Shown here piece by piece: positions 1 to 64,000 of a DNA stretch of 64,000 nucleotides. Each line of letters starts with the position of its first letter. The stretch's first letter is position 1. Source of the DNA: Flavobacterium fontis (GTDB lineage Bacteria > Bacteroidota > Bacteroidia > Flavobacteriales > Flavobacteriaceae); assembly GCF_900129405.1 (NCBI RefSeq), contig NZ_FQVQ01000015.1, forward strand, positions 1 through 64,000, given 5' to 3'. The translations under genes were made by a program, and so were the position numbers. The notes below the pieces were generated by a model. The model ran no database searches. It saw only the letters and a list, made by a program, of their open reading frames with translations, and was not told where the DNA came from.

Positions 1-363
1 GATGTTCCGATGGGTGAGCATACCATCACCGTATGGGATACCGAGGGGGGGCTGGCCAACAGTTGTGACCCGCTGATTTTAAGTGGGGTGTCTATTATTG
101 ACTATCCGCATTATTTCACGCCCAACGGCGATGGCATCAACGAAACGTGGAATGTTGTCGGCTTGCAAAATCAACCTGCGGCGAAGATTTACATTTTTGA
201 CCGTTATGGAAAACTCTTAAAGCAAATCAGTCCCACGGCAGCAGGATGGGATGGTACCTACAACGGTGCCTTGATGCCTGCCACCGATTACTGGTTCTTG
301 GTAGAGTACTTTGAGGGGAATGTTGCGAAGGAATTTAGAGCGCATTTTTCGTTGAAACGTTAG
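1..363 (+). CDS. C-terminal end of a large T9SS type B-sorted surface protein (partial)
   Basis: The reading frame is open from the left edge, so only the last ~120 residues are present. They contain the motif FTPNGDGINETW, then IYIFDRYGKLL, GWDGTYNG and a final FRAHFSLKR. This is the CHU_C / gliding-motility-associated C-terminal domain, which directs export and surface attachment by the type IX secretion system. The passenger part lies outside the window, so the function (adhesin, enzyme or matrix protein) cannot be told. The stop codon TAG is the first element of a heptamer array, and an intrinsic terminator follows about 100 bases later. Confidence 0.93.
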   Translation, partial: DVPMGEHTITVWDTEGGLANSCDPLILSGVSIIDYPHYFTPNGDGINETWNVVGLQNQPAAKIYIFDRYGKLLKQISPTAAGWDGTYNGALMPATDYWFLVEYFEGNVAKEFRAHFSLKR

Positions 364-447
364 TGATTAGTGATTAGTGACTAGTGACTAGTGATTAGTG
401 ATTAGTGATTAGTGACTAGTGATTAGTGACTAGTGATTAGTGACTAG
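361..447 (+). repeat. Heptamer tandem array, unit TGAYTAG, 12 copies
   Basis: Directly after the stop codon the heptamer TGATTAG or TGACTAG runs 12 times without interruption (364-447), and the stop TAG at 361-363 has the same phase. The C/T variation at position 4 is scattered. The array carries stop codons in every frame on this strand. The same unit in reverse complement (CTARTCA) recurs at 53058-53120, so it is not specific to this gene. No function is known to me. Confidence 0.95.
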
Positions 448-460
448 ACTTTAAATATAG

Positions 461-490
461 AAGCTGCTCGTACAACCGAGCAGCTTTTTT
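461..490 (+). terminator. Intrinsic terminator of the T9SS protein gene
   Basis: A 10-base arm AAGCTGCTCG (461-470) and its complement CGAGCAGCTT (477-486) enclose a 6-base loop and run into six T's. It is the first terminator downstream of the partial gene, placed beyond the heptamer array. Confidence 0.9.
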
Positions 491-528
491 GTTATTTTAA
501 ATTTTAAATTATGTATTTTAAATGTTTT

Positions 529-724
529 GGAGCATAATGTAACACTAGGTTTTCACGATGTTTCATAAGGTATAGCCATAAACTGGCACCCCCTCTTTTT
601 TTCTTGTTTCTTTCTTCTTGCTTCTAAAAAAGTAAAAACATCACGTTTAATCGGATTAAATAATGTTATTATGGTTGGATTTGGAGCACAATGGGGCACT
701 AGGTTTTCACGATGTTTCACAAGG
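529..724. repeat. 42-base direct repeat pair
   Basis: Copies at 529-570 and 683-724 both begin GGAGCA and share the core CACTAGGTTTTCACGATG followed by TTTCAYAAGG; they differ at only a few positions. The start-to-start distance is 154 bases. The upstream flank TTTGG is also shared. It may be a dispersed genomic repeat or a duplicated fragment; no coding or structural role is visible. Confidence 0.85.
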
Positions 725-775
725 AATAGAATCGTAGAAATTCATAATTCATAATTTAAAATTCATAATTCAATT

Positions 776-903
776 CGCGCGAGGGGTGGCAGTGGAAATC
801 CTTGACGCAGCGCAGCGGAGGCAAGATTGCAACGAACGACCCGACCCCGAGGTGGATGATTTCATTCGGAAGAGGGAGGAGAATCCGAGGGGGCGCGCCC
901 AAT
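776..903. repeat. GC-rich intergenic block, probable dispersed repeat
   Basis: This stretch is clearly more GC-rich than its surroundings, with GACGCAGCGCAGCGGAGG near its start and GGGGCGCGCCC at its end. Blocks of this style occur between genes in flavobacterial genomes and are often mispredicted as short genes (from memory, not checked). A second GC-rich block of similar flavour sits at 53186-53275. It is not related to the flanking genes. Confidence 0.5.
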
Positions 904-1035
904 TAATGTGCCAATGTGTCAATATGTCAATGAGGCGATGTGGCGATGGGTCTAGTGACAGGGTTATGGATAATAAAAAACCTGCATGTAAGGAAATACG
1001 ATGCAGGTGAATAATTTAAAAAAGTGGGTTGAACT

Positions 1036-2232
1036 TTAGCGAGCGTTGTATGTTTTTAAAGCAGCTTCGAGTATCGCAATGGCTCGTTGTAGGTCCTCTT
1101 TTTTGAGCACATAAGCAATACGCACTTCGTTTAAGCCTACCCCTGGAGTGGAGTAAAAGCCCGCTGCGGGAGCAACCATTACAGTTTCGCCATGAAAATC
1201 ATACGATTCAAGTAACCATTGCGCGAATTCATCGGCATTGGTAACAGGCAATTGTGCTATACAATAAAACGCGCCTTTCGGGACCGCGACTTTAACTCCG
1301 GGGATATTTTGAAGTCCTTCCACCAAAAGGTCACGACGGCCTTTATATTCGGCGATGACATCCTCGAAATACGATTGGGGTGTGTCAAGCGCTGCTTCAC
1401 TGGCAATTTGTGCATAGGTAGGGGGACTCAAACGCGCTTGTGCAAATTTCATTGCGGTAGCCATCACGTCTTTATTTTTGGAAACTAGGCAACCAATACG
1501 CGCGCCACACATGCTGTATCGTTTGGAAACAGAGTCAATCATAATCGCATTTTCTTCGATGCCGGGCACATTGAGCACTGAGTGGTGTTGCACATCTGCA
1601 TCGTAAATAAATTCACGATATACTTCGTCGGCGATTAGGAACAAGTCGTGTTTTTTAACAATGGCAGCGAGTTGTTGAATCTCTTCTTGTGAGTATAAGT
1701 AGCCAGTAGGGTTTCCTGGGTTACAAATAAGAATCGCTTTAGTTTTGGGTGTAATGAGTTGTTCAAACGCGGCAATAGGAGGGAGGGCAAAACCTTCTTC
1801 TAGCGTAGAAATGACGGGAACTACTTTGACCCCTGACGCCGTAGCAAATCCGTTGTAATTGGCATAAAACGGTTCAGGAATGATGATTTCGTCGCCTGCA
1901 TCCATCGTGCTTCCAATTGCGAAGAGCAAGGCTTCTGAACCTCCCGTAGTGATGATGATATCTTGCGTTTCCACGGGAAGACCATAGGAGCGGTAGGAAG
2001 CCGCCAACTTGGTACGGTAACTCTCAAAACCCGCGGAATGGCTATACTCTAGCACTTCGATAGCTGCATTTTTAACCGCTTGCAGGGCTACTTCAGGCGT
2101 TTTAATATCGGGTTGCCCAATGTTTAAATGATAAACTTTTACCCCTTTCTTTTTGGCTATTTCTGCATAGGGAACTAACTTACGGATGGGCGATTCGGGC
2201 ATTTGTTGGCCTTTGTTCGAAATCTTTGGCAT
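1036..2232 (-). CDS. Pyridoxal-phosphate aminotransferase, class I/II
   Basis: This 398-residue protein has the full fold type I aminotransferase pattern: NIGQPD near 38, TTGGSEA near 96, NPGNPTG near 171, the PLP-contacting D202 in ADEVYRE, the Schiff-base lysine K237 in SVSKRYS, and GARIG at 243. It transfers amino groups between an amino acid and a 2-oxo acid in the cytoplasm. Substrate cannot be read from sequence; relatives are called aspartate or aromatic aminotransferases. The ATG at 2232 is the only good start. It is a lone leftward gene, divergent from the protease at 2336. Confidence 0.93.
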   Translation of the reverse strand: MPKISNKGQQMPESPIRKLVPYAEIAKKKGVKVYHLNIGQPDIKTPEVALQAVKNAAIEVLEYSHSAGFESYRTKLAASYRSYGLPVETQDIIITTGGSEALLFAIGSTMDAGDEIIIPEPFYANYNGFATASGVKVVPVISTLEEGFALPPIAAFEQLITPKTKAILICNPGNPTGYLYSQEEIQQLAAIVKKHDLFLIADEVYREFIYDADVQHHSVLNVPGIEENAIMIDSVSKRYSMCGARIGCLVSKNKDVMATAMKFAQARLSPPTYAQIASEAALDTPQSYFEDVIAEYKGRRDLLVEGLQNIPGVKVAVPKGAFYCIAQLPVTNADEFAQWLLESYDFHGETVMVAPAAGFYSTPGVGLNEVRIAYVLKKEDLQRAIAILEAALKTYNAR

Positions 2233-2335
2233 AGTGATTTGTTTTAGCTGTGCAAATTTGCAAATTTTAAGATGATTTTGACGTTAATGCTATCGTAAAA
2301 AGCGCTATTTTTTTTAATTTTAGAAAAATTACCCG

Positions 2336-3670
2336 ATGAAGTCCCGAATCTTATTTCTTTTATTGGTTTTACTTGTGTCCGGCGTTCTTGCCCAAGTGGG
2401 ATTTCAGTTGCCAGAACACCGGAAGAAAATCGTGCTTCCCTTCACATTTGTTCAAAATCTTATCATCATTCCTGTAGTTCTGAATGGGACTCCTCTGAAT
2501 TTCATGCTCGATACGGGCGTTGAGCATACGCTATTGTTCAGTTTGGAAGACACTGATCAAGTGCAGTTAAATCAGATGGAAGCGGTAAAAGTACGCGGCC
2601 TTGGGAACTTGGATGCAATTGATGCGTACAGCTCTGAAAATAATCGGTTGGAAATTGGTTCTATGACTGATAGGGCCCACAAATTATACCTCATTCTCGA
2701 CGAAAAAGTGAACATTTCTACCTCCGTGGGAATGCCGATTAATGGGATTATAGGGTACCATTTTTTTAAGTCTTACAGCGTTCGTATCGATTATGTTAAG
2801 CAAAAGATTATCCTCTCGCGCGAAGTCAATAGGCTCATGAAGCGTCGGGAACCCTTTACAGCAATTCCTCTGACGTTTATACAAAACAAACCGTATCTCC
2901 ATGCAACGACTGCCTTGGGAGCCAAAGTCACCTCTGCTTTTTATTTACTTGATACCGGAAATACCGATGTAGCCTGGTTGTTTCCCAATGCGCAGCCAGC
3001 GTTCTCATTTCAACCCTATCCTTATGTCGATGACTATCTTGGTCGGGGCTTGTCGGGTGATATTTATGGGCAACGGGGACGAATCGATTCAATTGCACTC
3101 GGACCGTTTAGTGTCAAGAGACCCCTGGTGGCGTTTCCGAAAGGCGATTTTATACAGCATCTGCTCCAAATCAACGGACGCAACGGTTCGCTGGGTAACG
3201 AGCTCTTGAAGCGCTTTCATCTAGTTTGGGATTATCCGAATCAAAAAATCTATGTGTATCCCAATGCTTTGATCAAAGACCCTTTTGTGTATAATATGTC
3301 TGGAATTGAAATCGTGCATAGCGGTTTGGAGTGGGTAACCGAAACCAAGGATTTGACTGTTCAATCAATTTATGCCAAAAATGTATTTTCCAATAGCGGG
3401 CAGCGCATTAATGATCAAGTCAAGGTTTTGTTTGCCTTGCGTCCCACTTATGTTGTAGATTTGATTCGGGTCAATTCCCCTGGCGATCTAGCAGGGCTGC
3501 GTAAGGGAGATCAACTCTATAAAATTAACGGTTACCTCTGTACGAATATCACTCTCGATGAAATCAACGGTTTTTTGAAAATGCGCGACGGAAAAACGGT
3601 AGACATCGAATACATTCGAAACGGGAAAACGGTCACGACTTCTTTAATTTTAAAAGACCTTTTACCATAA
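2336..3670 (+). CDS. Secreted retropepsin-like aspartic protease with PDZ domain
   Basis: A signal peptide (residues 1-19, ending VLAQ) is followed by two aspartic-protease lobes, each with a catalytic-type motif: MLDTG near 63 and LLDTG near 210. IIGYHFF and LGNELLKRF resemble the second, flap-side motifs of each lobe. The C-terminal ~90 residues form a PDZ domain (SPGDLAGLRKGDQLYKING). Both aspartates in one chain suggest an intramolecular pepsin-like dimer. It probably acts in the periplasm or outside the cell on peptides; the substrate is unknown. It converges on the DUF1573 gene with a shared terminator. Confidence 0.88.
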   Translation: MKSRILFLLLVLLVSGVLAQVGFQLPEHRKKIVLPFTFVQNLIIIPVVLNGTPLNFMLDTGVEHTLLFSLEDTDQVQLNQMEAVKVRGLGNLDAIDAYSSENNRLEIGSMTDRAHKLYLILDEKVNISTSVGMPINGIIGYHFFKSYSVRIDYVKQKIILSREVNRLMKRREPFTAIPLTFIQNKPYLHATTALGAKVTSAFYLLDTGNTDVAWLFPNAQPAFSFQPYPYVDDYLGRGLSGDIYGQRGRIDSIALGPFSVKRPLVAFPKGDFIQHLLQINGRNGSLGNELLKRFHLVWDYPNQKIYVYPNALIKDPFVYNMSGIEIVHSGLEWVTETKDLTVQSIYAKNVFSNSGQRINDQVKVLFALRPTYVVDLIRVNSPGDLAGLRKGDQLYKINGYLCTNITLDEINGFLKMRDGKTVDIEYIRNGKTVTTSLILKDLLP

Positions 3671-3700
3671 AAAAAACCTGCCGTAGCAGGTTGTTATTTT
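3671..3700. terminator. Bidirectional terminator between convergent genes
   Basis: Arms AACCTGC (3675-3681) and GCAGGTT (3686-3692) enclose loop CGTA, with A-rich sequence on the left and T-rich sequence on the right. It can stop both the protease mRNA and the leftward DUF1573 mRNA. Confidence 0.85.
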
Positions 3701-4137
3701 TAGGAACGATTCATCAAAATATTTGTTTTTTTCTCTAGAGGATTGGGTTCTTGTTTGACAATTACTTCTCCTTTAATCTTTAGCGCTACCATGCCACCTT
3801 CAACATTTACTGCATTGGTTTCTACTGTGATTGTTTTGCGAATGGGCCCCGGATTCATATTGTATTTCACCTTAATTTCACCTGTTTTACCGGGCATAAT
3901 CGGTTGGTCGGGTTTACTTGGAACCGTACAGCCACAAGTCGATTGTACGTTTTTGATAATTAGCGGTTGATCGCCTGTATTGGTGAACTCAAAAATCCGC
4001 TCTCCATTATCAGTTTCCTTGGTTACAGTACCGTAATCTATCGTATTATCTTTGTCTTTAAAAACAATTTTTGGCCCCGTTTGCGCCAAAGTAAATGCTG
4101 TGAAAAAAAGAAGACAATAAGGTAAAAATCGTTTCAT
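3700..4137 (-). CDS. DUF1573 family exported protein
   Basis: The 145-residue protein has a signal peptide (about 1-19, ending TLAQ) and a compact Ig-like domain with the hallmark NVQSTCGCTVP and the preceding FEFTNTGDQPL. This is DUF1573, very common in Bacteroidota as single-domain secreted proteins and related to ASH-like domains. The biochemical role is not established. The conserved CGCT cysteines may be structural or bind metal. It is monocistronic. Confidence 0.88.
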   Translation of the reverse strand: MKRFLPYCLLFFTAFTLAQTGPKIVFKDKDNTIDYGTVTKETDNGERIFEFTNTGDQPLIIKNVQSTCGCTVPSKPDQPIMPGKTGEIKVKYNMNPGPIRKTITVETNAVNVEGGMVALKIKGEVIVKQEPNPLEKKTNILMNRS

Positions 4138-4220
4138 GACTCTGTTTTTTGTAAAATTACTACTTTCCGTTGGGGTACAAAATTTTAAATCTTAAATTTT
4201 TCGTAACGTACTATTTTCAG

Positions 4221-4228
4221 TACTTTTG
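4221..4228 (+). promoter_or_regulatory. Candidate -7 box of the valS promoter
   Basis: TACTTTTG matches the Bacteroidota -7 consensus TAnnTTTG. I see no TTG at the usual -33 distance. Transcription from here would give valS a leader of roughly 180 bases containing the hairpins described at 4264-4393. Confidence 0.6.
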
Positions 4229-4263
4229 CCCACATAGGTACAAAAAACATACCAAAATTTCAG

Positions 4264-4393
4264 GTGTTAGGATTATCAATTGTTTTATCCACATCACCTC
4301 CCGTTTTCGCTTTTATCACTTCATAACGTTAAGTAGATATTGGCTCTCCCTGCTTACCGGCAGGCTGATCGGGGCAATAAGGGAGTTTTTTTT
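4264..4393 (+). promoter_or_regulatory. Possible attenuator leader upstream of valS
   Basis: Two hairpins here cannot form together: CCTGC/GCAGG (4349-4353 with 4360-4364), and CTCCCT/AGGGAG (4346-4351 with 4380-4385) followed by eight T's (4386-4393), which looks like an intrinsic terminator just before valS. No + strand gene lies upstream that would need a terminator. A GTG-started frame at 4264-4326 could encode a 20-residue peptide with eight Val, Leu or Ile residues and ends 20 bases before the hairpins. Tryptophan-operon-like attenuation is an inference. The palindromic core could instead be a dispersed repeat. Confidence 0.4.
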
Positions 4394-4414
4394 CCAATTC
4401 AAAATTTTACACAC

Positions 4415-7042
4415 ATGATTCCAGCACAGTACAACGCCCAAGATGTCGAGCAAAAGTGGTATGCCTATTGGATGCAACACGACTTTTTTACCTCCAAACC
4501 CGATCATCGTACCCCCTATACTATAGTCATTCCTCCGCCTAATGTGACCGGAGTATTGCACATGGGGCATATGCTCAATAATACCATTCAAGACGTGTTG
4601 ATTCGTCGTGCCCGCTTGAAAGGATTTAATGCATGTTGGGTTCCCGGTACCGATCACGCTTCGATTGCTACGGAAGCTAAGGTAGTGGCAAAATTGAAAA
4701 GTGAAGGCATTCAAAAAAACGATTTAACGCGTGAAGAATTCTTGAAACACGCTTGGGATTGGACCCATAAATATGGAGGTACGATTTTGGAGCAACTCAA
4801 ACAATTGGGCTGTTCTTGCGATTGGAGTCGCACCAAGTTTACTATGGATCCCGATATGTCGGCTTCTGTAATCCGTTCTTTCGTCGACTTGTATCGCAAA
4901 GGATTAATTTATCGTGGTTATCGTATGGTCAATTGGGACCCCGAAGCCAAAACTACCCTTTCGGATGAAGAGGTAATTTATGAAGAGCGCCAAGGGAAGT
5001 TATATCATTTGCGCTATGCCATTGAAGGTTCGCAAGAATTTGTAACTATTGCCACTACACGACCTGAAACCATTTTGGGCGATACCGCAATTTGTATTCA
5101 TCCCGAAGACGAGCGATACCAACATTTGCGTGGTAAAAAAGCTATTGTTCCCATTTGTAACCGTGTGATTCCTATCATTTTTGATGCTTACGTTGATCCT
5201 GAGTTTGGAACGGGATGCTTAAAAGTAACGCCCGCTCACGATGTCAACGATAAAGAATTGGGGGAACGTCACAATTTGGAAATCATCGATATTTTCAACG
5301 AAGACGCGAGTTTGAATAGCTTCGGATTGCATTATGCGGGCAAAGACCGTTTTGAAGTACGTGAAGCGATTGCCATCGAATTGGAGGCAATCGGTGCCTT
5401 GGTGAAAACGGAAAACCATTTGAATAAAGTGGGAACGTCTGAGCGCACCAAAGCGGTAATCGAACCCCGATTATCTGATCAATGGTTTTTACGCATGGAC
5501 GAATTGGTCAAACCGGCCATTAAAGCTGTACTTGAAACCGAAGAAGTGAAGTTATACCCCTCCCGATTTAACAATACCTACCGTCATTGGTTGGAAAATA
5601 TTCGGGATTGGAATATTTCTCGTCAGTTGTGGTGGGGCCAACAAATTCCGGCCTATTACTATGGCGATGGAAAAGAAGATTTTGTGGTTGCAGAGACCAA
5701 GGAAGAAGCACTTGCTTTAGCCCAAGAAAGAACAGGAAATTCAGCCCTTACCTTTGACCAGCTTACGCAAGATGCCGATGCCCTCGATACTTGGTTTTCG
5801 TCGTGGTTATGGCCTATGGCGGTATTTGGCGGAATAATGGATCCCGAAAACAAAGATTACAAATATTACTACCCTACCAACGATTTGGTTACGGGTCCCG
5901 ATATCTTATTCTTCTGGGTGGCTCGAATGATTATTGCGGGTTACGAATACGCCGACGCCAAGCCGTTTACCAATGTGTATTTAACCGGATTGGTTCGCGA
6001 TAAGCAAGGCCGTAAAATGTCGAAATCGTTGGGGAACTCACCCGAGCCATTGGAATTGATTGAGCGCTTTGGCGCCGATGGTGTTCGCGTGGGCTTATTG
6101 CTGAGTGCCTCGGCGGGTAATGATATTTTGTTTGACGAAGAATTGTGCCAACAAGGGAAAGCGTTTGCCAACAAAATTTGGAATGCCTTCCGCTTGATCA
6201 AAGGTTGGGAAGTGGCCGCTATTCCCCAACCCGAATCCTCACGTGTTGCGATAGCATGGTATGAAGCTAAATGGCAACATACCTTAGTAGAAATCGAAGA
6301 TAATTTTGACAAATACCGTATCTCCGATGCGTTGATGGCCATTTATAAGTTGTTCTGGGATGATTTCTGTTCTTGGTTCCTTGAAATGATAAAACCGGGA
6401 TACCAACAACCAATAGATCAAGTGACTTTTGATAAAGCGATTGCGCTTTTGGAAACCAACTTGAAATTATTGCATCCGTTTATGCCGTTTTTGACAGAAG
6501 AAATTTGGCAATACATCAAAACGCGTACCCCTGAAGAGGCGCTTATCATTGCCCAATGGCCAACTTCGGTTGCTTATGATGCCTCATTGGTGGATGATTT
6601 TGAGTTTACCAAAGAGGTTATTTCTGGGATTCGTACGCTACGCAAAGACAAAAATATTCCATTCAAAGAGGGAATTGAATTGAAGGTAGTCAACAAAGAG
6701 GGGAGTACCTCCTTTTTTGACAGTATTGTTGCAAAATTGACCAATCTTTCTTCCCTTACTTATGTCAATGAAAAAGTGGACGGTGCTTTATCGTATCGCG
6801 TCAAGTCCAACGAATACTTCATTCCAGTAACCGGCGCCATCGATGTTGCCGCTGAGATTGAAAAATTGACGGCTGAGTTGGCCTATACCCAAGGTTTTTT
6901 GAAATCGGTTCAAGCCAAGTTATCCAATGAGAAATTTGTTTCGGGGGCCCCTGAAAAAGTAATTGAAATGGAGCGCAAAAAAGAAGCCGATGCCTTAGCC
7001 AAAATTGCCATGCTTGAGGCGAGTTTGACAGGTTTGAAATAA
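4415..7042 (+). CDS. valS: Valyl-tRNA synthetase
   Basis: It charges tRNA-Val with valine. From the ATG at 4415 the protein is 875 residues, normal for the family. It shows PPPNVTG then the HIGH-type motif HMGH (49-52), the editing domain ([12 protein letters not shown]), KMSKS near 533, the anticodon-binding domain and a C-terminal coiled-coil arm (residues ~810-875). The frame is open further upstream to 4340, but that part encodes the leader hairpin and looks unlike any ValRS N-terminus, so 4415 is chosen. It is monocistronic and may be controlled by its leader. Confidence 0.97.
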
Positions 7043-7055
7043 AGTAATTGAGTAC

Positions 7056-7093
7056 AAAAAAAAGGAGTATTCTTTCGAGTACTCCTTTTTTTA
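7056..7093. terminator. Bidirectional terminator after valS
   Basis: Arms at 7057-7069 (A-run plus GGAGTA) and 7080-7092 (TACTCC plus T-run) form a 13-base stem with a 10-base loop. It serves valS from the left and the leftward peptidase gene from the right. Confidence 0.92.
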
Positions 7094-7107
7094 TTTTGAG
7101 AAGGTGT

Positions 7108-9333
7108 TTATTCAAACTTGACCTTCACCGTTTGTGAAACGCCATTTCGTGAAAACACCACTTCGACTTCATCGCCTGGGTTGATTTTGGCTAAAGCTTC
7201 CATATACCCATATACATCTTTAATCGGTAACGCACCAATTTTGGTAATGACATCACCTTCCTGAATACCTGCTTTTTGCGCGGGTCGGTTATCGGTTACA
7301 CCATCGACATGCAGTCCGTCAGGGTGTTCGGTGTAATCGGGCATGATTCCCATGGTTACTTTGTACTTGGGACGTGTTTTACCAGCATTCGCTTTGGTTT
7401 TGGTAAACGGAATTTGTTCCATCACATCCAGCGCTTGGGTAATTCGGAACACGTATTCAACGATGTTTTTAACTCCGTAGTAATTGATTTTATCTGCATC
7501 GTCACTTGGTTTATGGTAATCGCTGTGCGTTCCAGTAAAGAAATTTAAAACAGGAATGTCTTTTAAATAAAACGAAGTGTGGTCGGTGGGTCCGGTGCCG
7601 CTTTCCTCCAGGGTAACATGAAATCCAGCAGGTTTGTTTTTCTCGATGATTTTTGGAAATTCGGGACTCGTTCCTGTTCCTCCAATAATTAGGTCTTTGG
7701 AGGCATTCAAGCGACCAATCATGTCCATGTTGATCATGGTAACTACATTGGGGGATTGCGCTTTAATGATGTCTGCGAGTGCTTTGGATCCGATTAATCC
7801 GTCTTCTTCCCCAGAAAATAAGGCAAAGATATAGTTCGCCTTTTCTGTCGTTATGTTTTGGGATAGCATTCGCGCCAACTCGAGTACACCTGCGACTCCA
7901 GAGGCATTGTCGTCAGCGCCGTTGTGGATTTGTCCTTGGGAATTCATTTGGGTAGAATTTCCGTGTTCGTTTCGGCCTAAATGGTCATAATGCGCCCCAA
8001 TTACAATCGTTTTGGAGGCTTTATTGTCTAGATAGGCGACTACATTATGGGCTTTGATTTTTACCTCTTGGCTATTCAACGAATCTTTTGGATTGTTTTT
8101 GTAAGTATATTCAAAGGGAATTAGATGGGATTTTCCTTGATAGGGCTTGAGTTTCCACTTTTTGAATTGATTCTCCAAATATTCGGCGGCCTTCAGTTCT
8201 TCCTTAGAGCCCACCAAACGTCCATTCATAGCATCGGAGGCCAAAAAGGTAATGTGTTTTTGGAGTAATGGCTCTTCAATGTATTCTGCGGGATCGGTAT
8301 CGACCCAGTCGGCGATGAAAACATTGGTTTCCCGTGCAGCTTCTTGTTGGCGATTGCTCGAGAAAACTAATTTTTTACCGTTGGGGGAAAACATGGGAAA
8401 TGCGTTGAATTCACTTTCAAAGGTGATTTGACGCAAATGCGTTCCATCGGTGTTGATCATATAAAGTTGAAAATCGTACCCACGTGTTGCATGATGGTTG
8501 GAAGAAAAAATAATTTTTTGATCCGAAGGATGGAAAAAGGGCGCCCAGTTTGCCTTTCCTAATTGAGTGATTTGCTTTAAATCAGAGCCATCGACATTGC
8601 AGGTGTACAATTCCATTTCGGTGGGAGCGACTACATTTTCTTGAAGGAGTGCTTTGTATTCGTTAATTTCAGCCTCCGTTTTGGGTCGGGAAGCTCGAAA
8701 CACAAGTTTTTTACTGTCGTGCGAGAAAAAGCTTCCTCCATCATAGCCTAAACCGAAAGTCACTTGTTTCAAATTGGAACCGTCTATATCCATGGTCCAA
8801 AGTTCCAAATCCCCAGATCGCGTCGAGGTAAAGGCAATTTTTTTTCCATCGGGAGAAACTACCGCCTCGGCATCGTATCCAGGAGTATTCGTGAGTTGTT
8901 TGACAATATTTCCGTTTAAATCAGCGATATACAAATCAAACTCGGGATAAATGGCCCATAAGTATTTACCATCGCGGGGTTTTGGGGGAGCAGGACATTC
9001 TTTTTGTGCCCCGTGGGTCGACGCAAAAATAATATGTTTGCCATCGGGCATAAAGTAGGAACAGGTGGTTCTTCCTTGTCCGTTGGAAATGCGTTTTAGA
9101 CTTTGGGGAGAAAAGGTTTTTTCGTTAAGATTTAAGCTAAAAATTTGATCGCATTCTGCTCCCAAGGCTTTATTGGTAACTTGTAGGGTGAGCAGTTGGT
9201 TGTTGGGACTGAAGTAGGCTTCGGCATTGTCACCGCCGAACGTTAGTTTTTGAATATTTTTCAAGTTGTGTTCTTGTCCAAAAAGCGATACAACACAGCC
9301 TAAAAAGAAGAGGCAAATTCGGTTTTGAAGCAT
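7108..9333 (-). CDS. Secreted M28 zinc peptidase with N-terminal TolB-like propeller and C-terminal PDZ
   Basis: Residues 1-19 form a signal peptide (FGQ end). Residues ~20-350 hold repeated propeller strands of the type SPDGKKIAFTSTRSGDLELW. Residues ~360-630 are an M28 aminopeptidase with zinc ligands in GAHYDH, GADDNASG, SGEEDG, NMDMIGR and HSDYHKPSD. The last ~90 residues are a PDZ domain (PAQKAGIQEGDVITKIG). It likely trims peptides outside the cytoplasm. A TTG at 9351 is in frame, but the -7 promoter box lies over it, so the ATG at 9333 is preferred (741 residues). No T9SS tail is seen. Confidence 0.92.
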   Translation of the reverse strand: MLQNRICLFFLGCVVSLFGQEHNLKNIQKLTFGGDNAEAYFSPNNQLLTLQVTNKALGAECDQIFSLNLNEKTFSPQSLKRISNGQGRTTCSYFMPDGKHIIFASTHGAQKECPAPPKPRDGKYLWAIYPEFDLYIADLNGNIVKQLTNTPGYDAEAVVSPDGKKIAFTSTRSGDLELWTMDIDGSNLKQVTFGLGYDGGSFFSHDSKKLVFRASRPKTEAEINEYKALLQENVVAPTEMELYTCNVDGSDLKQITQLGKANWAPFFHPSDQKIIFSSNHHATRGYDFQLYMINTDGTHLRQITFESEFNAFPMFSPNGKKLVFSSNRQQEAARETNVFIADWVDTDPAEYIEEPLLQKHITFLASDAMNGRLVGSKEELKAAEYLENQFKKWKLKPYQGKSHLIPFEYTYKNNPKDSLNSQEVKIKAHNVVAYLDNKASKTIVIGAHYDHLGRNEHGNSTQMNSQGQIHNGADDNASGVAGVLELARMLSQNITTEKANYIFALFSGEEDGLIGSKALADIIKAQSPNVVTMINMDMIGRLNASKDLIIGGTGTSPEFPKIIEKNKPAGFHVTLEESGTGPTDHTSFYLKDIPVLNFFTGTHSDYHKPSDDADKINYYGVKNIVEYVFRITQALDVMEQIPFTKTKANAGKTRPKYKVTMGIMPDYTEHPDGLHVDGVTDNRPAQKAGIQEGDVITKIGALPIKDVYGYMEALAKINPGDEVEVVFSRNGVSQTVKVKFE

Positions 9334-9348
9334 GATTAATTTTTTTCT

Positions 9349-9356
9349 CAAAGATA
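9349..9356 (-). promoter_or_regulatory. Candidate -7 box for the M28 peptidase gene
   Basis: Read on the minus strand this is TATCTTTG, matching TAnnTTTG. It ends 15 bases before the ATG at 9333 and covers the alternative TTG at 9351, which settles the start. Confidence 0.6.
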
Positions 9357-9383
9357 AAATTTACCACTCATTTGCGACCTTCT

Positions 9384-9764
9384 TTATTCAAAAATTTGCA
9401 TTAATTGCTCTTTGTCAAGCGGTTTCTCAAGATATCCTTTCAATCCAAGGTAGCTTTCTGCTTTTTGCTTGTCTTTATCGTTGAGCGAAGAGGTGAGAAT
9501 GTATACTTTATGTTGGTTTAAAAAGTCGGGTAAAACCTTAATAACTTCATCCAAAAATTCAAATCCAGTTAATTCAGGCATATTGATATCCAAGAAGATA
9601 TACGCATGATTCTTGACTTCTTCATGAATATTTTCAAATACAAAAGTGAGTGCCTGCCGACTAGATAAAAAGGTTTTTATCGAGCAATCGGGACATAAAT
9701 TACGTATTGTTTTTTCGTGCACGTAATTAAAAATAGCATCATCGTCAATTAGAATACAATACAT
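9384..9764 (-). CDS. Single-domain response regulator (CheY-like receiver)
   Basis: The 126 residues are one receiver domain: acidic cluster D7-D9, phospho-acceptor D59 in FLDINMPELTG, T/S91-93 in ILTSS and K114 in LEKPL. There is no output domain, so it must signal by protein contact, for example phosphorelay or binding an effector. It lies 29 bases downstream of the histidine kinase at 9794 and is probably its partner, although a -7 box in the gap may give it extra, separate expression. Confidence 0.9.
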   Translation of the reverse strand: MYCILIDDDAIFNYVHEKTIRNLCPDCSIKTFLSSRQALTFVFENIHEEVKNHAYIFLDINMPELTGFEFLDEVIKVLPDFLNQHKVYILTSSLNDKDKQKAESYLGLKGYLEKPLDKEQLMQIFE

Positions 9765-9783
9765 AAAAATAAATATATTCCTA

Positions 9784-9791
9784 CAAATGTA
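9784..9791 (-). promoter_or_regulatory. Candidate internal promoter before the receiver gene
   Basis: TACATTTG on the minus strand fits TAnnTTTG and lies between the kinase stop (9794) and the receiver start (9764). It would allow receiver expression independent of the kinase. Confidence 0.5.
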
Positions 9792-9793
9792 AG

Positions 9794-12298
9794 TTATTTT
9801 TTATTAAGTGAGATAAAAAATCGAGAACCTTTACCCAATTCAGAGTACACATCAAGGACACCATCGAGTTTTTGAGTGATTTCTTTACAGATAAATAAGC
9901 CCAGTCCGGTGCCTACTGCACTGTTTGATCCTCTAAAAAACATTCGAAAAATTTTTGGAAGGTGTTCAGGAGCGATCCCTTCTCCGTTATCTTCTACTTC
10001 AATTATTATTTTTTGGGAGGTTTCTGTGAGTTTGCAACGCACAAAAGGATTTGGAAGGCTTCGATTTCGGTATTTGACTGCATTTCCGATAATATTTTTT
10101 AACAAAGTTGCCATTCGATAGCGATCGGAGGTAATCCAAGCATTGCCATTGTCTTGAAACGTCATTTCCATTTGTACATCGGATACATATTTTAAATCTT
10201 CAAATATCCCATGGATCATTTCTTTAAGATTAAAATGTTCGTACGTCACATCCAATCGTGCATTTCGTGAAAATTCTAAAATTTCCTGAATGGTATCGTC
10301 GAGTCGAGCTACACTGACATCAATGAGCTGTATGTATTCTTTTAGGTTGGGTTCTAAATTTTCAGTGGCAAAAATTAAATTAACAAGCCCTTTAATCGAG
10401 AGCAAAGGGGCTCTTAAATCATGCGATACACGATATACAAAATTATCCAACTCGTTGTTCAGTTTTTGCAGCTCTTGATTTTTACTTACAATCGTTTTTT
10501 GTGTTTTCTTGAGTTCTGAAATATCTACTCCATTGATAATGACATATTGTAGTTGATCTCCAATAAAATAAGGAAACACATCAATTAATCGGTAGCAAGT
10601 TTTCTGGTTTGGTGTTGTGATAACATCGGTGTAATGGATTAGTTTTTTCAAGTCAACTGCGTCACTGACTTTTTGAGCCATTCGACGCATATTTTTTAAT
10701 GGATGTCGTTTGAGACGTAATTGCGTTAACTCACTTATATTTTTTCCAATAAAAGTTTCCCAGTCGGGTTGAACTTTAAGCAATGATTCATTGATAAAGG
10801 CAACATTCAAGTTTTTATCGAGGACAATTTTTTGAGAGGGAGAATGGTTAAAAAGACTTTCATAATACTTCTTCAACGCATCCAATTGCATTTCAGCTTC
10901 GTGCTTTTCGGTTATATCCAAATTGCTACCGATAAGTTTGATGATCTTACCTTCGGGCGTTCGCTCGGCAATGAGTAAAGTTTTTACATAGCGAATTTCC
11001 TTTGCGTTTTTCAATTGTATGCGATATTCATACTCCAAATGACTTTCATTAGAACGCATAAAGTTATGCAAACGCTCTACTGTAGAATTGCGATCTTCGC
11101 TATGTACACAATTTTTCCAAAAAGGATAAAAATCGACAGGGGCTAAGTTTCTTGGTATCCCTAATTGAAGCTCTAAAATAGTATTCCATTGGGTTTTTTG
11201 ACTTTCGGCTTCCCATTCCCAAATACCGATTTGTGCTTTTTCAGCGATAGTTTCAAAGCGTTTGTTTATGCGTAAAATTTCATTTCGCGCCTGTACTTCT
11301 TTGGTGATGTCTTTTTGAATCGAAATGAAGTTGGTATGATTTCCAAGTGGGTCAAATACAGGGATTATTTCAATTTGGTTATGATACGGTTTCCCATTTT
11401 TAGTGTAATTAATCAATTCAACAGCTACACTTTTTTTGTCGCGTAAAGCATCGACCAATCGTTTGTGTTCGGCCTCAGATTGGGGAGCTCGTTTTAAAAA
11501 ATCCTTAGGTTTTTTACCAATTATTTCTTTGCGTTGATATCCTGTTGTTTTAACAAATGAATCATTCACCCACTCAATCTCTCCATGGTGGTTTGCTATA
11601 ATCACATTGTTATTGATTTTCTTTGCTATTAATGAGAGTTTGGTCAACTCCATTTTTGAATTATTGATTTCATCCAACTGATGTTGAATTTTTAAGTGCT
11701 GTTGTAATCGTATTGTTAAAGCCAGGAATTGTTGACTAAAAATTTGGAACAGTGTTTCCAATGTTGGATTAAACGCACTAAATAATGGTGACTTTTGCTT
11801 GCTGATCAAACCCATACATCCGATATGAATTCCAGCTAAAGTATCTTCAATAACAGTTATCACTCCTCGATCATACGCTTTAAGTTTTTCTACTTTTCTT
11901 AGCTGTGAATCCTCTAGTAATGTTATTGAATGGGGAGGAAATTCTTTAAAGAATCGAAATAATGCTGTATTCTTTTTTGATGGTTTTTGAAATTGCAATG
12001 GAATCCCTTCTGAAAAAAGTTTTTGTATTCCAGTTTCGGGATGCATAAAAACAATAAGCGAGGCTTCAACTTCGAGAATATCAACCATTGTCTCTACAGC
12101 AAGCTGGCCTAAATGTTCAAGACTGGTCGATTGTAAGGCTTTGGAGTTGAATTCAGACAGACGTTTATATAATGTCAGTTCATGATCTAAACGGTCCTGA
12201 GCAGCAATTAACTTCTGTTCCGTAGCAGAGAAACGGGTAACGCGAAGTTGAAGCTGTTCATAGGCTTGTTGTAATCCTATGGCATTATTTGAGTTCAT
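9794..12298 (-). CDS. Cytoplasmic GAF-PAS-PAS-PAS sensor histidine kinase
   Basis: The 834-residue protein has no membrane segment. Residues ~10-50 are coiled coil, ~45-200 a GAF-like domain, ~225-340, 345-460 and 470-595 three PAS domains, ~615-680 HisKA with the phospho-acceptor H near 629 (VSHDLRAP), and ~725-834 HATPase_c with NIIGNAVKY, EDNGEGI and GTGLGLF. It autophosphorylates on His and passes phosphate to a receiver, probably the product of 9384-9764. The first PAS resembles LOV-type sequences but lacks their cysteine. It sits 24 bases after the FIST gene. Confidence 0.93.
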   Translation of the reverse strand: MNSNNAIGLQQAYEQLQLRVTRFSATEQKLIAAQDRLDHELTLYKRLSEFNSKALQSTSLEHLGQLAVETMVDILEVEASLIVFMHPETGIQKLFSEGIPLQFQKPSKKNTALFRFFKEFPPHSITLLEDSQLRKVEKLKAYDRGVITVIEDTLAGIHIGCMGLISKQKSPLFSAFNPTLETLFQIFSQQFLALTIRLQQHLKIQHQLDEINNSKMELTKLSLIAKKINNNVIIANHHGEIEWVNDSFVKTTGYQRKEIIGKKPKDFLKRAPQSEAEHKRLVDALRDKKSVAVELINYTKNGKPYHNQIEIIPVFDPLGNHTNFISIQKDITKEVQARNEILRINKRFETIAEKAQIGIWEWEAESQKTQWNTILELQLGIPRNLAPVDFYPFWKNCVHSEDRNSTVERLHNFMRSNESHLEYEYRIQLKNAKEIRYVKTLLIAERTPEGKIIKLIGSNLDITEKHEAEMQLDALKKYYESLFNHSPSQKIVLDKNLNVAFINESLLKVQPDWETFIGKNISELTQLRLKRHPLKNMRRMAQKVSDAVDLKKLIHYTDVITTPNQKTCYRLIDVFPYFIGDQLQYVIINGVDISELKKTQKTIVSKNQELQKLNNELDNFVYRVSHDLRAPLLSIKGLVNLIFATENLEPNLKEYIQLIDVSVARLDDTIQEILEFSRNARLDVTYEHFNLKEMIHGIFEDLKYVSDVQMEMTFQDNGNAWITSDRYRMATLLKNIIGNAVKYRNRSLPNPFVRCKLTETSQKIIIEVEDNGEGIAPEHLPKIFRMFFRGSNSAVGTGLGLFICKEITQKLDGVLDVYSELGKGSRFFISLNKK

Positions 12299-12322
12299 GG
12301 TAATTTTGGGGCTATTTTGTTT

Positions 12323-13510
12323 TTATTTTCTGTAAATTACATAAAGTGCTGTAGTATAGTTGTGATATGTGTTCTTTCCATTCAACCGTGCAAATTCACC
12401 AAATCCATACATGCCCAACCATGGTGGACAAACCTCGCCCGAGTAAAATGGAGTTTGCATTTGGTGGACCAATTCTTCTTTTAAAACGCGGTTGGTGAGG
12501 TAGCGTCCTCGTGCTAAACAATCGGCGTGAAATACCGCTACTGGTTTTTTTCCACCTGCACGTTGGCACATCGATGTTACCATTCGATCCATTTCTTTAA
12601 AAATTAACTCTTCATCCCGTATGGTAAACCAAAGCTGGGTACCTTCGTTACACGAGGTGGCATAGTAAATGTGTTCGCCTTCATGCTTGGTAACCACACG
12701 CAAAATGTGTTGATTTCCATATTCCTCCGCTACTTCAGGGGGCAGTAGTTCGGCCAATGCCCCTACGGGAATAGTGTGTCCACAATCGGCCTCTTTGGGT
12801 AATCCTAATCGCTCCAGAAAAGTCGACCAAGCGGGTTTTCCATTCAGTTCTTCAATAATATGTCCGTTGGATTTAGTTACCGTCATAGGTTCACCTATAG
12901 CCATAAAACCATGGGTTGCTTGCGTATCAATGGTTAAAGAAGGATCGCAAAATCCAATGGCAAAAGCTCCATGTTCGGTGACTTGTTGCGCAAACGCTTG
13001 GAAACTAACATATCCTTTCATATTATCGGAAGTGGTAGCGCCAAATACGGTTACGTCTTCCCCAAAAACAGTTTCAAATCCCCGAATACACTCTGAATTA
13101 TTAATATCAATTCCCGAGGCAATAAAATAAATCATATTGATTCCGGTTTTTTGGGCTTGTAAGGCCTTGGCCATTTTGACACATTCGTCGTACGAATTAT
13201 GACCATAAATAGATGAACTTCCGGCGAGCGCAAATTCATTGCCCGTAAGCGCCATCAAAGCCATATCTTTCATGGATTCACTCACGCCCTCGCGCCCTAC
13301 AACGCCACAACAAGAGGCAGCTACAATTTGTGCTTGGGGAGCCATTTCATGAGCTTGTTCTATGAGATCTTGAAAATCATGCCCCACAGAAGCATTAAAA
13401 ATGAGGAGTGAAGCTTGATCGAGGTGTTCCCCTAGGGCAATTTCTAAACATTCCGTAACACTTCTTTTGGTATTAACAATACGAGTAGAGGCAGAATAAA
13501 ATTGTAGCAT
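12323..13510 (-). CDS. FIST domain sensory protein
   Basis: The 395 residues cover FIST_N (about 30-220: LLIFNASVGHDF, IVAASCCGVVGREGV, VFGATTSDN) and FIST_C (about 225-375: ELNGKPAWSTFLERLG, VFHADCLARGRYL). FIST proteins are predicted input modules that bind small ligands, possibly amino acids, and usually work with kinases, cyclases or chemoreceptors. Here FIST is a separate soluble protein encoded just before a cytoplasmic kinase and a lone receiver, so it probably feeds that kinase. CFxSGxC-like iron motifs are not evident. Family assignment is firm; the link to the kinase is inferred from gene order. Confidence 0.9.
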   Translation of the reverse strand: MLQFYSASTRIVNTKRSVTECLEIALGEHLDQASLLIFNASVGHDFQDLIEQAHEMAPQAQIVAASCCGVVGREGVSESMKDMALMALTGNEFALAGSSSIYGHNSYDECVKMAKALQAQKTGINMIYFIASGIDINNSECIRGFETVFGEDVTVFGATTSDNMKGYVSFQAFAQQVTEHGAFAIGFCDPSLTIDTQATHGFMAIGEPMTVTKSNGHIIEELNGKPAWSTFLERLGLPKEADCGHTIPVGALAELLPPEVAEEYGNQHILRVVTKHEGEHIYYATSCNEGTQLWFTIRDEELIFKEMDRMVTSMCQRAGGKKPVAVFHADCLARGRYLTNRVLKEELVHQMQTPFYSGEVCPPWLGMYGFGEFARLNGKNTYHNYTTALYVIYRK

Positions 13511-13660
13511 AGTAGTAGATTTAATATTCGTAAAAGAACTTTGAAAATGAGTTCGTAAAGCGGTATATTAAATGTACTATAATTAAAATAGATAAATTTA
13601 TTTTATCGACGAGAGTCCATTTTAATGGCGACGAAAGCTGTTTAGCTGTAGACGAATGAA

Positions 13661-14428
13661 TTAGGGTGTGATAGCCTCTTCAAATTTTTCAGCTACTTTA
13701 TCCCAATTGATATGTTTGAAAACACTTTCTACATATTTTTTACGACGATTTTGATACTCCAAATAGTAAGCATGTTCCCAAAGATCAATACCTAATATAG
13801 GTTTTCCGGGAACTTCTGCACGCGGCATCAGCGGATTGTCTTGGTTGACGGTATTCGTGATTTCAAGTTTTCCTGATTTATTGACAATCAACCATGTCCA
13901 ACCTGATCCAAAAACCTTTCCTGTAGCATCAATAAATTGATTCTTAAAGCTATCAAACGAACCAAAATCACGGTCGATGGTGGCCGCCAACGAATCTTTG
14001 GGTTGGGCTTGCCCTTTGGGAGTTAAGATATCAAAATACAAACTATGATTGTAATACCCTCCTAAGTTATTCTTTAAATCAACATTAGAAATGTCGAGTT
14101 TCTTAAAAATTTCAGTAATGGGCAACGGTTCCAAATCGGTTCCGCTTAGTAGTTGATTCAGGTTGTTGGTATAGGTAAGATAATGTTTGGAATAATGCGT
14201 TTCCATAGTCAGTGCATCGATGTCAGGCTGAAGGGCATCGTAACCAAAAGGAAGTTTTACCAATTCAAAAGCACCCTCTTGGGCTTTAACATCATCGGGA
14301 ACCCCAAGCGTCACTTTTTGTTCTTTGGAGGGTAGCGGTACTTCAACGACTTCGGTATATTTTTTCCGTTTACAGGAAGCTGAGGAAATAATGAGAAAAC
14401 ATCCCCACAAGAGCACACACTTTTTCAT
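13661..14428 (-). CDS. Lipoprotein Fe/Mn superoxide dismutase
   Basis: A lipobox ends at C19 (SSASC), so the enzyme is probably anchored outside the cytoplasm. After a ~40-residue linker, residues ~60-250 match the Fe/Mn SOD fold: ligand His in METHYSKHY, His in GGYYNHSLYF, and Asp/His in IDLWEHAYYLEYQNRR. It converts superoxide to peroxide and oxygen. GGYYNHS replaces the more common GGHxNHS and NHSLYF the usual NHSLFW; these are close variants. It ends the LUD-cdsA-psd-ACBP operon and overlaps the ACBP stop by one base, suggesting protection of the envelope lipids. Confidence 0.93.
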   Translation of the reverse strand: MKKCVLLWGCFLIISSASCKRKKYTEVVEVPLPSKEQKVTLGVPDDVKAQEGAFELVKLPFGYDALQPDIDALTMETHYSKHYLTYTNNLNQLLSGTDLEPLPITEIFKKLDISNVDLKNNLGGYYNHSLYFDILTPKGQAQPKDSLAATIDRDFGSFDSFKNQFIDATGKVFGSGWTWLIVNKSGKLEITNTVNQDNPLMPRAEVPGKPILGIDLWEHAYYLEYQNRRKKYVESVFKHINWDKVAEKFEEAITP

Positions 14429-14706
14429 TACTTACTTTTTTTTTGTGCCAATTCCATAATGGCTTGAATATATTGTTCTTTGGCTTCGTCTTGAGTGAGG
14501 TGGTTAATTTGTATCCACGCATTCATTTTGAAAGCATTTCGCAAATCTTGGGGATACACAAATCGATGGGTAGCCCTTCCCAAGGTAGATTGTTTGTATA
14601 AAGCATACAAACGCAACTGCACATCTTGGGGCAGGGAAGCTTGTGTCATTGTGTTGGCAATGTCAACTGCTTCATCGAATCGTTCTTCCAACGGGCGATT
14701 ATCCAT
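14428..14706 (-). CDS. Acyl-CoA-binding protein
   Basis: At 92 residues it is full length for ACBP, a four-helix protein binding long-chain acyl-CoA. Visible marks are LRLYALYKQSTLG (YKQA-like coenzyme A contact), KMNAWIQINHLTQDEAKEQYI (the KWDAW-type motif) and a lysine-rich end. It is cytoplasmic. Its place between psd and SOD, with coding overlaps on both sides, ties it to phospholipid synthesis. ACBP is patchy in bacteria but regular in this position in flavobacteria, to my recollection. Confidence 0.9.
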   Translation of the reverse strand: MDNRPLEERFDEAVDIANTMTQASLPQDVQLRLYALYKQSTLGRATHRFVYPQDLRNAFKMNAWIQINHLTQDEAKEQYIQAIMELAQKKSK

Positions 14707-15358
14707 GGTTTTTTACAGCAATAATCGTTTGATTACCTACAGCTTTTTGACCGAGTTTTACGTTTACTTCGGTTCCAAGGGGAAGATAAATGTCTACCCG
14801 GGAACCAAATTTAATAAATCCAGCATCAGCCCCTTGACGCACCGTCATGCCTTCTTCGGCATAATTGACAATACGTTTGGCCAGCGCTCCTGCAATTTGA
14901 CGGTATAAAATTTCACCAAAAATACGGTTCTCAATAACCACGCTTGTGCGTTCATTTTCAGTGCTCGATTTTGGGTCCCAAGCTACTAAATACTTTCCAG
15001 GATGGTATTTACTGTATTTTACCTTGCCGCTCGTACAATAACGCGTTACGTGAACGTTAATGGGCGACATGAATATGGAAACTTGTAAGCGCTTGTCTTT
15101 AAAATACTCTGCCTCGTAGACTTCCTCAATAACAACTACTTTCCCGTCTACAGGCGCTACAATTTGATAATCATTAACTTCCAAAGGCCGCTTCGGATTT
15201 CGGAAAAATTGCAAAACCATGATCAATAAAAAAAGCAGTACCAATTGCACCGACTTAAGAATCCAAGGGTTTGCAATTACATACGGTGAACCGAGTAGGA
15301 GGACCGTAAAACTGAACGTTGCGATTAAGATGATTTTGGCACCTTCTTTATGAAACAT
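14699..15358 (-). CDS. psd: Phosphatidylserine decarboxylase proenzyme (short type)
   Basis: It makes phosphatidylethanolamine from phosphatidylserine. Residues 8-50 hold membrane segments. The catalytic core includes APVDGKV (68-74), FMSPINVHVTR (96-106), YHPGKYL and the self-cleavage site G185-S186-R187, where Ser becomes the pyruvoyl group. The GSR form and 219-residue length identify the short archaeal/Bacteroidota-type enzyme. It overlaps cdsA by 11 bases and the ACBP gene by 8, so the three are translated together. Confidence 0.96.
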   Translation of the reverse strand: MFHKEGAKIILIATFSFTVLLLGSPYVIANPWILKSVQLVLLFLLIMVLQFFRNPKRPLEVNDYQIVAPVDGKVVVIEEVYEAEYFKDKRLQVSIFMSPINVHVTRYCTSGKVKYSKYHPGKYLVAWDPKSSTENERTSVVIENRIFGEILYRQIAGALAKRIVNYAEEGMTVRQGADAGFIKFGSRVDIYLPLGTEVNVKLGQKAVGNQTIIAVKNHG

Positions 15359-16172
15359 AATCTAGAATTTGGTAAAACAAAAATACAAAGGGCGTGACAA
15401 ATATAATACTATCTAAGCGATCCAAGATGCCCCCATGTCCTGGCATGATTTTCCCACTGTCTTTCACGCCAGCAATACGTTTAAATTTGGATTCAATCAA
15501 ATCACCCAACGTACTGAAAACACTGATGATTGCTGCACTTACCGTCCAAATCAACACCGAAGTGTCTGCATATTCAGGTTTGGGTTGAAAATAATAGCGC
15601 GAAATCAAGTAGCCGACGAGAATTGTAAACAACATGCCACCCAAAAAGCCTTCGATGGTTTTTTTGGGTGAAATTTTTTCCAATAACTTATGTTTACCTA
15701 TCGTTTTCCCAACAATATAAGCAAAGGTGTCATTAGTCCAAATCAGTAAAAAGATGCTGATGATGATTTTTGGACGGTATTCATTGTTGGAAAAAGGAAT
15801 TTTAACTAAAATCAAAAAAGGAAGGATTACATACCCCAAGGTAAAGAGATAGCGTGACCAAACACCAATGTGCTCTTTTTTAAAATTAAACAAAAGCAAT
15901 AAGCATTTGATGGAGATGAATAGGGTTACTATAAGCAGTAAAATATCGTTGGTTTTATTGGTCCGAAATTGAGATGCCCAGTAAAAGGCAGCAGCACCAA
16001 TAATCAACGGAGCAATTCGGTTAATATGCACTAATCCACAGAATTCGTAAATCGCAATGAGCATAAAAAACCCAAACAGGATAAAAAAACTATCCATAGA
16101 GTAGGAGGTAGCGCCCAGTAACAAGGTTACATAAACGATACCAGAAAGGAATCGGGTGAGGGATTCACTCAT
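15348..16172 (-). CDS. cdsA: Phosphatidate cytidylyltransferase
   Basis: This integral membrane enzyme makes CDP-diacylglycerol from phosphatidate and CTP, the entry to phospholipid synthesis. The 274-residue chain has about eight hydrophobic segments. The family signature is near the C-terminus: SKFKRIAGVKDSGKIMPGHGGILDRLDS. WTNDTFAYIVGKTIGK and the ISPKKTIEG motif are also present. It overlaps psd, next in the pathway, and follows the LUD gene by two bases. Confidence 0.96.
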   Translation of the reverse strand: MSESLTRFLSGIVYVTLLLGATSYSMDSFFILFGFFMLIAIYEFCGLVHINRIAPLIIGAAAFYWASQFRTNKTNDILLLIVTLFISIKCLLLLFNFKKEHIGVWSRYLFTLGYVILPFLILVKIPFSNNEYRPKIIISIFLLIWTNDTFAYIVGKTIGKHKLLEKISPKKTIEGFLGGMLFTILVGYLISRYYFQPKPEYADTSVLIWTVSAAIISVFSTLGDLIESKFKRIAGVKDSGKIMPGHGGILDRLDSIIFVTPFVFLFYQILDYVS

Positions 16173-16174
16173 GA

Positions 16175-16774
16175 TTACAAATCTTCTAAAAGCAACAAAT
16201 AGAGGTTTTTATGGCAACTCCCGTACGTGAGAAAGTCCTCCTCCTGCGCTTTTTCAAAGTATTTAATGGTCGTGATATTGGTTGGGTATTCTTTGTCGTA
16301 TTTCTTTTTGATCACCCGCAGACCGTCACTTTTCGACTCCAAAATTTGACTAGTGGTTGCAAGGATAACAATATTGTCTGGAAGTTCGTTGGGCTTCTTT
16401 TGCTTGATTTGGTTGGAAGAAAATAACACAGAACCTTCGTCAGCGATTAAGTTTTCGCAACTGGCAAAAAAGAAGGCAGGCTGAGTCACCGATTGATGGG
16501 GAAGACGATTTTCTTCCAATAGACTAAAAAGTTTGGACTCAAAACACAATACTTCTTTTTCAAACCAATCGTTTTCTTCTAATATATTTTCAAATTGTTC
16601 TTTAACTTCTGCTAAGTTTTCACAATAGATGAATTTCCCTCCATTTTTTTTAAAATTAAAGGTAAATTGCTCATCTACAGGTAAATTGGAAGGTTTTGGC
16701 GAGTTGTATTCGCTTTGGCTTTCCGCTTCGGAACCTTCTTGACCGGAACCAAATATTTTTCTGAAAAGACTCAT
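16175..16774 (-). CDS. LUD domain protein (LutC/YkgG-like)
   Basis: From the ATG at 16774 the protein has 199 residues: a polar linker (1-40), then an LUD domain (about 55-199) with ASCENLIADEGSVLFSS, LPDNIVILATTSQI and a C-terminal NLYLLLLEDL. LUD proteins are associated with lactate utilisation, but this one stands alone without lutA/lutB and is a regular companion of ftsH and cdsA in flavobacteria. Its role here is unknown. The longer frame to 16813 starts at a TTG lying on the -7 box, so it is rejected. Confidence 0.85.
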   Translation of the reverse strand: MSLFRKIFGSGQEGSEAESQSEYNSPKPSNLPVDEQFTFNFKKNGGKFIYCENLAEVKEQFENILEENDWFEKEVLCFESKLFSLLEENRLPHQSVTQPAFFFASCENLIADEGSVLFSSNQIKQKKPNELPDNIVILATTSQILESKSDGLRVIKKKYDKEYPTNITTIKYFEKAQEEDFLTYGSCHKNLYLLLLEDL

Positions 16775-16810
16775 ATATTGGGTATACTTCTTTAAAAAGT
16801 TGGACAATTT

Positions 16811-16818
16811 CAAAGATA
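16811..16818 (-). promoter_or_regulatory. Candidate -7 box for the LUD-cdsA-psd-ACBP-SOD operon
   Basis: TATCTTTG on the minus strand, about 37 bases before the LUD ATG and immediately after the terminator of rsfS-ftsH. It makes the lipid operon a separate transcription unit. Confidence 0.6.
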
Positions 16819-16820
16819 AA

Positions 16821-16858
16821 AAAATCTTAATTCAAAACCGTGCATGAATTAAGATTTT
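16821..16858. terminator. Strong terminator after ftsH
   Basis: A perfect 14-base stem (16821-16834 with 16845-16858) carries AATCTTAATTCA and its complement, with A-runs and T-runs on the outer sides. It lies between the ftsH stop and the lipid operon promoter and separates the two leftward transcription units. Confidence 0.92.
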
Positions 16859-16880
16859 TTAAAATTTTGTTAAAAAGAGA

Positions 16881-18809
16881 TTACAAAGGATTTTCTTCCG
16901 TCAAGGTGTGAATTTCCCCAAAAGGGCGTTTGCCAAAAATAGCCTCCAAATCATCTTTAAAAATCACTTCTTTTTCAATTAAGATATCGGCCAACTGCAA
17001 CAATTTCTCTTTGTTTTCCTTGAGTAATTGAATAGCTCGTTGGTATTGTCCTTCCACCAAAGCAGAGATTTCTTTATCAATCAAAACAGCCGTTTCTTCC
17101 GAATAAGGTTTGCTAAAGTTATACTCCGATTGACCGCTGGAATCGTAGTAGGTAATGTTTCCAATTTTGTCATTCAAGCCGTAAATGGTGACCATAGCTC
17201 GTGCTTGACGCGTCACTTTTTCGAGGTCGGAAAGCGCTCCTGTAGAAATCGTATCGAAAACAACTTCTTCGGCCGCACGACCTCCCATGGTAGCACACAT
17301 TTCATCCAACATTTGGTTGGGACGAACAATCAAACGCTCTTCGGGAAGATACCAAGCCGCGCCCAAACTTTGTCCACGGGGAACAATCGTTACTTTGATG
17401 AGTGGTGCCGCATGTTCGAGCATCCAACTCACTGTAGCATGACCCGCCTCGTGAACGGCAATAGCTCGTTTTTCCTCAGGAGTAACGATTTTATTTTTCT
17501 TTTCTAAACCGCCTACAATACGATCAACAGCATCCAAAAAGTCTTGGCGTTCTACCTGGGTCTTATTTTTACGCGCAGCAATCAAAGCCGCTTCGTTACA
17601 TACATTGGCAATGTCAGCTCCCGAAAAACCTGGGGTTTGTTTCGCTAGGAACTCCGTGTCCAAATCGTCAGCCTTCTTTAAAGGTGTCAAGTGAACTTCG
17701 AAAATTTCCTTACGCTCGCGAATGTCTGGTAAGTCAACGTAAATCTGACGGTCAAAACGACCGGCTCGCATCAATGCTTTATCCAAAATATCGGCTCGGT
17801 TGGTCGCTGCCAATACGATGACATGCGTGTTTGTACCGAATCCGTCCATCTCTGTGAGCAACTGATTGAGTGTGTTTTCGCGTTCGTCATTGGAACCTGA
17901 AAAATTGTTTTTTCCACGCGCGCGCCCCACAGCATCAATTTCATCAATAAAAATAATAGCCGGTGATTTATCTTTTGCTTGTTTGAACAAATCGCGAACA
18001 CGTGAAGCGCCCACCCCGACAAACATCTCAACAAAGTCAGACCCTGAAAGGGAGAAGAAGGGCACTTTAGCCTCTCCCGCCACTGCTTTGGCCAATAAGG
18101 TTTTTCCTGTTCCTGGAGGCCCAACCAGTAAAGCTCCTTTAGGGATTTTACCACCGAGCGCAGTATACTTTTCGGGATTCTTTAAAAATTCCACAATCTC
18201 TTGGACTTCTTCTTTGGCGCCTTCCAGTCCTGCAACGTCTTTAAACGTAACTTTAACATCATTTTTTTCGTCAAACAAACGCGCTTTTGATTTTCCGATG
18301 TTAAAAATTTGTCCGCCGCCACCGCCAGCACCACCCGAAGCCATTCGTCGCATGAAATACAACCATACCCCAATAAGGATGATAAGAGGTAAGAAGTTAA
18401 TAAAGTATTCTGACCAATCACTTTTTTGTTGAAAATCATAAGAAACTAACTGTTTCTTCTTTACGGCTTCCGCTAGCTCTTTTTGAAACAGTTCGTCATT
18501 TCCGATATCAAAAGTGTAATGAGGACCTTTATTTACGGTTCCAAATACATCTTTGGCTACTTTTTGGTGTTTTTTCTCTTTCAGCGCTTTTTCGTTAAGA
18601 TACGCTTCAGCTTTCGTTTTGTTGTAAACAATCACTTTTTGTACCTCACCGCGTTTTAACATGTCGTCAAATTGTGAGACGCTTATTTTAGAATAATCCT
18701 GAATGGTAGAACCTCCAATCATGTTCAATACAATGAGCATGAATAAGATAGCGCCAGTAATCCACCAGGGGCTAAATTTTATACCGTTTGGTTTTTTATC
18801 TTCAGACAT
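16881..18809 (-). CDS. ftsH: ATP-dependent zinc metalloprotease FtsH
   Basis: The 642-residue membrane protease degrades misfolded membrane and some cytosolic proteins. It has a transmembrane helix (15-33), a periplasmic domain (34-135), a second helix (136-152), a Gly-rich linker, the AAA module with Walker A GPPGTGKT (230-237), Walker B IIFIDEID and the second region of homology ([19 protein letters not shown]), and the zinc site HEAGH (453-457). The periplasmic part is longer than in E. coli. It follows rsfS by 22 bases and is terminated by the hairpin at 16821. Confidence 0.98.
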
Positions 18810-18831
18810 AATTTACTTGGGTTCCTTGTTT

Positions 18832-19203
18832 TTAGTATTGCGTTTCAATTCGGGTCATTTTGGCATCTCCCCACAATCCTTCAATGTTATAATACTCACG
18901 GGGCTCTTTTTGGAAAACGTGGACCACGATAGAAACATAATCCATCAATACCCACTCTCCATTTTCTGTTCCTTCTACATGCCAAGGTTTTTCTTTAAAT
19001 TCTTTAGAAACAACTTTTTGAATTGAATTTACGATTGCATTCACTTGTGTATTGGAAGAGCCTGTGCACAAAACAAAATAATCACAAACTGCGGTGTCAA
19101 TTTCTCTTAAATCTAAAAGGTCAATCTCGTTCCCTTTTACTTCTTCGATTCCTTTTATAATGCCCGCCAATAGGACATCGGTACTCACTTCTTTTTTTAT
19201 CAT
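18832..19203 (-). CDS. rsfS: Ribosome silencing factor
   Basis: The 123-residue protein is an RsfS/Iojap/YbeB homologue: DLREIDTAVCDYFVLCTGSS, HVEGTENGEWVLMDY and VVHVFQKEPREYYNIEGLW. It binds uL14 on the 50S subunit and blocks subunit joining when nutrients are low. It is first in a two-gene unit with ftsH. A -7 box lies 21 bases upstream. Confidence 0.96.
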   Translation of the reverse strand: MIKKEVSTDVLLAGIIKGIEEVKGNEIDLLDLREIDTAVCDYFVLCTGSSNTQVNAIVNSIQKVVSKEFKEKPWHVEGTENGEWVLMDYVSIVVHVFQKEPREYYNIEGLWGDAKMTRIETQY

Positions 19204-19224
19204 TTAAAACTGCTTCTTATTTTG

Positions 19225-19232
19225 CAAAGGTA
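19225..19232 (-). promoter_or_regulatory. Candidate -7 box for rsfS-ftsH
   Basis: TACCTTTG on the minus strand, matching TAnnTTTG, 22 bases before the rsfS ATG. No TTG at the optimal -33 spacing. Confidence 0.6.
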
Positions 19233-19298
19233 TTATTTTTTGTCATTATTTTTGAGGCTTAACAGAAGTTTAAATCCGAAAATTTACCCCTTTGTCCT

Positions 19299-20030
19299 AT
19301 GCAGTTAATCAAACTCGATGCCATAGATTCGACCAATGATTTTTTAAAAGCGTTGGCACGTGCTAAACCCTTGGAAAATTATACCACAGTACTTGCGCAT
19401 CAGCAAACCAACGGCAAGGGACAACGCGGGGCACGTTGGCTTTCGGAACCGGGTAGTAATTTGATAATGAGTGTTTTGATTCATAATCATCGCGTTCCTA
19501 CTTCGGCTGTTTTTCATCTTAATGTAGCGGTTGCCATCAGTCTTTTAAAAGTCTTACAACGCTATCACATTCCTGATTTAAGTATAAAATGGCCCAACGA
19601 CATTTTGTCAGGTAATCAAAAGTTGGGGGGTATATTGATTGAGAATTTGATCAAATCCGATCAATCTTGGGAGGCTGTGGTTGGTATCGGACTCAATGTA
19701 CACCAAAAAGACTTTAAGGAGTTGCCCAAAGCGACTTCACTTTATAACATTTCACAACAGTCCTTTGGCATTGAACAGCTTGCACAGGAAATCGTTGCCG
19801 AATGTCGGGAGAACTATGTTTATGTAGCCCAACAAGAGGTAGCGACGCTATGGCACATTTACCATGCTCATTTGTTTCGAAAAGGGGTTCCTTCTGCCTT
19901 TGAATTGCCCAATGGACAGCGGTTTATGGGAAAGATACTGGAAGTTACCACTGAAGGGCAATTGGTTCTCGAAGATGAATGGGAAACGATACGCCATTTT
20001 GACCTCAAAGAAATCCAATTATTGTATTAA
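19299..20030 (+). CDS. birA: Biotin--[acetyl-CoA-carboxylase] ligase, monofunctional
   Basis: It activates biotin to biotinyl-AMP and attaches it to carrier-protein lysine. The 243 residues begin directly at the catalytic domain (STNDFLK at 11, NGKGQRGARWLSEPGSN at ~38-54, IKWPNDI at ~98, KLGGILIE, VVGIGLNVH) and end in an SH3-like domain. No N-terminal helix-turn-helix exists, so it does not repress transcription as E. coli BirA does. It is divergent from rsfS and ends in a bidirectional terminator. Confidence 0.95.
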   Translation: MQLIKLDAIDSTNDFLKALARAKPLENYTTVLAHQQTNGKGQRGARWLSEPGSNLIMSVLIHNHRVPTSAVFHLNVAVAISLLKVLQRYHIPDLSIKWPNDILSGNQKLGGILIENLIKSDQSWEAVVGIGLNVHQKDFKELPKATSLYNISQQSFGIEQLAQEIVAECRENYVYVAQQEVATLWHIYHAHLFRKGVPSAFELPNGQRFMGKILEVTTEGQLVLEDEWETIRHFDLKEIQLLY

Positions 20031-20060
20031 AAAAAAACCGACTCTACAGTCGGTTTTTTT
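20031..20060. terminator. Bidirectional terminator between birA and the SRPBCC gene
   Basis: Arms with A-run plus CCGACT (20031-20043) and AGTCGG plus T-run (20048-20060) around loop CTAC form a 13-base stem. Confidence 0.93.
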
Positions 20061-20065
20061 AACTT

Positions 20066-20458
20066 TTATAGTTTTCCCATATTGGAAGAAAGTGTTTCTA
20101 GAAATTTGGTAATAGGCCCTTTGACCATCATTGCCATCATCGCATTGAATTCGCCTTCAAATTGTAATTGAACAGTAGAAGATGCTTCTCCTGTACCTTC
20201 GAGGTGTGCGATTAAAGTGAAAGGGACTTTGTCGCTCGCAGCGCCCAATTTGATATAGCTGTGGGGCGTTTGCTCCTTTAAACGTAATTTGATTTCAGGC
20301 ATACCGCTTAAACCAAACAAAAAGGTATTTTCATCGGTTACTTCAAATTTAGCGATATTTTCAGGCATCAATTTTTCAAAGTTTTTGACATCTGTCAAGG
20401 CGTTGAAAAGGTATTCGGCCGATTTTGGTACGGTTACTTTGGGACTTTCTAATTGCAT
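20066..20458 (-). CDS. SRPBCC family protein
   Basis: The 130 residues fit a START/SRPBCC helix-grip fold: an N-terminal strand with PKSAEYLFNALTDVKNFEKLMPE, alternating strands, and the C-terminal long helix (ITKFLETLSSNMGKL). Such proteins bind hydrophobic ligands, but no ligand is known here. The ATG at 20458 is chosen because the longer frame runs inside pyrE. It begins 5 bases after the pyrE stop, so the two form an operon. Confidence 0.85.
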   Translation of the reverse strand: MQLESPKVTVPKSAEYLFNALTDVKNFEKLMPENIAKFEVTDENTFLFGLSGMPEIKLRLKEQTPHSYIKLGAASDKVPFTLIAHLEGTGEASSTVQLQFEGEFNAMMAMMVKGPITKFLETLSSNMGKL

Positions 20459-20463
20459 ATGTG

Positions 20464-21114
20464 TTATTTTACGGCCACATTCCAAGTATCGGGATGCATA
20501 CGCCAATCGTGTAAAGTAATTAATTCGTTTTCAGTAATGTATTGTTTGGTCACCGCCAAGGGAAGTAAATGCTCGTAATCACTGAGCGTATTTAAATTAA
20601 CATTTGCTTTTTCAAAGTTGGCTTGCGCCACAGGAAAACCGTACGAAAAAATTGCGGCCATGCCTTTTACATTCGCTCCGGCTTCTCGAAGTGCCTCGAC
20701 GGCTAGTAAACTGCTGTTTCCCGTGCTGATCAAGTCCTCAACAACAACAACATTTTGTCCTTTTTGTAAAAAACCTTCTACTTGGTTTTGACGTCCATGT
20801 TTTTTGGGTTCGGGACGCACATATACAAAGGGTAGTCCCATTTCTTCGGCTACCAAAATGCCGATGCCAATCGCACCTGTAGCGACACCTGCAATCACAT
20901 CGGGTTTGCCATAGGTTGCTTCAATGTGTTTGACAAATTCATCGCGAATATAATTGCGAATCGCTGGAAATGACAAGGTTAGACGGTTGTCACAATAAAT
21001 GGGAGAATGCCATCCAGAAGCCCATAAAAAAGGATTTGATGGATTTAATTTAATTGCGTTTATTTGTAGGAGCAATTCGGCGGTTTTCTCGGCTGTTGCG
21101 TTACTAAAAATCAT
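20464..21114 (-). CDS. pyrE: Orotate phosphoribosyltransferase
   Basis: It adds phosphoribose to orotate in pyrimidine synthesis. The 216-residue protein shows WASGWHSPIYCDNR (orotate side), GVATGAIGIG, the EPKKHG loop and the PRPP-binding motif VVVVEDLISTGNS. The ATG at 21114 matches the usual N-terminus (IFSNATAEKTAELLLQ); the frame continues upstream through the Nudix gene only by chance. A -7 box overlaps the Nudix start, so its mRNA may have almost no leader. It is followed by the SRPBCC gene. Confidence 0.96.
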   Translation of the reverse strand: MIFSNATAEKTAELLLQINAIKLNPSNPFLWASGWHSPIYCDNRLTLSFPAIRNYIRDEFVKHIEATYGKPDVIAGVATGAIGIGILVAEEMGLPFVYVRPEPKKHGRQNQVEGFLQKGQNVVVVEDLISTGNSSLLAVEALREAGANVKGMAAIFSYGFPVAQANFEKANVNLNTLSDYEHLLPLAVTKQYITENELITLHDWRMHPDTWNVAVK

Positions 21115-21118
21115 AGTA

Positions 21119-21126
21119 CAAATGTA
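21119..21126 (-). promoter_or_regulatory. Candidate -7 box of pyrE, overlapping the divergent Nudix start codon
   Basis: TACATTTG on the minus strand fits TAnnTTTG and ends only 4 bases before the pyrE ATG. Transcription would start at or within a few bases of the start codon, giving a leaderless or near-leaderless mRNA. Confidence 0.5.
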
Positions 21127-21724
21127 TAAAGTTTTTGTGAACGATAAACCACTTTTTTTGACAAACCAAGTGGCCAAAGAAACCGATTTTCAATTGTTTT
21201 TATTGGAAAGCATTGACATCGAACAGCTTATTGTGAAGATGTTCAACAATAAGATTAAGAAGGCTTATTTGTACTATCCTGACGAAAAGGAAATCTTAAA
21301 AAAGGTTAAAGCCAAAATCCCGGTAAAGAAAGCAGGTGGTGGACTTGTTTACAATCAAAATGGCGAGGTATTGTTTATTTTACGCAATGGGAAATGGGAC
21401 TTACCCAAGGGTGGCGTTGAACGTGATGAAGCAATTGATGAAACGGCTTTACGTGAGGTCGAGGAGGAGACGGGTGTACATCCGTTGAAGATTACCCGCA
21501 AACTTCAAAAAACATATCATATTTTTAAACGGGGTGGTAAATACCGTTTGAAAATTACCCATTGGTTTGAAATGAAAACCCATTTTGAGGGTGTTCCCGT
21601 TCCTCAGGCCAATGAAGGAATTGAAAAAGTAGCTTGGCTCAATCCCGAGCAAGTGCAGGAAGCTTTGCAGAACTCCTATGAAAATATCAAATTGCTTTTT
21701 GAGGAAATAAAAATGCCGCAATAA
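21122..21724 (+). CDS. Nudix hydrolase
   Basis: The 200-residue protein has an N-terminal extension (1-70) and a Nudix domain with an exact Nudix box, GGVERDEAIDETALREVEEETG (first G at ~99). Nudix enzymes cleave a nucleoside diphosphate linked to another group; the substrate here is unknown. The ATG at 21122 lies 7 bases from the divergent pyrE ATG. A longer frame to 20999 runs inside pyrE and is rejected. It converges on coaD with a 4-base gap and no terminator. Confidence 0.9.
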   Translation: MYKVFVNDKPLFLTNQVAKETDFQLFLLESIDIEQLIVKMFNNKIKKAYLYYPDEKEILKKVKAKIPVKKAGGGLVYNQNGEVLFILRNGKWDLPKGGVERDEAIDETALREVEEETGVHPLKITRKLQKTYHIFKRGGKYRLKITHWFEMKTHFEGVPVPQANEGIEKVAWLNPEQVQEALQNSYENIKLLFEEIKMPQ

Positions 21725-21728
21725 TGCA

Positions 21729-22187
21729 TTAAGGTTTTACACGTACTGCCGGAGGGACAAGTACTGTATAATCGCCCCCATTGCGCAATACATCCCTTAC
21801 AATACTAGAGGAAATGTAGGAAGTTTTGGAGGCTGTCAAGAGAAAAACAGTCTCAATTTTGGACAGTTTTCGGTTGGTATGGGCAATGGCTTTTTCAAAT
21901 TCAAAGTCCGCTGGATTTCGTAATCCACGCAATATAAAATCCGCTTTTTCCTTTTTACACAAGTCGATGGTCAAGCCTTCGTAAGTAATAACGCGTACTT
22001 TGGGTTCGTGCTGAAAAGTTTCTTCTATAAAACGTTTGCGCTCTTCCAAGCTAAACATGTATTTTTTTTCGGCATTGACGCCAATAGCCACAATAACTTC
22101 ATCAAATAAGGATACGCCGCGTTGTATAATGTCGTAATGTCCTAAAGTGATCGGGTCGAAGGAACCTGGGAAAATTGCTCGTTTCAT
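21729..22187 (-). CDS. coaD: Phosphopantetheine adenylyltransferase
   Basis: It catalyses the fourth step of coenzyme A synthesis, making dephospho-CoA. The 152 residues show FPGSFDPITLGHYDII (TxGH nucleotide site), KEKADFILRGLRN and the KMSKS-like YISSSIVRDV. Length and motifs are canonical. It lies in a leftward run with the zinc-ribbon gene and ddl. Confidence 0.96.
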   Translation of the reverse strand: MKRAIFPGSFDPITLGHYDIIQRGVSLFDEVIVAIGVNAEKKYMFSLEERKRFIEETFQHEPKVRVITYEGLTIDLCKKEKADFILRGLRNPADFEFEKAIAHTNRKLSKIETVFLLTASKTSYISSSIVRDVLRNGGDYTVLVPPAVRVKP

Positions 22188-22221
22188 AGCCTCAGTAAAA
22201 AAGTTTTGTAAAGTTAGCGAA

Positions 22222-22845
22222 TTAGAATGAATTCAACTTTGATTTTTCAATCCCTTCAATGTAACCTTTAGTTTCCATAGTATTCAGGTCGCTCAATGTT
22301 AATGTCTCCTTCTGTTTACTGTAGTTCGACGGTTCATTCAAATCTTCCAAATCAAAAAAAGTATTTTGGATATATGTATTGTGTACAACTTTAAATGTTG
22401 GCCCCTTGCGTTCCAAAATTTTAAATGAGGAATAATAGCCGTTTTCCGTTTCATAAAAAACTACATCCCCTTTTTGAAGTTGCTCAAGGGGATAGTCGGT
22501 ATGCGATTTTACATACCAATTTTTTATAAAAATACTTAGGGACAATAGTATAACCAAAGAACCAGTAAAAGTCCAAATAGGGAAGAGACGTTTTTGATGA
22601 GCTATGGCATCTACAGTAGTTTTGCAATCTTGGGAGAGCTCTTCATAAGCAATGGGGGCATTGCATGCTGTACAATGGATACTCCCGTGCCTTTTTACTG
22701 GAAATAACGGAATCAGCGTCAGATGCGTATAGTCGCAGTATAATTGTAGTTCTAGGTTGCTGTTGTTCAAATCACAATACGGACATTTCCCTTGTAAGGT
22801 ACTTTGATATCGAAGGTGAGTCGTTGTTCCAACAATGACCATCAT
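22222..22845 (-). CDS. Zinc-ribbon membrane protein of unknown function
   Basis: The 207 residues start with a treble-clef/zinc-ribbon-like region with CPYC (21-24) and HCTAC (about 57-61), followed by one transmembrane helix (about 90-110, FTGSLVILLSLSIFI) and a ~95-residue C-terminal domain likely outside the membrane. I do not recognise a named family; flavobacterial homologues are called hypothetical. Its start overlaps the ddl stop by four bases, so it is co-translated with ddl and may be an envelope protein. ATG at 22842 is an equally possible start. Confidence 0.75.
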   Translation of the reverse strand: MMVIVGTTTHLRYQSTLQGKCPYCDLNNSNLELQLYCDYTHLTLIPLFPVKRHGSIHCTACNAPIAYEELSQDCKTTVDAIAHQKRLFPIWTFTGSLVILLSLSIFIKNWYVKSHTDYPLEQLQKGDVVFYETENGYYSSFKILERKGPTFKVVHNTYIQNTFFDLEDLNEPSNYSKQKETLTLSDLNTMETKGYIEGIEKSKLNSF

Positions 22846-23831
22846 AGCTTAGACCAAATCGGTTTTCGTTCTAAGGCCAACTGAATTTCATTATCCAACA
22901 AATCGCCAAACGCCAATTGGGCAAAAGCGGCTTGTTGTGGGAAGATACTTTGCGGAGAAAGTCCGGGATTGGTATTGATTTCAATAAAATTTGGAATCCC
23001 GTCCATAATGATGAAATCGGTTCTTGAAAAACCGGTCATGCCTAAGGCCTCATAGACTTTTTTGGCGGTTTCCCGCACCCGTTGCTCGGTAGCGGAGTCC
23101 AAGCGGGCAGGCGTAATTTCCTCTGATTTTCCTTGGTATTTGGCTTCATAATCAAAAAAAGCATTCTGAGAAACGATTTCTGTGATACCAAGCACCGTCA
23201 CTTCGCCTCTGTAGCGCATGACTCCCACCGAAACCTCTGTTCCTTTTAAATAGGATTCGATCAAAATCTCAGGGTCTTCCGCAAACGCAAATGCTAAGGC
23301 CTTCTCTAGGTCGTTCAACGATTGTACCATCGACACCCCTAAGGAACTGCCTGACTGGTTGGGTTTAACAAAAAAAGGAAGACCCAATTCTTCAACCAAA
23401 GCCGCGCCAGAAATTGCTTCGCCTTTGCGAACATAAACCGATTTTGCTTTGGGAATGCCAAACTTCGACAGTACGGAAAGGGTATCTCTTTTGTTGAATG
23501 TTAAAGCCGATTGATAAAAATTGCACCCGGTATACGGCACATTGACCAATTCCCAATAGGCTTGTAAATGCCCATCTTCGCCAGGTGTTCCGTGAACCGT
23601 ATTGACCGCTACATCAAATTGTATTTTTTGCCCCTTGAGGACACAAGAAAAATCACTTTTGTCGATTGGGTAAGCGACGCCTTCTGCTAAAACATGCCAT
23701 CCTTCGGGGAGAATATGGACTTCAAATGGGGTGTATTTGTTGCGATCCAATTGTGCTAAAATCAATTGACCACTTCGGAGCGATATTACCGATTCATCAG
23801 AATATCCGCCCATGACTACTGCAACGTTCAT
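22842..23831 (-). CDS. ddl: D-alanine--D-alanine ligase
   Basis: This ATP-grasp enzyme makes the D-Ala-D-Ala end of peptidoglycan precursors. From ATG 23831 it has 329 residues: NVAVVMGGYSDESVISLRSG at the start, GTPGEDGHLQ near 72, FVKPNQSGSSLGV, SRTDF and the metal/ATP motif FIEINTNPGLSPQSI. The longer frame uses a GTG that overlaps the -7 box and is rejected. It is divergent from the PASTA gene, with promoters for both in the 81-base gap. Confidence 0.96.
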   Translation of the reverse strand: MNVAVVMGGYSDESVISLRSGQLILAQLDRNKYTPFEVHILPEGWHVLAEGVAYPIDKSDFSCVLKGQKIQFDVAVNTVHGTPGEDGHLQAYWELVNVPYTGCNFYQSALTFNKRDTLSVLSKFGIPKAKSVYVRKGEAISGAALVEELGLPFFVKPNQSGSSLGVSMVQSLNDLEKALAFAFAEDPEILIESYLKGTEVSVGVMRYRGEVTVLGITEIVSQNAFFDYEAKYQGKSEEITPARLDSATEQRVRETAKKVYEALGMTGFSRTDFIIMDGIPNFIEINTNPGLSPQSIFPQQAAFAQLAFGDLLDNEIQLALERKPIWSKL

Positions 23832-23857
23832 TCGGTTTATTTTAATTTCTATTCCCA

Positions 23858-23865
23858 CAAAAATA
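23858..23865 (-). promoter_or_regulatory. Candidate -7 box for ddl
   Basis: TATTTTTG on the minus strand, 27 bases before the ddl ATG. It is paired with the divergent box at 23890. Confidence 0.5.
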
Positions 23866-23889
23866 GCATAAATGTGCCACTAAAAATTA

Positions 23890-23897
23890 TATCTTTG
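23890..23897 (+). promoter_or_regulatory. Candidate -7 box for the PASTA-rluD operon
   Basis: TATCTTTG, 15 bases before the PASTA ATG. Matches TAnnTTTG; no optimal -33 TTG seen. Confidence 0.6.
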
Positions 23898-23912
23898 TCG
23901 AAATTGTTACCT

Positions 23913-24536
23913 ATGAGTTTACGAAAGTATCTAACGAGTAAAGTGTTTTTTGCCCAAATGGGAGCGGCCTTATTGGTTGTTGGGGTATTGGCTTTTTTCT
24001 TTTTTCATTGGATCACCTTTGTGACAAATCACGGGCAAGAAATTACAGTGCCTAATTTGAGTAAATTAACGCCTGAAGAAGCCGAGGCTAAACTCGATGA
24101 GCTCGATCTTGATTATGAAATTATCGATACCGTTGATTACATTGCTGACTTTCCTAAGCTTTCTATCGTTCAACAAGAACCCACAGCAGGAAGTAAAGTA
24201 AAAGGCGGTCGTACCATTTACATCAAGTTGAATGCCTCAACCTATACAATGGTTGCCGTACCTGATTTGATTGAAAAAACCTATCGTCAAGCTGTTCCTA
24301 CCTTAAAAGCTGTTGGGTTGCAAGAAGGTGAGATCACTTACAAACCCTACATCGGAAAAGATATGGTTATTGAAATGTGGATGAATGGTAAAAAAATAAA
24401 GGAAGGAACTAAGGTACTTAAATCCTCCAAAATTGATTTGGTTTTGGGCGATGGTAAGTTGGTGTATCAAGAAACCGAAAACGATTCCATACCCGAAATT
24501 GAAACCCCTGTAGATACTTTGACCAATGGACTTTAA
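23913..24536 (+). CDS. Membrane-anchored PASTA domain protein
   Basis: The 207-residue protein has a short cytoplasmic tail, one transmembrane helix (16-37) and outside PASTA-type repeats: EITVPNLSKLTPEEAEAKLDELDLDYEI with QQEPTAGSKVKGG, then VAVPDLIEKTYRQAVPTLKAVGL with a third partial unit. PASTA domains bind peptidoglycan stems or scaffold division proteins. No kinase or penicillin-binding domain is attached. It is divergent from ddl and overlaps the pseudouridine synthase start by 11 bases, fitting a cell-wall context. Confidence 0.9.
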   Translation: MSLRKYLTSKVFFAQMGAALLVVGVLAFFFFHWITFVTNHGQEITVPNLSKLTPEEAEAKLDELDLDYEIIDTVDYIADFPKLSIVQQEPTAGSKVKGGRTIYIKLNASTYTMVAVPDLIEKTYRQAVPTLKAVGLQEGEITYKPYIGKDMVIEMWMNGKKIKEGTKVLKSSKIDLVLGDGKLVYQETENDSIPEIETPVDTLTNGL

Positions 24537-25566
24537 TGAAGAATGGAGTGAACCCGAAGAGGCCCTTTTTGAGCATTTTCGGTTTGAAGTCCCCAAAGGA
24601 CAAGGGTTGATGCGAATCGACAAATATTTACAACTACAAATTCCCAATATTTCACGCAATAAATTACAGAATGCGGCCGACAGCGGTCAGGTTCTTGTCA
24701 ATGAAACGGCTGTAAAATCCAATTACAAAGTCAAACCCGATGATGTGATTCGGATTGTTTTATCGCATCCGCCTTTTGAGCATAAAATAATTCCCGAAGA
24801 TATCCCTCTCGATATCGTTTATGAAGACGAAGCGTTGGTGGTGATCAATAAACCACCGGGCTTGGTGGTTCACCCTGGCCATGGTAATTATACGGGAACT
24901 TTAGTCAATGCCTTGGCCTATCATTACGGCAACCGATTGCCACTCAATAGTTCAGAACGTCCAGGTTTGGTGCATCGCATTGATAAAGATACATCAGGAT
25001 TATTGGTTGTGGCCAAAACAGAACAGGCCATGACGCATTTGGCCAAACAATTTGAAGAAAAAACATCTGAACGTGAATATATTGCCTTAGTTTGGGGGAA
25101 TGTTGTTGATGATGCTGGCACGATTGAAGGGAACATTGCTCGTCATGTTCGCGATCGGATGCAAATGGCAGTTTTTGACGATCCTGAAATTGGAAAACAT
25201 GCGGTAACCCATTACCGTGTTTTGGAACGTTTTGGGTATGTGACCTTGGTGGCTTGTCAGCTTGAAACCGGTCGTACGCACCAAATACGTGTTCACATGA
25301 AACATATTGGACATACCTTGTTTAATGATGAGCGGTATGGCGGAAATGCCATTTTAAAAGGAACGACATTTACCAAATACAAACAGTTTGTAGAGAATTG
25401 CTTCAAAGTGCTTCCTCGTCAAGCGTTACATGCCAAAACATTAGGATTTATGCATCCGATTAGTAATGAATTTATGCGATTTGATTCGGAAATCCCTCAC
25501 GATTTAGTCGAATGTATCGACAAATGGCGTACCTATTCAAAGTCGCATACCCTAGACGAAGATTAA
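24526..25566 (+). CDS. rluD: RluA-family 23S rRNA pseudouridine synthase
   Basis: The 346-residue protein has an S4 RNA-binding domain (about 35-95, MRIDKYLQLQIPNISRNKLQN), then the RluA catalytic domain with GLVVHPGHGN, the motif HRIDKDTSGLL containing the catalytic Asp, and RTHQIRVHMKHIGH. It isomerises uridine to pseudouridine in rRNA. S4 plus length suggest an RluD-like role (helix 69), but RluC cannot be excluded. It starts inside the PASTA gene end, so the two are coupled. A terminator follows. Confidence 0.93.
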   Translation: MDFNEEWSEPEEALFEHFRFEVPKGQGLMRIDKYLQLQIPNISRNKLQNAADSGQVLVNETAVKSNYKVKPDDVIRIVLSHPPFEHKIIPEDIPLDIVYEDEALVVINKPPGLVVHPGHGNYTGTLVNALAYHYGNRLPLNSSERPGLVHRIDKDTSGLLVVAKTEQAMTHLAKQFEEKTSEREYIALVWGNVVDDAGTIEGNIARHVRDRMQMAVFDDPEIGKHAVTHYRVLERFGYVTLVACQLETGRTHQIRVHMKHIGHTLFNDERYGGNAILKGTTFTKYKQFVENCFKVLPRQALHAKTLGFMHPISNEFMRFDSEIPHDLVECIDKWRTYSKSHTLDED

Positions 25567-25596
25567 AAAAGCCCCCAACGTTGGAGGCTTATTTTT
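25567..25596. terminator. Bidirectional terminator after rluD
   Basis: AAGCC-C-CCAAC and GTTGG-A-GGCTT (25569-25590) form a near-perfect hairpin with A's before and T's after. It separates the convergent rluD and endonuclease genes. Confidence 0.85.
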
Positions 25597-26681
25597 TATT
25601 GGATAATTACTTTTTGCGTGATTGATTCTTTCCCAGATTCCATTTTGAAAAAATAGAAACCACTTGGAATATCTTTTATTTCCAAGGTATTGTTGGAAAA
25701 AGTGGGCTGTTCCAATTGCATAATTTCTTGCCCATTTATAGTATAAACTACGATGCGATCAAGGGTTGTATGGGTTTGCACATAAACCGAATGGGTGTTT
25801 GAAGGATTGGGAAAAATGCCGACATCGGTGGTATCAAAAGTATCTTGATTTAAGAAAATAGTGGGCCAGCGGTTTTGTGCCACAGGGCCTCCCCAAATAC
25901 GTGTCGCCAAATACGGATTATCGATAAACGGATTGCGATTCCCTTGGGCAAAGTTGTTGAACAAATTGCTCATGTAGGTGTTGCGGTTGTCTTCATATTG
26001 CGAAACGGGATCTTCAGCATTCCATTGCAACAACAAATCAATCATATTGGTATCAGATGCCACTGGATTTCCCACGGCAACCATAGAGGGCAAACATTGT
26101 GCGCCGTAGTGCAAATACATGTACATCAAAATTCGAGCGACATCCCCTTTCCATTCATCCCCAGGATACCAACTTGTAGTACCAATGGTGTAGGAAGCTG
26201 TTCCCGATCCGTTGGCGTACAAACGATTCCCACGACTCGCGTTGCGTTGTACGTCACAAGCACGGAGCATGTGTGCATCGGCACCGGGTCCCATTTGCCC
26301 CAAGTCGGGATTTCCCAACGATTGTGCATAAATGTGTTCCCGATTCCAGTCGCCATTGTTACCGCTGTTTGAATTTCGGTCACGCGTTCGGTCATTGGTT
26401 GCATCGGCGTCTTGTCCAGATTCCCAGCCGTAAACGAGCAAAACATTACTGGTGTTCGTAGGATCCAAATCAACCGCTTTAATTGCATTCCAAACTCCAG
26501 GCGTATACGAAAGTTCCACCGTATGCGTGTCAATAATTTTATTGGCTAAAGCATCTTGCAAGGCACTTCCCGTGAGCGTCCAGTTGAACCCATTGTAGTA
26601 AGGCGAGGCGGGTGCGCCATTTTGAGCGGATGCCATACCGATGGCACAGGATGCCAAAAGGGATAAAAATGTTGTTTTCAT
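25596..26681 (-). CDS. T9SS-secreted endonuclease I
   Basis: A signal peptide (1-19, MASAQ) leads into an EndoI/NucM nuclease domain (about 25-270) with DRNSNSGNNGDWNREHIYAQSLG, where the His is the catalytic base of the metal site, and DAHMLRACDVQRNASRGN. The last ~75 residues (VGIFPNPSNTHSVYVQT ... GFYFFKMESGKESITQKVIIQ) are a type A T9SS sorting domain. It is a secreted DNase/RNase, probably for nutrient release or eDNA breakdown. It lies 6 bases after the methyltransferase gene on the same strand. Confidence 0.93.
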   Translation of the reverse strand: MKTTFLSLLASCAIGMASAQNGAPASPYYNGFNWTLTGSALQDALANKIIDTHTVELSYTPGVWNAIKAVDLDPTNTSNVLLVYGWESGQDADATNDRTRDRNSNSGNNGDWNREHIYAQSLGNPDLGQMGPGADAHMLRACDVQRNASRGNRLYANGSGTASYTIGTTSWYPGDEWKGDVARILMYMYLHYGAQCLPSMVAVGNPVASDTNMIDLLLQWNAEDPVSQYEDNRNTYMSNLFNNFAQGNRNPFIDNPYLATRIWGGPVAQNRWPTIFLNQDTFDTTDVGIFPNPSNTHSVYVQTHTTLDRIVVYTINGQEIMQLEQPTFSNNTLEIKDIPSGFYFFKMESGKESITQKVIIQ

Positions 26682-26686
26682 GTATG

Positions 26687-27898
26687 TTATTTTCTTTGAA
26701 GTAAAGCCATGTAGAATCCGTCAAATCCAGATTCAGAAGCGAGTATTTTTTCGTCTTTAACGAATTGAAAATCCTTTCCGTTTTCGGTTATCAAAAAGCG
26801 TTGAACTTGCTCTTGATTTTCAGAGGGTAAAACAGAACATGTCGCGTAGACCAATTTTCCGCCTGGCTTTACCATTTTGGAATAGGTTTCCAATACTTCG
26901 GCTTGAACGGCTCGAATGTTATCGATAAACTCCGGTTGAAGTTTCCATTTGGCATCGGGATTCCGTTTTAACACGCCCAAACCACTGCAAGGTGCATCGA
27001 TCAGTACGCGGTCGGCTTTTTCATAAAGTTTTTTGATGACTTTAGTCGAATCAATAACGCGGTAATCGATATTATGAGCCCCATTTCTTCGGGCACGCAA
27101 TTTTAATTCTTTCAGTTTGCTTTCATACAAATCCATGGCAATGATTTGCCCTTTGTTTTGCATTAAAGCCGCAAGGTGTAAGGTTTTACCTCCCGCACCG
27201 GCACAAGCATCGATGACTTTCATCCCGGGTTCTACCTCAAGAAAGGCTGCCACTTTTTGCGAGGAACCGTCTTGAACTTCAAACCAACCGTCTTTAAAAA
27301 CATCGGTCATAAATACGTTGGCTCGTTCGGGAAGAATGAGTCCTTCAGGCAAATGAGGTATGGGCTCGGTAACAATATCCAAATCCATTAAACGGGCTCG
27401 TACTTGCTCCCGGGTAGCTTTTAAGGTGTTGACCCGAAGTACCACATCGGCCATACGGTTTTGAGCCGCTATTTCTTTGGTCCAAGTGGCTTCCCCGAGT
27501 TCTTGTACGCCCAATTCATCCATCCAATCGGGAATGGATTCACGGAGTTTACGGACTTTGGATAATTCGTCAAAACGACCTTTTATTTTACGTTGGGGTG
27601 TGGTTTCAAAATATTTCCAATCGGGAAGCGGATAGCCGCGAAGGACCGCCCAAACGGCAAACATTCGCCATAACTTATCCCGGTCAAAGGGTGCTTTTAC
27701 TTCGGCAATCTCGGCATACAATCGCTTCCAACGCACCATGTCGTAAATGGTTTCGGCAACGAATTTACGGTCGTGACTTCCCCAACGTTTGTCCTTTTTT
27801 AAAGCACGAGCTACCACTTTGTCGGCGTACTCTCCTTCATTAAAAATAGCATCAAGGGCATCAATGGTCGTAAATACCAAGTTACGGTGTAATCTCAT
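26687..27898 (-). CDS. RsmB/NSUN-type RNA m5C methyltransferase
   Basis: The 403 residues have an N-terminal NusB-like helical region (1-140) and a SAM-dependent methyltransferase: VIDACAGAGGKTLHLA (SAM motif I), DAPCSGLGVLKRNPDAKW with one catalytic Cys, and VYATCSVLPSENQEQV with the second Cys. It methylates cytosine in 16S rRNA or tRNA; RsmB is the nearest named family, but specificity is not proven. The -7 box at 27918 serves it, and the T9SS endonuclease may be read through from it. Confidence 0.92.
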   Translation of the reverse strand: MRLHRNLVFTTIDALDAIFNEGEYADKVVARALKKDKRWGSHDRKFVAETIYDMVRWKRLYAEIAEVKAPFDRDKLWRMFAVWAVLRGYPLPDWKYFETTPQRKIKGRFDELSKVRKLRESIPDWMDELGVQELGEATWTKEIAAQNRMADVVLRVNTLKATREQVRARLMDLDIVTEPIPHLPEGLILPERANVFMTDVFKDGWFEVQDGSSQKVAAFLEVEPGMKVIDACAGAGGKTLHLAALMQNKGQIIAMDLYESKLKELKLRARRNGAHNIDYRVIDSTKVIKKLYEKADRVLIDAPCSGLGVLKRNPDAKWKLQPEFIDNIRAVQAEVLETYSKMVKPGGKLVYATCSVLPSENQEQVQRFLITENGKDFQFVKDEKILASESGFDGFYMALLQRK

Positions 27899-27917
27899 TA
27901 TTCAAAATCTAAGCCTG

Positions 27918-27925
27918 CAAAGGTA
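27918..27925 (-). promoter_or_regulatory. Candidate -7 box for the RNA methyltransferase gene
   Basis: TACCTTTG on the minus strand, 20 bases before the ATG at 27898. Confidence 0.6.
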
Positions 27926-27969
27926 ACTTTTTTTTCCATTGGGTTGGAAGTGCATACGGATTATATGGC

Positions 27970-27998
27970 CAAAAAAAAGCAGCTCCGAAGAACTGCTC
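27970..27998 (-). terminator. Terminator of kup
   Basis: Read leftward: AGAGCAG, an internal mismatch, a TTCG loop, CTGCT-type arm and eight T's. The stem is 7 base pairs with one mismatch. It follows the kup stop by 6 bases. Confidence 0.8.
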
Positions 27999-28003
27999 TG
28001 TTG

Positions 28004-29998
28004 TTATTTTTCAGTTTCACAACCGTGATGGTCCAAGCGGCGCATTTCTATACGTTCAGGGGCATGCAGTACCATTGGGAATTGCTCTACTTTTACCGAA
28101 CTGGCATCCAAACCAAAAGCTTTTTCTTCGGATAAGGAGTACTTTTTCAATACAAAATAGGAGTTCATGACTATGTTTTCAAAGAAAGTAATGTCACTAT
28201 CATTGGATAAGAATTTTTCGGATAGTACAAATTTGAAATCTCCGATAATATTGTTTTTATTCAACGATTCATAGCGGCTAGTTACATCAACCTCGCCATT
28301 CTGTACCATGTCTTTGATTACTTCTTTAAACATCAAATTGATCTTCGTTGCTTCACGGAAACCAAGGTAGAAATCAATTCGGTACAAATCGTCTTTAATA
28401 ATTTCGGTTACTTTGTATTCTTTGCGATAGGGTTCATTCAGTACATTCACGTGTATAAACCAGTACATATCGGCACGTTTGGGTCTTTTTTGAAGAATGG
28501 AATACATCACTTTTTCTTCAATTTCATCGACGCGATTGGAGTTGGTCATGTACACCAAATGGGTCGCATATTTGGGGATAGATAGGTCCAAACTCAACTC
28601 AGCCAATACTTTTTTATAATTGTCGATTTTAACAATCTTGGTATAACTCTTACTAATTTTCTTCGCCAAATACCAAGTCGACATAATGCTAATTAGGATG
28701 ATGGCGATGAATAGCGTCACAAAACCACCGTCCATGAATTTTACAATATTGGCAGCCAAGAAGCTGAATTCAATAGCCAAATAAACAATGATCAGCGGGG
28801 CGATGAAATACCATTTCACTCTTTTTAAAATCAAATAATAATTGAGCAAAATAGTGGTCATGATCATACACAAAATGATGGCTAAACCATAGGCATGCTC
28901 CATATTGCTTGATTCTTTGAAGTAAAGCACAATGCCCACACAACCTAAAAACAAAAGCCAGTTGATGGAAGGAATGTACAATTGTCCTTTTTGATCGGAG
29001 GGAAATTTAATGCGCACTTTGGGCCAAAAATTGAGTCGCATCGCCTCGTTAATTAAGGTAAATGAACCACTAATTAAAGCTTGTGAAGCGATAACTGCGG
29101 CAAGGGTAGCCACCACAATTCCGATGGGTTGAAACCACTTGGCCATGATTAAATAGAAGGGGTTCGGATTGGAACTTCCCAATTCCATTAAGGTTAGTCC
29201 TTGATGGTCTAAAAGATAGGCCCCTTGTCCGAAGTAGTTCAAAATCAAAGTGGCTTTGACAAACATCCAACTTACCCGAATGTTTTTTCGCCCACAATGT
29301 CCCATATCGGAGTATAAGGCTTCAGCACCCGTAGTACATAAAAATACGGCTCCTAAAATGAAAAAGCCCTGTTCACTGACATCGCTCGTTAATAAATGGT
29401 AGGCATAGTAGGGATTTAGTGCCCGAAATACATCCAAGTTTTGGGTCATTTGAATCACGCCCAAAACACCGAGCATGGTAAACCAAATCAGCATCATTGG
29501 GGCAAAGAATTTTCCCACTAATTTGGAGCCAAATTGTTGAATGGTAAACAGGACAAATAAAATACTAATTACAATGGGAATGGTTGGGATATCGGGATTA
29601 AAATTGCGCAATCCCTCTACCGCAGAAGATACCGATACGGGTGGCGTAATAATTCCATCCGCTAACAAGGCGCTCCCTCCAATAATGGCAGGCACAATAA
29701 GCCACTGTATTTTGGTTCGTTTGACCAAAGCATATAAGGCAAAAATTCCTCCCTCCCCATGGTTGTCGGCACCTAGCGTGATGATTACATATTTTAGGGT
29801 GGTTTGTAAGGTAAGCGTCCAGAAGATACAGGAAAGTCCGCCTAAAATTAAATCTTGCGAAATGACGCTGTCGCCGATGATGGCTTTCATTACATACAAA
29901 GGAGAAGTACCTATATCGCCATAAATGATCCCCAAGGTTACCAATAATCCCGCAGCTGAAAGTCTGCTGTGAAGATTTTGATGTGAATGCGAACTCAT
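28004..29998 (-). CDS. kup: Potassium uptake protein Kup
   Basis: The 664-residue K+/H+ symporter begins with the family pattern LLVTLGIIYGDIGTSPLYVMKAI (20-42), has ALYSDMGHCGRKNIR near 225, about twelve transmembrane segments (to ~450) and a ~200-residue cytoplasmic C-terminal region. It imports potassium with protons, mainly at low pH or osmotic shift. A -7 box lies 23 bases upstream and it has its own terminator, so it is monocistronic. Confidence 0.96.
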   Translation of the reverse strand: MSSHSHQNLHSRLSAAGLLVTLGIIYGDIGTSPLYVMKAIIGDSVISQDLILGGLSCIFWTLTLQTTLKYVIITLGADNHGEGGIFALYALVKRTKIQWLIVPAIIGGSALLADGIITPPVSVSSAVEGLRNFNPDIPTIPIVISILFVLFTIQQFGSKLVGKFFAPMMLIWFTMLGVLGVIQMTQNLDVFRALNPYYAYHLLTSDVSEQGFFILGAVFLCTTGAEALYSDMGHCGRKNIRVSWMFVKATLILNYFGQGAYLLDHQGLTLMELGSSNPNPFYLIMAKWFQPIGIVVATLAAVIASQALISGSFTLINEAMRLNFWPKVRIKFPSDQKGQLYIPSINWLLFLGCVGIVLYFKESSNMEHAYGLAIILCMIMTTILLNYYLILKRVKWYFIAPLIIVYLAIEFSFLAANIVKFMDGGFVTLFIAIILISIMSTWYLAKKISKSYTKIVKIDNYKKVLAELSLDLSIPKYATHLVYMTNSNRVDEIEEKVMYSILQKRPKRADMYWFIHVNVLNEPYRKEYKVTEIIKDDLYRIDFYLGFREATKINLMFKEVIKDMVQNGEVDVTSRYESLNKNNIIGDFKFVLSEKFLSNDSDITFFENIVMNSYFVLKKYSLSEEKAFGLDASSVKVEQFPMVLHAPERIEMRRLDHHGCETEK

Positions 29999-30020
29999 AA
30001 AAAAATATTAAAAAAGTTCA

Positions 30021-30028
30021 CAAATGTA
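30021..30028 (-). promoter_or_regulatory. Candidate -7 box for kup
   Basis: TACATTTG on the minus strand, 23 bases before the kup ATG, matching TAnnTTTG. Confidence 0.55.
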
Positions 30029-30046
30029 TTACTTTTCAAAGTTCTA

Positions 30047-30079
30047 AAATAAAAAAGCACCGAAATTATTCGATGCTTT
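30047..30079 (-). terminator. Terminator of the PRPxR repeat protein gene
   Basis: Leftward reading gives AAAGCATCGA, loop ATAATT, TCGGTGCTTT and then a T-rich run. One A/C mismatch interrupts the 10-base stem. It lies about 45 bases after the stop at 30125. Confidence 0.8.
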
Positions 30080-30124
30080 GGGTATGATTTTTTTAACTTT
30101 CCTTTAACGACCTCTATTTACAAA

Positions 30125-31537
30125 TTAATTTCTTGAAAGTCGCGAGGAAGTACTCGTCTCTGAACGCATGCTACGACTCGAACCCGAACTGGAATAGTCT
30201 TGACGCGAGGGTCGAGGTGCGCTGTAGTCTTGTCGTACAGGCCGTGGACTTACACTGCTCGCACTTGGCGTATAGTCTTGACGAGAAGGTCGAGGCGTGG
30301 GTGCACTATAGTCTTGTCGTGTGGGGCGCGGACTTACACTGCTCGCGCTTGGCGATGGCGTATAGTCTTGACGTGTAGGTCGGGGGGTGCTATACTCTTG
30401 ACGTACAGGACGCGGACTAACGGTAGTTGTACTTGGTGTGTAATCTTGGCGAACGGGACGAGGCGTCGCTGTGGTGCTGTAATCAGAACGTGTGGGTCTC
30501 GGCGTTGCTGTTGTGGAAGCCAACGTGTAGTTTTCACGAATAGGACGGGGCGTTACCGAGGTGTTGCTATAATTTTCACGAACGGGACGCGGACTGGGTG
30601 CTTCGCTATAATTCGCACGTGTTGGTCTAGGATTGGTTGTTGTACCGTTTGTATAATCCTGACGCACCGGACGGGTTTCAGTAGCACTGGTCCAATTGCC
30701 CCGTACGGAGCCTGTTTCGGGTCGTGTAGCGGTTTGATTATCACGAGTACCCGCTAAAGGACTACGGGTATCGGGGTAGGCCACATTGCGAACGGTTCGG
30801 GTTCGATCCAATTCATAACGATTAGCAATTCCTTGGTTTCGGTAAGCAAATCCTCGTTGCGGATGATGCCGTTCAATAAAGTTGCCGCGTCGGCCAAAAT
30901 AGTGTGAATATCCCCAATGGCAACGACGGAAATTCACATAATTGTATTGGAATCCAAAGTTGATGCATAATCCGATGTGATGACGGTAGCGAAAAATGGG
31001 AAAAGGATGCCAAGCATAATAGTAGCTCGGATAAAAGCCCCAATACCATGAAGAACAGTAGGGCTGGTAATACGGTTGCCAGAAATAATTGTAAATTACA
31101 GGTGTTCCCACATAAACCGGTTCATAAATATAGTTGGTGCCGTAAAGGAAAGAATCGCCTACCACTTGCACTTGTACGCGTCGGTTGCGGGTATCTTTTT
31201 CAACCTCAACGGTGGCCACGTCTTGGTACTGATCGCGTCCCAGCACGGCTTGCACCACGATAATGTGTTGATTTCCTTCAATCGATTCGACTACTCGTAA
31301 ATAATCAACTTGGTTGTCAAGGTTTAAATCCAAATTGGATATCGGAGTTTCGGGATTGTTTAAACGGCGTTCAAAATCTTCCAAGTCACGAGCCTCCCCA
31401 AAAATTGAGGCAACGGCGCGAAGGTCTAAGTTGTCGCTAATCTCTGAATCGGTAGCGCTCACCGTTGTGCGATTTTGAGCCCCACTCCATGTTAGACTCA
31501 AGCCCAACAACATGCTGTATAGTAGTTTCGTTTTCAT
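30125..31537 (-). CDS. Secreted protein with aromatic-rich centre and PRPxRx(D/E/N)Y repeats
   Basis: From ATG 31537 the protein has 470 residues. It has a signal peptide (1-20), an acidic folded region (~25-140, DLRAVASIFGEARDLEDFERRLNN ... VQVQVVGDSF), a Tyr/Trp/His/Phe-rich region (~140-225, with YYQPYCSSWYWGFYPSYYY) and a C-terminal tail (~260-470) with about 12 imperfect repeats of the form PRPxRx(D/E/N)Y(S/T). Spacers are Ser/Thr/Pro-rich, 5-11 residues. I do not recognise a function; the tail is probably disordered. The N-terminal half resembles hypothetical exported proteins of flavobacteria. The alternative start at 31585 lacks a signal peptide at the N-terminus. Confidence 0.8.
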   Translation of the reverse strand: MKTKLLYSMLLGLSLTWSGAQNRTTVSATDSEISDNLDLRAVASIFGEARDLEDFERRLNNPETPISNLDLNLDNQVDYLRVVESIEGNQHIIVVQAVLGRDQYQDVATVEVEKDTRNRRVQVQVVGDSFLYGTNYIYEPVYVGTPVIYNYFWQPYYQPYCSSWYWGFYPSYYYAWHPFPIFRYRHHIGLCINFGFQYNYVNFRRCHWGYSHYFGRRGNFIERHHPQRGFAYRNQGIANRYELDRTRTVRNVAYPDTRSPLAGTRDNQTATRPETGSVRGNWTSATETRPVRQDYTNGTTTNPRPTRANYSEAPSPRPVRENYSNTSVTPRPIRENYTLASTTATPRPTRSDYSTTATPRPVRQDYTPSTTTVSPRPVRQEYSTPRPTRQDYTPSPSASSVSPRPTRQDYSAPTPRPSRQDYTPSASSVSPRPVRQDYSAPRPSRQDYSSSGSSRSMRSETSTSSRLSRN

Positions 31538-31649
31538 AACTGTGGAATTTAAAGTTCGTAATACAAAAACCAAACACTGTGCCAAAATGCCAAAATCAAA
31601 ATTGTCACCTCACCAATTATGTTTATTTTCGTAGGAAATACTGAGGATT

Positions 31650-32702
31650 ATGCGCGTTTTTTTGGGCTTTTTTTGTGGTTTTCTTTTTTGGAATTGTGCT
31701 TCTGTAACTTCTTCAAAGGATGCTCAACCGATAACTCGAGTCACGGTAGACACTTTGCTTTTTGAAACGGTAAGTATTCGTGCGATTGCTGTTGCGGAGT
31801 CATCCGTTTTTTATGCGGGGAGTCATAGTAAACTGGGTCGAATCGATTTGGTAACGCGCAAACATTGGCCTCAAACACTTCCCACTACGACGCCTACCGA
31901 ATTTCGTTCGTTGGCTTTACACCAAGGAAAATGGTTTGCCCTTTCCATTGGAAATCCTGCACTTCTCTATTCGGGGCCTATGGAGGGCGAAGGCAATCGC
32001 TTGCTGTATCAAGAGGTGCATGAAAAAGTTTTTTACGACGCGCTACATTTTACGGCAACCGGAACAGGTTGGGCCATGGGCGATCCGACGCAACAGGCAA
32101 TGGCGTTATTGAAATCGGAAGATGGGGGAGCGCATTGGTATCGTATTCCTGAAGATAAAGCCCCTGTTTTGGCTCCTGGGGAAGCAGCTTTTGCTTCGAG
32201 TAATACTACCATTTGTAGCGCGGGGAACACACTTTGGATAGTTACCGGAGGCATGAAATCGCGCGTTTGGCGCTCTACTGATGAGGGTAAAACGTGGACG
32301 TCGTTTGCTGTTCCTATCGCTCAAGGCAGTGCTATGGAGGGAATTTTTTCAGCCGATTTTTACAACGCCAAGATAGGGGTCGCTGCTGGAGGGAATTATG
32401 ACCAACCCACCCAAACAGTTGGGAATCTCATTTATACCTCTGACGGAGGGAGCACGTGGAATCCTATTGATGTGCCCCAAGAGCCGGGCTATATTTCGGG
32501 GATTCAATTTATTCCGTCGGGCGAAGGTAAGGAATGGTTGACGGTAGGGGCAGGGGGATTGTATTATGCGTTTGACCAAGGGAAACAATGGAAATGTTTG
32601 TGGCCTGAGCCTCAATTGTATACCTTGAAGTTTGTCGATAGGCAAACCGTAATTGTGGCCGGGAAAAACAAAATCTTTCGTTTGCGATTGCACCGAAACT
32701 AA
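31650..32702 (+). CDS. BNR/Asp-box propeller lipoprotein
   Basis: Lipobox with C16 (FLFWNC). The ~330-residue mature part carries Asp-box repeats SEDGGAHW, STDEGKTW and TSDGGSTW plus GTGWAMGD and KIGVAAGG, typical of a sialidase-like or Ycf48-like beta-propeller. No sialidase arginine triad is evident, so it is more likely a binding or assembly protein than a glycosidase. Bacteroidota relatives are annotated as oxidoreductase or photosystem-assembly-like, labels that should not be trusted. It is divergent from the repeat protein gene. Confidence 0.82.
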   Translation: MRVFLGFFCGFLFWNCASVTSSKDAQPITRVTVDTLLFETVSIRAIAVAESSVFYAGSHSKLGRIDLVTRKHWPQTLPTTTPTEFRSLALHQGKWFALSIGNPALLYSGPMEGEGNRLLYQEVHEKVFYDALHFTATGTGWAMGDPTQQAMALLKSEDGGAHWYRIPEDKAPVLAPGEAAFASSNTTICSAGNTLWIVTGGMKSRVWRSTDEGKTWTSFAVPIAQGSAMEGIFSADFYNAKIGVAAGGNYDQPTQTVGNLIYTSDGGSTWNPIDVPQEPGYISGIQFIPSGEGKEWLTVGAGGLYYAFDQGKQWKCLWPEPQLYTLKFVDRQTVIVAGKNKIFRLRLHRN

Positions 32703-32733
32703 AAAAAAACAGCCCTTTTTAGGAGCTGTTTTG
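32701..32733. terminator. Bidirectional terminator
   Basis: Arms AAAACAGC and GCTGTTTT with an inner CCT/AGG pair form a hairpin at 32706-32732, A-run before and T-rich after. It lies between the convergent propeller gene and the CpxP-like gene. Confidence 0.88.
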
Positions 32734-32736
32734 TAT

Positions 32737-33222
32737 TTAATTTCGGCGGCGTTCTTTTAATTGTTCCACCAATTTTCGATTGAAATCTTCTTCCGCACGT
32801 CGCAATTTGATAATCTTCAAAGCGGGGAGCACACCTCGTAAATCGGCAATCAATTTCTTACGGAGTTTGAATAATTCTTCCTCGTTGTTTTCCATTTGGG
32901 CCAAGACTGTTTGTGCTTCTTTTTCAGTCATTTTATCCAACTGATCGTCGTCCTTTCGGTCCATAAAAGCTTTTAATTTTTGACGGCGAATTTCAGCTTG
33001 TTTATCTTCAAAAGCATTGTATATGGGCCAAAATTTTGCCGCCTCATCCGGAGTTAAGCGAAGTTCTTGGGTAATAAAGGCTACTTTTTGTGACTTTACT
33101 TGTTCTTTTTTCTCTTGAATGCGTTCCCGTAAACGTCCACCGGGTTGCGCCCAAGCGTTCACTGTTCCCATGAAAAGGAGGGTTAGCACTGTAATTCGAA
33201 AGGCATTTTGAATTGTTTTCAT
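32737..33222 (-). CDS. Exported CpxP/Spy-like helical protein, third gene of the sigma operon
   Basis: From ATG 33222 the protein has 161 residues: a signal peptide (1-26, NAWAQ) and a long charged alpha-helical region containing the LTPDEAAKFWPIYNAFEDKQAEIR motif that marks this family. Database entries call such proteins sensor of ECF-type sigma factor. A periplasmic chaperone or stress sensor role is plausible by similarity to Spy/CpxP. The longer frame starts at TTG (33240) with no support. It follows the anti-sigma-like gene. Confidence 0.82.
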   Translation of the reverse strand: MKTIQNAFRITVLTLLFMGTVNAWAQPGGRLRERIQEKKEQVKSQKVAFITQELRLTPDEAAKFWPIYNAFEDKQAEIRRQKLKAFMDRKDDDQLDKMTEKEAQTVLAQMENNEEELFKLRKKLIADLRGVLPALKIIKLRRAEEDFNRKLVEQLKERRRN

Positions 33223-33242
33223 AGTTTGATTTAATTTCAATG

Positions 33243-33659
33243 TTATTGTGTTATGCTGTATTCCAACGCTTCATTTTCAAGAAGCACTTCCTCCAGCGCC
33301 TCTGCTTCGGTATCGGAGGTAACGGGTACTTCCGTAGTTTGGAGTTCAATCAATTCCAAATAATGTTCGTCGGTGAGGTCGGTATTTTCGCTTACATACG
33401 AGGCAATAGCGCTCCAATGGGCTTCTTCTTCTTTTTGTACTTCCCAACGCCACAGCATGCCAATTCCTAAACCGATGACCAAAATAGCAGCCATTCCATA
33501 AAAAGTTTTGGCATTTTTACGCCAAAAAGAAATCGATTTTACAGGCGGCTTTTCCTCAAGTCGGTTTTGAAGTCGTGTCGAAAACGATTCAAAATAGCCT
33601 TCGGGTGCGGTAAAACCACTGGGATTCTTGGGCGGGTTATTTAAGTTAAACGGATTCAT
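33243..33659 (-). CDS. Single-pass membrane protein, probable anti-sigma factor
   Basis: The 138 residues have an N-terminal polar segment (1-48) with FTAPEGYFESFSTRLQNRL, a transmembrane helix (about 53-70, FYGMAAILVIGLGIGMLW) and an acidic C-terminal part. The position directly after an ECF sigma gene, the topology (cytoplasmic N-terminus) and the PEGYFE motif are typical of Bacteroidota anti-sigma partners. It lacks the ZAS zinc motif. Function is inferred from context. Confidence 0.8.
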   Translation of the reverse strand: MNPFNLNNPPKNPSGFTAPEGYFESFSTRLQNRLEEKPPVKSISFWRKNAKTFYGMAAILVIGLGIGMLWRWEVQKEEEAHWSAIASYVSENTDLTDEHYLELIELQTTEVPVTSDTEAEALEEVLLENEALEYSITQ

Positions 33660-33689
33660 ATACTTTAGATATTGTACGTGTGGATTGGT

Positions 33690-34232
33690 TTAATTTGTTT
33701 TAATAAATTCTTCAATTTTTTTTACCGCGTGATGGTAAGAGGCTTTCAATGCCCCTACCGATGTGCCAAGTATTTCCGACATGTCTTCGTATTTTATCTC
33801 CTGAAAGTATTTCATTTTAAAAACCAATTGTTGTTTTTCGGGCAAGCGAGCAATCGCCTCTTGGAGTTGCAATTGAAATGCTTCGCCTTCAAAATATACA
33901 TCAGTTTCCAATTTAGCCAATGCTTTCTCTTGCCATTCGGAATGCGTGAATCCTTGACGTTTATTTTTTTGTTGTAAAAAAGTTAGCGACTCATTCGTTG
34001 CAATTCGGTAGATCCATGAATACAACTTGCTCTCGCCTTTGAAATCTTTTAAGTAGGTATGTACTTTGATGAAGGTGTTTTGCAACACATCGTCGGCATC
34101 ATCATGATCCAAAACAATACTTCGAATATGATAATATAGGGGTTTTTGATAGTATTGGAGAAGTTTTCCAAAAGCCGCGTCTCGGGTTTTCGGATGCAAT
34201 AGTTCTTGAATAAAAGCTTTTTCGTTTTCCAA
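33690..34232 (-). CDS. ECF-type RNA polymerase sigma factor with TTG start
   Basis: The 180-residue protein has sigma region 2 (about 25-95: DADDVLQNTFIKVHTYLKDF, LYSWIYRIATNESL) and region 4 (about 125-178: LPEKQQLVFKMKYFQEIKYEDMSEILGTSVGALKASYHHAVKKI). It directs RNA polymerase to a small regulon, probably an envelope stress response given its operon partners. The only start codon between the upstream stop at 34248-34250 and the conserved region is TTG at 34232, which would lower translation. It is followed by the anti-sigma and CpxP-like genes. Confidence 0.92.
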   Translation of the reverse strand: MENEKAFIQELLHPKTRDAAFGKLLQYYQKPLYYHIRSIVLDHDDADDVLQNTFIKVHTYLKDFKGESKLYSWIYRIATNESLTFLQQKNKRQGFTHSEWQEKALAKLETDVYFEGEAFQLQLQEAIARLPEKQQLVFKMKYFQEIKYEDMSEILGTSVGALKASYHHAVKKIEEFIKTN

Positions 34233-34286
34233 ACTACTTTTTTTGATTTAGACCTTTTAGAAAACAAAAGGTTTAAAACAGCTTTG

Positions 34287-35390
34287 TTAAGGCGAAGGAT
34301 TTGAATTTACTGCAGGCTCATTTGGCGTTACTACAGCGACAGTATCTTGGATTACAGTTCGCGGTTGACGCGTAGCGGTGGGTTGCACAGGAAGGTAAAC
34401 TTCGGTCATCCATTGGGAAGGGTGGGGCGTGTCTTCCCCATTTTTGCGGTATATTTCAATTACATTCAAATGGGTTAATCGCGCCCATTTTTTGGTGTTA
34501 ATGTATTGAATCCCTTTATTCCACGCCTTTTGTAAATGCGAATAATCGCCTTTCAATTGCACGCGTAACGCTTTGAATGGTGGAAGCACTCCAAATGCAA
34601 TATCACTGCCCTCCTCAATGGCAATGGTGTCCTTTACGGGAATGCATACCGAATAATCCACAACACGGGCTTCTTTGTCCCATTTGTGATAGATGATAAA
34701 AGGTTTTCCGGTAGTTTGAACGGCATTTTTTTTGAAAAACCATTGCATTTTAGGCAAGGTTGTTTTGATACTTCGGGTTAGATTTTTTGCTTTACACCGC
34801 ACAAATTGTTTCAAATAAAACACACGCGGTTGATTGACCAATCCCATCACTTTGACTTGAAACGTCTTTAACTCTCGCGAAATACTTTTCTCTAAACCTA
34901 CCAAAGTCCTTTCGTATAAATTACCCATTGACGATTGCACTCCTCCTTGAAAAAAGGCTTTGATTTTTGAATTAAAGTCCAAGGTTCCTTTGGCTGTTAA
35001 TTGAACTTTTGTACCGCCCAAGGTATCTTTAAATTGCCAGGTATAATGGGTAAGTTGACCGTTTTCATCGCTCACATAGCGCAATAATTCGGCATCTTTG
35101 TATTCTAGCGTTTTTAAATTTCCATCCCGACTTCCCGTCCACTCGGCATGCGCATTTTTACCCGATGAACTTTCGGGATATTTAAATTGTGTTCCTTGAT
35201 GTTCTACTATCCAAGCGGCAAAGGTTTCCCAATTACGCAAATCATTGACATAATCAAATACGACAGCGCGTTTGTTTTTGATGTAAAGACTTTTCGTTAC
35301 AGAATAAGAGGGCTTTTGGGTGGCAACAAAAACTGCAGTGCCCAATAAAAAGAGTAAGGCAATAAAAAATAAGTAGCGTAAAATCTTCAT
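34287..35390 (-). CDS. Membrane-anchored SRPBCC domain fused to a GyrI-like ligand-binding domain
   Basis: The 367 residues have an N-terminal anchor helix (5-24), an SRPBCC/polyketide-cyclase-like domain (about 30-175: FDYVNDLRNWETFAAW, ... LERTLVGLEKSI region), and a second domain (about 205-340) with GKPFIIYHKWDKEARVVDYSVCIPVK and KALRVQLKGDYSHLQKAWNKGI, the GyrI-like/AraC effector-binding fold. A Pro/Thr-rich tail follows. Both are ligand-binding folds, suggesting a small-molecule sensor or carrier at the membrane. No DNA-binding part is present. It lies 54 bases upstream of the sigma gene on the same strand and may share its operon. Confidence 0.8.
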   Translation of the reverse strand: MKILRYLFFIALLFLLGTAVFVATQKPSYSVTKSLYIKNKRAVVFDYVNDLRNWETFAAWIVEHQGTQFKYPESSSGKNAHAEWTGSRDGNLKTLEYKDAELLRYVSDENGQLTHYTWQFKDTLGGTKVQLTAKGTLDFNSKIKAFFQGGVQSSMGNLYERTLVGLEKSISRELKTFQVKVMGLVNQPRVFYLKQFVRCKAKNLTRSIKTTLPKMQWFFKKNAVQTTGKPFIIYHKWDKEARVVDYSVCIPVKDTIAIEEGSDIAFGVLPPFKALRVQLKGDYSHLQKAWNKGIQYINTKKWARLTHLNVIEIYRKNGEDTPHPSQWMTEVYLPVQPTATRQPRTVIQDTVAVVTPNEPAVNSNPSP

Positions 35391-35435
35391 AACCGCAGCT
35401 TAGGTGGGTAAAGGTATGAAAATTAATAGGTCTTC

Positions 35436-35624
35436 TTAATGCTTTGTTGCAAATTTTATGACAAATAAAAGGGCAATAAAGGCAAAAAAGGCAATCAAAA
35501 TCTTATAATTTCCTTTATAAAAAAGTTGATGCAGTGCTTTGTCTTTTCGGTAGGCAATAACCATGGCAATGACAAAAGCAATAACAAAAAAAACCGCAAA
35601 CACCAATTGTCCTTTTGTAAACAT
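35436..35624 (-). CDS. Small two-helix membrane protein
   Basis: From ATG 35624 the protein has 62 residues and two hydrophobic helices (about 6-23 and 41-59) joined by a basic loop (YRKDKALHQLFYKGNYK). The longer frame to 35645 would start at a TTG lying on the -7 box at 35643. Conserved hypothetical type; function unknown. Confidence 0.7.
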   Translation of the reverse strand: MFTKGQLVFAVFFVIAFVIAMVIAYRKDKALHQLFYKGNYKILIAFFAFIALLFVIKFATKH

Positions 35625-35642
35625 AGCAAAAATAGTTTTCAA

Positions 35643-35650
35643 CAAAGGTA
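35643..35650 (-). promoter_or_regulatory. Candidate -7 box for the small membrane protein gene
   Basis: TACCTTTG on the minus strand, 19 bases before the ATG at 35624. Confidence 0.55.
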
Positions 35651-35698
35651 GGTAATCCGTGGGATTCTTTTTACTTTGTCGTGGTAAAAAAATGAGTT

Positions 35699-36085
35699 AT
35701 GCAACGACAATTAGAAGCCGTAGCTGAATTTCATCAAGCCTTTGGTTTGGGAATTCGCACTACCCCTACAGCCGACCTTGGCGAGTCCACCCATCTTCTT
35801 CGATTTAATTTAATGAAAGAGGAAAATGAAGAGTATTGGGAGGCAGTACAAAACAAGGATTTAACTGAGATCGCCGATGCTTTGGGTGATATGCTTTATA
35901 TTTTATGTGGAACCCTACTGGAGCATGGGTTGCAGCATAAAATTGAAGCGGTTTTTGAAGAGATCCAACGCAGTAATATGAGTAAATTAGGAGCCGATGG
36001 TAAACCCGTGTACCGCGAAGATGGTAAAGTCATGAAAGGACCCAACTATTTCAAACCTGATGTAGCCAAAATACTCGAACGCTAA
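35699..36085 (+). CDS. MazG-like nucleoside triphosphate pyrophosphohydrolase
   Basis: The 128-residue all-alpha protein has the metal-binding pattern of the MazG/dUTPase-like superfamily: LMKEENEEYWEAV (about 39-51) followed by EIADALGDMLYILCGT (about 57-72). It likely hydrolyses an NTP to NMP and pyrophosphate as a house-cleaning enzyme; the substrate is unknown. The C-terminal SKLGADGKPVYREDGKVMKGPNYF is typical of the phosphoribosyl-ATP pyrophosphohydrolase-like branch. It heads a rightward run of three genes. Confidence 0.88.
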   Translation: MQRQLEAVAEFHQAFGLGIRTTPTADLGESTHLLRFNLMKEENEEYWEAVQNKDLTEIADALGDMLYILCGTLLEHGLQHKIEAVFEEIQRSNMSKLGADGKPVYREDGKVMKGPNYFKPDVAKILER

Positions 36086-36099
36086 TTTGACGTAAATCC

Positions 36100-36300
36100 A
36101 TGCGACTCCCGTTTTATCTCATTCTCCTCATTACTGGATTTATTCTCCTGCGGTTGGTTTACGTGGTTCGAGGATATCGCCGCTACAAGCGTTCGGGGCA
36201 GTTTCGTTATTTTAGGAACGAGCTCCTCTACACGGCACTTTATTTGTGTTTGCTGTTTGGTTTTATTTTTTGGGCACAAGCCAACAATGTTTCTTTTTAA
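36100..36300 (+). CDS. Small membrane protein
   Basis: The 66 residues form two hydrophobic helices (2-22 and 46-62) around a basic loop with RGYRRYKRSGQFRYFRNE. No recognised family beyond short flavobacterial hypotheticals. It lies 14 bases after the NTP pyrophosphohydrolase gene and 5 bases before the lipoprotein gene, so it is probably in their operon. Confidence 0.65.
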   Translation: MRLPFYLILLITGFILLRLVYVVRGYRRYKRSGQFRYFRNELLYTALYLCLLFGFIFWAQANNVSF

Positions 36301-36305
36301 AGAGT

Positions 36306-37076
36306 ATGCGAATTCATGTTTTTTTTGGGGTACTACTGCTATGTTTCGGGTGTAAAGAACCTCCGAAAGAAGTGGCTGCACCCCAGAAAGAGATACTACT
36401 GCTTGCACGCCACGAATCGGGAAATATCGTAGAATACCGACACGAATTGAAATGGTATACGGACAGCACATTTGAATACAATTCTAAAGCCAAAGATCAC
36501 GGGCACACCAAATACGAAAAGTTTGAAGGGAAAGCCTACCTCCAATCGGATACACTCCATTTTAGTCGAAAAGACATGAATGGATCGGGCGGTAAAGCGG
36601 TTTTCAAAAATGGGATGCTGGAGTTTGTGGGAGAAACACAAAATTTCCGGTTGGATGTACTTCAAAACAAAACGGCCCTACGTTCGCTTATCGACCTACA
36701 TCCTTTTCCTGATTATGCTGTTTTTACCTATTCGCCCAAAAAAAAGGACCGAAATACACCCTATGATTTAAGTGAAGAAGAGTTTGAACGGGTGCGTGAG
36801 TTGATTGCTTGTGTTTTTGACGAACAAAAAGACGTAGTAAAACCGTCAAACGATTATGTTAAACAATGCATTCCCTACCGTAACCGCAAAGGCGACCTTG
36901 AAGTACGTGTCTATTTGCATTGTAAGAACGCTCTAGACCCTAGCGCTTTTCGTTACCAACCCCTAATTCTCAGGGATGTTGGAAATTGTAGCGTGACTTT
37001 TGTACTGTCGTTTAAAGCAAATTATTACGTGGATTTTAAAGTTGCCGATACCCCTGAAATCCCTGCAGAAAAATAA
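36306..37076 (+). CDS. Lipoprotein of unknown function
   Basis: From ATG 36306 the protein has 256 residues with a lipobox ending at C16 (LLCFGC). The mature part is beta-rich in its first half (YTDSTFEYNSKAKDHGHTKYEKFEGKAYLQSDTLHF) and mixed in its second. There is no recognised domain. The longer frame to 36246 overlaps the small membrane gene and lacks a signal at the N-terminus, so 36306 is chosen. It converges on the next gene with a 9-base gap. Confidence 0.78.
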   Translation: MRIHVFFGVLLLCFGCKEPPKEVAAPQKEILLLARHESGNIVEYRHELKWYTDSTFEYNSKAKDHGHTKYEKFEGKAYLQSDTLHFSRKDMNGSGGKAVFKNGMLEFVGETQNFRLDVLQNKTALRSLIDLHPFPDYAVFTYSPKKKDRNTPYDLSEEEFERVRELIACVFDEQKDVVKPSNDYVKQCIPYRNRKGDLEVRVYLHCKNALDPSAFRYQPLILRDVGNCSVTFVLSFKANYYVDFKVADTPEIPAEK

Positions 37077-37085
37077 GTCTGTGCA

Positions 37086-37664
37086 TTAACTTTTTTCCCG
37101 TGAAAGAAATGCCTTGGCCAATTCCATTTTTTCGGTATCCCATTCGATATTTTCAATGTGATGGGTAATGCCATCTTTGGTTTGTAGCGTTATCGAATCG
37201 CCATCGACTTCAAAATGCAATATACTGTCCTGCGGTAAGGTGTTGGAAAAAGTAGTTCCCACAATCAACAAACCGTCTCTCTCCCAACGAAGATAGGTGT
37301 TGTTGGGTTTTTCAAAAGCATTCGTTATCAATACGAAAGCAAAAAACACACTCACTGTTTCCAAATGATAGGATTGTTCAAAAAAATGCAATCCCAAGCC
37401 GGTAAAAATTAATAAAGCAATACCTGCTACCAAACTTAACGATAGAATCGAATGGTGTGTTTGTCTTGGAATGATAAAGGTATTTGCATCAGGTAATGAC
37501 GGGAACCAAATCGGGACAACAAAAAAAGCCACGTTGTAAAGGATGGTGAGCATATAACTCAGGGTAAAACAGACTTCTATTTTCCAATAAAACCCACAGA
37601 ATAAAGTGATGCTTTGAAGTAAAAAAGCACAAATTTTAAGTACAAAGGGTAGGGGATAGTTCAT
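37086..37664 (-). CDS. Membrane protein with a C-terminal PH-like or beta region
   Basis: The 192 residues have four hydrophobic helices (about 5-25, 30-55, 72-92 and 97-112) and a ~75-residue C-terminal beta-rich region (LRWERDGLLIVGTTFSNTLPQDSILHFEVDGDSITLQTKDG). The latter has the look of a bacterial PH-type domain, but I cannot confirm it. Function unknown. It lies 19 bases after the GNAT gene, on the same strand. Confidence 0.7.
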   Translation of the reverse strand: MNYPLPFVLKICAFLLQSITLFCGFYWKIEVCFTLSYMLTILYNVAFFVVPIWFPSLPDANTFIIPRQTHHSILSLSLVAGIALLIFTGLGLHFFEQSYHLETVSVFFAFVLITNAFEKPNNTYLRWERDGLLIVGTTFSNTLPQDSILHFEVDGDSITLQTKDGITHHIENIEWDTEKMELAKAFLSREKS

Positions 37665-37683
37665 ATCGGTTGAATGTAAAGCA

Positions 37684-38181
37684 TTAGTTAAGGATTAATT
37701 GGACAAAAACACTGTGCAGCCAACGGTCAAATTTGAATCCGGTTTCCTTGAGAATACCTTTTACTTCAAATCCCATACGTTCATGAAAAGCAATACTTGC
37801 CGTATTTTCAGCATCAATAACACCAATCATCGTATGAAATCCGTTGGTTCTTGCTGAGGAAATCAAAGTGGATAGGAGCGCTTTGCCAATTCCTTTCCCT
37901 TGCCAATCTGGATGGGTGTAAACAGAGTGTTCTACAGTAAATCGATAGGCTTCACGAAAACGAAATTCGCCATAATAGCCAAAACCAACGACTATATTTC
38001 CGTGGGTAGCTACAAAAATGGGAAACCCTTTTTGCAATTTTTCATCAAAAAGTGCAACTTGCTGCGCTGCCGTTCGCGGGTTGTAATCATACAATGCTGT
38101 GGCATTCAAGATATTGTAATTGATGATCTCGAGTAAAGGCTCCACGTCGGAGGCCGTGTAAGGTCGAATCGTAATTTCCAT
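37684..38181 (-). CDS. GNAT acetyltransferase, phosphinothricin-acetyltransferase-like
   Basis: From ATG 38181 the protein has 165 residues and matches the GNAT fold: MEITIRPYTASDVEPLLEIIN, then EHSVYTHPDWQGKGIGKALLSTLI (motif A with the acetyl-CoA-binding QGKGIG) and IAFHERMGFEVKGILKETGFKFDRW. This subgroup acetylates small amines such as phosphinothricin or methionine sulfoximine; the real substrate is unknown. The in-frame TTG at 38187 is rejected. Confidence 0.88.
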   Translation of the reverse strand: MEITIRPYTASDVEPLLEIINYNILNATALYDYNPRTAAQQVALFDEKLQKGFPIFVATHGNIVVGFGYYGEFRFREAYRFTVEHSVYTHPDWQGKGIGKALLSTLISSARTNGFHTMIGVIDAENTASIAFHERMGFEVKGILKETGFKFDRWLHSVFVQLILN

Positions 38182-38221
38182 GCCCAAAAATACAAATTAA
38201 AAACAGGTATTTCTACGCTAA

Positions 38222-38249
38222 TTGAACTCCTTTGCATCGCCTAGCTTTG
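38222..38249 (+). promoter_or_regulatory. Promoter of a small membrane protein gene
   Basis: TTG (38222-38224), 17 bases, TAGCTTTG (38242-38249). This fits the Bacteroidota consensus TTG-N17-23-TAnnTTTG. The ATG at 38256 follows only 6 bases after the box. Confidence 0.65.
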
Positions 38250-38255
38250 CAGGGT

Positions 38256-38504
38256 ATGACTTTGATAATGCTCCTTATCGAACAAGGCAGTACGGGATTT
38301 TTGATTCCCTGTCTGCAAGATCAAGGGAGGTTCCTAGGGCCGGCTTTACTGACTTTTGGCTTGGTTCTGGGACTAACCTTGGGCTACTATTTAATCTTTC
38401 AATGTCCCAAAACGCATCGCGATCGCTGTGTTCAATTGCGCCGAATGTTGTTTCTCACGGGAATATTGTTTCTCTTCTTTCTATTTTTTTCAGATACCTT
38501 TTAA
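38256..38504 (+). CDS. Small hydrophobic protein with promoter directly upstream
   Basis: The 82 residues have hydrophobic segments at about 1-15, 30-50 and 66-80, with a basic, Cys-containing loop (CPKTHRDRCVQLRR). The family is not recognised. The consensus-like promoter ending 6 bases before the ATG supports a real, possibly leaderless, gene. A TTG-started longer frame (38232) would begin before the -7 box and is rejected. An overlapping frame on the same strand is less hydrophobic and less likely. Confidence 0.55.
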   Translation: MTLIMLLIEQGSTGFLIPCLQDQGRFLGPALLTFGLVLGLTLGYYLIFQCPKTHRDRCVQLRRMLFLTGILFLFFLFFSDTF

Positions 38505-38560
38505 ATACAAACGTCCGTTATAATTTTCTCAAAAAGGTTTCCCATTCCTGAAACCCTTTG

Positions 38561-38568
38561 TACCTTTG
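38561..38568 (+). promoter_or_regulatory. Candidate -7 box for menD
   Basis: TACCTTTG, 19 bases before the menD ATG; matches TAnnTTTG, with no optimal -33 TTG. Confidence 0.6.
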
Positions 38569-38587
38569 TGGTCCATTTTGAATTACC

Positions 38588-40246
38588 ATGGTTTATCCTA
38601 AAATTCCTTTGGCACAATCGGTTATAGAAATATTCCGGCAGCAAGGGATTCAACATATTGTCATTTCACCGGGTTCGCGTAATGCACCGCTCACGCTCGG
38701 TTTTACATTGCAATCCTTTTTTACCTGTTACAGCATCGCAGATGAACGATCGGCTGCTTTTTTTGCGCTTGGAATGGCGCAACAATTGCAAAAGCCCGTT
38801 GCTGTCGTTTGTACTTCGGGTTCGGCCGTACTTAATTATTATCCCGCTGTAGCAGAAGCCTTTTACAGTCAGATTCCCCTAATTGTCGTTTCCGCCGATC
38901 GACCCCCGTCCAAAATTGATATCGGTGACGGTCAAACCATTCGTCAAACAAATGTCCTCTCGCAGCATACCGTTTATAATGCCAATTTGACCGAAATGGC
39001 TTCAGTGGAAAACGATCGACTGATTTATGAAGCTTTAGAAGCCTCTATGACACAAAAAGGTCCTGTGCATTTGAATGTTCCTTTTGAAGAGCCCTTGTAC
39101 GAAAGGGTTCCTGAGCTTACCGTAACCGTGAGTTCGCCTCCCGTAAAAAACAAAGAAGTTGAGGTGCTGGAGTCGTATGTTCCTTTTATAGAGCAATGGA
39201 ATAAGGCGCAACGCAAATTGGTTTTGGTGGGTGTTCATACGCCCCATTCCATCGCTACCGAGTTGTTGCAGCAGTTGATGCGCGATCCTTCGGTATTGGT
39301 GATGACCGAAACTACATCCAACCTGCATCATCCCGATTGTATTGATTCGATTGATACCCTGATTACTCCTTTTGAATCTACAGAAAAAGAGGCTTTTCAA
39401 CCCGATATTCTGCTCACTTTTGGCGGAATGGTGGTGTCCAAGCGTATCAAAGCGTTGTTGCGAAATTATGCTCCTCAAGCACATTGGCACATAGACCCGC
39501 TTCGGGCGTATGACACGTATGGATGTTTGACCCATCATTTTAAAACCACACCAAGCCAATGGTTAGCTACTTTTTTACCCCAAACCCAAGCGGTGACAAG
39601 TTCGTATCAGGATACTTTTTTAACCCTACGAAATCATCGCCGTCAAAAAGCCTCGGAGTATCTGGCTGATCTCCCTTTTTGTGATTTAAAAGTTTTTGAA
39701 AAACTGTTGCCACACATTCCTCCATACACGCATTTGCAGGTAAGTAATAGCTCGGCCATTCGCTATGCCCAATTGTTTGCTACCGATACCCGCGTTGAGG
39801 TTTTTTGCAATCGCGGGACAAGTGGTATCGATGGAAGCACGTCGACTGCGATTGGCGCGGCGGTTGCGAGTGGGGTTCCTACAACATTAATCACAGGGGA
39901 TATCAGCTTTTTATACGACAGCAATGCCTTGTGGAATGCTTATATTCCCAAAACGTTTACTTTAATTGTCATTAACAATGGCGGTGGTGGAATTTTTAGA
40001 ATTCTCCCGGGTCATGAAGAAACGCCCACATTTACGACGTATTTTGAAACATCTCATTGTTTTACAGCGCAACATTTGGCAGCGATGTACGGATTAGATT
40101 ACCATTCAGCTTCCTCCGAACCAACGCTTGAAGCCGCATTAGCCACTATTTTTGGGGAACGTGAGCGGCCACAATTACTAGAAATATTTACCCCAACACA
40201 ACAAAACGATCACTATTTACGTACCTTTTTTAAATCTTTGGTTTAA
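38588..40246 (+). CDS. menD: MenD, SEPHCHC synthase (menaquinone synthesis)
   Basis: This thiamine-diphosphate enzyme joins 2-oxoglutarate and isochorismate to give 2-succinyl-5-enolpyruvyl-6-hydroxy-3-cyclohexene-1-carboxylate. The 552 residues show HIVISPGSRNAPLTL (22-36), the catalytic Glu in IADERSAAFFALGMAQ, CTSGSAVLNYYPAVAEAF, and in the C-terminal third the ThDP motif GDISFLYDSNALWN with INNGGGGIF. Length is normal. It opens the menaquinone region and is followed 18 bases later by the CvfB-like gene. Confidence 0.97.
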   Translation: MVYPKIPLAQSVIEIFRQQGIQHIVISPGSRNAPLTLGFTLQSFFTCYSIADERSAAFFALGMAQQLQKPVAVVCTSGSAVLNYYPAVAEAFYSQIPLIVVSADRPPSKIDIGDGQTIRQTNVLSQHTVYNANLTEMASVENDRLIYEALEASMTQKGPVHLNVPFEEPLYERVPELTVTVSSPPVKNKEVEVLESYVPFIEQWNKAQRKLVLVGVHTPHSIATELLQQLMRDPSVLVMTETTSNLHHPDCIDSIDTLITPFESTEKEAFQPDILLTFGGMVVSKRIKALLRNYAPQAHWHIDPLRAYDTYGCLTHHFKTTPSQWLATFLPQTQAVTSSYQDTFLTLRNHRRQKASEYLADLPFCDLKVFEKLLPHIPPYTHLQVSNSSAIRYAQLFATDTRVEVFCNRGTSGIDGSTSTAIGAAVASGVPTTLITGDISFLYDSNALWNAYIPKTFTLIVINNGGGGIFRILPGHEETPTFTTYFETSHCFTAQHLAAMYGLDYHSASSEPTLEAALATIFGERERPQLLEIFTPTQQNDHYLRTFFKSLV

Positions 40247-40264
40247 AAATAAAAACCACACCTC

Positions 40265-41092
40265 ATGCAAATCGGAAAGACCAATGAATTGACTATTGCC
40301 CGCGAAACCACAGTCGGCTTATTTTTAACAGACGGCACTTCAGACGTATTATTGCCCAGAAAGTATCAACCCAAAGTGTATGCTGTGGGTGAAACGCTTG
40401 AGGTATTTGTCTACTTAGACCATATGGAACGCCCTGTGGCGACTACGCTAAAACCGTATGTACATGTCAATCAGTTTGCCCATTTGAAGGTGAATTATAT
40501 CAATGCTTACGGTGCGTTTTTGGATTGGGGGTTGGAAAAAGATTTATTTGTTCCATTTCGTGAACAAGCCCAACCCATGGAAACAGGCAAAAGGTATTTG
40601 GTATACGTTTTTTTGGATGAAAAAACCAATCGATTGGTAGCTTCAAGTCGTATTCACCGTTTTGTAAAAGAAACCGATGTTGCCTTGGAACAGGGACAAA
40701 AGGTAAATGTGATGATTACCCATTTTTCGGATGCCGGTGTCAATGTGATCATCGAGCATCAATACCGCGGGTTAGCATTTCAAAATCAGGTTTTTGATGA
40801 AACATTGCGTTTTGGAAAAACTTATACGGCCTACGTCAAACAAGTACGTCCTGACGGGAAAGTCGATATTGTTTTTCAACCGATGGGGGAATCGTTAATT
40901 GAAGCTGCGGTGCAAAAAATTCTTGCCGAACTTCATGCGAATCGTGGCTTTTTGGGATTGCATGACAATTCGCATCCAGAGGACATCAAAACCGTTTTGA
41001 AAATGAGCAAGAAAACCTTCAAGAAAGCCATTGGACAACTTTACAAAGACCGCCGTATTTCTATTGAAGAGCAAGGGATTTTTTTAAAATAA
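40265..41092 (+). CDS. CvfB-like S1 RNA-binding protein
   Basis: The 275 residues contain S1-like OB folds (about 1-65, 70-135 with INAYGAFLDWGLEKDLFVPF, and 145-215) and a C-terminal winged-helix (about 220-275, MSKKTFKKAIGQLYKDRRISI). This is the CvfB architecture, an RNA-binding regulator of virulence factors in Staphylococcus. Its role in Bacteroidota is not known. It may be cotranscribed with menD. Confidence 0.9.
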   Translation: MQIGKTNELTIARETTVGLFLTDGTSDVLLPRKYQPKVYAVGETLEVFVYLDHMERPVATTLKPYVHVNQFAHLKVNYINAYGAFLDWGLEKDLFVPFREQAQPMETGKRYLVYVFLDEKTNRLVASSRIHRFVKETDVALEQGQKVNVMITHFSDAGVNVIIEHQYRGLAFQNQVFDETLRFGKTYTAYVKQVRPDGKVDIVFQPMGESLIEAAVQKILAELHANRGFLGLHDNSHPEDIKTVLKMSKKTFKKAIGQLYKDRRISIEEQGIFLK

Positions 41093-41151
41093 AATCGTAT
41101 AAATGAGTGATAAGTTCTGCACTATTGAACGTAGCTCGATGAAACCTAAAA

Positions 41152-41577
41152 CTACAATATTTCTATTGTAGGATTGATTTTTTTCAGTTCGTGAAGAAAA
41201 GTATCCGCGTGTTGTGGCGATACGAAAATATCATCAAATTGATTGTAGGTAATAATGAAACCGTTGATGTCTAATGCAGGTTTCAAGGTCACGGGAACAA
41301 ACAATCCTTTGTGTTTTTTGATGGATTTGATAGCTCCTACCGGAATCCGTCCCCGGATGGGACCCGAGCGGTAAAACAAAAAGTTTTGTCGCAACACATA
41401 TCGGGTATCCAACAACACCCAAACAATAAATCCAACAGTTAGTCCAATAACTAAAGCTGCCATAAAAGGAGTTTCTCCTTCTTGATACGCCATGTAGAGC
41501 AGTCCTAACATAGAAGCCACCAACAACCAAAGTAGGGAAGTGGTGTAAGCGTTTTTGGTAGAAAAAAAACGGGTCAT
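41152..41577 (-). CDS. Two-helix membrane protein with YyaB-like PH domain
   Basis: The 141 residues have two transmembrane helices (about 13-31 and 37-56) followed by a short PH-like domain (RYVLRQNFLFYRSGPIRGRIPVGAIKSIKKHKG ... GFIITYNQFDDIFVSPQHADTFLHEL). This resembles the Bacillus YyaB-type bacterial PH domain. It is one of three PH-type membrane proteins within 5 kb. Function is unknown. A -7-like box (TATTTTTG read leftward) is within 45 bases upstream. Confidence 0.78.
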   Translation of the reverse strand: MTRFFSTKNAYTTSLLWLLVASMLGLLYMAYQEGETPFMAALVIGLTVGFIVWVLLDTRYVLRQNFLFYRSGPIRGRIPVGAIKSIKKHKGLFVPVTLKPALDINGFIITYNQFDDIFVSPQHADTFLHELKKINPTIEIL

Positions 41578-41794
41578 ACGATGTAACTTTAGGGTTTAGG
41601 GCTTTTTACCCTACAAAAATAAAGAAATCCTCTAATGGAAAGCGAAAAAGGGTTAAAAAAATCGTTGTATTTGTTCGGTTTTTATTCGGTGATTTTAACC
41701 AAATTTAGGATTTGATTTAGCGCACTTTTCTCGAGAATAAATGTATTTTTACGTTTTGGTAAATAATGAAGTTAAATAAAAATACAGAAGACCT

Positions 41795-42634
41795 ATGAGT
41801 GCCATCGCATGGAAAACGGTACGTGAATTTGAGGATATTACGTATAAAAAATACAATGGAGTTGCCCGAATTGCTTTTAATCGTCCCAATGTTCGTAATG
41901 CTTTTCGTCCAAAAACTACAGCCGAATTATTAGAGGCGTTTCACGACGCTCAGGAAGATACCTCAATTGGGGTTGTACTTTTGTCGGCGGAAGGACCTTC
42001 GACCAAAGACGGAATTTGGTCGTTTTGCTCTGGAGGAGATCAAAAATCACGCGGCCATCAAGGCTATGTAGGGGATGATGGGTACCATCGCTTGAATATT
42101 TTAGATGTACAGCGAATGATTCGGTTTATGCCCAAAGTTGTCATCGCTGTGGTTCCCGGATGGGCCGTGGGAGGCGGACATAGTTTGCATGTGGTGTGCG
42201 ATATGACATTGGCCAGTAAAGAACACGCCATTTTTAAACAAACCGATGCCGATGTGACCAGTTTTGACGGCGGATATGGTTCGGCGTATCTCGCTAAAAT
42301 GGTTGGCCAAAAGAAAGCGCGGGAAATCTTTTTCTTGGGTCGGAACTACTCCGCGCAAGAAGCTTTTGAAATGGGCATGGTGAATGCGGTTGTCCCTCAT
42401 GAGGCGTTGGAACAAACGGCGTATGAATGGGCGCAAGAAATTTTAGCCAAATCACCAACGGCCATCAAAATGCTAAAATTTGCCATGAATCTTACCGACG
42501 ATGGTATGGTGGGACAACAAGTTTTTGCCGGAGAAGCTACCCGTTTGGCCTACATGACCGACGAAGCCAAAGAGGGTAGAGATGCTTTCCTTGAAAAGCG
42601 AAAACCGAATTTCGAGAAAAAATGGTTGCCATAA
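41795..42634 (+). CDS. menB: 1,4-dihydroxy-2-naphthoyl-CoA synthase
   Basis: This crotonase-family enzyme closes the second ring in menaquinone synthesis. The 279 residues show ITYKKYNGVARIAFNRPNVRNAFRP at the start, SFCSGGDQKSRG (oxyanion loop, about 78-89), GWAVGGGHSLHVVCDMTLAS and DGGYGSAYLAKMVGQKKAREIFFLGRNYSA, all MenB-typical. The chain ends KKWLP, also typical. It is followed by an outer-membrane-like gene, PH genes and menA. Confidence 0.96.
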   Translation: MSAIAWKTVREFEDITYKKYNGVARIAFNRPNVRNAFRPKTTAELLEAFHDAQEDTSIGVVLLSAEGPSTKDGIWSFCSGGDQKSRGHQGYVGDDGYHRLNILDVQRMIRFMPKVVIAVVPGWAVGGGHSLHVVCDMTLASKEHAIFKQTDADVTSFDGGYGSAYLAKMVGQKKAREIFFLGRNYSAQEAFEMGMVNAVVPHEALEQTAYEWAQEILAKSPTAIKMLKFAMNLTDDGMVGQQVFAGEATRLAYMTDEAKEGRDAFLEKRKPNFEKKWLP

Positions 42635-42646
42635 AATCAGCGCATT

Positions 42647-43252
42647 ATGTTTCGTTATATAAAGTATAGTTTGTTTTTTATCGTGGGTGTTTTACATGCC
42701 CAAGAGGACATAAAAACCATAGAAAAACCGTGGCGCGTTGGGCTGCATTATGTGGGAAATATTCGCAATGAAAATGTGTTTAGTGCGAGTTACAACGGCG
42801 TTTTGGGTGTAGACGTTTCTTATGTTTTTGCCCAAACACAAGGCGTCGATTTTCGTGCTGCCATTGATTTACATTTTTTATCGGGTCGTGATGCCGATCG
42901 AACCTTTACACGATGGGCCGTCAACGATATGGTGATGCTAAATCCCACCCTTGGGGCATCGTTTAAACTGAGTAGTAAGTTTCGTCCGTATGCTCATATT
43001 GGCGTCGCCCTTTTTAAAATCAAGTCCGAAATTCCTCGTTCCAGCTTGCAATTGAATGATCCGTTTGACCCTGTATTTACGCCGGGTGCTACCTTGGAAC
43101 AGTCCAAAAGTTTTCATGCGCTAACGTTACAAGCGGGTTGGGAATGGATTCTTTTTTCGGACGTGCAAATGCGCATGGGGTATACCTATTTACCTATTGA
43201 AAATAATGTAAATGGTCATTTGTTAACTTTCGGCTTGGGGTACCGATTATAA
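42647..43252 (+). CDS. Outer-membrane beta-barrel-like protein
   Basis: The 201 residues have a signal peptide (1-18, LHAQ) and alternating amphipathic strands: VGLHYVGNIRNENVFSASY, GVDFRAAIDLHFLSG, RPYAHIGVALFK, LTLQAGWEWI, HLLTFGLGYRL, ending in the aromatic-basic-leucine pattern of outer-membrane proteins. It is probably an 8-strand barrel. The function is unknown; it sits 12 bases after menB on the same strand. Confidence 0.78.
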   Translation: MFRYIKYSLFFIVGVLHAQEDIKTIEKPWRVGLHYVGNIRNENVFSASYNGVLGVDVSYVFAQTQGVDFRAAIDLHFLSGRDADRTFTRWAVNDMVMLNPTLGASFKLSSKFRPYAHIGVALFKIKSEIPRSSLQLNDPFDPVFTPGATLEQSKSFHALTLQAGWEWILFSDVQMRMGYTYLPIENNVNGHLLTFGLGYRL

Positions 43253-43262
43253 ACTATGTTGT

Positions 43263-43778
43263 ATGGAATTTACCAATGAACCTTTAACCATTGAGCAGCT
43301 CCCACAATTTGAGCACGTTCCTTTGCAACCCCTGCAGGCTTCGTATGCCAAAGTCGTTGCGCTCCAAGCATTAGGTTTTGATTTGGTTCTTTTGCTTGTG
43401 GCTTGTTTTGTTTATGCCAAAGCCGATGACTTTTCATCGATGGAAGCCCTTGTTTTTTGGGGCGGGAGCTTGCTATGCATCGGATTGGTTGCGGTTATGA
43501 TGTATATTAGTTATCGAAAAAAAGCGTATGCCTTTCGTGAACATGATGTACTTTTTCAATACGGAATTATTTCGACCAACACCAAAATCATTCCCTACAA
43601 CCGCGTGCAACACGTGGCCTTACACGAAGGGTTTTTGTCGCGAAATTTCGGGTTGGCACAAGTCGAAATTTATACTGCTGGCGTCCATGGAGGCGATATC
43701 AAGATTCCTGGAATTTTGAAAGAAGATGCCGAACGGATTAAGCAATTGTTGATGGGTAAAATTCAAAAAGAACTCTGA
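43263..43778 (+). CDS. PH domain membrane protein (YdbS-like)
   Basis: The 171 residues have two transmembrane helices (about 36-52, 60-80) and a bPH_2 domain (90-165: YAFREHDVLFQYGIISTNTKIIPYNRVQHVALHEGFLSRNFGLAQVEIYTAG). It matches the small partner of the YdbS-YdbT pair; in Bacillus relatives these confer resistance to the circular bacteriocin amylocyclicin. It overlaps the next PH gene as TGATG, so the two are translationally coupled. Confidence 0.88.
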   Translation: MEFTNEPLTIEQLPQFEHVPLQPLQASYAKVVALQALGFDLVLLLVACFVYAKADDFSSMEALVFWGGSLLCIGLVAVMMYISYRKKAYAFREHDVLFQYGIISTNTKIIPYNRVQHVALHEGFLSRNFGLAQVEIYTAGVHGGDIKIPGILKEDAERIKQLLMGKIQKEL

Positions 43779-45277
43779 TGGACTTTCAGTTTCAAGAACC
43801 CCAACAACAATCCAAAGTAGGGGTGCTCCTCCTTTTTCTCGATTCATTGCAAAAAATTTTACGTGCCATTGCGCCGATCATTTTAATCATTGTATTAAAA
43901 GGAGGGACTCTCAGTGCCTTTATTTTGTTTATGCTTTTGATGGGTACCTTTTTATTGGTGGCTTGTATTGCTTACCTGCGGTTTACCCATTTTACCTTTC
44001 ATATTGATCGCGCCTTAGGTGAGTTTATTGTCTATGATGGTATTTTGACGAAAACAAAGACCGTCATTCAACTGTCAAAAATTCAGCAAGTTAATCTTAC
44101 CCAGAATCTGTTGCAACGGTTGATTGGCGTGTACGGAATTCAAGTGGATACCGCTGGAGCTGACCGTCATGAAGCCCAAATCAAAGCTGTTTCTCGCTCG
44201 GTGGCGTTGGCCTTAAAAAAAGCATTGATCGAAAATCAAATGGCTGTAACTGCCGAAGAAACGCTCGAAGATCAGCCTGAAAGTATAACCCCAAAGCCCT
44301 TTCTCAAAATTCATTTTATCAGTCTGATAAAAATTGGAATCACCTCCAACTATATCAAAAGTGTGGGTTTAATTCTAACCTTCTTTTTTTCCATTTGGGG
44401 GAAATTGCACGAAATTGGAGAAGAAGCTTGGCTTGAGGAGAAAATAGCAGAACAAGATTGGCTATTTCAATCGGTAATTTATTCGATTGTGCTCGGAATT
44501 GCAAGTCTTTTTACCTTAGTCTTTTTGATTAATCTAGGGCGAACGGTATTGCGCTATTTTAACTATACCATGCAACAGCAGCAGGGCTCGTTGTTGCTTT
44601 CCTTCGGGTTGATCAATACCAAAAATACAGTGTTGCGTCCGTCACGGGTGCAATCGGTGGTTGTTTCTCAAAATTATTTTCAAAAAAAGTTAAATGTGCT
44701 TGAGATGAAAATTCGTCAGGCCATAAGCGATGAAAAAAATCATCAAAAAGACCGAATTGAAGTCCCAGGCTGCAATACTCGCGAAAAAGAAGCGATTTTG
44801 GAGTTGATCTACGGACATCAACCGCCTATGGGTTTGGTGATGAAAGCCAACTGGCGGCGTTTGGTTTTTAATCTGTTCCTCACGGTAGTTCTTCCCGTAA
44901 TGGCTGCCATCTGTTTTAAACCTTATTTTGAAGAGGTTTCCAGTAGTTTGTTTTTTGGCGTGTTGGCAGTTTATACAATTTTGCTCTCGATATACCATTA
45001 TTTTTCGTATAAAAATTATACGTTTTATGTGGGTGATCAGTACATTCATCGTCGCTCGGGTGCTTGGGATATTGCGGTTGACATTTTAGAAACCGACAAA
45101 ATTCAGGCGATTACAACCTCACAGTTGTTTTGGCATAAAAATTTGAATATCGGGTCGGTAACTTTGCATACCGCAGCAGGAAATATCAGTTTTTATTTAG
45201 CTAACTTTGACACGTTAAAACAGTATGTCAATCGTTGGCTTTACGGTTTAGAAAGCCAAAATCACAATTGGATGTAA
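43778..45277 (+). CDS. Large PH domain membrane protein (YdbT-like), three PH domains
   Basis: The 499 residues carry three bPH_2 units, each after hydrophobic helices: near 85-150 (IVYDGILTKTKTVIQLSKIQQVNLTQNLLQRLIGVYGIQVDTAGA), near 265-335 (LLLSFGLINTKNTVLRPSRVQSVVVSQNYFQKKLNVLEMKI) and near 425-490 (YIHRRSGAWDIAVDILETDKIQAITTSQLFW). Topology suggests 6 helices. It pairs with the preceding small PH protein. The cellular role is unknown; envelope defence is one possibility. Confidence 0.88.
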   Translation: MDFQFQEPQQQSKVGVLLLFLDSLQKILRAIAPIILIIVLKGGTLSAFILFMLLMGTFLLVACIAYLRFTHFTFHIDRALGEFIVYDGILTKTKTVIQLSKIQQVNLTQNLLQRLIGVYGIQVDTAGADRHEAQIKAVSRSVALALKKALIENQMAVTAEETLEDQPESITPKPFLKIHFISLIKIGITSNYIKSVGLILTFFFSIWGKLHEIGEEAWLEEKIAEQDWLFQSVIYSIVLGIASLFTLVFLINLGRTVLRYFNYTMQQQQGSLLLSFGLINTKNTVLRPSRVQSVVVSQNYFQKKLNVLEMKIRQAISDEKNHQKDRIEVPGCNTREKEAILELIYGHQPPMGLVMKANWRRLVFNLFLTVVLPVMAAICFKPYFEEVSSSLFFGVLAVYTILLSIYHYFSYKNYTFYVGDQYIHRRSGAWDIAVDILETDKIQAITTSQLFWHKNLNIGSVTLHTAAGNISFYLANFDTLKQYVNRWLYGLESQNHNWM

Positions 45278-45291
45278 TAAAAATAGCGTTT

Positions 45292-46257
45292 ATGAAACAA
45301 TGGATTGAAGCCGCTCGGGTTCGCACTTTACCACTTTCCATTTCGGGCATTTTAGTCGGAAGTTTTTTTGCGATGTCCCAGTCCCGATTTAACTGGAAAA
45401 TTGTCATTCTTGCCCTCACAACTACGGTGGGACTACAAGTGTTATCCAATTTTGCGAATGACTATGGTGATGGGGTGAAAGGAACAGACAATGCAGATCG
45501 AGTGGGACCACAACGTGCTATACAAAGTGGGGCAATTACGCCAGGCGCCATGCGATATGCTATTTTTGTAACGGCTTTTCTCACTTTGGTATCGGCCATT
45601 CTGCTAATTTACAAAGCCTTTGGAGTCAAGAATTTTTTGTACTCTCTAATCTTCTTTGTCCTTGGGATATTGGCTATAGCTTCGGCCATTCGTTATACGG
45701 TAGGTAAAAATCCTTATGGATACCGCGGTTTGGGCGATATTTTTGTTTTTATATTCTTCGGATGGGTTAGTACCGTTGGGATTTCTTTTATGATTTTAAA
45801 AGAATTGAACCCCGTTTTATTTTTACCGGCAACCGCGATTGGATTTTTAAGCGTGGCGGTTTTAAATTTAAACAATATGCGCGATGAAGCCTCCGATCGT
45901 AAAGTGGGAAAAAACACCTTGATTGTTAAAAACGGTGGGGCTTGGGGTAAAAAATACCATCAGTTTTTAATTATCGCTGCCATGGTCTTGTTTTTGGCAT
46001 TTGCGTATTGGTTTGATAGGCAATATGATGTTAATCCCCACCACTTTAATATTGACAACTATTTCTTTGTGGTGTTTTATTTGCCTCTTATTTTTCATTT
46101 AAAACGCGTGCGTCAAAACACCGAACCTCGTTTGTTGGATCCAGAGTTGAAAAAGGTAGCGCTAAGTACCTTTTTTATCAGTGTCGTCATGGCGTTGCAA
46201 CTTATTTTCTTTTTCTCCGACGAAACCTTGTACTTGCTTTCAACATTATTTGAATAA
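45292..46257 (+). CDS. menA: 1,4-dihydroxy-2-naphthoate polyprenyltransferase
   Basis: It attaches the isoprenoid side chain to DHNA in the membrane. From ATG 45292 it has 321 residues and ~8-9 transmembrane helices. The first Asp-rich site is NFANDYGDGVKGTDNADRVGPQR (about 58-80) and the second NNMRDEASDRKVGKNTL (about 196-212). The start at 45292 gives the usual WIEAARVRTLPLSISG N-terminus; the longer frame lies within the PH gene. It is followed by a UPF0173 gene. Confidence 0.96.
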   Translation: MKQWIEAARVRTLPLSISGILVGSFFAMSQSRFNWKIVILALTTTVGLQVLSNFANDYGDGVKGTDNADRVGPQRAIQSGAITPGAMRYAIFVTAFLTLVSAILLIYKAFGVKNFLYSLIFFVLGILAIASAIRYTVGKNPYGYRGLGDIFVFIFFGWVSTVGISFMILKELNPVLFLPATAIGFLSVAVLNLNNMRDEASDRKVGKNTLIVKNGGAWGKKYHQFLIIAAMVLFLAFAYWFDRQYDVNPHHFNIDNYFFVVFYLPLIFHLKRVRQNTEPRLLDPELKKVALSTFFISVVMALQLIFFFSDETLYLLSTLFE

Positions 46258-46276
46258 AACACAAAACACACACATT

Positions 46277-46951
46277 ATGGAAATTACATTTTACGGACAC
46301 GCTTGTATTTCAATTGCAACGCAGGGCAAAACGCTTTTGGTCGATCCCTTTATCACGGGGAATCCCAATGCGGCGCATATTGATATTATGCAACTCAAAC
46401 CCGACTATATTTTATTGACTCACGCGCACCAAGACCATATTTTGGATGCTGAGGCTATTGCAAAAAATACAGGAGCCACAATTATCTCCAATTACGAGAT
46501 TGCTTCTCATTATGGAGCCAAAGGATTGCCCTACCACCCAATGAATCATGGAGGTAGTTGGCGATTTGATTTTGGGACTTTACGTTATGTCAATGCGATT
46601 CACACCAGTTCGTTCCCCGATGGAAGTTATGGCGGTCAGCCCGGAGGTTTTGTGCTGGAAGCGGATAAAAACATCTATATAGCAGGCGATACGGCTTTGA
46701 CGTTTGACATGAAATTGATTCCCATGCGTACTGCCTTAGATTTGGCCGTTCTTCCCATAGGCGATAATTTTACTATGGATGTTCATGATGCGATACACGC
46801 TGCCGATTTTGTGCAGTGTTCACGGGTATTGGGCTATCATTACGACACGTTTGGCTACATTGAAATCGATCATGAAGCGGCCCAAAAGGCATTTTCTGAA
46901 GCAGGAAAAACACTTACTTTATTGTCAATTGGAGCAACTCTTTCGGTTTAA
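46277..46951 (+). CDS. UPF0173 metal-dependent hydrolase
   Basis: The 224-residue protein is a metallo-beta-lactamase-fold hydrolase: MEITFYGHACISI, VDPFITGNP, LTHAHQDHILDAEAIAK (HxHxDH, about 54-59), AGDTALTFDMKLI and VLGYHYDTFGYI with the last His. Its substrate is unknown. It follows menA by 19 bases and probably belongs to the same transcript. The longer frame to 46181 overlaps menA and is rejected. Confidence 0.93.
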   Translation: MEITFYGHACISIATQGKTLLVDPFITGNPNAAHIDIMQLKPDYILLTHAHQDHILDAEAIAKNTGATIISNYEIASHYGAKGLPYHPMNHGGSWRFDFGTLRYVNAIHTSSFPDGSYGGQPGGFVLEADKNIYIAGDTALTFDMKLIPMRTALDLAVLPIGDNFTMDVHDAIHAADFVQCSRVLGYHYDTFGYIEIDHEAAQKAFSEAGKTLTLLSIGATLSV

Positions 46952-46990
46952 GGCATGATTTTGGAGGGCAAGTTCGTAAAAGAGAGTACC

Positions 46991-48190
46991 ATGTATATTC
47001 GAAGTTTACTAGTTGCATTATCGCTTTTTGTTTCTCCTTCATGGGCGCAAAAGGCGAAAGGACATTGGGATACCATGCGCACCACTTCCGAAACGATTGA
47101 AGTACGTGCAGGTGAACGAAAAATGATTAAAACCAATGCTTTTCCCGAAGGCACTACCGAGATTGTCTATCGTATCACGCTCATGGACGATAATCAAAAG
47201 TTAGCTTCAAGTTTGGTTTCTGTTTTAAAAGCCATTCCCGACCCCACAGGGATTTCACAAGGTACCGCTGGAGCTGTTTTTTTGGCCTCTACTGTCAGTG
47301 GCAATGACAAAGCAACGTTTGCTGTTTTTTTGGATGAAAAAGCGGCCAAAACCTACCTCACGACGGGAAAACCAACGCAAGCTTGTTATACCCAACCCAA
47401 TCCAATAAACAAAGAAGCCCGACTGTTATCGGCGACACACGGATGTATGAAAGATGCCCCCGAAGCCTTGTGGTTTGTGTTTCAAAGTGACAATTGGTTG
47501 ATGAAGCAAAAGATTGTTCTTGAAGTAGTGCCATGGATTGATGCCCAAGCCGCTACAGGTTGGAATCCTGACCGAAAAGCTGCTTTTTTGAAACTTGCCG
47601 TAAAACGTCCTATTGCCTTCTATCTTTCCCAAAAAGAAACGTTTTCTGTAGCCTTATTGCAACAGGTCATGGAGCAAATGAATTTTGAAACCTACCATCA
47701 GTTGCGCCCCGAGGAACGCGAGTTATTCCTCGAGAAATCGGAAAAAGCGGTTTTAAAGGAATTGGGATTGGAAGCCAAGTATGCCCAAAAAATTCACGAT
47801 CAAGCTCTTCGATTGTTTTTAAAAGGAAAAACCAAGGAAGGAATAGAGCAATTTGAATCTGCGATACAATCGGGCATGCAAGACCCACTATTGTATGCAG
47901 GCTTGTCCTATTGCTATCTTCGTACCAAACAAATGACCAAAGCAGCGACCTTGATGGAGCAAGTCTCGGCTTTGTCCTCAACCGACTTGCGTTTGCAATT
48001 GGCACTGGCGCATGTGTATTTGTTTACCGATAGAGTCTCTGAAGCCAAAGCATTGTATAAAAAATATGTTATGCAAAATCTTCCCGATGGAACGCCCTGG
48101 AAAGTCAAAGCTCTCCTGGATATTCGAGAATTTGAACGTTCGGGATTACCCAACCAAGATTTGCCCAAGATTAAACGCCTTTTGGAATAA
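46991..48190 (+). CDS. Exported TPR-containing protein
   Basis: From ATG 46991 the protein has 399 residues with a signal peptide (1-19, PSWAQ). Residues ~20-205 form a domain I do not recognise (RTTSETIEVRAGERKMIKTNAFPEGTTEIVYRI) and ~260-385 contain TPR-like repeats (DQALRLFLKGKTKEGIEQFESAIQSG, YAGLSYCYLRTKQMTKAATLMEQ, LALAHVYLFTDRVSEAKALYKKY). Its stop TAA is directly followed by the menC ATG, so the two are cotranslated. Confidence 0.8.
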   Translation: MYIRSLLVALSLFVSPSWAQKAKGHWDTMRTTSETIEVRAGERKMIKTNAFPEGTTEIVYRITLMDDNQKLASSLVSVLKAIPDPTGISQGTAGAVFLASTVSGNDKATFAVFLDEKAAKTYLTTGKPTQACYTQPNPINKEARLLSATHGCMKDAPEALWFVFQSDNWLMKQKIVLEVVPWIDAQAATGWNPDRKAAFLKLAVKRPIAFYLSQKETFSVALLQQVMEQMNFETYHQLRPEERELFLEKSEKAVLKELGLEAKYAQKIHDQALRLFLKGKTKEGIEQFESAIQSGMQDPLLYAGLSYCYLRTKQMTKAATLMEQVSALSSTDLRLQLALAHVYLFTDRVSEAKALYKKYVMQNLPDGTPWKVKALLDIREFERSGLPNQDLPKIKRLLE

Positions 48191-49243
48191 ATGGAAGCAT
48201 TTTACCTTCGTTATCAAATGAATTTTATCCGTCCAGTGGGAACCTCCCGCGGGCAAATGGCCTATAAAGAAACGTGGTTTTTAACGCTCAACGACGGTGC
48301 CCAAACGGGTATAGGCGAATGCGGTATGTTTCGTGGGTTGAGTATTGACGACCGACCGGATTATGAAGAAAAACTGCAATGGGTTTGCGATCATATTCAT
48401 TGGGGGGAAGCGGCTTTGTATGAAGCACTTCACTACTTTCCATCCATTCAATTCGGGTTGGAAATGGCCTTTCGTTCTTTGCGAAGTACCCATCCTGCCT
48501 TACTTTTTCCATCTGAGTTTACCGAAGGCAAAGCTGCGATTCCAATTAACGGCTTGGTTTGGATGGGTGATACTTCGTTTATGCATCGTCAGCTTTTAGA
48601 TAAAATTCAAGCCGAATACCGCTGTGTAAAAATGAAAATCGGAGCTCTTGATTTCCAACAAGAGTTAGGCTTGCTCAGTTTTTTACGATCGCAATTTAAC
48701 GCTGAAAAACTCGAAATACGTGTGGATGCCAATGGCGCATTTGCTCCCGAGGAAGCGCTTTCAAAGTTGAAACAGTTGGCGGTCTATGAATTGCATAGTA
48801 TTGAGCAACCCATAGCGCCTAAACAATGGGAGGTTATGCGAACTTTATGTCAAGAATCGCCCATCCCCATTGCGCTTGATGAAGAATTGATTGGGGTATC
48901 GGGTAGGGCAGCCAAAAAGGAGTTGCTGGAAACCCTACGCCCACAGTATATCATTTTAAAACCTACTCTTGTTGGAGGTTTTCGGGGTAGTTTGGAGTGG
49001 ATTGAATTGGCTGAATCTATGGGCATTGGATGGTGGATTACCTCAGCCCTTGAAAGTAATGTTGGATTGAATGCGATTGCGCAGTGGACCTACACCTTGC
49101 AGTCCAACCGACCTCAGGGATTGGGAACCGGAGCGTTGTATGCCAATAATTTTGATTGTCCTTTGGAAGTTGTCGGGGATCAATTGTATTACCGCCCAGA
49201 AAAGTATTGGGGATTGTATGATATTCTCCCAGAGACGAACTAA
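48191..49243 (+). CDS. menC: o-succinylbenzoate synthase
   Basis: This enolase-superfamily enzyme dehydrates SHCHC to o-succinylbenzoate. The 350-residue protein shows the KxK motif (VKMKIG, about 146), metal ligands D in RVDANGAF, E in HSIEQPI and E in ALDEELIG, and K in IILKPTLVGGF. GLVWMGD and the N-terminal RPVGTSRGQM are typical. It starts right at the TPR-gene stop. I see no menE, menF or menH nearby, so these lie elsewhere. Confidence 0.95.
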   Translation: MEAFYLRYQMNFIRPVGTSRGQMAYKETWFLTLNDGAQTGIGECGMFRGLSIDDRPDYEEKLQWVCDHIHWGEAALYEALHYFPSIQFGLEMAFRSLRSTHPALLFPSEFTEGKAAIPINGLVWMGDTSFMHRQLLDKIQAEYRCVKMKIGALDFQQELGLLSFLRSQFNAEKLEIRVDANGAFAPEEALSKLKQLAVYELHSIEQPIAPKQWEVMRTLCQESPIPIALDEELIGVSGRAAKKELLETLRPQYIILKPTLVGGFRGSLEWIELAESMGIGWWITSALESNVGLNAIAQWTYTLQSNRPQGLGTGALYANNFDCPLEVVGDQLYYRPEKYWGLYDILPETN

Positions 49244-49467
49244 CGCTTCTTGAGTTTTCGTTTTATTTTCGACCAAAAATTTTGTGGGGTTTCCCTCGTT
49301 TGGTTTCGTTTGCATTGGGCAATAAAAGCCTGTGCCTCCTCCTCGGTTACATGTTGATCATCGAAAATGTTTTGGTGACATAACGTACAAAAACGCGCTT
49401 TTTCGGTGGGATTTAAGTCCAACCAATTTTCAGCACATGATTTTGGAATAGCATGCAAAGACGACAT
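49240..49467 (-). CDS. Small cysteine-containing protein of the Bacteroidota CxxC type
   Basis: The 75 residues show IPKSCAENWLDLNPTEKARFCTLCHQNIFD, closely matching a widespread Bacteroidota module (IPxPCxEdWxxMxPTExGRFCxxCxxxVxDFT) that may bind metal via CxxC plus the earlier Cys. The C-terminus is basic. Its stop codon overlaps that of menC on the opposite strand, and its start overlaps the stop of the glutaminyl cyclase gene by one base, so it is translated together with that gene. Confidence 0.78.
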   Translation of the reverse strand: MSSLHAIPKSCAENWLDLNPTEKARFCTLCHQNIFDDQHVTEEEAQAFIAQCKRNQTRETPQNFWSKIKRKLKKR

Positions 49468-50510
49468 TATTCAACGATTTTAATTTCAAACATCTTATCC
49501 CATTTTTTTCCTGTGATAAAAAAGGTTTGGGTCGCTGGATTGAACGCAATGCCATTAAGCACATCAGTCTCGGGAAGTTGAGTGATTTGTTTGAGTAAAT
49601 CTGATAGATCCAAAATCGCTTCAATCTCTCCAGTTGCAGGATCGATGCGAACGATGGCGTTTTGTTGGTATACATTACTGTAAATCTTTCCATTAACCCA
49701 TTCGAGCTCATTCAGATTTTTAACTTTTGAATCCGAAGAATATACCGAAATCACATCGATAACTTTTAGCGATTCGGGATCCAAACGATAGATTTTTTCA
49801 GTGCCGTCCGATTGGTACAAATGCGTCGCATCGTGGGTTAGACCCCAGCCTTCAATGGCTCGGTCGTAAGAAAATGATTTGGTTTTCTCTAATGTTTGCG
49901 CATCGTAGATAAATCCGGTTTGTTCTTGCCATGTAAGTTGGTAGACTTTATTGTTGAAGATGGTTATGCCTTCCCCAAAGTATTTAGGATCCAAAGGCGT
50001 ACTGAGTAGTACTTTTCCCGTTTTATAATCGGTTTTCATGAGTTTTGATTGCCCGTATTGTCCTGTGCCTTCGTACAAGGCTCCCTGGTGAAACTCTAAT
50101 CCTTGGGTATACGAACTGATGTCATGTGGAAACGTATTTACTACTTTATATTTGATTATTTTGGGCGTAATTGCCGAGACGATCTCCAATGATGTAGTGT
50201 CTTGGGTGGTGTTCCCTTCGGCATAAATGGCGGCAACTAAGGAGTAGGTGCCTAGTTTTTTCTCGGATATCGTATATCGCAACGGGGTGTTTCCTTGGGT
50301 GCTTCCAATGCGCTTTTGATTGAAGGTATACGCCACACTATCGATATTGAGTTGATTCGGATTGGTAATCGCGAGGGAAACCGTTGCGCCAGCGGTGTAG
50401 GTTGGCTTAATTTGCGAGGTATCGATTCGCAATCCCGATTCGGTGGGCGCACAAGAAATAACCCCGAGACTGGCTAACAAAATGATGGTGAAGGATTTAA
50501 TGGTTTTCAT
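49467..50510 (-). CDS. Lipoprotein glutaminyl-peptide cyclotransferase (plant-type)
   Basis: The 347 residues have a lipobox ending at C20 (LGVISC), an Ig-like region (30-110) and a five-bladed propeller domain (about 115-345): HDISSYTQGLEFHQGALYEGTGQYGQSKL, FGEGITIFNNKVYQLTWQ, EGWGLTHDATHLYQSDGT, LNELEWVNGKIYSNVYQ and VLNGIAFNPATQTFFITGKKW. This is the plant-type glutamine cyclotransferase family, which makes N-terminal pyroglutamate. It should act outside the cytoplasm. It is divergent from ffs and coupled to the small Cys protein. Confidence 0.92.
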   Translation of the reverse strand: MKTIKSFTIILLASLGVISCAPTESGLRIDTSQIKPTYTAGATVSLAITNPNQLNIDSVAYTFNQKRIGSTQGNTPLRYTISEKKLGTYSLVAAIYAEGNTTQDTTSLEIVSAITPKIIKYKVVNTFPHDISSYTQGLEFHQGALYEGTGQYGQSKLMKTDYKTGKVLLSTPLDPKYFGEGITIFNNKVYQLTWQEQTGFIYDAQTLEKTKSFSYDRAIEGWGLTHDATHLYQSDGTEKIYRLDPESLKVIDVISVYSSDSKVKNLNELEWVNGKIYSNVYQQNAIVRIDPATGEIEAILDLSDLLKQITQLPETDVLNGIAFNPATQTFFITGKKWDKMFEIKIVE

Positions 50511-50537
50511 AGTAAGGTCCTTGCATTTAATACCTCA

Positions 50538-50545
50538 CAAATGTA
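50538..50545 (-). promoter_or_regulatory. Candidate -7 box for the glutaminyl cyclase gene
   Basis: TACATTTG on the minus strand, 28 bases before the ATG at 50510. Confidence 0.55.
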
Positions 50546-50565
50546 TTATTTATGCGCTAAAGATG

Positions 50566-50595
50566 TTGTAAAAAATGAAAAAGAATGTATCTTTG
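50566..50595 (+). promoter_or_regulatory. Consensus promoter of ffs
   Basis: TTG (50566-50568), exactly 19 bases, then TATCTTTG (50588-50595). This is the best match to the Bacteroidota housekeeping promoter TTG-N19-TAnnTTTG in the window, as expected for a constitutive, abundant RNA. Transcription would begin near 50600. Confidence 0.88.
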
Positions 50596-50599
50596 CCGC

Positions 50600-50703
50600 G
50601 GCAAGTCCTACACGACCAGCTCCTGCAAAATCCTCCAGGATGGGAACATAGCAAAGGTATGCGGTTGTAGCGGTGCGATGTAGGTCGCTTGCCATTTTTT
50701 TTT
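50600..50703 (+). ncRNA. ffs: Small signal recognition particle RNA (4.5S-type)
   Basis: The hallmark helix 8 is complete: CAGG (50636-50639), ATG stem, GGAA tetraloop (50643-50646), CAT stem, and AGCA (50650-50653), flanked by CCT/AGG. The ends pair over a long stem: GGCAAG plus CCTACA on the left with TGTAGG plus CTTGCC on the right (up to 50693). A nine-T run (50695-50703) ends transcription. The RNA is a scaffold for Ffh in cotranslational targeting of membrane proteins. No protein is coded in this interval. Confidence 0.96.
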
Positions 50704-50735
50704 GCACTTTCTGCAACTACTTTTCCCGCAACTTT

Positions 50736-51734
50736 ATGGAGCTTCAATGGCATATCGTTCGACTTCAATTGAAGGAAACCTTTTCCATTAGCTATGGCCA
50801 ATACGACTATCGAGATGCTTTAATTATTCAGTTGACCCATGCTGGGCAAACGGGCTATGGTGAATGCACAGCACTGGGGTATTACGGTATTGATTTGAAA
50901 CATTTTGAACAACTGTTACTACAACATCAAAAAGCGATTTCCAATTTCGGGATGCATTCTCCCCAAGAGTTTTACACGTTATTGACCCAATGGCAACTGC
51001 CAAATTTCTTGAAATCGGCCTTGGATTGCGCATATTGGGATGTCATGGGCAAGTTGGAAAAGCGTTCTTTTTTGGAATGGAATGCCCTTTCTACCGATCG
51101 AATTCCTCATTCCAGTTGGACAATTTCTGTGGCAGATGCTCCAACACAAATCGCAAAAATGCAGGCGTCACCGTGGCCAACATTTAAAGTAAAATGCCAC
51201 GGGTTTAATCGGCATCAATTAACACAACTGCTCGCGACTGATTTCCCTTTTGCGTTGGATACCAATGCGAGTTGGACTCCCGACGAATGTTTGGAGTGGA
51301 CCCAAATGTCGGGGCGGCATCGCGTTCGTTATGTTGAACAGCCCATGCCTACGGGTTTTGTCAATTATCAACACCTTTCAAAAGAGGACGGGGTGCTGTG
51401 GATGGCCGATGAAGATGCCCAAAGTGAAACCGATTTGTCATTATTGGCCAACCATTATCCTGCGGTGAACGTAAAAGTCATGAAATGCGGGGGACTCACA
51501 CCGGCGCTTGCTATGATTAAAGCCGCCAAAGCAAGGCACTTTAAGGTGATGATTGGATGTATGACCGAATCCACGATTGGAATTTCTGCAGGGGCTGTTT
51601 TGGCGCCCTTGTGTGATTACGCCGATTTGGACGGCTCCAATCTCATAGCCAATGACATCGCTACGGGAACTTCCATTAACGCAGGAGTAATCGAATTATC
51701 GACCGAACCAGGCTTAGGCATTCGCAGGAAATAA
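50736..51734 (+). CDS. Dipeptide epimerase (enolase superfamily, L-Ala-D/L-Glu type)
   Basis: From ATG 50736 the protein has 332 residues. It shows the muconate-lactonizing subgroup pattern: TGYGECTALGYYG, KVKCHG (catalytic KxK, about 151), metal ligands D in LDTNASWTPDE, E in YVEQPMP and D in MADEDAQ, and K in NVKVMKCGGLTPA. This group epimerises L-Ala-L-Glu/D-Glu in peptidoglycan peptide recycling. The longer frame (from 50673) runs through ffs and is rejected. It starts 32 bases after the ffs terminator. Confidence 0.9.
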   Translation: MELQWHIVRLQLKETFSISYGQYDYRDALIIQLTHAGQTGYGECTALGYYGIDLKHFEQLLLQHQKAISNFGMHSPQEFYTLLTQWQLPNFLKSALDCAYWDVMGKLEKRSFLEWNALSTDRIPHSSWTISVADAPTQIAKMQASPWPTFKVKCHGFNRHQLTQLLATDFPFALDTNASWTPDECLEWTQMSGRHRVRYVEQPMPTGFVNYQHLSKEDGVLWMADEDAQSETDLSLLANHYPAVNVKVMKCGGLTPALAMIKAAKARHFKVMIGCMTESTIGISAGAVLAPLCDYADLDGSNLIANDIATGTSINAGVIELSTEPGLGIRRK

Positions 51735-51759
51735 GTATCTTTAACCCAAAATAGATTTC

Positions 51760-52122
51760 ATGAAATTTGAACCGATAGTTCCGTTAATTTGGACGCATCA
51801 CTTGAACGAGACGGTGGCATTTTATACCGAAAAGTTAGGCTTTCACTTAGGTAATTACAGTGAAGAATGGGGTTGGGCCACGCTCCATCGCGATGCCTGT
51901 GAATTGATGGTTTCCCGACCTACGGCACAAACCCGTTTTGAACATCCTTTTTTTACAGGAACTTTTTATATCAAAACCGATGATGTTAGCGCCTTGTGGG
52001 ATCACGTTAAGGATTCGGTCAAAGTAGCGTATCCTATGGAGGATTTTGATTGGGGAATGCGCGAGTTTGCCATTTACGACAACAATCATTATATACTGCA
52101 ATTTGGACAGGAATTGGAATAA
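51760..52122 (+). CDS. VOC / glyoxalase-bleomycin-resistance fold protein
   Basis: The 120-residue protein has two beta-alpha-beta-beta-beta units: PIVPLIWTHHLNETVAFYTEKLGFHLG with CELMVSRP, and FYIKTDDVSALWDHVKDS with MREFAIYDNNHYILQFGQEL. Metal-ligand positions include H near 12 and E at the end. Such proteins act as dioxygenases, isomerases or drug-binding proteins; the substrate here is not known. It lies 25 bases after the epimerase. Confidence 0.88.
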   Translation: MKFEPIVPLIWTHHLNETVAFYTEKLGFHLGNYSEEWGWATLHRDACELMVSRPTAQTRFEHPFFTGTFYIKTDDVSALWDHVKDSVKVAYPMEDFDWGMREFAIYDNNHYILQFGQELE

Positions 52123-52169
52123 CAAACAGCCGTGAAAGGCAACTACACATTTTCAATAACAACAGCATC

Positions 52170-52973
52170 ATGCAACAAGTGGTTTTCATTACGGGCGCTT
52201 CCTCAGGAATTGGGAAAGCGATTGGAACATATTTACACGAAAAAGGATATCGCGTTTTTGGAACGAGTCGCTATCCCGAACGGTATCCCCATTCTGTTTT
52301 TCCGCTGGTAGCGCTTGAGGTACGCGATGTATCCAGTATCCAAGCTGCAGTTGCAAACGTTTTGGCTCAGGCGGGACGTATCGATGTGGTGATCAACAAT
52401 GCTGGGGTAGGCATCACCGGGCCGTTGGAAGAGATCCCGACAGAGGAGATTCGTCAAAATTTTGAAACCAACCTCTTTGGTCCGATTGAGGTTATGAAAG
52501 CAGTGTTGCCCCAAATGCGGGCACAGCATTCGGGATTGATTGTCAATATCACTTCGATTGCGGGGTATATGGGACTGCCATATCGCGGGGTCTACTCGGC
52601 CTCAAAAGGGGCTTTGGAACTCATTACGGAAGCAGTGAGTATGGAGGTAAAAAGTTTTGGAATAAAGGTGACCAATGTGGCGCCGGGAGATTTTGCCACC
52701 AATATCGCGGCAGGTCGCTATCATGCGCCTGTGGTACCGGGTTCGGCTTATGCATCGACGTATGGTAAAACCTTGGCTGCGATGAATGAGCATGTGGACT
52801 CGGGCAGTGATCCGCTGGAAATGGCCCAAGCGATTTATACGATTATGCAGGCCAAACAACCCAAATTGCATTATAAGATTGGAGCGTTTATGCAACGGTT
52901 CTCCATAGTCTTGAAGCGAGTTTTACCCGATCGGGTGTATGAGAAAATGTTGATGAAGCATTATGAGTTGTAG
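52170..52973 (+). CDS. Short-chain dehydrogenase/reductase
   Basis: From ATG 52170 the protein has 267 residues and the classical SDR pattern: VVFITGASSGIG (cofactor loop, 4-15), NNAGVG (about 76-81), Ser in NITSIAGYMG, and YSASKGALE (catalytic Tyr-Lys, about 145-153). GTSR after the second strand suggests NADP preference. Oxidoreductase on an unknown alcohol or ketone substrate, perhaps lipid-like. The longer frame is a chance extension into the VOC gene. Confidence 0.9.
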   Translation: MQQVVFITGASSGIGKAIGTYLHEKGYRVFGTSRYPERYPHSVFPLVALEVRDVSSIQAAVANVLAQAGRIDVVINNAGVGITGPLEEIPTEEIRQNFETNLFGPIEVMKAVLPQMRAQHSGLIVNITSIAGYMGLPYRGVYSASKGALELITEAVSMEVKSFGIKVTNVAPGDFATNIAAGRYHAPVVPGSAYASTYGKTLAAMNEHVDSGSDPLEMAQAIYTIMQAKQPKLHYKIGAFMQRFSIVLKRVLPDRVYEKMLMKHYEL

Positions 52974-52980
52974 CGGTTAG

Positions 52981-53044
52981 CAGTGTACAGTGTTCAGTGT
53001 AAAGTCGCAGTCGCAGTCGCAGTCTCAGTCGCAGTCTCAGTCGC
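52981..53044 (+). repeat. Composite short tandem repeats (CAGTGTW and AGTCKC)
   Basis: Three copies of a 7-base unit CAGTGTA/CAGTGTT (52981-53001) run into seven copies of a 6-base unit AGTCGC/AGTCTC (53003-53044). The two units share the AGT core, suggesting expansion by slippage from a common seed. No gene is present. Confidence 0.9.
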
Positions 53045-53057
53045 AGTTTTCTTATTA

Positions 53058-53120
53058 CTAGTCACTAATTACTAGTCACTAATCACTAGTCACTAATCAC
53101 TAGTCACCAATCACTAATCA
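53058..53120 (-). repeat. Heptamer tandem array, unit CTARTCA, 9 copies
   Basis: Nine adjacent heptamers CTAGTCA or CTAATCA (two with a single change) fill 53058-53120. The unit is the exact reverse complement of the TGAYTAG array at 364-447. Both arrays lie just downstream of a rightward gene. It is followed by AT-rich DNA with a likely promoter at 53162. Confidence 0.93.
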
Positions 53121-53161
53121 CTTAAATCCCAACAAAATTTTCTCAATCAAATCTGGTGTTG

Positions 53162-53312
53162 TACTTTTGCAATGTTGCGCTAGGGATGGAGGGATTGTTG
53201 AAGCTCACCCGAGGTGACGAGGGTAGCGACTCCCGACAGCCCGGCCCCGGAAGCATGGAGGGGAAGCGCCCAAAAACACAAGGTGTAAACACAACTTTTT
53301 TATAATTATACT
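53162..53312 (+). promoter_or_regulatory. Promoter box and GC-rich leader of the transaldolase-like gene
   Basis: TACTTTTG (53162-53169) is a -7 box. The ~135-base leader that follows is unusually GC-rich at 53186-53275 (for example ACCCGAGGTGACGAGGGT and CAGCCCGGCCCCGG), then AT-rich to the ATG at 53313. The GC-rich part resembles a dispersed flavobacterial intergenic repeat, so the promoter-leader relation may be a chance insertion. Confidence 0.45.
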
Positions 53313-53969
53313 ATGAAGTTTTTTATTGACACGGCGAATTTGAATGAGATTCGCGAGGCCCAATCGTTGGGAATTTTGGATGGAGTAACGACCAATCCTT
53401 CGTTGATGGCCAAAGAGGGCATTACCGGTTTGGACAACATTTTGAAGCACTATGTGGACATTTGCTCGATTGTTGAAGGGGATGTGAGTGCCGAGGTGAA
53501 TGCGACCGATTACGAGGGCATGGTGCGCGAGGGTGAGCAATTGGCCGATTTACACCCGCAGATTGTGGTGAAACTGCCCATGACCAAAGACGGTGTGCGC
53601 GCGTGTAAATATTTCTCTGATAAAGGCATCAAAACGAACGTGACGTTGGTGTTTTCTGCGGGTCAGGCCTTGTTGGCTGCCAAAGCAGGGGCTACTTATG
53701 TTTCGCCTTTTGTGGGCCGTTTGGATGATATCTCCACCGACGGATTGAATTTGATTCAAGAGATTCGCGAAATTTATGATAATTACGGCTTTGAAACCGA
53801 AATTTTGGCCGCTTCCGTTCGCCATACCATGCATATAGTAAATTGTGCGAAAATTGGAGCGGATGTGATGACAGGGCCGTTGTCAGCTATTTTAGGTTTG
53901 CTAAAACACCCGTTGACCGATATCGGATTGGCACAGTTTATTGCTGATTACCAAAAAGGAAATTCGTAA
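53313..53969 (+). CDS. Transaldolase-like fructose-6-phosphate aldolase
   Basis: The 218-residue protein is a small TalB/FSA-type aldolase: [36 protein letters not shown] at the N-terminus, [14 protein letters not shown], the Schiff-base Lys in the [10 protein letters not shown] segment (about 107-116), SPFVGRLDD and LAASVRH. It performs the transaldolase step of the pentose phosphate pathway or the fructose-6-phosphate aldol cleavage; sequence alone does not separate these. It ends in a bidirectional terminator. Confidence 0.93.
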
Positions 53970-53984
53970 CACACAATACACTAC

Positions 53985-54018
53985 AAAAAAGCCCTGATTT
54001 TTCGTCAGGGCTTTTTTT
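53985..54018. terminator. Bidirectional terminator
   Basis: A 13-base stem (53985-53997 with 54005-54017) with AAAAAAGCCCTGA and its complement around a 7-base loop. The right edge touches the stop of the convergent TlpA-like gene. Confidence 0.93.
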
Positions 54019-55426
54019 ATTGTAAGTCTTCTTCAAAACGGATGTCAAACATATTGGTGAATCCGTTTTTGATCGTGAGGTCTTTGTTGATGATCATGGT
54101 GCGGTGTACTTTGGTAATCGCCCATTTGTTTTTGATTTCTTCAAAGTTAGAGCAATGGTATTGCCGGATGGGACCGAAGGAATACTTTGTTAAAGCCTCT
54201 TTCCAAGTGTTCGGATTTTTGTCCAAATTAATGGCAATGAATTCGTAATTGGGGTACTTCTTTTGCAATTCCAAGGCCTTTTTGTGCGCTGCGACGAGGT
54301 GCGAATTCAATTCTTCACTCCAGAAAAATAGTATCGTATTTTTGGTGATTAGCGAGGACGAATTGACATTTTTACCTGCCGCATCGAGTAAGGTAACGGA
54401 GGGTAGTTTTTTACCATCGGTCAATTGGTTGATCGCTTTTCCTAGTTTTAGTATTTCGTTTTTCTTGCTTTTATCGGTGGCGATTTTGTAATAGTGTTTC
54501 AAAAACTCTTGGTTGTTGACCATGTTTTGATCTTCCAACAAGTATTGAAAGGCAATGCTGTTGACCACGATATTTTTGACCTTTTCATTTTTGATGAGGG
54601 TATCGGCAATTTTGAGTTTGTTGACATTGGTTTTTAACGCCAAGTCGACTTCCGAAAAATGGTTGTGGTAGTGAATCGACCCTACATTGTTGAGCATGTA
54701 GTTGAGATACATGACAAACGGACTGAAGTCGGTCATCTTTTCATCACTAAAGTCGATTGTTTTTCGAAAATCGTAGTAATCTTTGGGCAGGGCTTTACTC
54801 ACATCGTTCCCTGTACGCATTTTGTGTACAATGGGGTAAATTTCTTTACGGGTATAGTGGGGGAAAAGGTACATGCCTTGGGCGTAGACATCAAACTCGT
54901 CATTCCATTTAATTTCCTCTTTTTTGGATTTGTAGAAAGCGATATTGTCGGCATTGACTTTGTTGATGTAAGAGAGAAATTTAGGGGCTTCGTAATCCAA
55001 GATATCAAAAATTTTGTTTTTCTCTTTCTCGTTACGAAGGTACATTTCCATCAAGAAATTGTTCTTTTGATCGCCTCGGCCACAAAAAATAATGGATTGA
55101 TCAAAATCTTTGGAATCAATATGAACGCGAATCGAGTCGTTTTTGTCAAAATAAACGTACTGGTATTCCGGCTCATGTTTGAACGTATACAATCCGGGGG
55201 CTAGGGAATCAAATTTGACAAAAAACGTATTGTCTGCTTTCAACGGAAGGGTGTCCAATACCACATTGTTTTGGCAAAAAAGGACATAACGCGATTGCGG
55301 ATTTTCAACTTCACCGCCAAAGTACGCCACATAGTTATCGGCATCGAATTCTTTTTTACAAGACGTCAATACTGAAAGTGCGGCCAAAGCTAGGGCACCA
55401 TACGTTGAGGCAATTTTGAAATTCAT
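54017..55426 (-). CDS. TlpA-like thioredoxin-fold lipoprotein lacking the CxxC motif
   Basis: The 469 residues have a lipobox (C23, VLTSC), a beta-rich N-terminal domain (30-120), a helical middle part (~125-320) and a C-terminal thioredoxin-like domain (~330-469: LPSVTLLDAAGKNVNSSSLITKNTILFFWSEELNSH, YEFIAINLDKNPNTWKEAL, VHRTMIINKD). Where TlpA has WCxxC, this has WSEELNS, so it cannot do disulfide chemistry there. It may be a binding or structural protein. The N-terminal layout matches the DUF4369/AhpC-TSA proteins of Bacteroidota. Confidence 0.85.
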   Translation of the reverse strand: MNFKIASTYGALALAALSVLTSCKKEFDADNYVAYFGGEVENPQSRYVLFCQNNVVLDTLPLKADNTFFVKFDSLAPGLYTFKHEPEYQYVYFDKNDSIRVHIDSKDFDQSIIFCGRGDQKNNFLMEMYLRNEKEKNKIFDILDYEAPKFLSYINKVNADNIAFYKSKKEEIKWNDEFDVYAQGMYLFPHYTRKEIYPIVHKMRTGNDVSKALPKDYYDFRKTIDFSDEKMTDFSPFVMYLNYMLNNVGSIHYHNHFSEVDLALKTNVNKLKIADTLIKNEKVKNIVVNSIAFQYLLEDQNMVNNQEFLKHYYKIATDKSKKNEILKLGKAINQLTDGKKLPSVTLLDAAGKNVNSSSLITKNTILFFWSEELNSHLVAAHKKALELQKKYPNYEFIAINLDKNPNTWKEALTKYSFGPIRQYHCSNFEEIKNKWAITKVHRTMIINKDLTIKNGFTNMFDIRFEEDLQ

Positions 55427-55447
55427 CTACAGTTCTGTTGTAATTCG

Positions 55448-55455
55448 CAAATGTA
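55448..55455 (-). promoter_or_regulatory. Candidate -7 box for the TlpA-like gene
   Basis: TACATTTG on the minus strand, 22 bases before the ATG at 55426. Confidence 0.55.
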
Positions 55456-55675
55456 TTTAGTAGCTGTGCAATATATTGTTAACCATTAGTTAAAAGTGAA
55501 GCCTTCAAAATCGGCTGTGGTTTCCAATGCGCTTCAAATTTGAATTATCGGCGGAAACGAACGTACGCCTCTTCTTTTGGAGGGTAGTTTAGGGGGAAAT
55601 TAAGGCTGTTCGTTTAGGGAGTTTTTTCATGCAGATTGGGCTTTATTTGCTTGTATCAAAGGATAAAAAAACTAG

Positions 55676-57358
<1,683 letters not shown>

Positions 57359-57360
57359 AA

Positions 57361-57390
57361 TAAAAATCCCGAGTCAATCGGGATTTTTTT
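57361..57390. terminator. Bidirectional terminator
   Basis: Stem AAAAATCCCGA (57362-57372) and TCGGGATTTTT (57378-57388), loop GTCAA. It separates the convergent ABC-F and acyltransferase genes. Confidence 0.93.
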
Positions 57391-58270
57391 ATGCCGTTCT
57401 TTTTTTATGTTTCCAGCGTTTATGCGTCCACATATAGTATTCAGGTTGTTCTAAAATTTGCGCTTCTACTTTGGCCATAAAAGCTTCCGAGAGTTTGTAA
57501 TCGGGAACTTCATGCACATTGTCGGAGAGTATTTCAAAAGTACCTTCATAGTATCCTCGTTTCACTTTACGCACTTTTAAAAATAGGACATTCATATCGT
57601 ATTGTTTGGCCAATGATTCTGCGCCAATGTGAATAGGCGTTTCGATTCCCATAAAATGATGCCAGTGCAAATTGGTTTCACTCCAGCGCGGTGTTTGATC
57701 GCTAGCAAAACCGTAGAGGCCTAAGATCCCTTCGCGCGCATTTTTTTCGATGGTGGGTTTGGTTTCCTTGGTGGTGATTAAATAGGCTTTAAAGCGTGAA
57801 CGAATTTTTTTGACCAAGCGATCAAAGTAGGGATTGGCAATTCGTTTATAGATGGCAAACCCTTTAAATCGAGTGTAATAATTCATCGAAATCACCCATT
57901 CATAACTTGCATAGTGACCACACATTAAGGCAATACTTTTTCCTTTTTCCTCCATTGCATGAAACAAATCCATATTGGTGAAGGTAAATCGTGTCTCCAT
58001 AGTTTTACGTGAAATAGACAAGGTTTTGATCATTTCCAAAAACATATCGCACAAATGCTGAAAGGATTTTTTCTCAATACGCAAGCGTTCGGCTTCACTA
58101 AGATGGGGCAACGCCATAGCTAGGTTGCGTCGCACGGCTTTTTTACGATACCCAATTACGCGGTAAAGTAAAATATAGATGCCATCCGACAGTAAGTATA
58201 AAAGCGGAAAAGGCAATTTGGAAATCAACCAAATTATCGGATATATGAGAAGATAGACAAGAAATTGCAT
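57389..58270 (-). CDS. LpxL/HtrB-type lipid A acyltransferase
   Basis: From ATG 58270 the protein has 293 residues: a membrane-anchoring N-terminal helix (1-30), IGYRKKAVRRNLAMALPHLS, the catalytic HxxxxE in CGHYASYEW (about 118-126) and ASDQTPRW, followed by FMGIETPIHIGAESLAKQYDMNVLF. These enzymes add secondary acyl chains to lipid A using acyl-ACP at the inner membrane; the ornithine-lipid OlsA-like alternative is less likely. The start at 58270 follows a -7 box at 58285. Confidence 0.92.
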   Translation of the reverse strand: MQFLVYLLIYPIIWLISKLPFPLLYLLSDGIYILLYRVIGYRKKAVRRNLAMALPHLSEAERLRIEKKSFQHLCDMFLEMIKTLSISRKTMETRFTFTNMDLFHAMEEKGKSIALMCGHYASYEWVISMNYYTRFKGFAIYKRIANPYFDRLVKKIRSRFKAYLITTKETKPTIEKNAREGILGLYGFASDQTPRWSETNLHWHHFMGIETPIHIGAESLAKQYDMNVLFLKVRKVKRGYYEGTFEILSDNVHEVPDYKLSEAFMAKVEAQILEQPEYYMWTHKRWKHKKRTA

Positions 58271-58284
58271 GCAAGAAATTTGTG

Positions 58285-58292
58285 CAAATATA
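58285..58292 (-). promoter_or_regulatory. Candidate -7 box for the acyltransferase gene
   Basis: TATATTTG on the minus strand, 15 bases before the ATG at 58270. It also excludes the longer 58327 start. Confidence 0.55.
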
Positions 58293-58362
58293 AAGGGTTT
58301 CCTTAAGATTTTATTTCGAATTAACAATTCTTAAGTTTGTACTTTTACCCAAAAATAGATTT

Positions 58363-58998
58363 ATGATAGTGCTATATGTCTTAATCGGAATCACGGCTTT
58401 GATCAGTTGGAAAGGGTGGGAGGACACCTATTTTTTCCGAAAATACATGTTTCATGTGGGCAGTATTCGCGCTGGCGAGCATTTCCGAATGGTAACTTCG
58501 GGATTTTTGCATGCTGACATCATGCATTTGGCTTTCAATATGATTTCCTTATATTTTTTCGCGCCGGTGGTGCTATATCAATTGGGTTTATACATGTTCT
58601 TATTTCTCTATGGAGCCAGTTTGTTGTTTGGAAGTATGTTGACATTGGCTTTGTATAAAAATCAATACCATTATACTGCTATTGGAGCTTCGGGAGCGGT
58701 AACCGGAATAATCTACGCCGCAATTTTACTCAATCCTGAGATGGAGTTGTATCTGTTTTTTATTCCAATTCCTATCAAAGCCTATCTTTTTGGGATGGGT
58801 TATTTATTGTACTCCATTTACGGGATGAAAGCACAAAATGATGGGATTGGGCATGCGGCTCACTTTGGAGGAGCAATTGCAGGATTGTTTTTTACATTGC
58901 TTAAAGCACCGCATTTGTTTTTCAATCAACCGCTTTTAGTTGCAGGATTGTTATTGCCGATCGTGATTCTTTTTTTTATGGTAAGAAAACGAAAATAA
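58363..58998 (+). CDS. Rhomboid intramembrane serine protease
   Basis: The 211 residues have six hydrophobic helices. Catalytic motifs are HADIMHLAFNMISL (about 46-59), GASGAV with the active-site Ser (about 109-114) and GHAAHFGGAIAGLFF with the catalytic His (about 166). It cuts substrates within the membrane. The substrate is unknown. A -7 box TAAGTTTG (58332-58339) precedes it, divergent from the acyltransferase gene. Confidence 0.94.
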   Translation: MIVLYVLIGITALISWKGWEDTYFFRKYMFHVGSIRAGEHFRMVTSGFLHADIMHLAFNMISLYFFAPVVLYQLGLYMFLFLYGASLLFGSMLTLALYKNQYHYTAIGASGAVTGIIYAAILLNPEMELYLFFIPIPIKAYLFGMGYLLYSIYGMKAQNDGIGHAAHFGGAIAGLFFTLLKAPHLFFNQPLLVAGLLLPIVILFFMVRKRK

Positions 58999-59047
58999 GA
59001 AAGGCACAACTTTTGTAATCCAAATAAAAACCTAAAAAATAAATATC

Positions 59048-59737
59048 ATGAGAAGAGTAATTGTTGCCATTATGTTGCTAAGTTTTGGATTGTTTACCCA
59101 AGCACAAGAAGTCAAATCACTTCCCCAAATTACGGTTTCAGGCGAGGGTAAAATGAAAGTAGCTCCCGATTACGCTGTTATTTCTTTTGGGGTTGAAACC
59201 CAAGGAAAAGAGGCAGCGGCGGTGAAAAAGACAAATGATGCTACGGTAGATGACGTATTGCGTTTTCTAAAAAAGTTTGGGATAGCGACCAATGATATGC
59301 AAACAATTGGGGTTCATTTGGGGCGCATATACACGGGTGAAAAGAATAAATTTAATTACCAAGCCATTCAAAATTTGCAAGTTACGTTACGTGATTTAAA
59401 ACAATACGATGCCTTGGTTATGGGGTTGGTAGATCAGGGAATTAATACCATTTCGGGCGTAGAATTTAAGGCAACAAAAATAGAAGAATACAAAACTCAA
59501 GTTCGCAAACTGGCCACGCAAGATGCTTTAAAACGCGCTCAGGATTACACCTCACCCTTACAGCAAAAAGTGGGAAAAGCCCATCAAATTTCAGAGACAG
59601 GGTCTATGTTATATCCTACCCTACAACGTGCTGAAGGTTTTTTTACCAAGGAAGCCGATGCCATGCCACAAGAAACGTTGGCGATTGGTGAAATCGAGAT
59701 AACGGCACAGGTGACCATCAGTTTTGTGTTGGAATAA
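59048..59737 (+). CDS. SIMPL domain (DUF541) exported protein
   Basis: The 229 residues have a signal peptide (1-19, TQAQ) and a SIMPL domain with ITVSGEGKMKVAPDYAVISFGVETQGKEAAAVKKTNDA, YQAIQNLQVTLRDLKQYDALV, and a C-terminal GEIEITAQVTISFVLE strand. Members are periplasmic, oligomer-forming proteins linked to stress responses, with no agreed reaction. It follows the rhomboid gene by 49 bases. Confidence 0.92.
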   Translation: MRRVIVAIMLLSFGLFTQAQEVKSLPQITVSGEGKMKVAPDYAVISFGVETQGKEAAAVKKTNDATVDDVLRFLKKFGIATNDMQTIGVHLGRIYTGEKNKFNYQAIQNLQVTLRDLKQYDALVMGLVDQGINTISGVEFKATKIEEYKTQVRKLATQDALKRAQDYTSPLQQKVGKAHQISETGSMLYPTLQRAEGFFTKEADAMPQETLAIGEIEITAQVTISFVLE

Positions 59738-59768
59738 CGTTCATTAGCAGGAAAGCACATTTCAAGAA

Positions 59769-60317
59769 TCAATATACCCGCTCTGGAAGATACACCGTAT
59801 CGAGAAAAGCTTTCCATTGAAGTGCATCCATAATGAGGTCGGGGTCAATTTGTTTGACCATTTCAAAAGGACGTACAATTTGGTGTCTTTGGAGTTGGTA
59901 TTGGTGAATCAAGTGTTGCACCAAAGGAAGGGCTTTTTGTAAAACTTTTTGTGGAATGGGTCCCTCAGTCGCACAGAGTTCGATACCCAAGGTGACATTA
60001 TTGGCCGATTTTTCGTTTCCCATCAATTGACGGGCTAGGGGCGTGTAATTGTAAAAGGCTGCGCCAACATGATATCCCGTTTCTGTTTCGGGAAGGGTTT
60101 GCACAATAGTAGTTTCATTGATTACATAATGCGGCGCATACCGTATCAATTGCCGTTCGGTGTTGTACCGTCGTTCATTCATAAACCGCAACCGTTCGTC
60201 GATTGATTTGGCCGTCGAATAGGGTAAAGAACGATGAATAACCAAGGCATTTACGCAAGCAATAGTTCTTCCCGAACGATTATAACCTCCCAAATACTGT
60301 GTGTCGATGGCAACCAT
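59769..60317 (-). CDS. N-acetylmuramoyl-L-alanine amidase-like protein
   Basis: The 182 residues match the amidase_2 (T7 lysozyme/PGRP) fold: ALVIHRSLPYS with the first zinc His (~28), YAPHYVINETTIVQTLPETETGYHVGA with the second His region, and VTLGIELCA. The usual C-terminal His-x-DhVpGRKxDP is replaced by RHQIVRPFEMVKQIDPD, still similar. No signal peptide is seen, so it is either exported by another route or cytosolic. Probably cuts the glycan-peptide amide bond of peptidoglycan. Confidence 0.8.
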   Translation of the reverse strand: MVAIDTQYLGGYNRSGRTIACVNALVIHRSLPYSTAKSIDERLRFMNERRYNTERQLIRYAPHYVINETTIVQTLPETETGYHVGAAFYNYTPLARQLMGNEKSANNVTLGIELCATEGPIPQKVLQKALPLVQHLIHQYQLQRHQIVRPFEMVKQIDPDLIMDALQWKAFLDTVYLPERVY

Positions 60318-60340
60318 AAGAAATTGGTTTAGAGTTAGGT

Positions 60341-60646
60341 TTAAAATGTAGAGCGATGTTTTTCTTTATTTGCCCCTGTGCCAAGGACTTTCTGAAAACA
60401 AAAAGGGAATATTGCTCCCAGTAAAAACGGAATGATTCCAAGTGTTGAAGTGGAAACATAAACTACCAGTAAACATTCGGAGGTTCCCCCGATGAGAAGA
60501 CTTGCCACAAGTGCATTCGCTGCTTGAATGCTATTTCTGGATGAAAATTTAGATTGAAATGAAGCGCACAAATAATAGTGAAGGGACAGATAGAGGCCTT
60601 GTCCTAGCATTCCCATTATAGCCCCCGTTATTAGTGCACATACCAT
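60341..60646 (-). CDS. Small hydrophobic membrane protein
   Basis: The 101 residues carry three hydrophobic stretches (about 3-25, 42-60 and 64-85) and a basic C-terminus. GAIMGMLGQGLYLSLHYYLC and TLGIIPFLLGAIFPF suggest a small integral protein. No family is recognised. It lies 23 bases before the amidase gene on the same strand; the pair could be cotranscribed like a holin and lysin, but I see nothing else phage-like. Confidence 0.5.
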   Translation of the reverse strand: MVCALITGAIMGMLGQGLYLSLHYYLCASFQSKFSSRNSIQAANALVASLLIGGTSECLLVVYVSTSTLGIIPFLLGAIFPFCFQKVLGTGANKEKHRSTF

Positions 60647-60705
60647 ACGTATTGATTTAAAATTTTATCCTTAGCGTTGGTTTGTTTTTTACCTTTTTCT
60701 GTAGT

Positions 60706-60746
60706 TTGGGTACGACGTAAGGGTCCGAAGACCCTCACGTACCCAA
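60706..60746. repeat. Inverted repeat/hairpin, likely dispersed palindromic element
   Basis: TTGGGTACG (60706-60714) pairs with CGTACCCAA (60738-60746), and inside AGGGTC (60720-60725) pairs with GACCCT (60730-60735) around loop CGAA. Between them lie ACGTA and CA, which can shift pairing to ACGT/ACGT. There is no T-run, so it is not a usual terminator. It resembles a dispersed palindromic repeat; function unknown. Confidence 0.75.
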
Positions 60747-61051
60747 GGCGTATAAATCGAATAATGGCTTGCGTGACAAAATGGAATTGTTATCATGTTT
60801 GTCATTGTTATTGCAATATTACTACCCCTATTTTGAATAATCTCTAGGGTTTTTCCTGACGAATCAAAGTATTTTTCCTGAGCTTCTAGGGGAAAAATAC
60901 CCAAATGTTTGGGGGAAAATACCAATAAGTTGTAAATCAGCAATTTGAGTTTAAATTTTTTCAGATTTTTTTTGGGGTATTTACTTTTAATACGTTTGGT
61001 TTAAAACCTGAATCCTAAAAATTTAACATTTGTAAAGTGGCATACAATAAA

Positions 61052-61078
61052 AAAACCAATCGCGAGGATTGGTTTTCA
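61052..61078 (-). terminator. Terminator of yebC
   Basis: Read leftward: AAAACCAATC, loop CTCGC, GATTGGTTTT followed by T's (61052-61076). A 10-base stem, 21 bases after the yebC stop. Confidence 0.9.
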
Positions 61079-61098
61079 TATACGAAAAGGGTCATTTA

Positions 61099-61809
61099 CT
61101 ATTCTTGCATGGTGTGGTAGACATTCATCACATCGTCATCTTCTTCAATTTTCTCCAATAATTTTTCCACATCGGCAATTTGTTCTGGGGATAAGGCTTT
61201 TGTCACCTGAGGAATACGTTCAAATCCAGAGGATAAAATCTCAATACTGCGACTTTCCAATTCTTTCTGAATCGCTCCAAAACTTTCAAATGGGGCATAC
61301 ATCACAATTCCGTCTTCATCGGCGAAAATTTCTTCGACCCCAAAATCAATCATTTCCAGTTCTAATTCTTCAATATCTTGCCCTGTATTGGGAATTCTAA
61401 AATTACAAGTATGGTCAAACATGAATTCGACCGATCCTTGGGTTCCCAGTGTTCCATTGCATTTATTGAAATAACTGCGGATGTTGGCTACTGTACGATT
61501 ATTGTTGTCGGTAGCCGTTTCAATTAAAATGGCAATACCATGAGGGGCATACCCTTCAAATAAAACTTCCTTGTAGTTTGCCGTATCTTTATCGGATGCT
61601 TTTTTAATGGCGCGTTCTACATTCTCTTTGGGCATGTTGGCCGCTTTGGCATTTTGAATAACTGCGCGTAAACGGGCGTTGGTCTCCGGATTAGGACCTC
61701 CTTCTTTTACCGCAATAACAATGTCTTTACCAATGCGAGTAAACGTTTTGGCCATAGCGGACCAACGTTTCATTTTTCGGGCTTTTCTAAATTCAAATGC
61801 TCTTCCCAT
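61099..61809 (-). CDS. YebC/PmpR family protein (TACO1-like)
   Basis: The 236-residue protein shows MGRAFEFRKARKMKRWSAMAKTFTRIGKDI at the N-terminus, NMPKENVERAIKKAS, EGYAPHGIAILIETATDNNNRTVANIRSYFNK and the acidic C-terminal EKIEEDDDVMNVYHTM, all YebC-typical. It was long called a transcription factor; recent work assigns a translation role in relieving stalls at proline-rich segments. It is monocistronic, with a -7 box and a terminator. Confidence 0.95.
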   Translation of the reverse strand: MGRAFEFRKARKMKRWSAMAKTFTRIGKDIVIAVKEGGPNPETNARLRAVIQNAKAANMPKENVERAIKKASDKDTANYKEVLFEGYAPHGIAILIETATDNNNRTVANIRSYFNKCNGTLGTQGSVEFMFDHTCNFRIPNTGQDIEELELEMIDFGVEEIFADEDGIVMYAPFESFGAIQKELESRSIEILSSGFERIPQVTKALSPEQIADVEKLLEKIEEDDDVMNVYHTMQE

Positions 61810-61847
61810 AGGAATTTTTTCTTTAGCTGTTAATTAATTTTAGGGGG

Positions 61848-61855
61848 CAAATTTA
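61848..61855 (-). promoter_or_regulatory. Candidate -7 box for yebC
   Basis: TAAATTTG on the minus strand, 39 bases before the ATG at 61809. Confidence 0.5.
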
Positions 61856-61894
61856 CGTGATATCAGGAAATTGTGCCTTTTAAATTTTGTGAAT

Positions 61895-62977
61895 TTATTT
61901 TTTGTAAAAAGGGAGTTTAACCACTTGGGCAGCTACTTGGTTGTTTCTGATTTTTATATAAATCACTGATCCCACAGCCGCAAATTCAGTAGCCACATAT
62001 CCCAATCCGATTCCTTTACCCAATGAGGGTGCCATCGTACCCGAAGTCACGATTCCAATAGTATTTCCATCGGCATCGACAATTTCATAATCATGGCGAG
62101 GTATTCCGCGTTCGGTCAATTCAAATCCCACCAATTTTCGGCTTACACCTTGTTCTTTTTGTGCTTTTAAGGCCTCATGATTGGTGAAATTCTTGGTGAA
62201 TTTTGTAATCCAACCCAAGCCCGCTTCGATAGGAGAGGTGGTGTCGTTGATGTCGTTGCCGTACAAACAGAATCCCATTTCAAGACGTAAGGTATCCCGT
62301 GCTGCAAGTCCGATGGGTTTGATTCCATAAGCCGCGCCGGCTTCAAAGACCTTATGCCAAAGTTGTTCCGCATTTTCATTTTTGCAATACACTTCAAATC
62401 CTCCCGACCCGGTATATCCTGTAGCAGAGATAATTACCTCTTCGATACCCGCAAAAGTGCCTACTTCAAAATGATAGTATTTGATGTTGGCCAAGTCAAT
62501 CGCCGTCAACGATTGCATGGCTTCGACAGCTTTCGGACCCTGGATGGCAAGGAGTGAGTAAGCATCGGAAAGATTTTCCATAACAGCTCCTTCGGTATTG
62601 TGTTGCGCAATCCAATTCCAGTCTTTCTCAATATTGGAAGCATTAACGACCAGTAAATAGCTCATTTCATCGAGTCGATATACAATCAGGTCATCGACGA
62701 TGCCGCCTGTCGCGTTGGGCATGCAGGAATATTGAGCACGGCCAATGTCAAGCGTTGCTGCATCGTTGGTCGTTACGCGTTGAATCAAGTCCAAAGCATG
62801 GGGACCCGATAGTAGAAATTCGCCCATGTGCGACACATCAAAAACGCCCACTCCGTTGCGAACGGTTTCATGTTCGGCATTGACGCCTTCGTATTGTACA
62901 GGCATATTGTATCCAGCAAACGGAACCATTTTGGCGCCTAATTGGATATGAATGGGAGTTAAAGCTGTATTTTTCAT
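61895..62977 (-). CDS. gcvT: Glycine cleavage system T protein (aminomethyltransferase)
   Basis: The 360-residue T protein releases ammonia from the aminomethyl-lipoyl H protein and gives methylene-THF. It shows [57 protein letters not shown] (folate-binding region with the conserved Asp, about 80-98), [22 protein letters not shown] and [12 protein letters not shown]. Length is normal. It is not next to gcvH or gcvP here. Two -7-like boxes lie at 63001-63008 and 63009-63016. Confidence 0.96.
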
Positions 62978-63066
62978 CCGTTGAATGTTAGTTTGTGGCG
63001 CAAAAATACAAAATTAGCCTCCAAGTTTAGAGGTGCTTTTTTGATTATTTCATGTCAAAAATGGGC

Positions 63067-63103
63067 AAAAAAAAAACCAAACGCTGCATGGGCAAGTTTG
63101 GTT
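63067..63103 (-). terminator. Terminator of the response regulator gene
   Basis: Leftward AACCAAAC (63096-63103) and GTTTGGTT (63075-63082) form an 8-base stem with a 13-base loop, followed by a run of T's. It lies 30 bases after the stop at 63134. Confidence 0.85.
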
Positions 63104-63133
63104 AATGATTATACATTGATGAATTGCGAAGGA

Positions 63134-63793
63134 TTACAGAAAGGGTTCCGTTAAACGATGTTTGTAAGAAAACAAAACCAAGCCCACTTTGGAACGAATT
63201 TGAAAGCGATCAAACAGCGTGGTGCGGTAGGCATCAATAGTTTTTCCAGTCACATTCATGATTTTGGCCATTTGGTCATAGGTGAGTTCCCGTTCATCGC
63301 ATACTAGGGTGAGAAACTCTAGTTCTTTGTCGGTCATTTCGAAGGTAATGGGGAGTTCTTCCTCTTTGCGAACATCGTAATTTTTGATGCGATTTAAAAT
63401 TTCAGTGATGTTATTGTAACCAAAATTGATGATGTTGTCAATGGCAAATTTAAGGTCGGCAGCTGAACAATTTTTATGTAAAAACCCCCGGGCTCCATGG
63501 TGATAGGCATCGTCAATGATTTGTTCATCAATATGTTGGGTGAGGAGTAGTACTTTGTGTTCCCCAGTTTTCTTTTCAAGTTCTTGCAACACTTCAATCC
63601 CATTTTTATGTGGCATTGAGTAATCCAAGATGTACATATCGGGAATGGGAACAAGCGGTAAGGATTCTAGGAATTGATCGCCATCATCAAATTCATGGAC
63701 AACCTGATATTCACCGAGGCGTTGAATGAGTTCTTTGAGACCTTGGCGAACGATGGCATGATCATCGATTAAGCAAATGCGGATGGGTTCCAT
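63134..63793 (-). CDS. NarL/FixJ family response regulator
   Basis: The 219 residues have a receiver domain (1-125) with acidic D10-D11, phospho-acceptor D57 in ILDYSMPHKNG and TQHIDEQI near 85-92, and a LuxR-type helix-turn-helix (about 150-210: MTDKELEFLTLVCDERELTYDQMAKIMNVTGKTIDAYRTTLFDRF). It is a DNA-binding regulator. It is just downstream of a histidine kinase, whose end reaches to 7 bases before its start, so they form a pair. The target genes are unknown. Confidence 0.94.
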   Translation of the reverse strand: MEPIRICLIDDHAIVRQGLKELIQRLGEYQVVHEFDDGDQFLESLPLVPIPDMYILDYSMPHKNGIEVLQELEKKTGEHKVLLLTQHIDEQIIDDAYHHGARGFLHKNCSAADLKFAIDNIINFGYNNITEILNRIKNYDVRKEEELPITFEMTDKELEFLTLVCDERELTYDQMAKIMNVTGKTIDAYRTTLFDRFQIRSKVGLVLFSYKHRLTEPFL

Positions 63794-63800
63794 AAGCGTT

Positions 63801-64000
63801 TTAATTGCGTTGTAGGGTTATTTGTGTTCCACGTCCAGGTTTGGATTCAATGACTAGCGAACATTGAATTAACTCCGCTCGTTTTTTCATATTGACCAAA
63901 CCCAATGATAGCGTTTTTGTAGTTACATCAAATCCTTTCCCGTCATCCTCAATCTGCAAGCTGAACTTGGGTTGTGTGGCTAACTGCACACGTATAGTTT
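63801..64000 (-). CDS. Sensor histidine kinase, C-terminal part (partial)
   Basis: The frame is open at the right window edge, so only the last ~66 residues are present. They show the HATPase_c boxes: IEDDGKGFD (N-box partner region), LSLGLVNMKKRAELI (G box) and KPGRGTQITLQ at the end. This is the NarX/DesK-type ATPase end and is the likely partner of the NarL-type regulator that follows. Its sensor part lies outside the window. Confidence 0.9.
   Translation of the reverse strand, partial: TIRVQLATQPKFSLQIEDDGKGFDVTTKTLSLGLVNMKKRAELIQCSLVIESKPGRGTQITLQRN

Follow-up and report, generated by a model that had tools for sequence, protein, structure and literature searches.

The 64,000-nucleotide stretch of Flavobacterium fontis DNA analysed here (contig NZ_FQVQ01000015.1, positions 1 to 64,000; hereafter the window) carries on its minus strand a 470-residue open reading frame at 30125-31537, with its ATG at 31537 and its stop codon at 30125-30127. 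Orthologues align from the same start region. The encoded exported protein begins with a signal peptide (residues 1-20, 31478-31537; recognised by eye), followed by a conserved N-domain (residues 30-145, 31103-31450) and an aromatic Tyr/Trp/His module (residues 146-245, 30803-31102). The remainder is a disordered, Lys-free, Arg-rich basic tail (residues 246-470, 30128-30802; pLDDT 27-35 per block), within which residues 288-448 (30194-30676) hold 12 copies of (P/T)RPxRx(D/E/N)Y. Upstream, a sigma-54-type box, TTGGCACAGTGTTTG, with -24/-12 spacing lies at 31571-31585 on the same strand and starts 48 bp ahead of the ATG.

An earlier note on this DNA had described a secreted protein with about 12 PRPxRx(D/E/N)Y repeats and a basic, Tyr-, Pro- and Arg-rich tail behind an aromatic middle. 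The repeat count holds, as do the aromatic middle at about residues 146-245 and the disordered-looking, Arg/Tyr/Pro-rich tail that follows it. The tail is basic only mildly, with a net charge of +17 over 235 residues, because the repeat unit includes D/E. Secretion is upheld as far as the Sec-type signal peptide, again by eye, is concerned, and not in respect of a T9SS sorting tail.

N-domain, family and export

The most conserved part of the protein is an N-domain loop, NLDLNLDNQVDYLRV (residues 68-82, 31292-31336), with a calcium-loop-like DxNxDxxxDY arrangement. The written pattern NLDLNxDxxVDYLRV, in which three of the four ligand residues may be either D or N, fits 119 of 121 distinct homologues, and the two that fail it still keep D-L-N-x-D-x-x-I/V-D. 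In EF-hand, dockerin and DxDxDG calcium loops, the residues that coordinate the ion, at positions 1, 3, 5 and 9, are acidic or Asn. The N-domain loop has such residues at all four positions and probably binds a calcium ion. It shares with EF-hand (PF00036), dockerin (PF00404) and DxDxDG loops the D/N ligands followed by a predicted strand, but it differs from EF-hand and dockerin proteins in being a single loop with weak Pfam matches and no evident EF-hand or dockerin fold. Pfam yielded no convincing calcium-loop family match (EF-hand_1 in 3 of 45 members, best E 0.0035; Dockerin_1 in 4 of 45, best E 0.027). AlphaFold2 models built on 33 sequences reached a mean pLDDT of 38.7 for the N-terminal 245 residues and 35.9 for the full protein. 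A Foldseek search of the PDB with the 245-residue model gave no match at E <= 0.001, and sequence profiles against the PDB returned nothing credible. Given the low pLDDT and the lack of a PDB fold match, the modelled succession of two helices and four strands in the N-domain is only a hint.

No Pfam or NCBIfam model matches the protein or its family members at cut-off, and no enzymatic domain was found in the protein by these scans. Among the weak matches, those to Met_gamma_lyase were commonest (11 of 45 members, best E 0.0034), and a CarG-like model had the lowest E (0.00096, in 4 of 45). A literature search, largely of openly available papers and by subject rather than orthologue locus name, found no described Arg-rich exported Flavobacterium protein. 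The family is an orphan, found in several groups of Bacteroidota. The closest named relatives, among 32 loci, are Flavobacterium and Flavobacteriaceae MAGs at 96-99% identity over the best segment and F. stagni at 76%.

A profile of the N-terminal 245 residues, which also picks up paralogues, finds a member in 277 of 299 genus genomes (241 of 253 of good quality). Orthologue-like matches of E 1e-80 or better occur in 262 of the 277, and the other 15 are weaker and paralogue-like. Beyond the genus, occurrence is patchy: a single-sequence search across the family matched 12 of 199 genomes, including the source genome and one of the same genus, and the profile matched 43 of 295 genomes (21 of 155 genera) across the class and 29 of 296 genomes (11 of 139 genera) across the phylum. 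The source genome has a 269-residue paralogue on another contig. In L117 (5790-6308) and L118 (6072-6515), a short second copy of the N-domain without a long tail, included in the homologue set as L082 and L084, lies directly upstream of the gene, and each short copy owns a sigma-54-type box.

The T9SS sorting domain TIGR04183 (NCBIfam) is absent from the window protein. The same scan scored at 48.6 bits an exported protein with a T9SS type A sorting tail, encoded at 25596-26681. The window protein lacks a lipobox, and 10 of 72 Flavobacterium orthologues carry one at the end of the signal peptide, with no acidic stretch after the Cys. Such a stretch after the lipoprotein Cys is a surface-export signal. 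Because the T9SS tail is absent and the ten lipoboxes lack the acidic stretch, a periplasmic place seems likelier than the surface location that the earlier note had entertained.

Repeat array and tails

The copies in the window protein fit (P/T)RPxR(Q/E/A/S)(D/E/N)Y, the first starting with T, and are spaced 10-18 residues from start to start. When residues 281-455 were shuffled 5000 times, the repeat count averaged 0.015 with a maximum of 2, against 12 in the real sequence. Tandem Repeats Finder detects only part of the array (30194-30418, 75% matches) because the copies diverge in DNA. From residue 241 onward, the tail contains 35 Arg and no Lys.

Divergence among the copies is concentrated at synonymous sites. 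Compared with each other, the 12 copies give a Jukes-Cantor-type (JC-corrected) dN of 0.21 and a dS of 1.67, so that they differ chiefly at synonymous sites and are near saturation there; this pattern is unlike that of slippage products. Between species, the repeat tail gives dN 0.098 and dS 0.695 against L014 (dN/dS 0.14), dN 0.061 and dS 0.405 against L015 (dN/dS 0.15), and dN 0.338 and dS 1.551 against the more distant L018. The N-domain gives dN 0.007 against both L014 and L015, with dS of 0.380 and 0.231, respectively. It is far more tightly constrained than the tail, since its dN/dS is 0.02-0.03 compared with 0.14-0.15.

Repeat number is 12 in the window, 11 in L014, 12 in L015 and 11 in L018, which represent four species. 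A slightly wider pattern finds 11 copies in the piece of L016 beyond its stop codon and nine in G235. Within F. stagni and within G235, the copies have grown more similar to one another, each set in its own manner, with the PRPxRx(D/N)Y core intact. The earlier suggestion that repeat length is phase-variable fares poorly: copy number stays at 9-12 across species, and phase variation is unlikely because the copies are codon-diverged and under purifying selection. Near-identical units whose number varies among close relatives, as expected of a phase-variable protein, were not seen in the four species compared. On this between-species comparison, the array looks like an old, selected repetition rather than the product of slippage-driven phase variation. 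In L016, a single MAG, an in-frame TAG at 6844-6846 stands directly before the repeat tail, with frame and repeats intact beyond it; this may be a recent loss, a sequence error or something else.

Tail statistics cover 118 of the 121 homologues, three being excluded as shorter than 200 residues or running off the contig. All 118 tails have a positive net charge, and a charge-hydropathy plot places all 118 among disordered sequences. The 72 Flavobacterium tails have a mean net charge of 16.0 (sd 3.7, range 1-25) and an R/(R+K) of 0.95; the lowest charges belong to the shortest tails, including that of L016. The 46 other tails, from paralogues and other genera, have a mean net charge of 22.2 and an R/(R+K) of 0.55. 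Arginine is dispensable to the family as a whole, because tails outside Flavobacterium use much Lys. The other called open reading frames of the window have 786 Arg and 1326 Lys (R/(R+K) 0.37). Net charge is as variable as charge per residue (sd/mean 0.23 and 0.25), and neither the sequence nor the length of the Flavobacterium tails (41-264 residues) is conserved. The common property of the tails is their positive charge, with Arg nearly exclusive in Flavobacterium.

The repeat pattern occurs at least three times in only 4 of 118 homologues, and a repeat-tail query matched 7 of 398 genus genomes, one of them weakly through stop codons, although low-complexity queries of this kind may be under-detected. 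On these counts, the repeats are a trait of one small lineage and not of the family. The earlier note had held that its view would fail if relatives lacked the repeats or had a constant length with a known enzymatic domain; most relatives do lack the repeats, yet no enzymatic domain was found. Homologues in other genera (L004 and L008) bear quite different tail repeats, of KADGT type, which makes several independent origins of such repeats probable.

Upstream box and neighbouring genes

A sigma-54 box consists of TGGCAC and TGC with 5 to 7 bases between them (PMC12316311). The upstream DNA of the orthologues has a common TTGGCACAGTAATTGG, and the new observation here is a sigma-54-type box upstream of every orthologue whose upstream DNA was read. 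All Flavobacterium orthologues with upstream DNA (71 of 71; one further orthologue, L033, has none and was left out) carry TGGCA(C/T)N5TTG in the 120 bp preceding the ATG, compared with 2 of 319 control regions, taken upstream of other open reading frames of at least 120 residues in L014-L045. The fixed letters of the box are invariant by construction of the pattern. The first three bases of the spacer, which the pattern leaves free, are biased to A (68/71), G (58/71) and T (61/71). Random 200-bp windows from all loci, which include the true sites, contain the box in 98 of 6800 cases. Among homologues with upstream DNA, 74 of 119 have a box within 200 bp, namely the 71 orthologues, the two short copies (L082 and L084) and L134, the only one of the 46 remaining homologues to have it. 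The box is therefore a trait of the genus orthologues.

In the orthologues, the box lies 47-82 bp before the ATG. Its -12 element reads TTGG in 60, TTGA in 8, TTGT in 2 and the canonical TTGC in 1 of the 71. The source genome has 23 instances of TTGGCACN5TTG, most of them inside open frames, compared with 6 of the reversed pattern; the canonical TGGCAYN5TTGCW is not enriched, with 2 sites against 10 for the reversed control. Besides that of the window gene, five of the box sites in this genome (L148, L149, L156, L163 and L169) precede starts that resemble those of exported proteins or lipoproteins, one of them with DTTAA repeats; two (L166 and L167) lie outside long frames with no exported-type protein downstream. 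Both observations were made by eye. The genome encodes RpoN, together with two strong and four weaker activator matches. It has both -24/-12 boxes at fixed spacing near the gene and RpoN with an enhancer-binding activator. The box is probably a working sigma-54 promoter.

In F. psychrophilum, groES is among the genes with sigma-54 (SM4) promoters, and the SM4 regulon comprises chaperones, envelope-stress genes, gliding genes and exported proteins of unassigned function (PMC9723704). Of the 62 groES matches in the genus, 30 loci were read, and 29 of these have TGGCA(C/T)A(A/G)TTTCTG between -50 and -66; the pattern applied, TGG(C/T)AN6(T/C)TG, is wider than that used for the window gene. A similar wide pattern occurs in 2 of 313 control regions. 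The groES -12 element is CTGA in 28 of the 29; the strict TTG pattern finds none of the 30, and the thirtieth locus, L201, has TTGGCAC with a different spacing. The window gene resembles groES of the genus in the type of -24/-12 box and has it at a similar distance from the ATG, its promoter being predicted from sequence.

Three minus-strand neighbours, counted by BLAST, encode an ECF sigma factor (33690-34232; in 24 of 32 loci), a small presumed anti-sigma factor (33243-33659; 25 of 32) and a Spy-like protein (32737-33222; 25 of 32). A BNR protein is nearby in 26 of 32 loci. These counts are over 32 loci, some of which end at contig edges. The Spy-like label comes from weak LTXXQ matches in 6 of 12 members (best E 0.0012), under the Pfam cut-off. 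The sequence AAACCTTT, a possible regulatory box, precedes the sigma gene in all 24 loci with that gene, and frequently the anti-sigma gene as well. It also occurs in 33 of 333 other upstream regions; by position, 9 of these belong to the sigma frame under an alternative start, 18 to the anti-sigma gene and 6 lie elsewhere. Upstream of the window gene's orthologues, it was found in 0 of 31 regions, and upstream of paralogues in 1 of 9. Co-regulation with the adjoining ECF sigma operon was rejected because AAACCTTT is missing upstream of the gene. A second ECF operon beside L002, also considered, was not borne out by the neighbour sequences.

Possible roles of the protein

The reading favoured here, held at somewhat less than even confidence, is that the protein serves in envelope stress under sigma-54 control and that its disordered, polycationic tail attaches to anionic components of the envelope. 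It would be made upon protein or envelope damage from a groES-type sigma-54 promoter, such expression being proposed because the conserved promoter resembles that of groES. The acidic loop of the N-domain would bind one calcium ion, and the N-domain and aromatic module might anchor or dock the protein in the periplasm or on the inner side of the outer membrane. The extended tail would act as a polycation whose composition matters and whose sequence does not. Through many weak contacts, of Arg to phosphate or carboxylate and of Arg to Tyr, it might bind and hold together anionic envelope material, for example lipid A phosphates, peptidoglycan or damaged client proteins. PRPxRx(D/E/N)Y would be one small lineage's spelling of such a tail. 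The mode of action would be like that of other envelope-stress proteins. By description, the protein would be like RcsF of E. coli, an envelope protein tied to envelope damage. RcsF has a disordered basic stretch, and its promoter type differs from that of the window gene. The roughly regular placement of Arg and Tyr in a Lys-free disordered region also recalls eukaryotic Arg/Tyr sticker-and-spacer proteins, though the window protein is an exported bacterial one, known here from its composition. A stress-induced, calcium-responsive periplasmic scaffold that assembles into an Arg-Tyr condensate or gel, with a tail under a charge-and-sticker rule rather than a sequence rule, is a speculative and rather improbable form of envelope protein for this locus.

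Other readings divide over whether the tail does any work. It might be low-complexity sequence that is tolerated without a job, the N-domain and aromatic module doing the work; variation in tail sequence and length (41-264 residues) within Flavobacterium, the stop ahead of the tail in L016 and, in two genomes, an adjacent short copy that lacks the long tail are all consistent with this. However, the charge is positive in all 118 tails, Arg is near-exclusive although other frames of the window favour Lys, tail dN/dS is 0.14-0.15, and the 12 copies hold their amino acids while their codons scatter, which leaves a tolerated tail unlikely. A quite different job, release of proline-rich peptides of the insect antimicrobial type from a multi-peptide precursor, draws on the resemblance of PRPxR to insect proline-rich antimicrobial peptides. 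Most of the repeats contain acidic residues, no processing sites are evident by eye and most relatives have no repeats, so a peptide precursor has next to no probability.

Two further proposals also place the protein in the envelope, and each is distinctly unlikely. One, close to the earlier note, which had suggested cross-linking or mineral/polysaccharide-binding behaviour, is an adhesin at the cell surface or a cross-linker of the matrix, with polysaccharide or mineral as binding partner. This agrees with the export signal, the Tyr/Arg/Pro-rich repeats and the aromatic module, and with gliding genes sharing the F. psychrophilum sigma-54 regulon (PMC9723704). Surface display is at odds with the missing T9SS sorting tail, in a scan that scored the 25596-26681 protein at 48.6 bits, and with ten lipobox orthologues that have no acidic stretch after the Cys. 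Alternatively, an RcsF-like envelope sensor or outer-membrane-to-peptidoglycan tether would signal or anchor through its folded domain and read LPS or cell wall through its basic tail. Its disordered basic tail, the lipobox in 10 of 72 orthologues and the neighbouring genes for an ECF sigma factor (24 of 32 loci), a presumed anti-sigma factor (25 of 32) and a Spy-like protein (25 of 32) would suit such a sensor or tether. Yet AAACCTTT occurs in 0 of 31 regions at the gene and is lacking upstream of 8 of 9 paralogues, leaving co-regulation by the sigma factor unsupported, and the Spy-like label is under the Pfam cut-off.

A family member is present in 277 of 299 sampled genomes of a common environmental genus, yet the family has no Pfam or NCBIfam model. 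Its putative promoter groups the gene with heat-shock chaperones and offers an entry to the role of sigma-54 in the Bacteroidota envelope. The tail would be a natural case for studying how a disordered stretch retains its charge and Arg content under selection as its sequence drifts. Elsewhere in the window, short-period tandem arrays lie at 360-447, 739-772 and 53003-53122, with 7-base units (TTAGTGA/ACTAATC and AATTCAT) and a 6-base unit.
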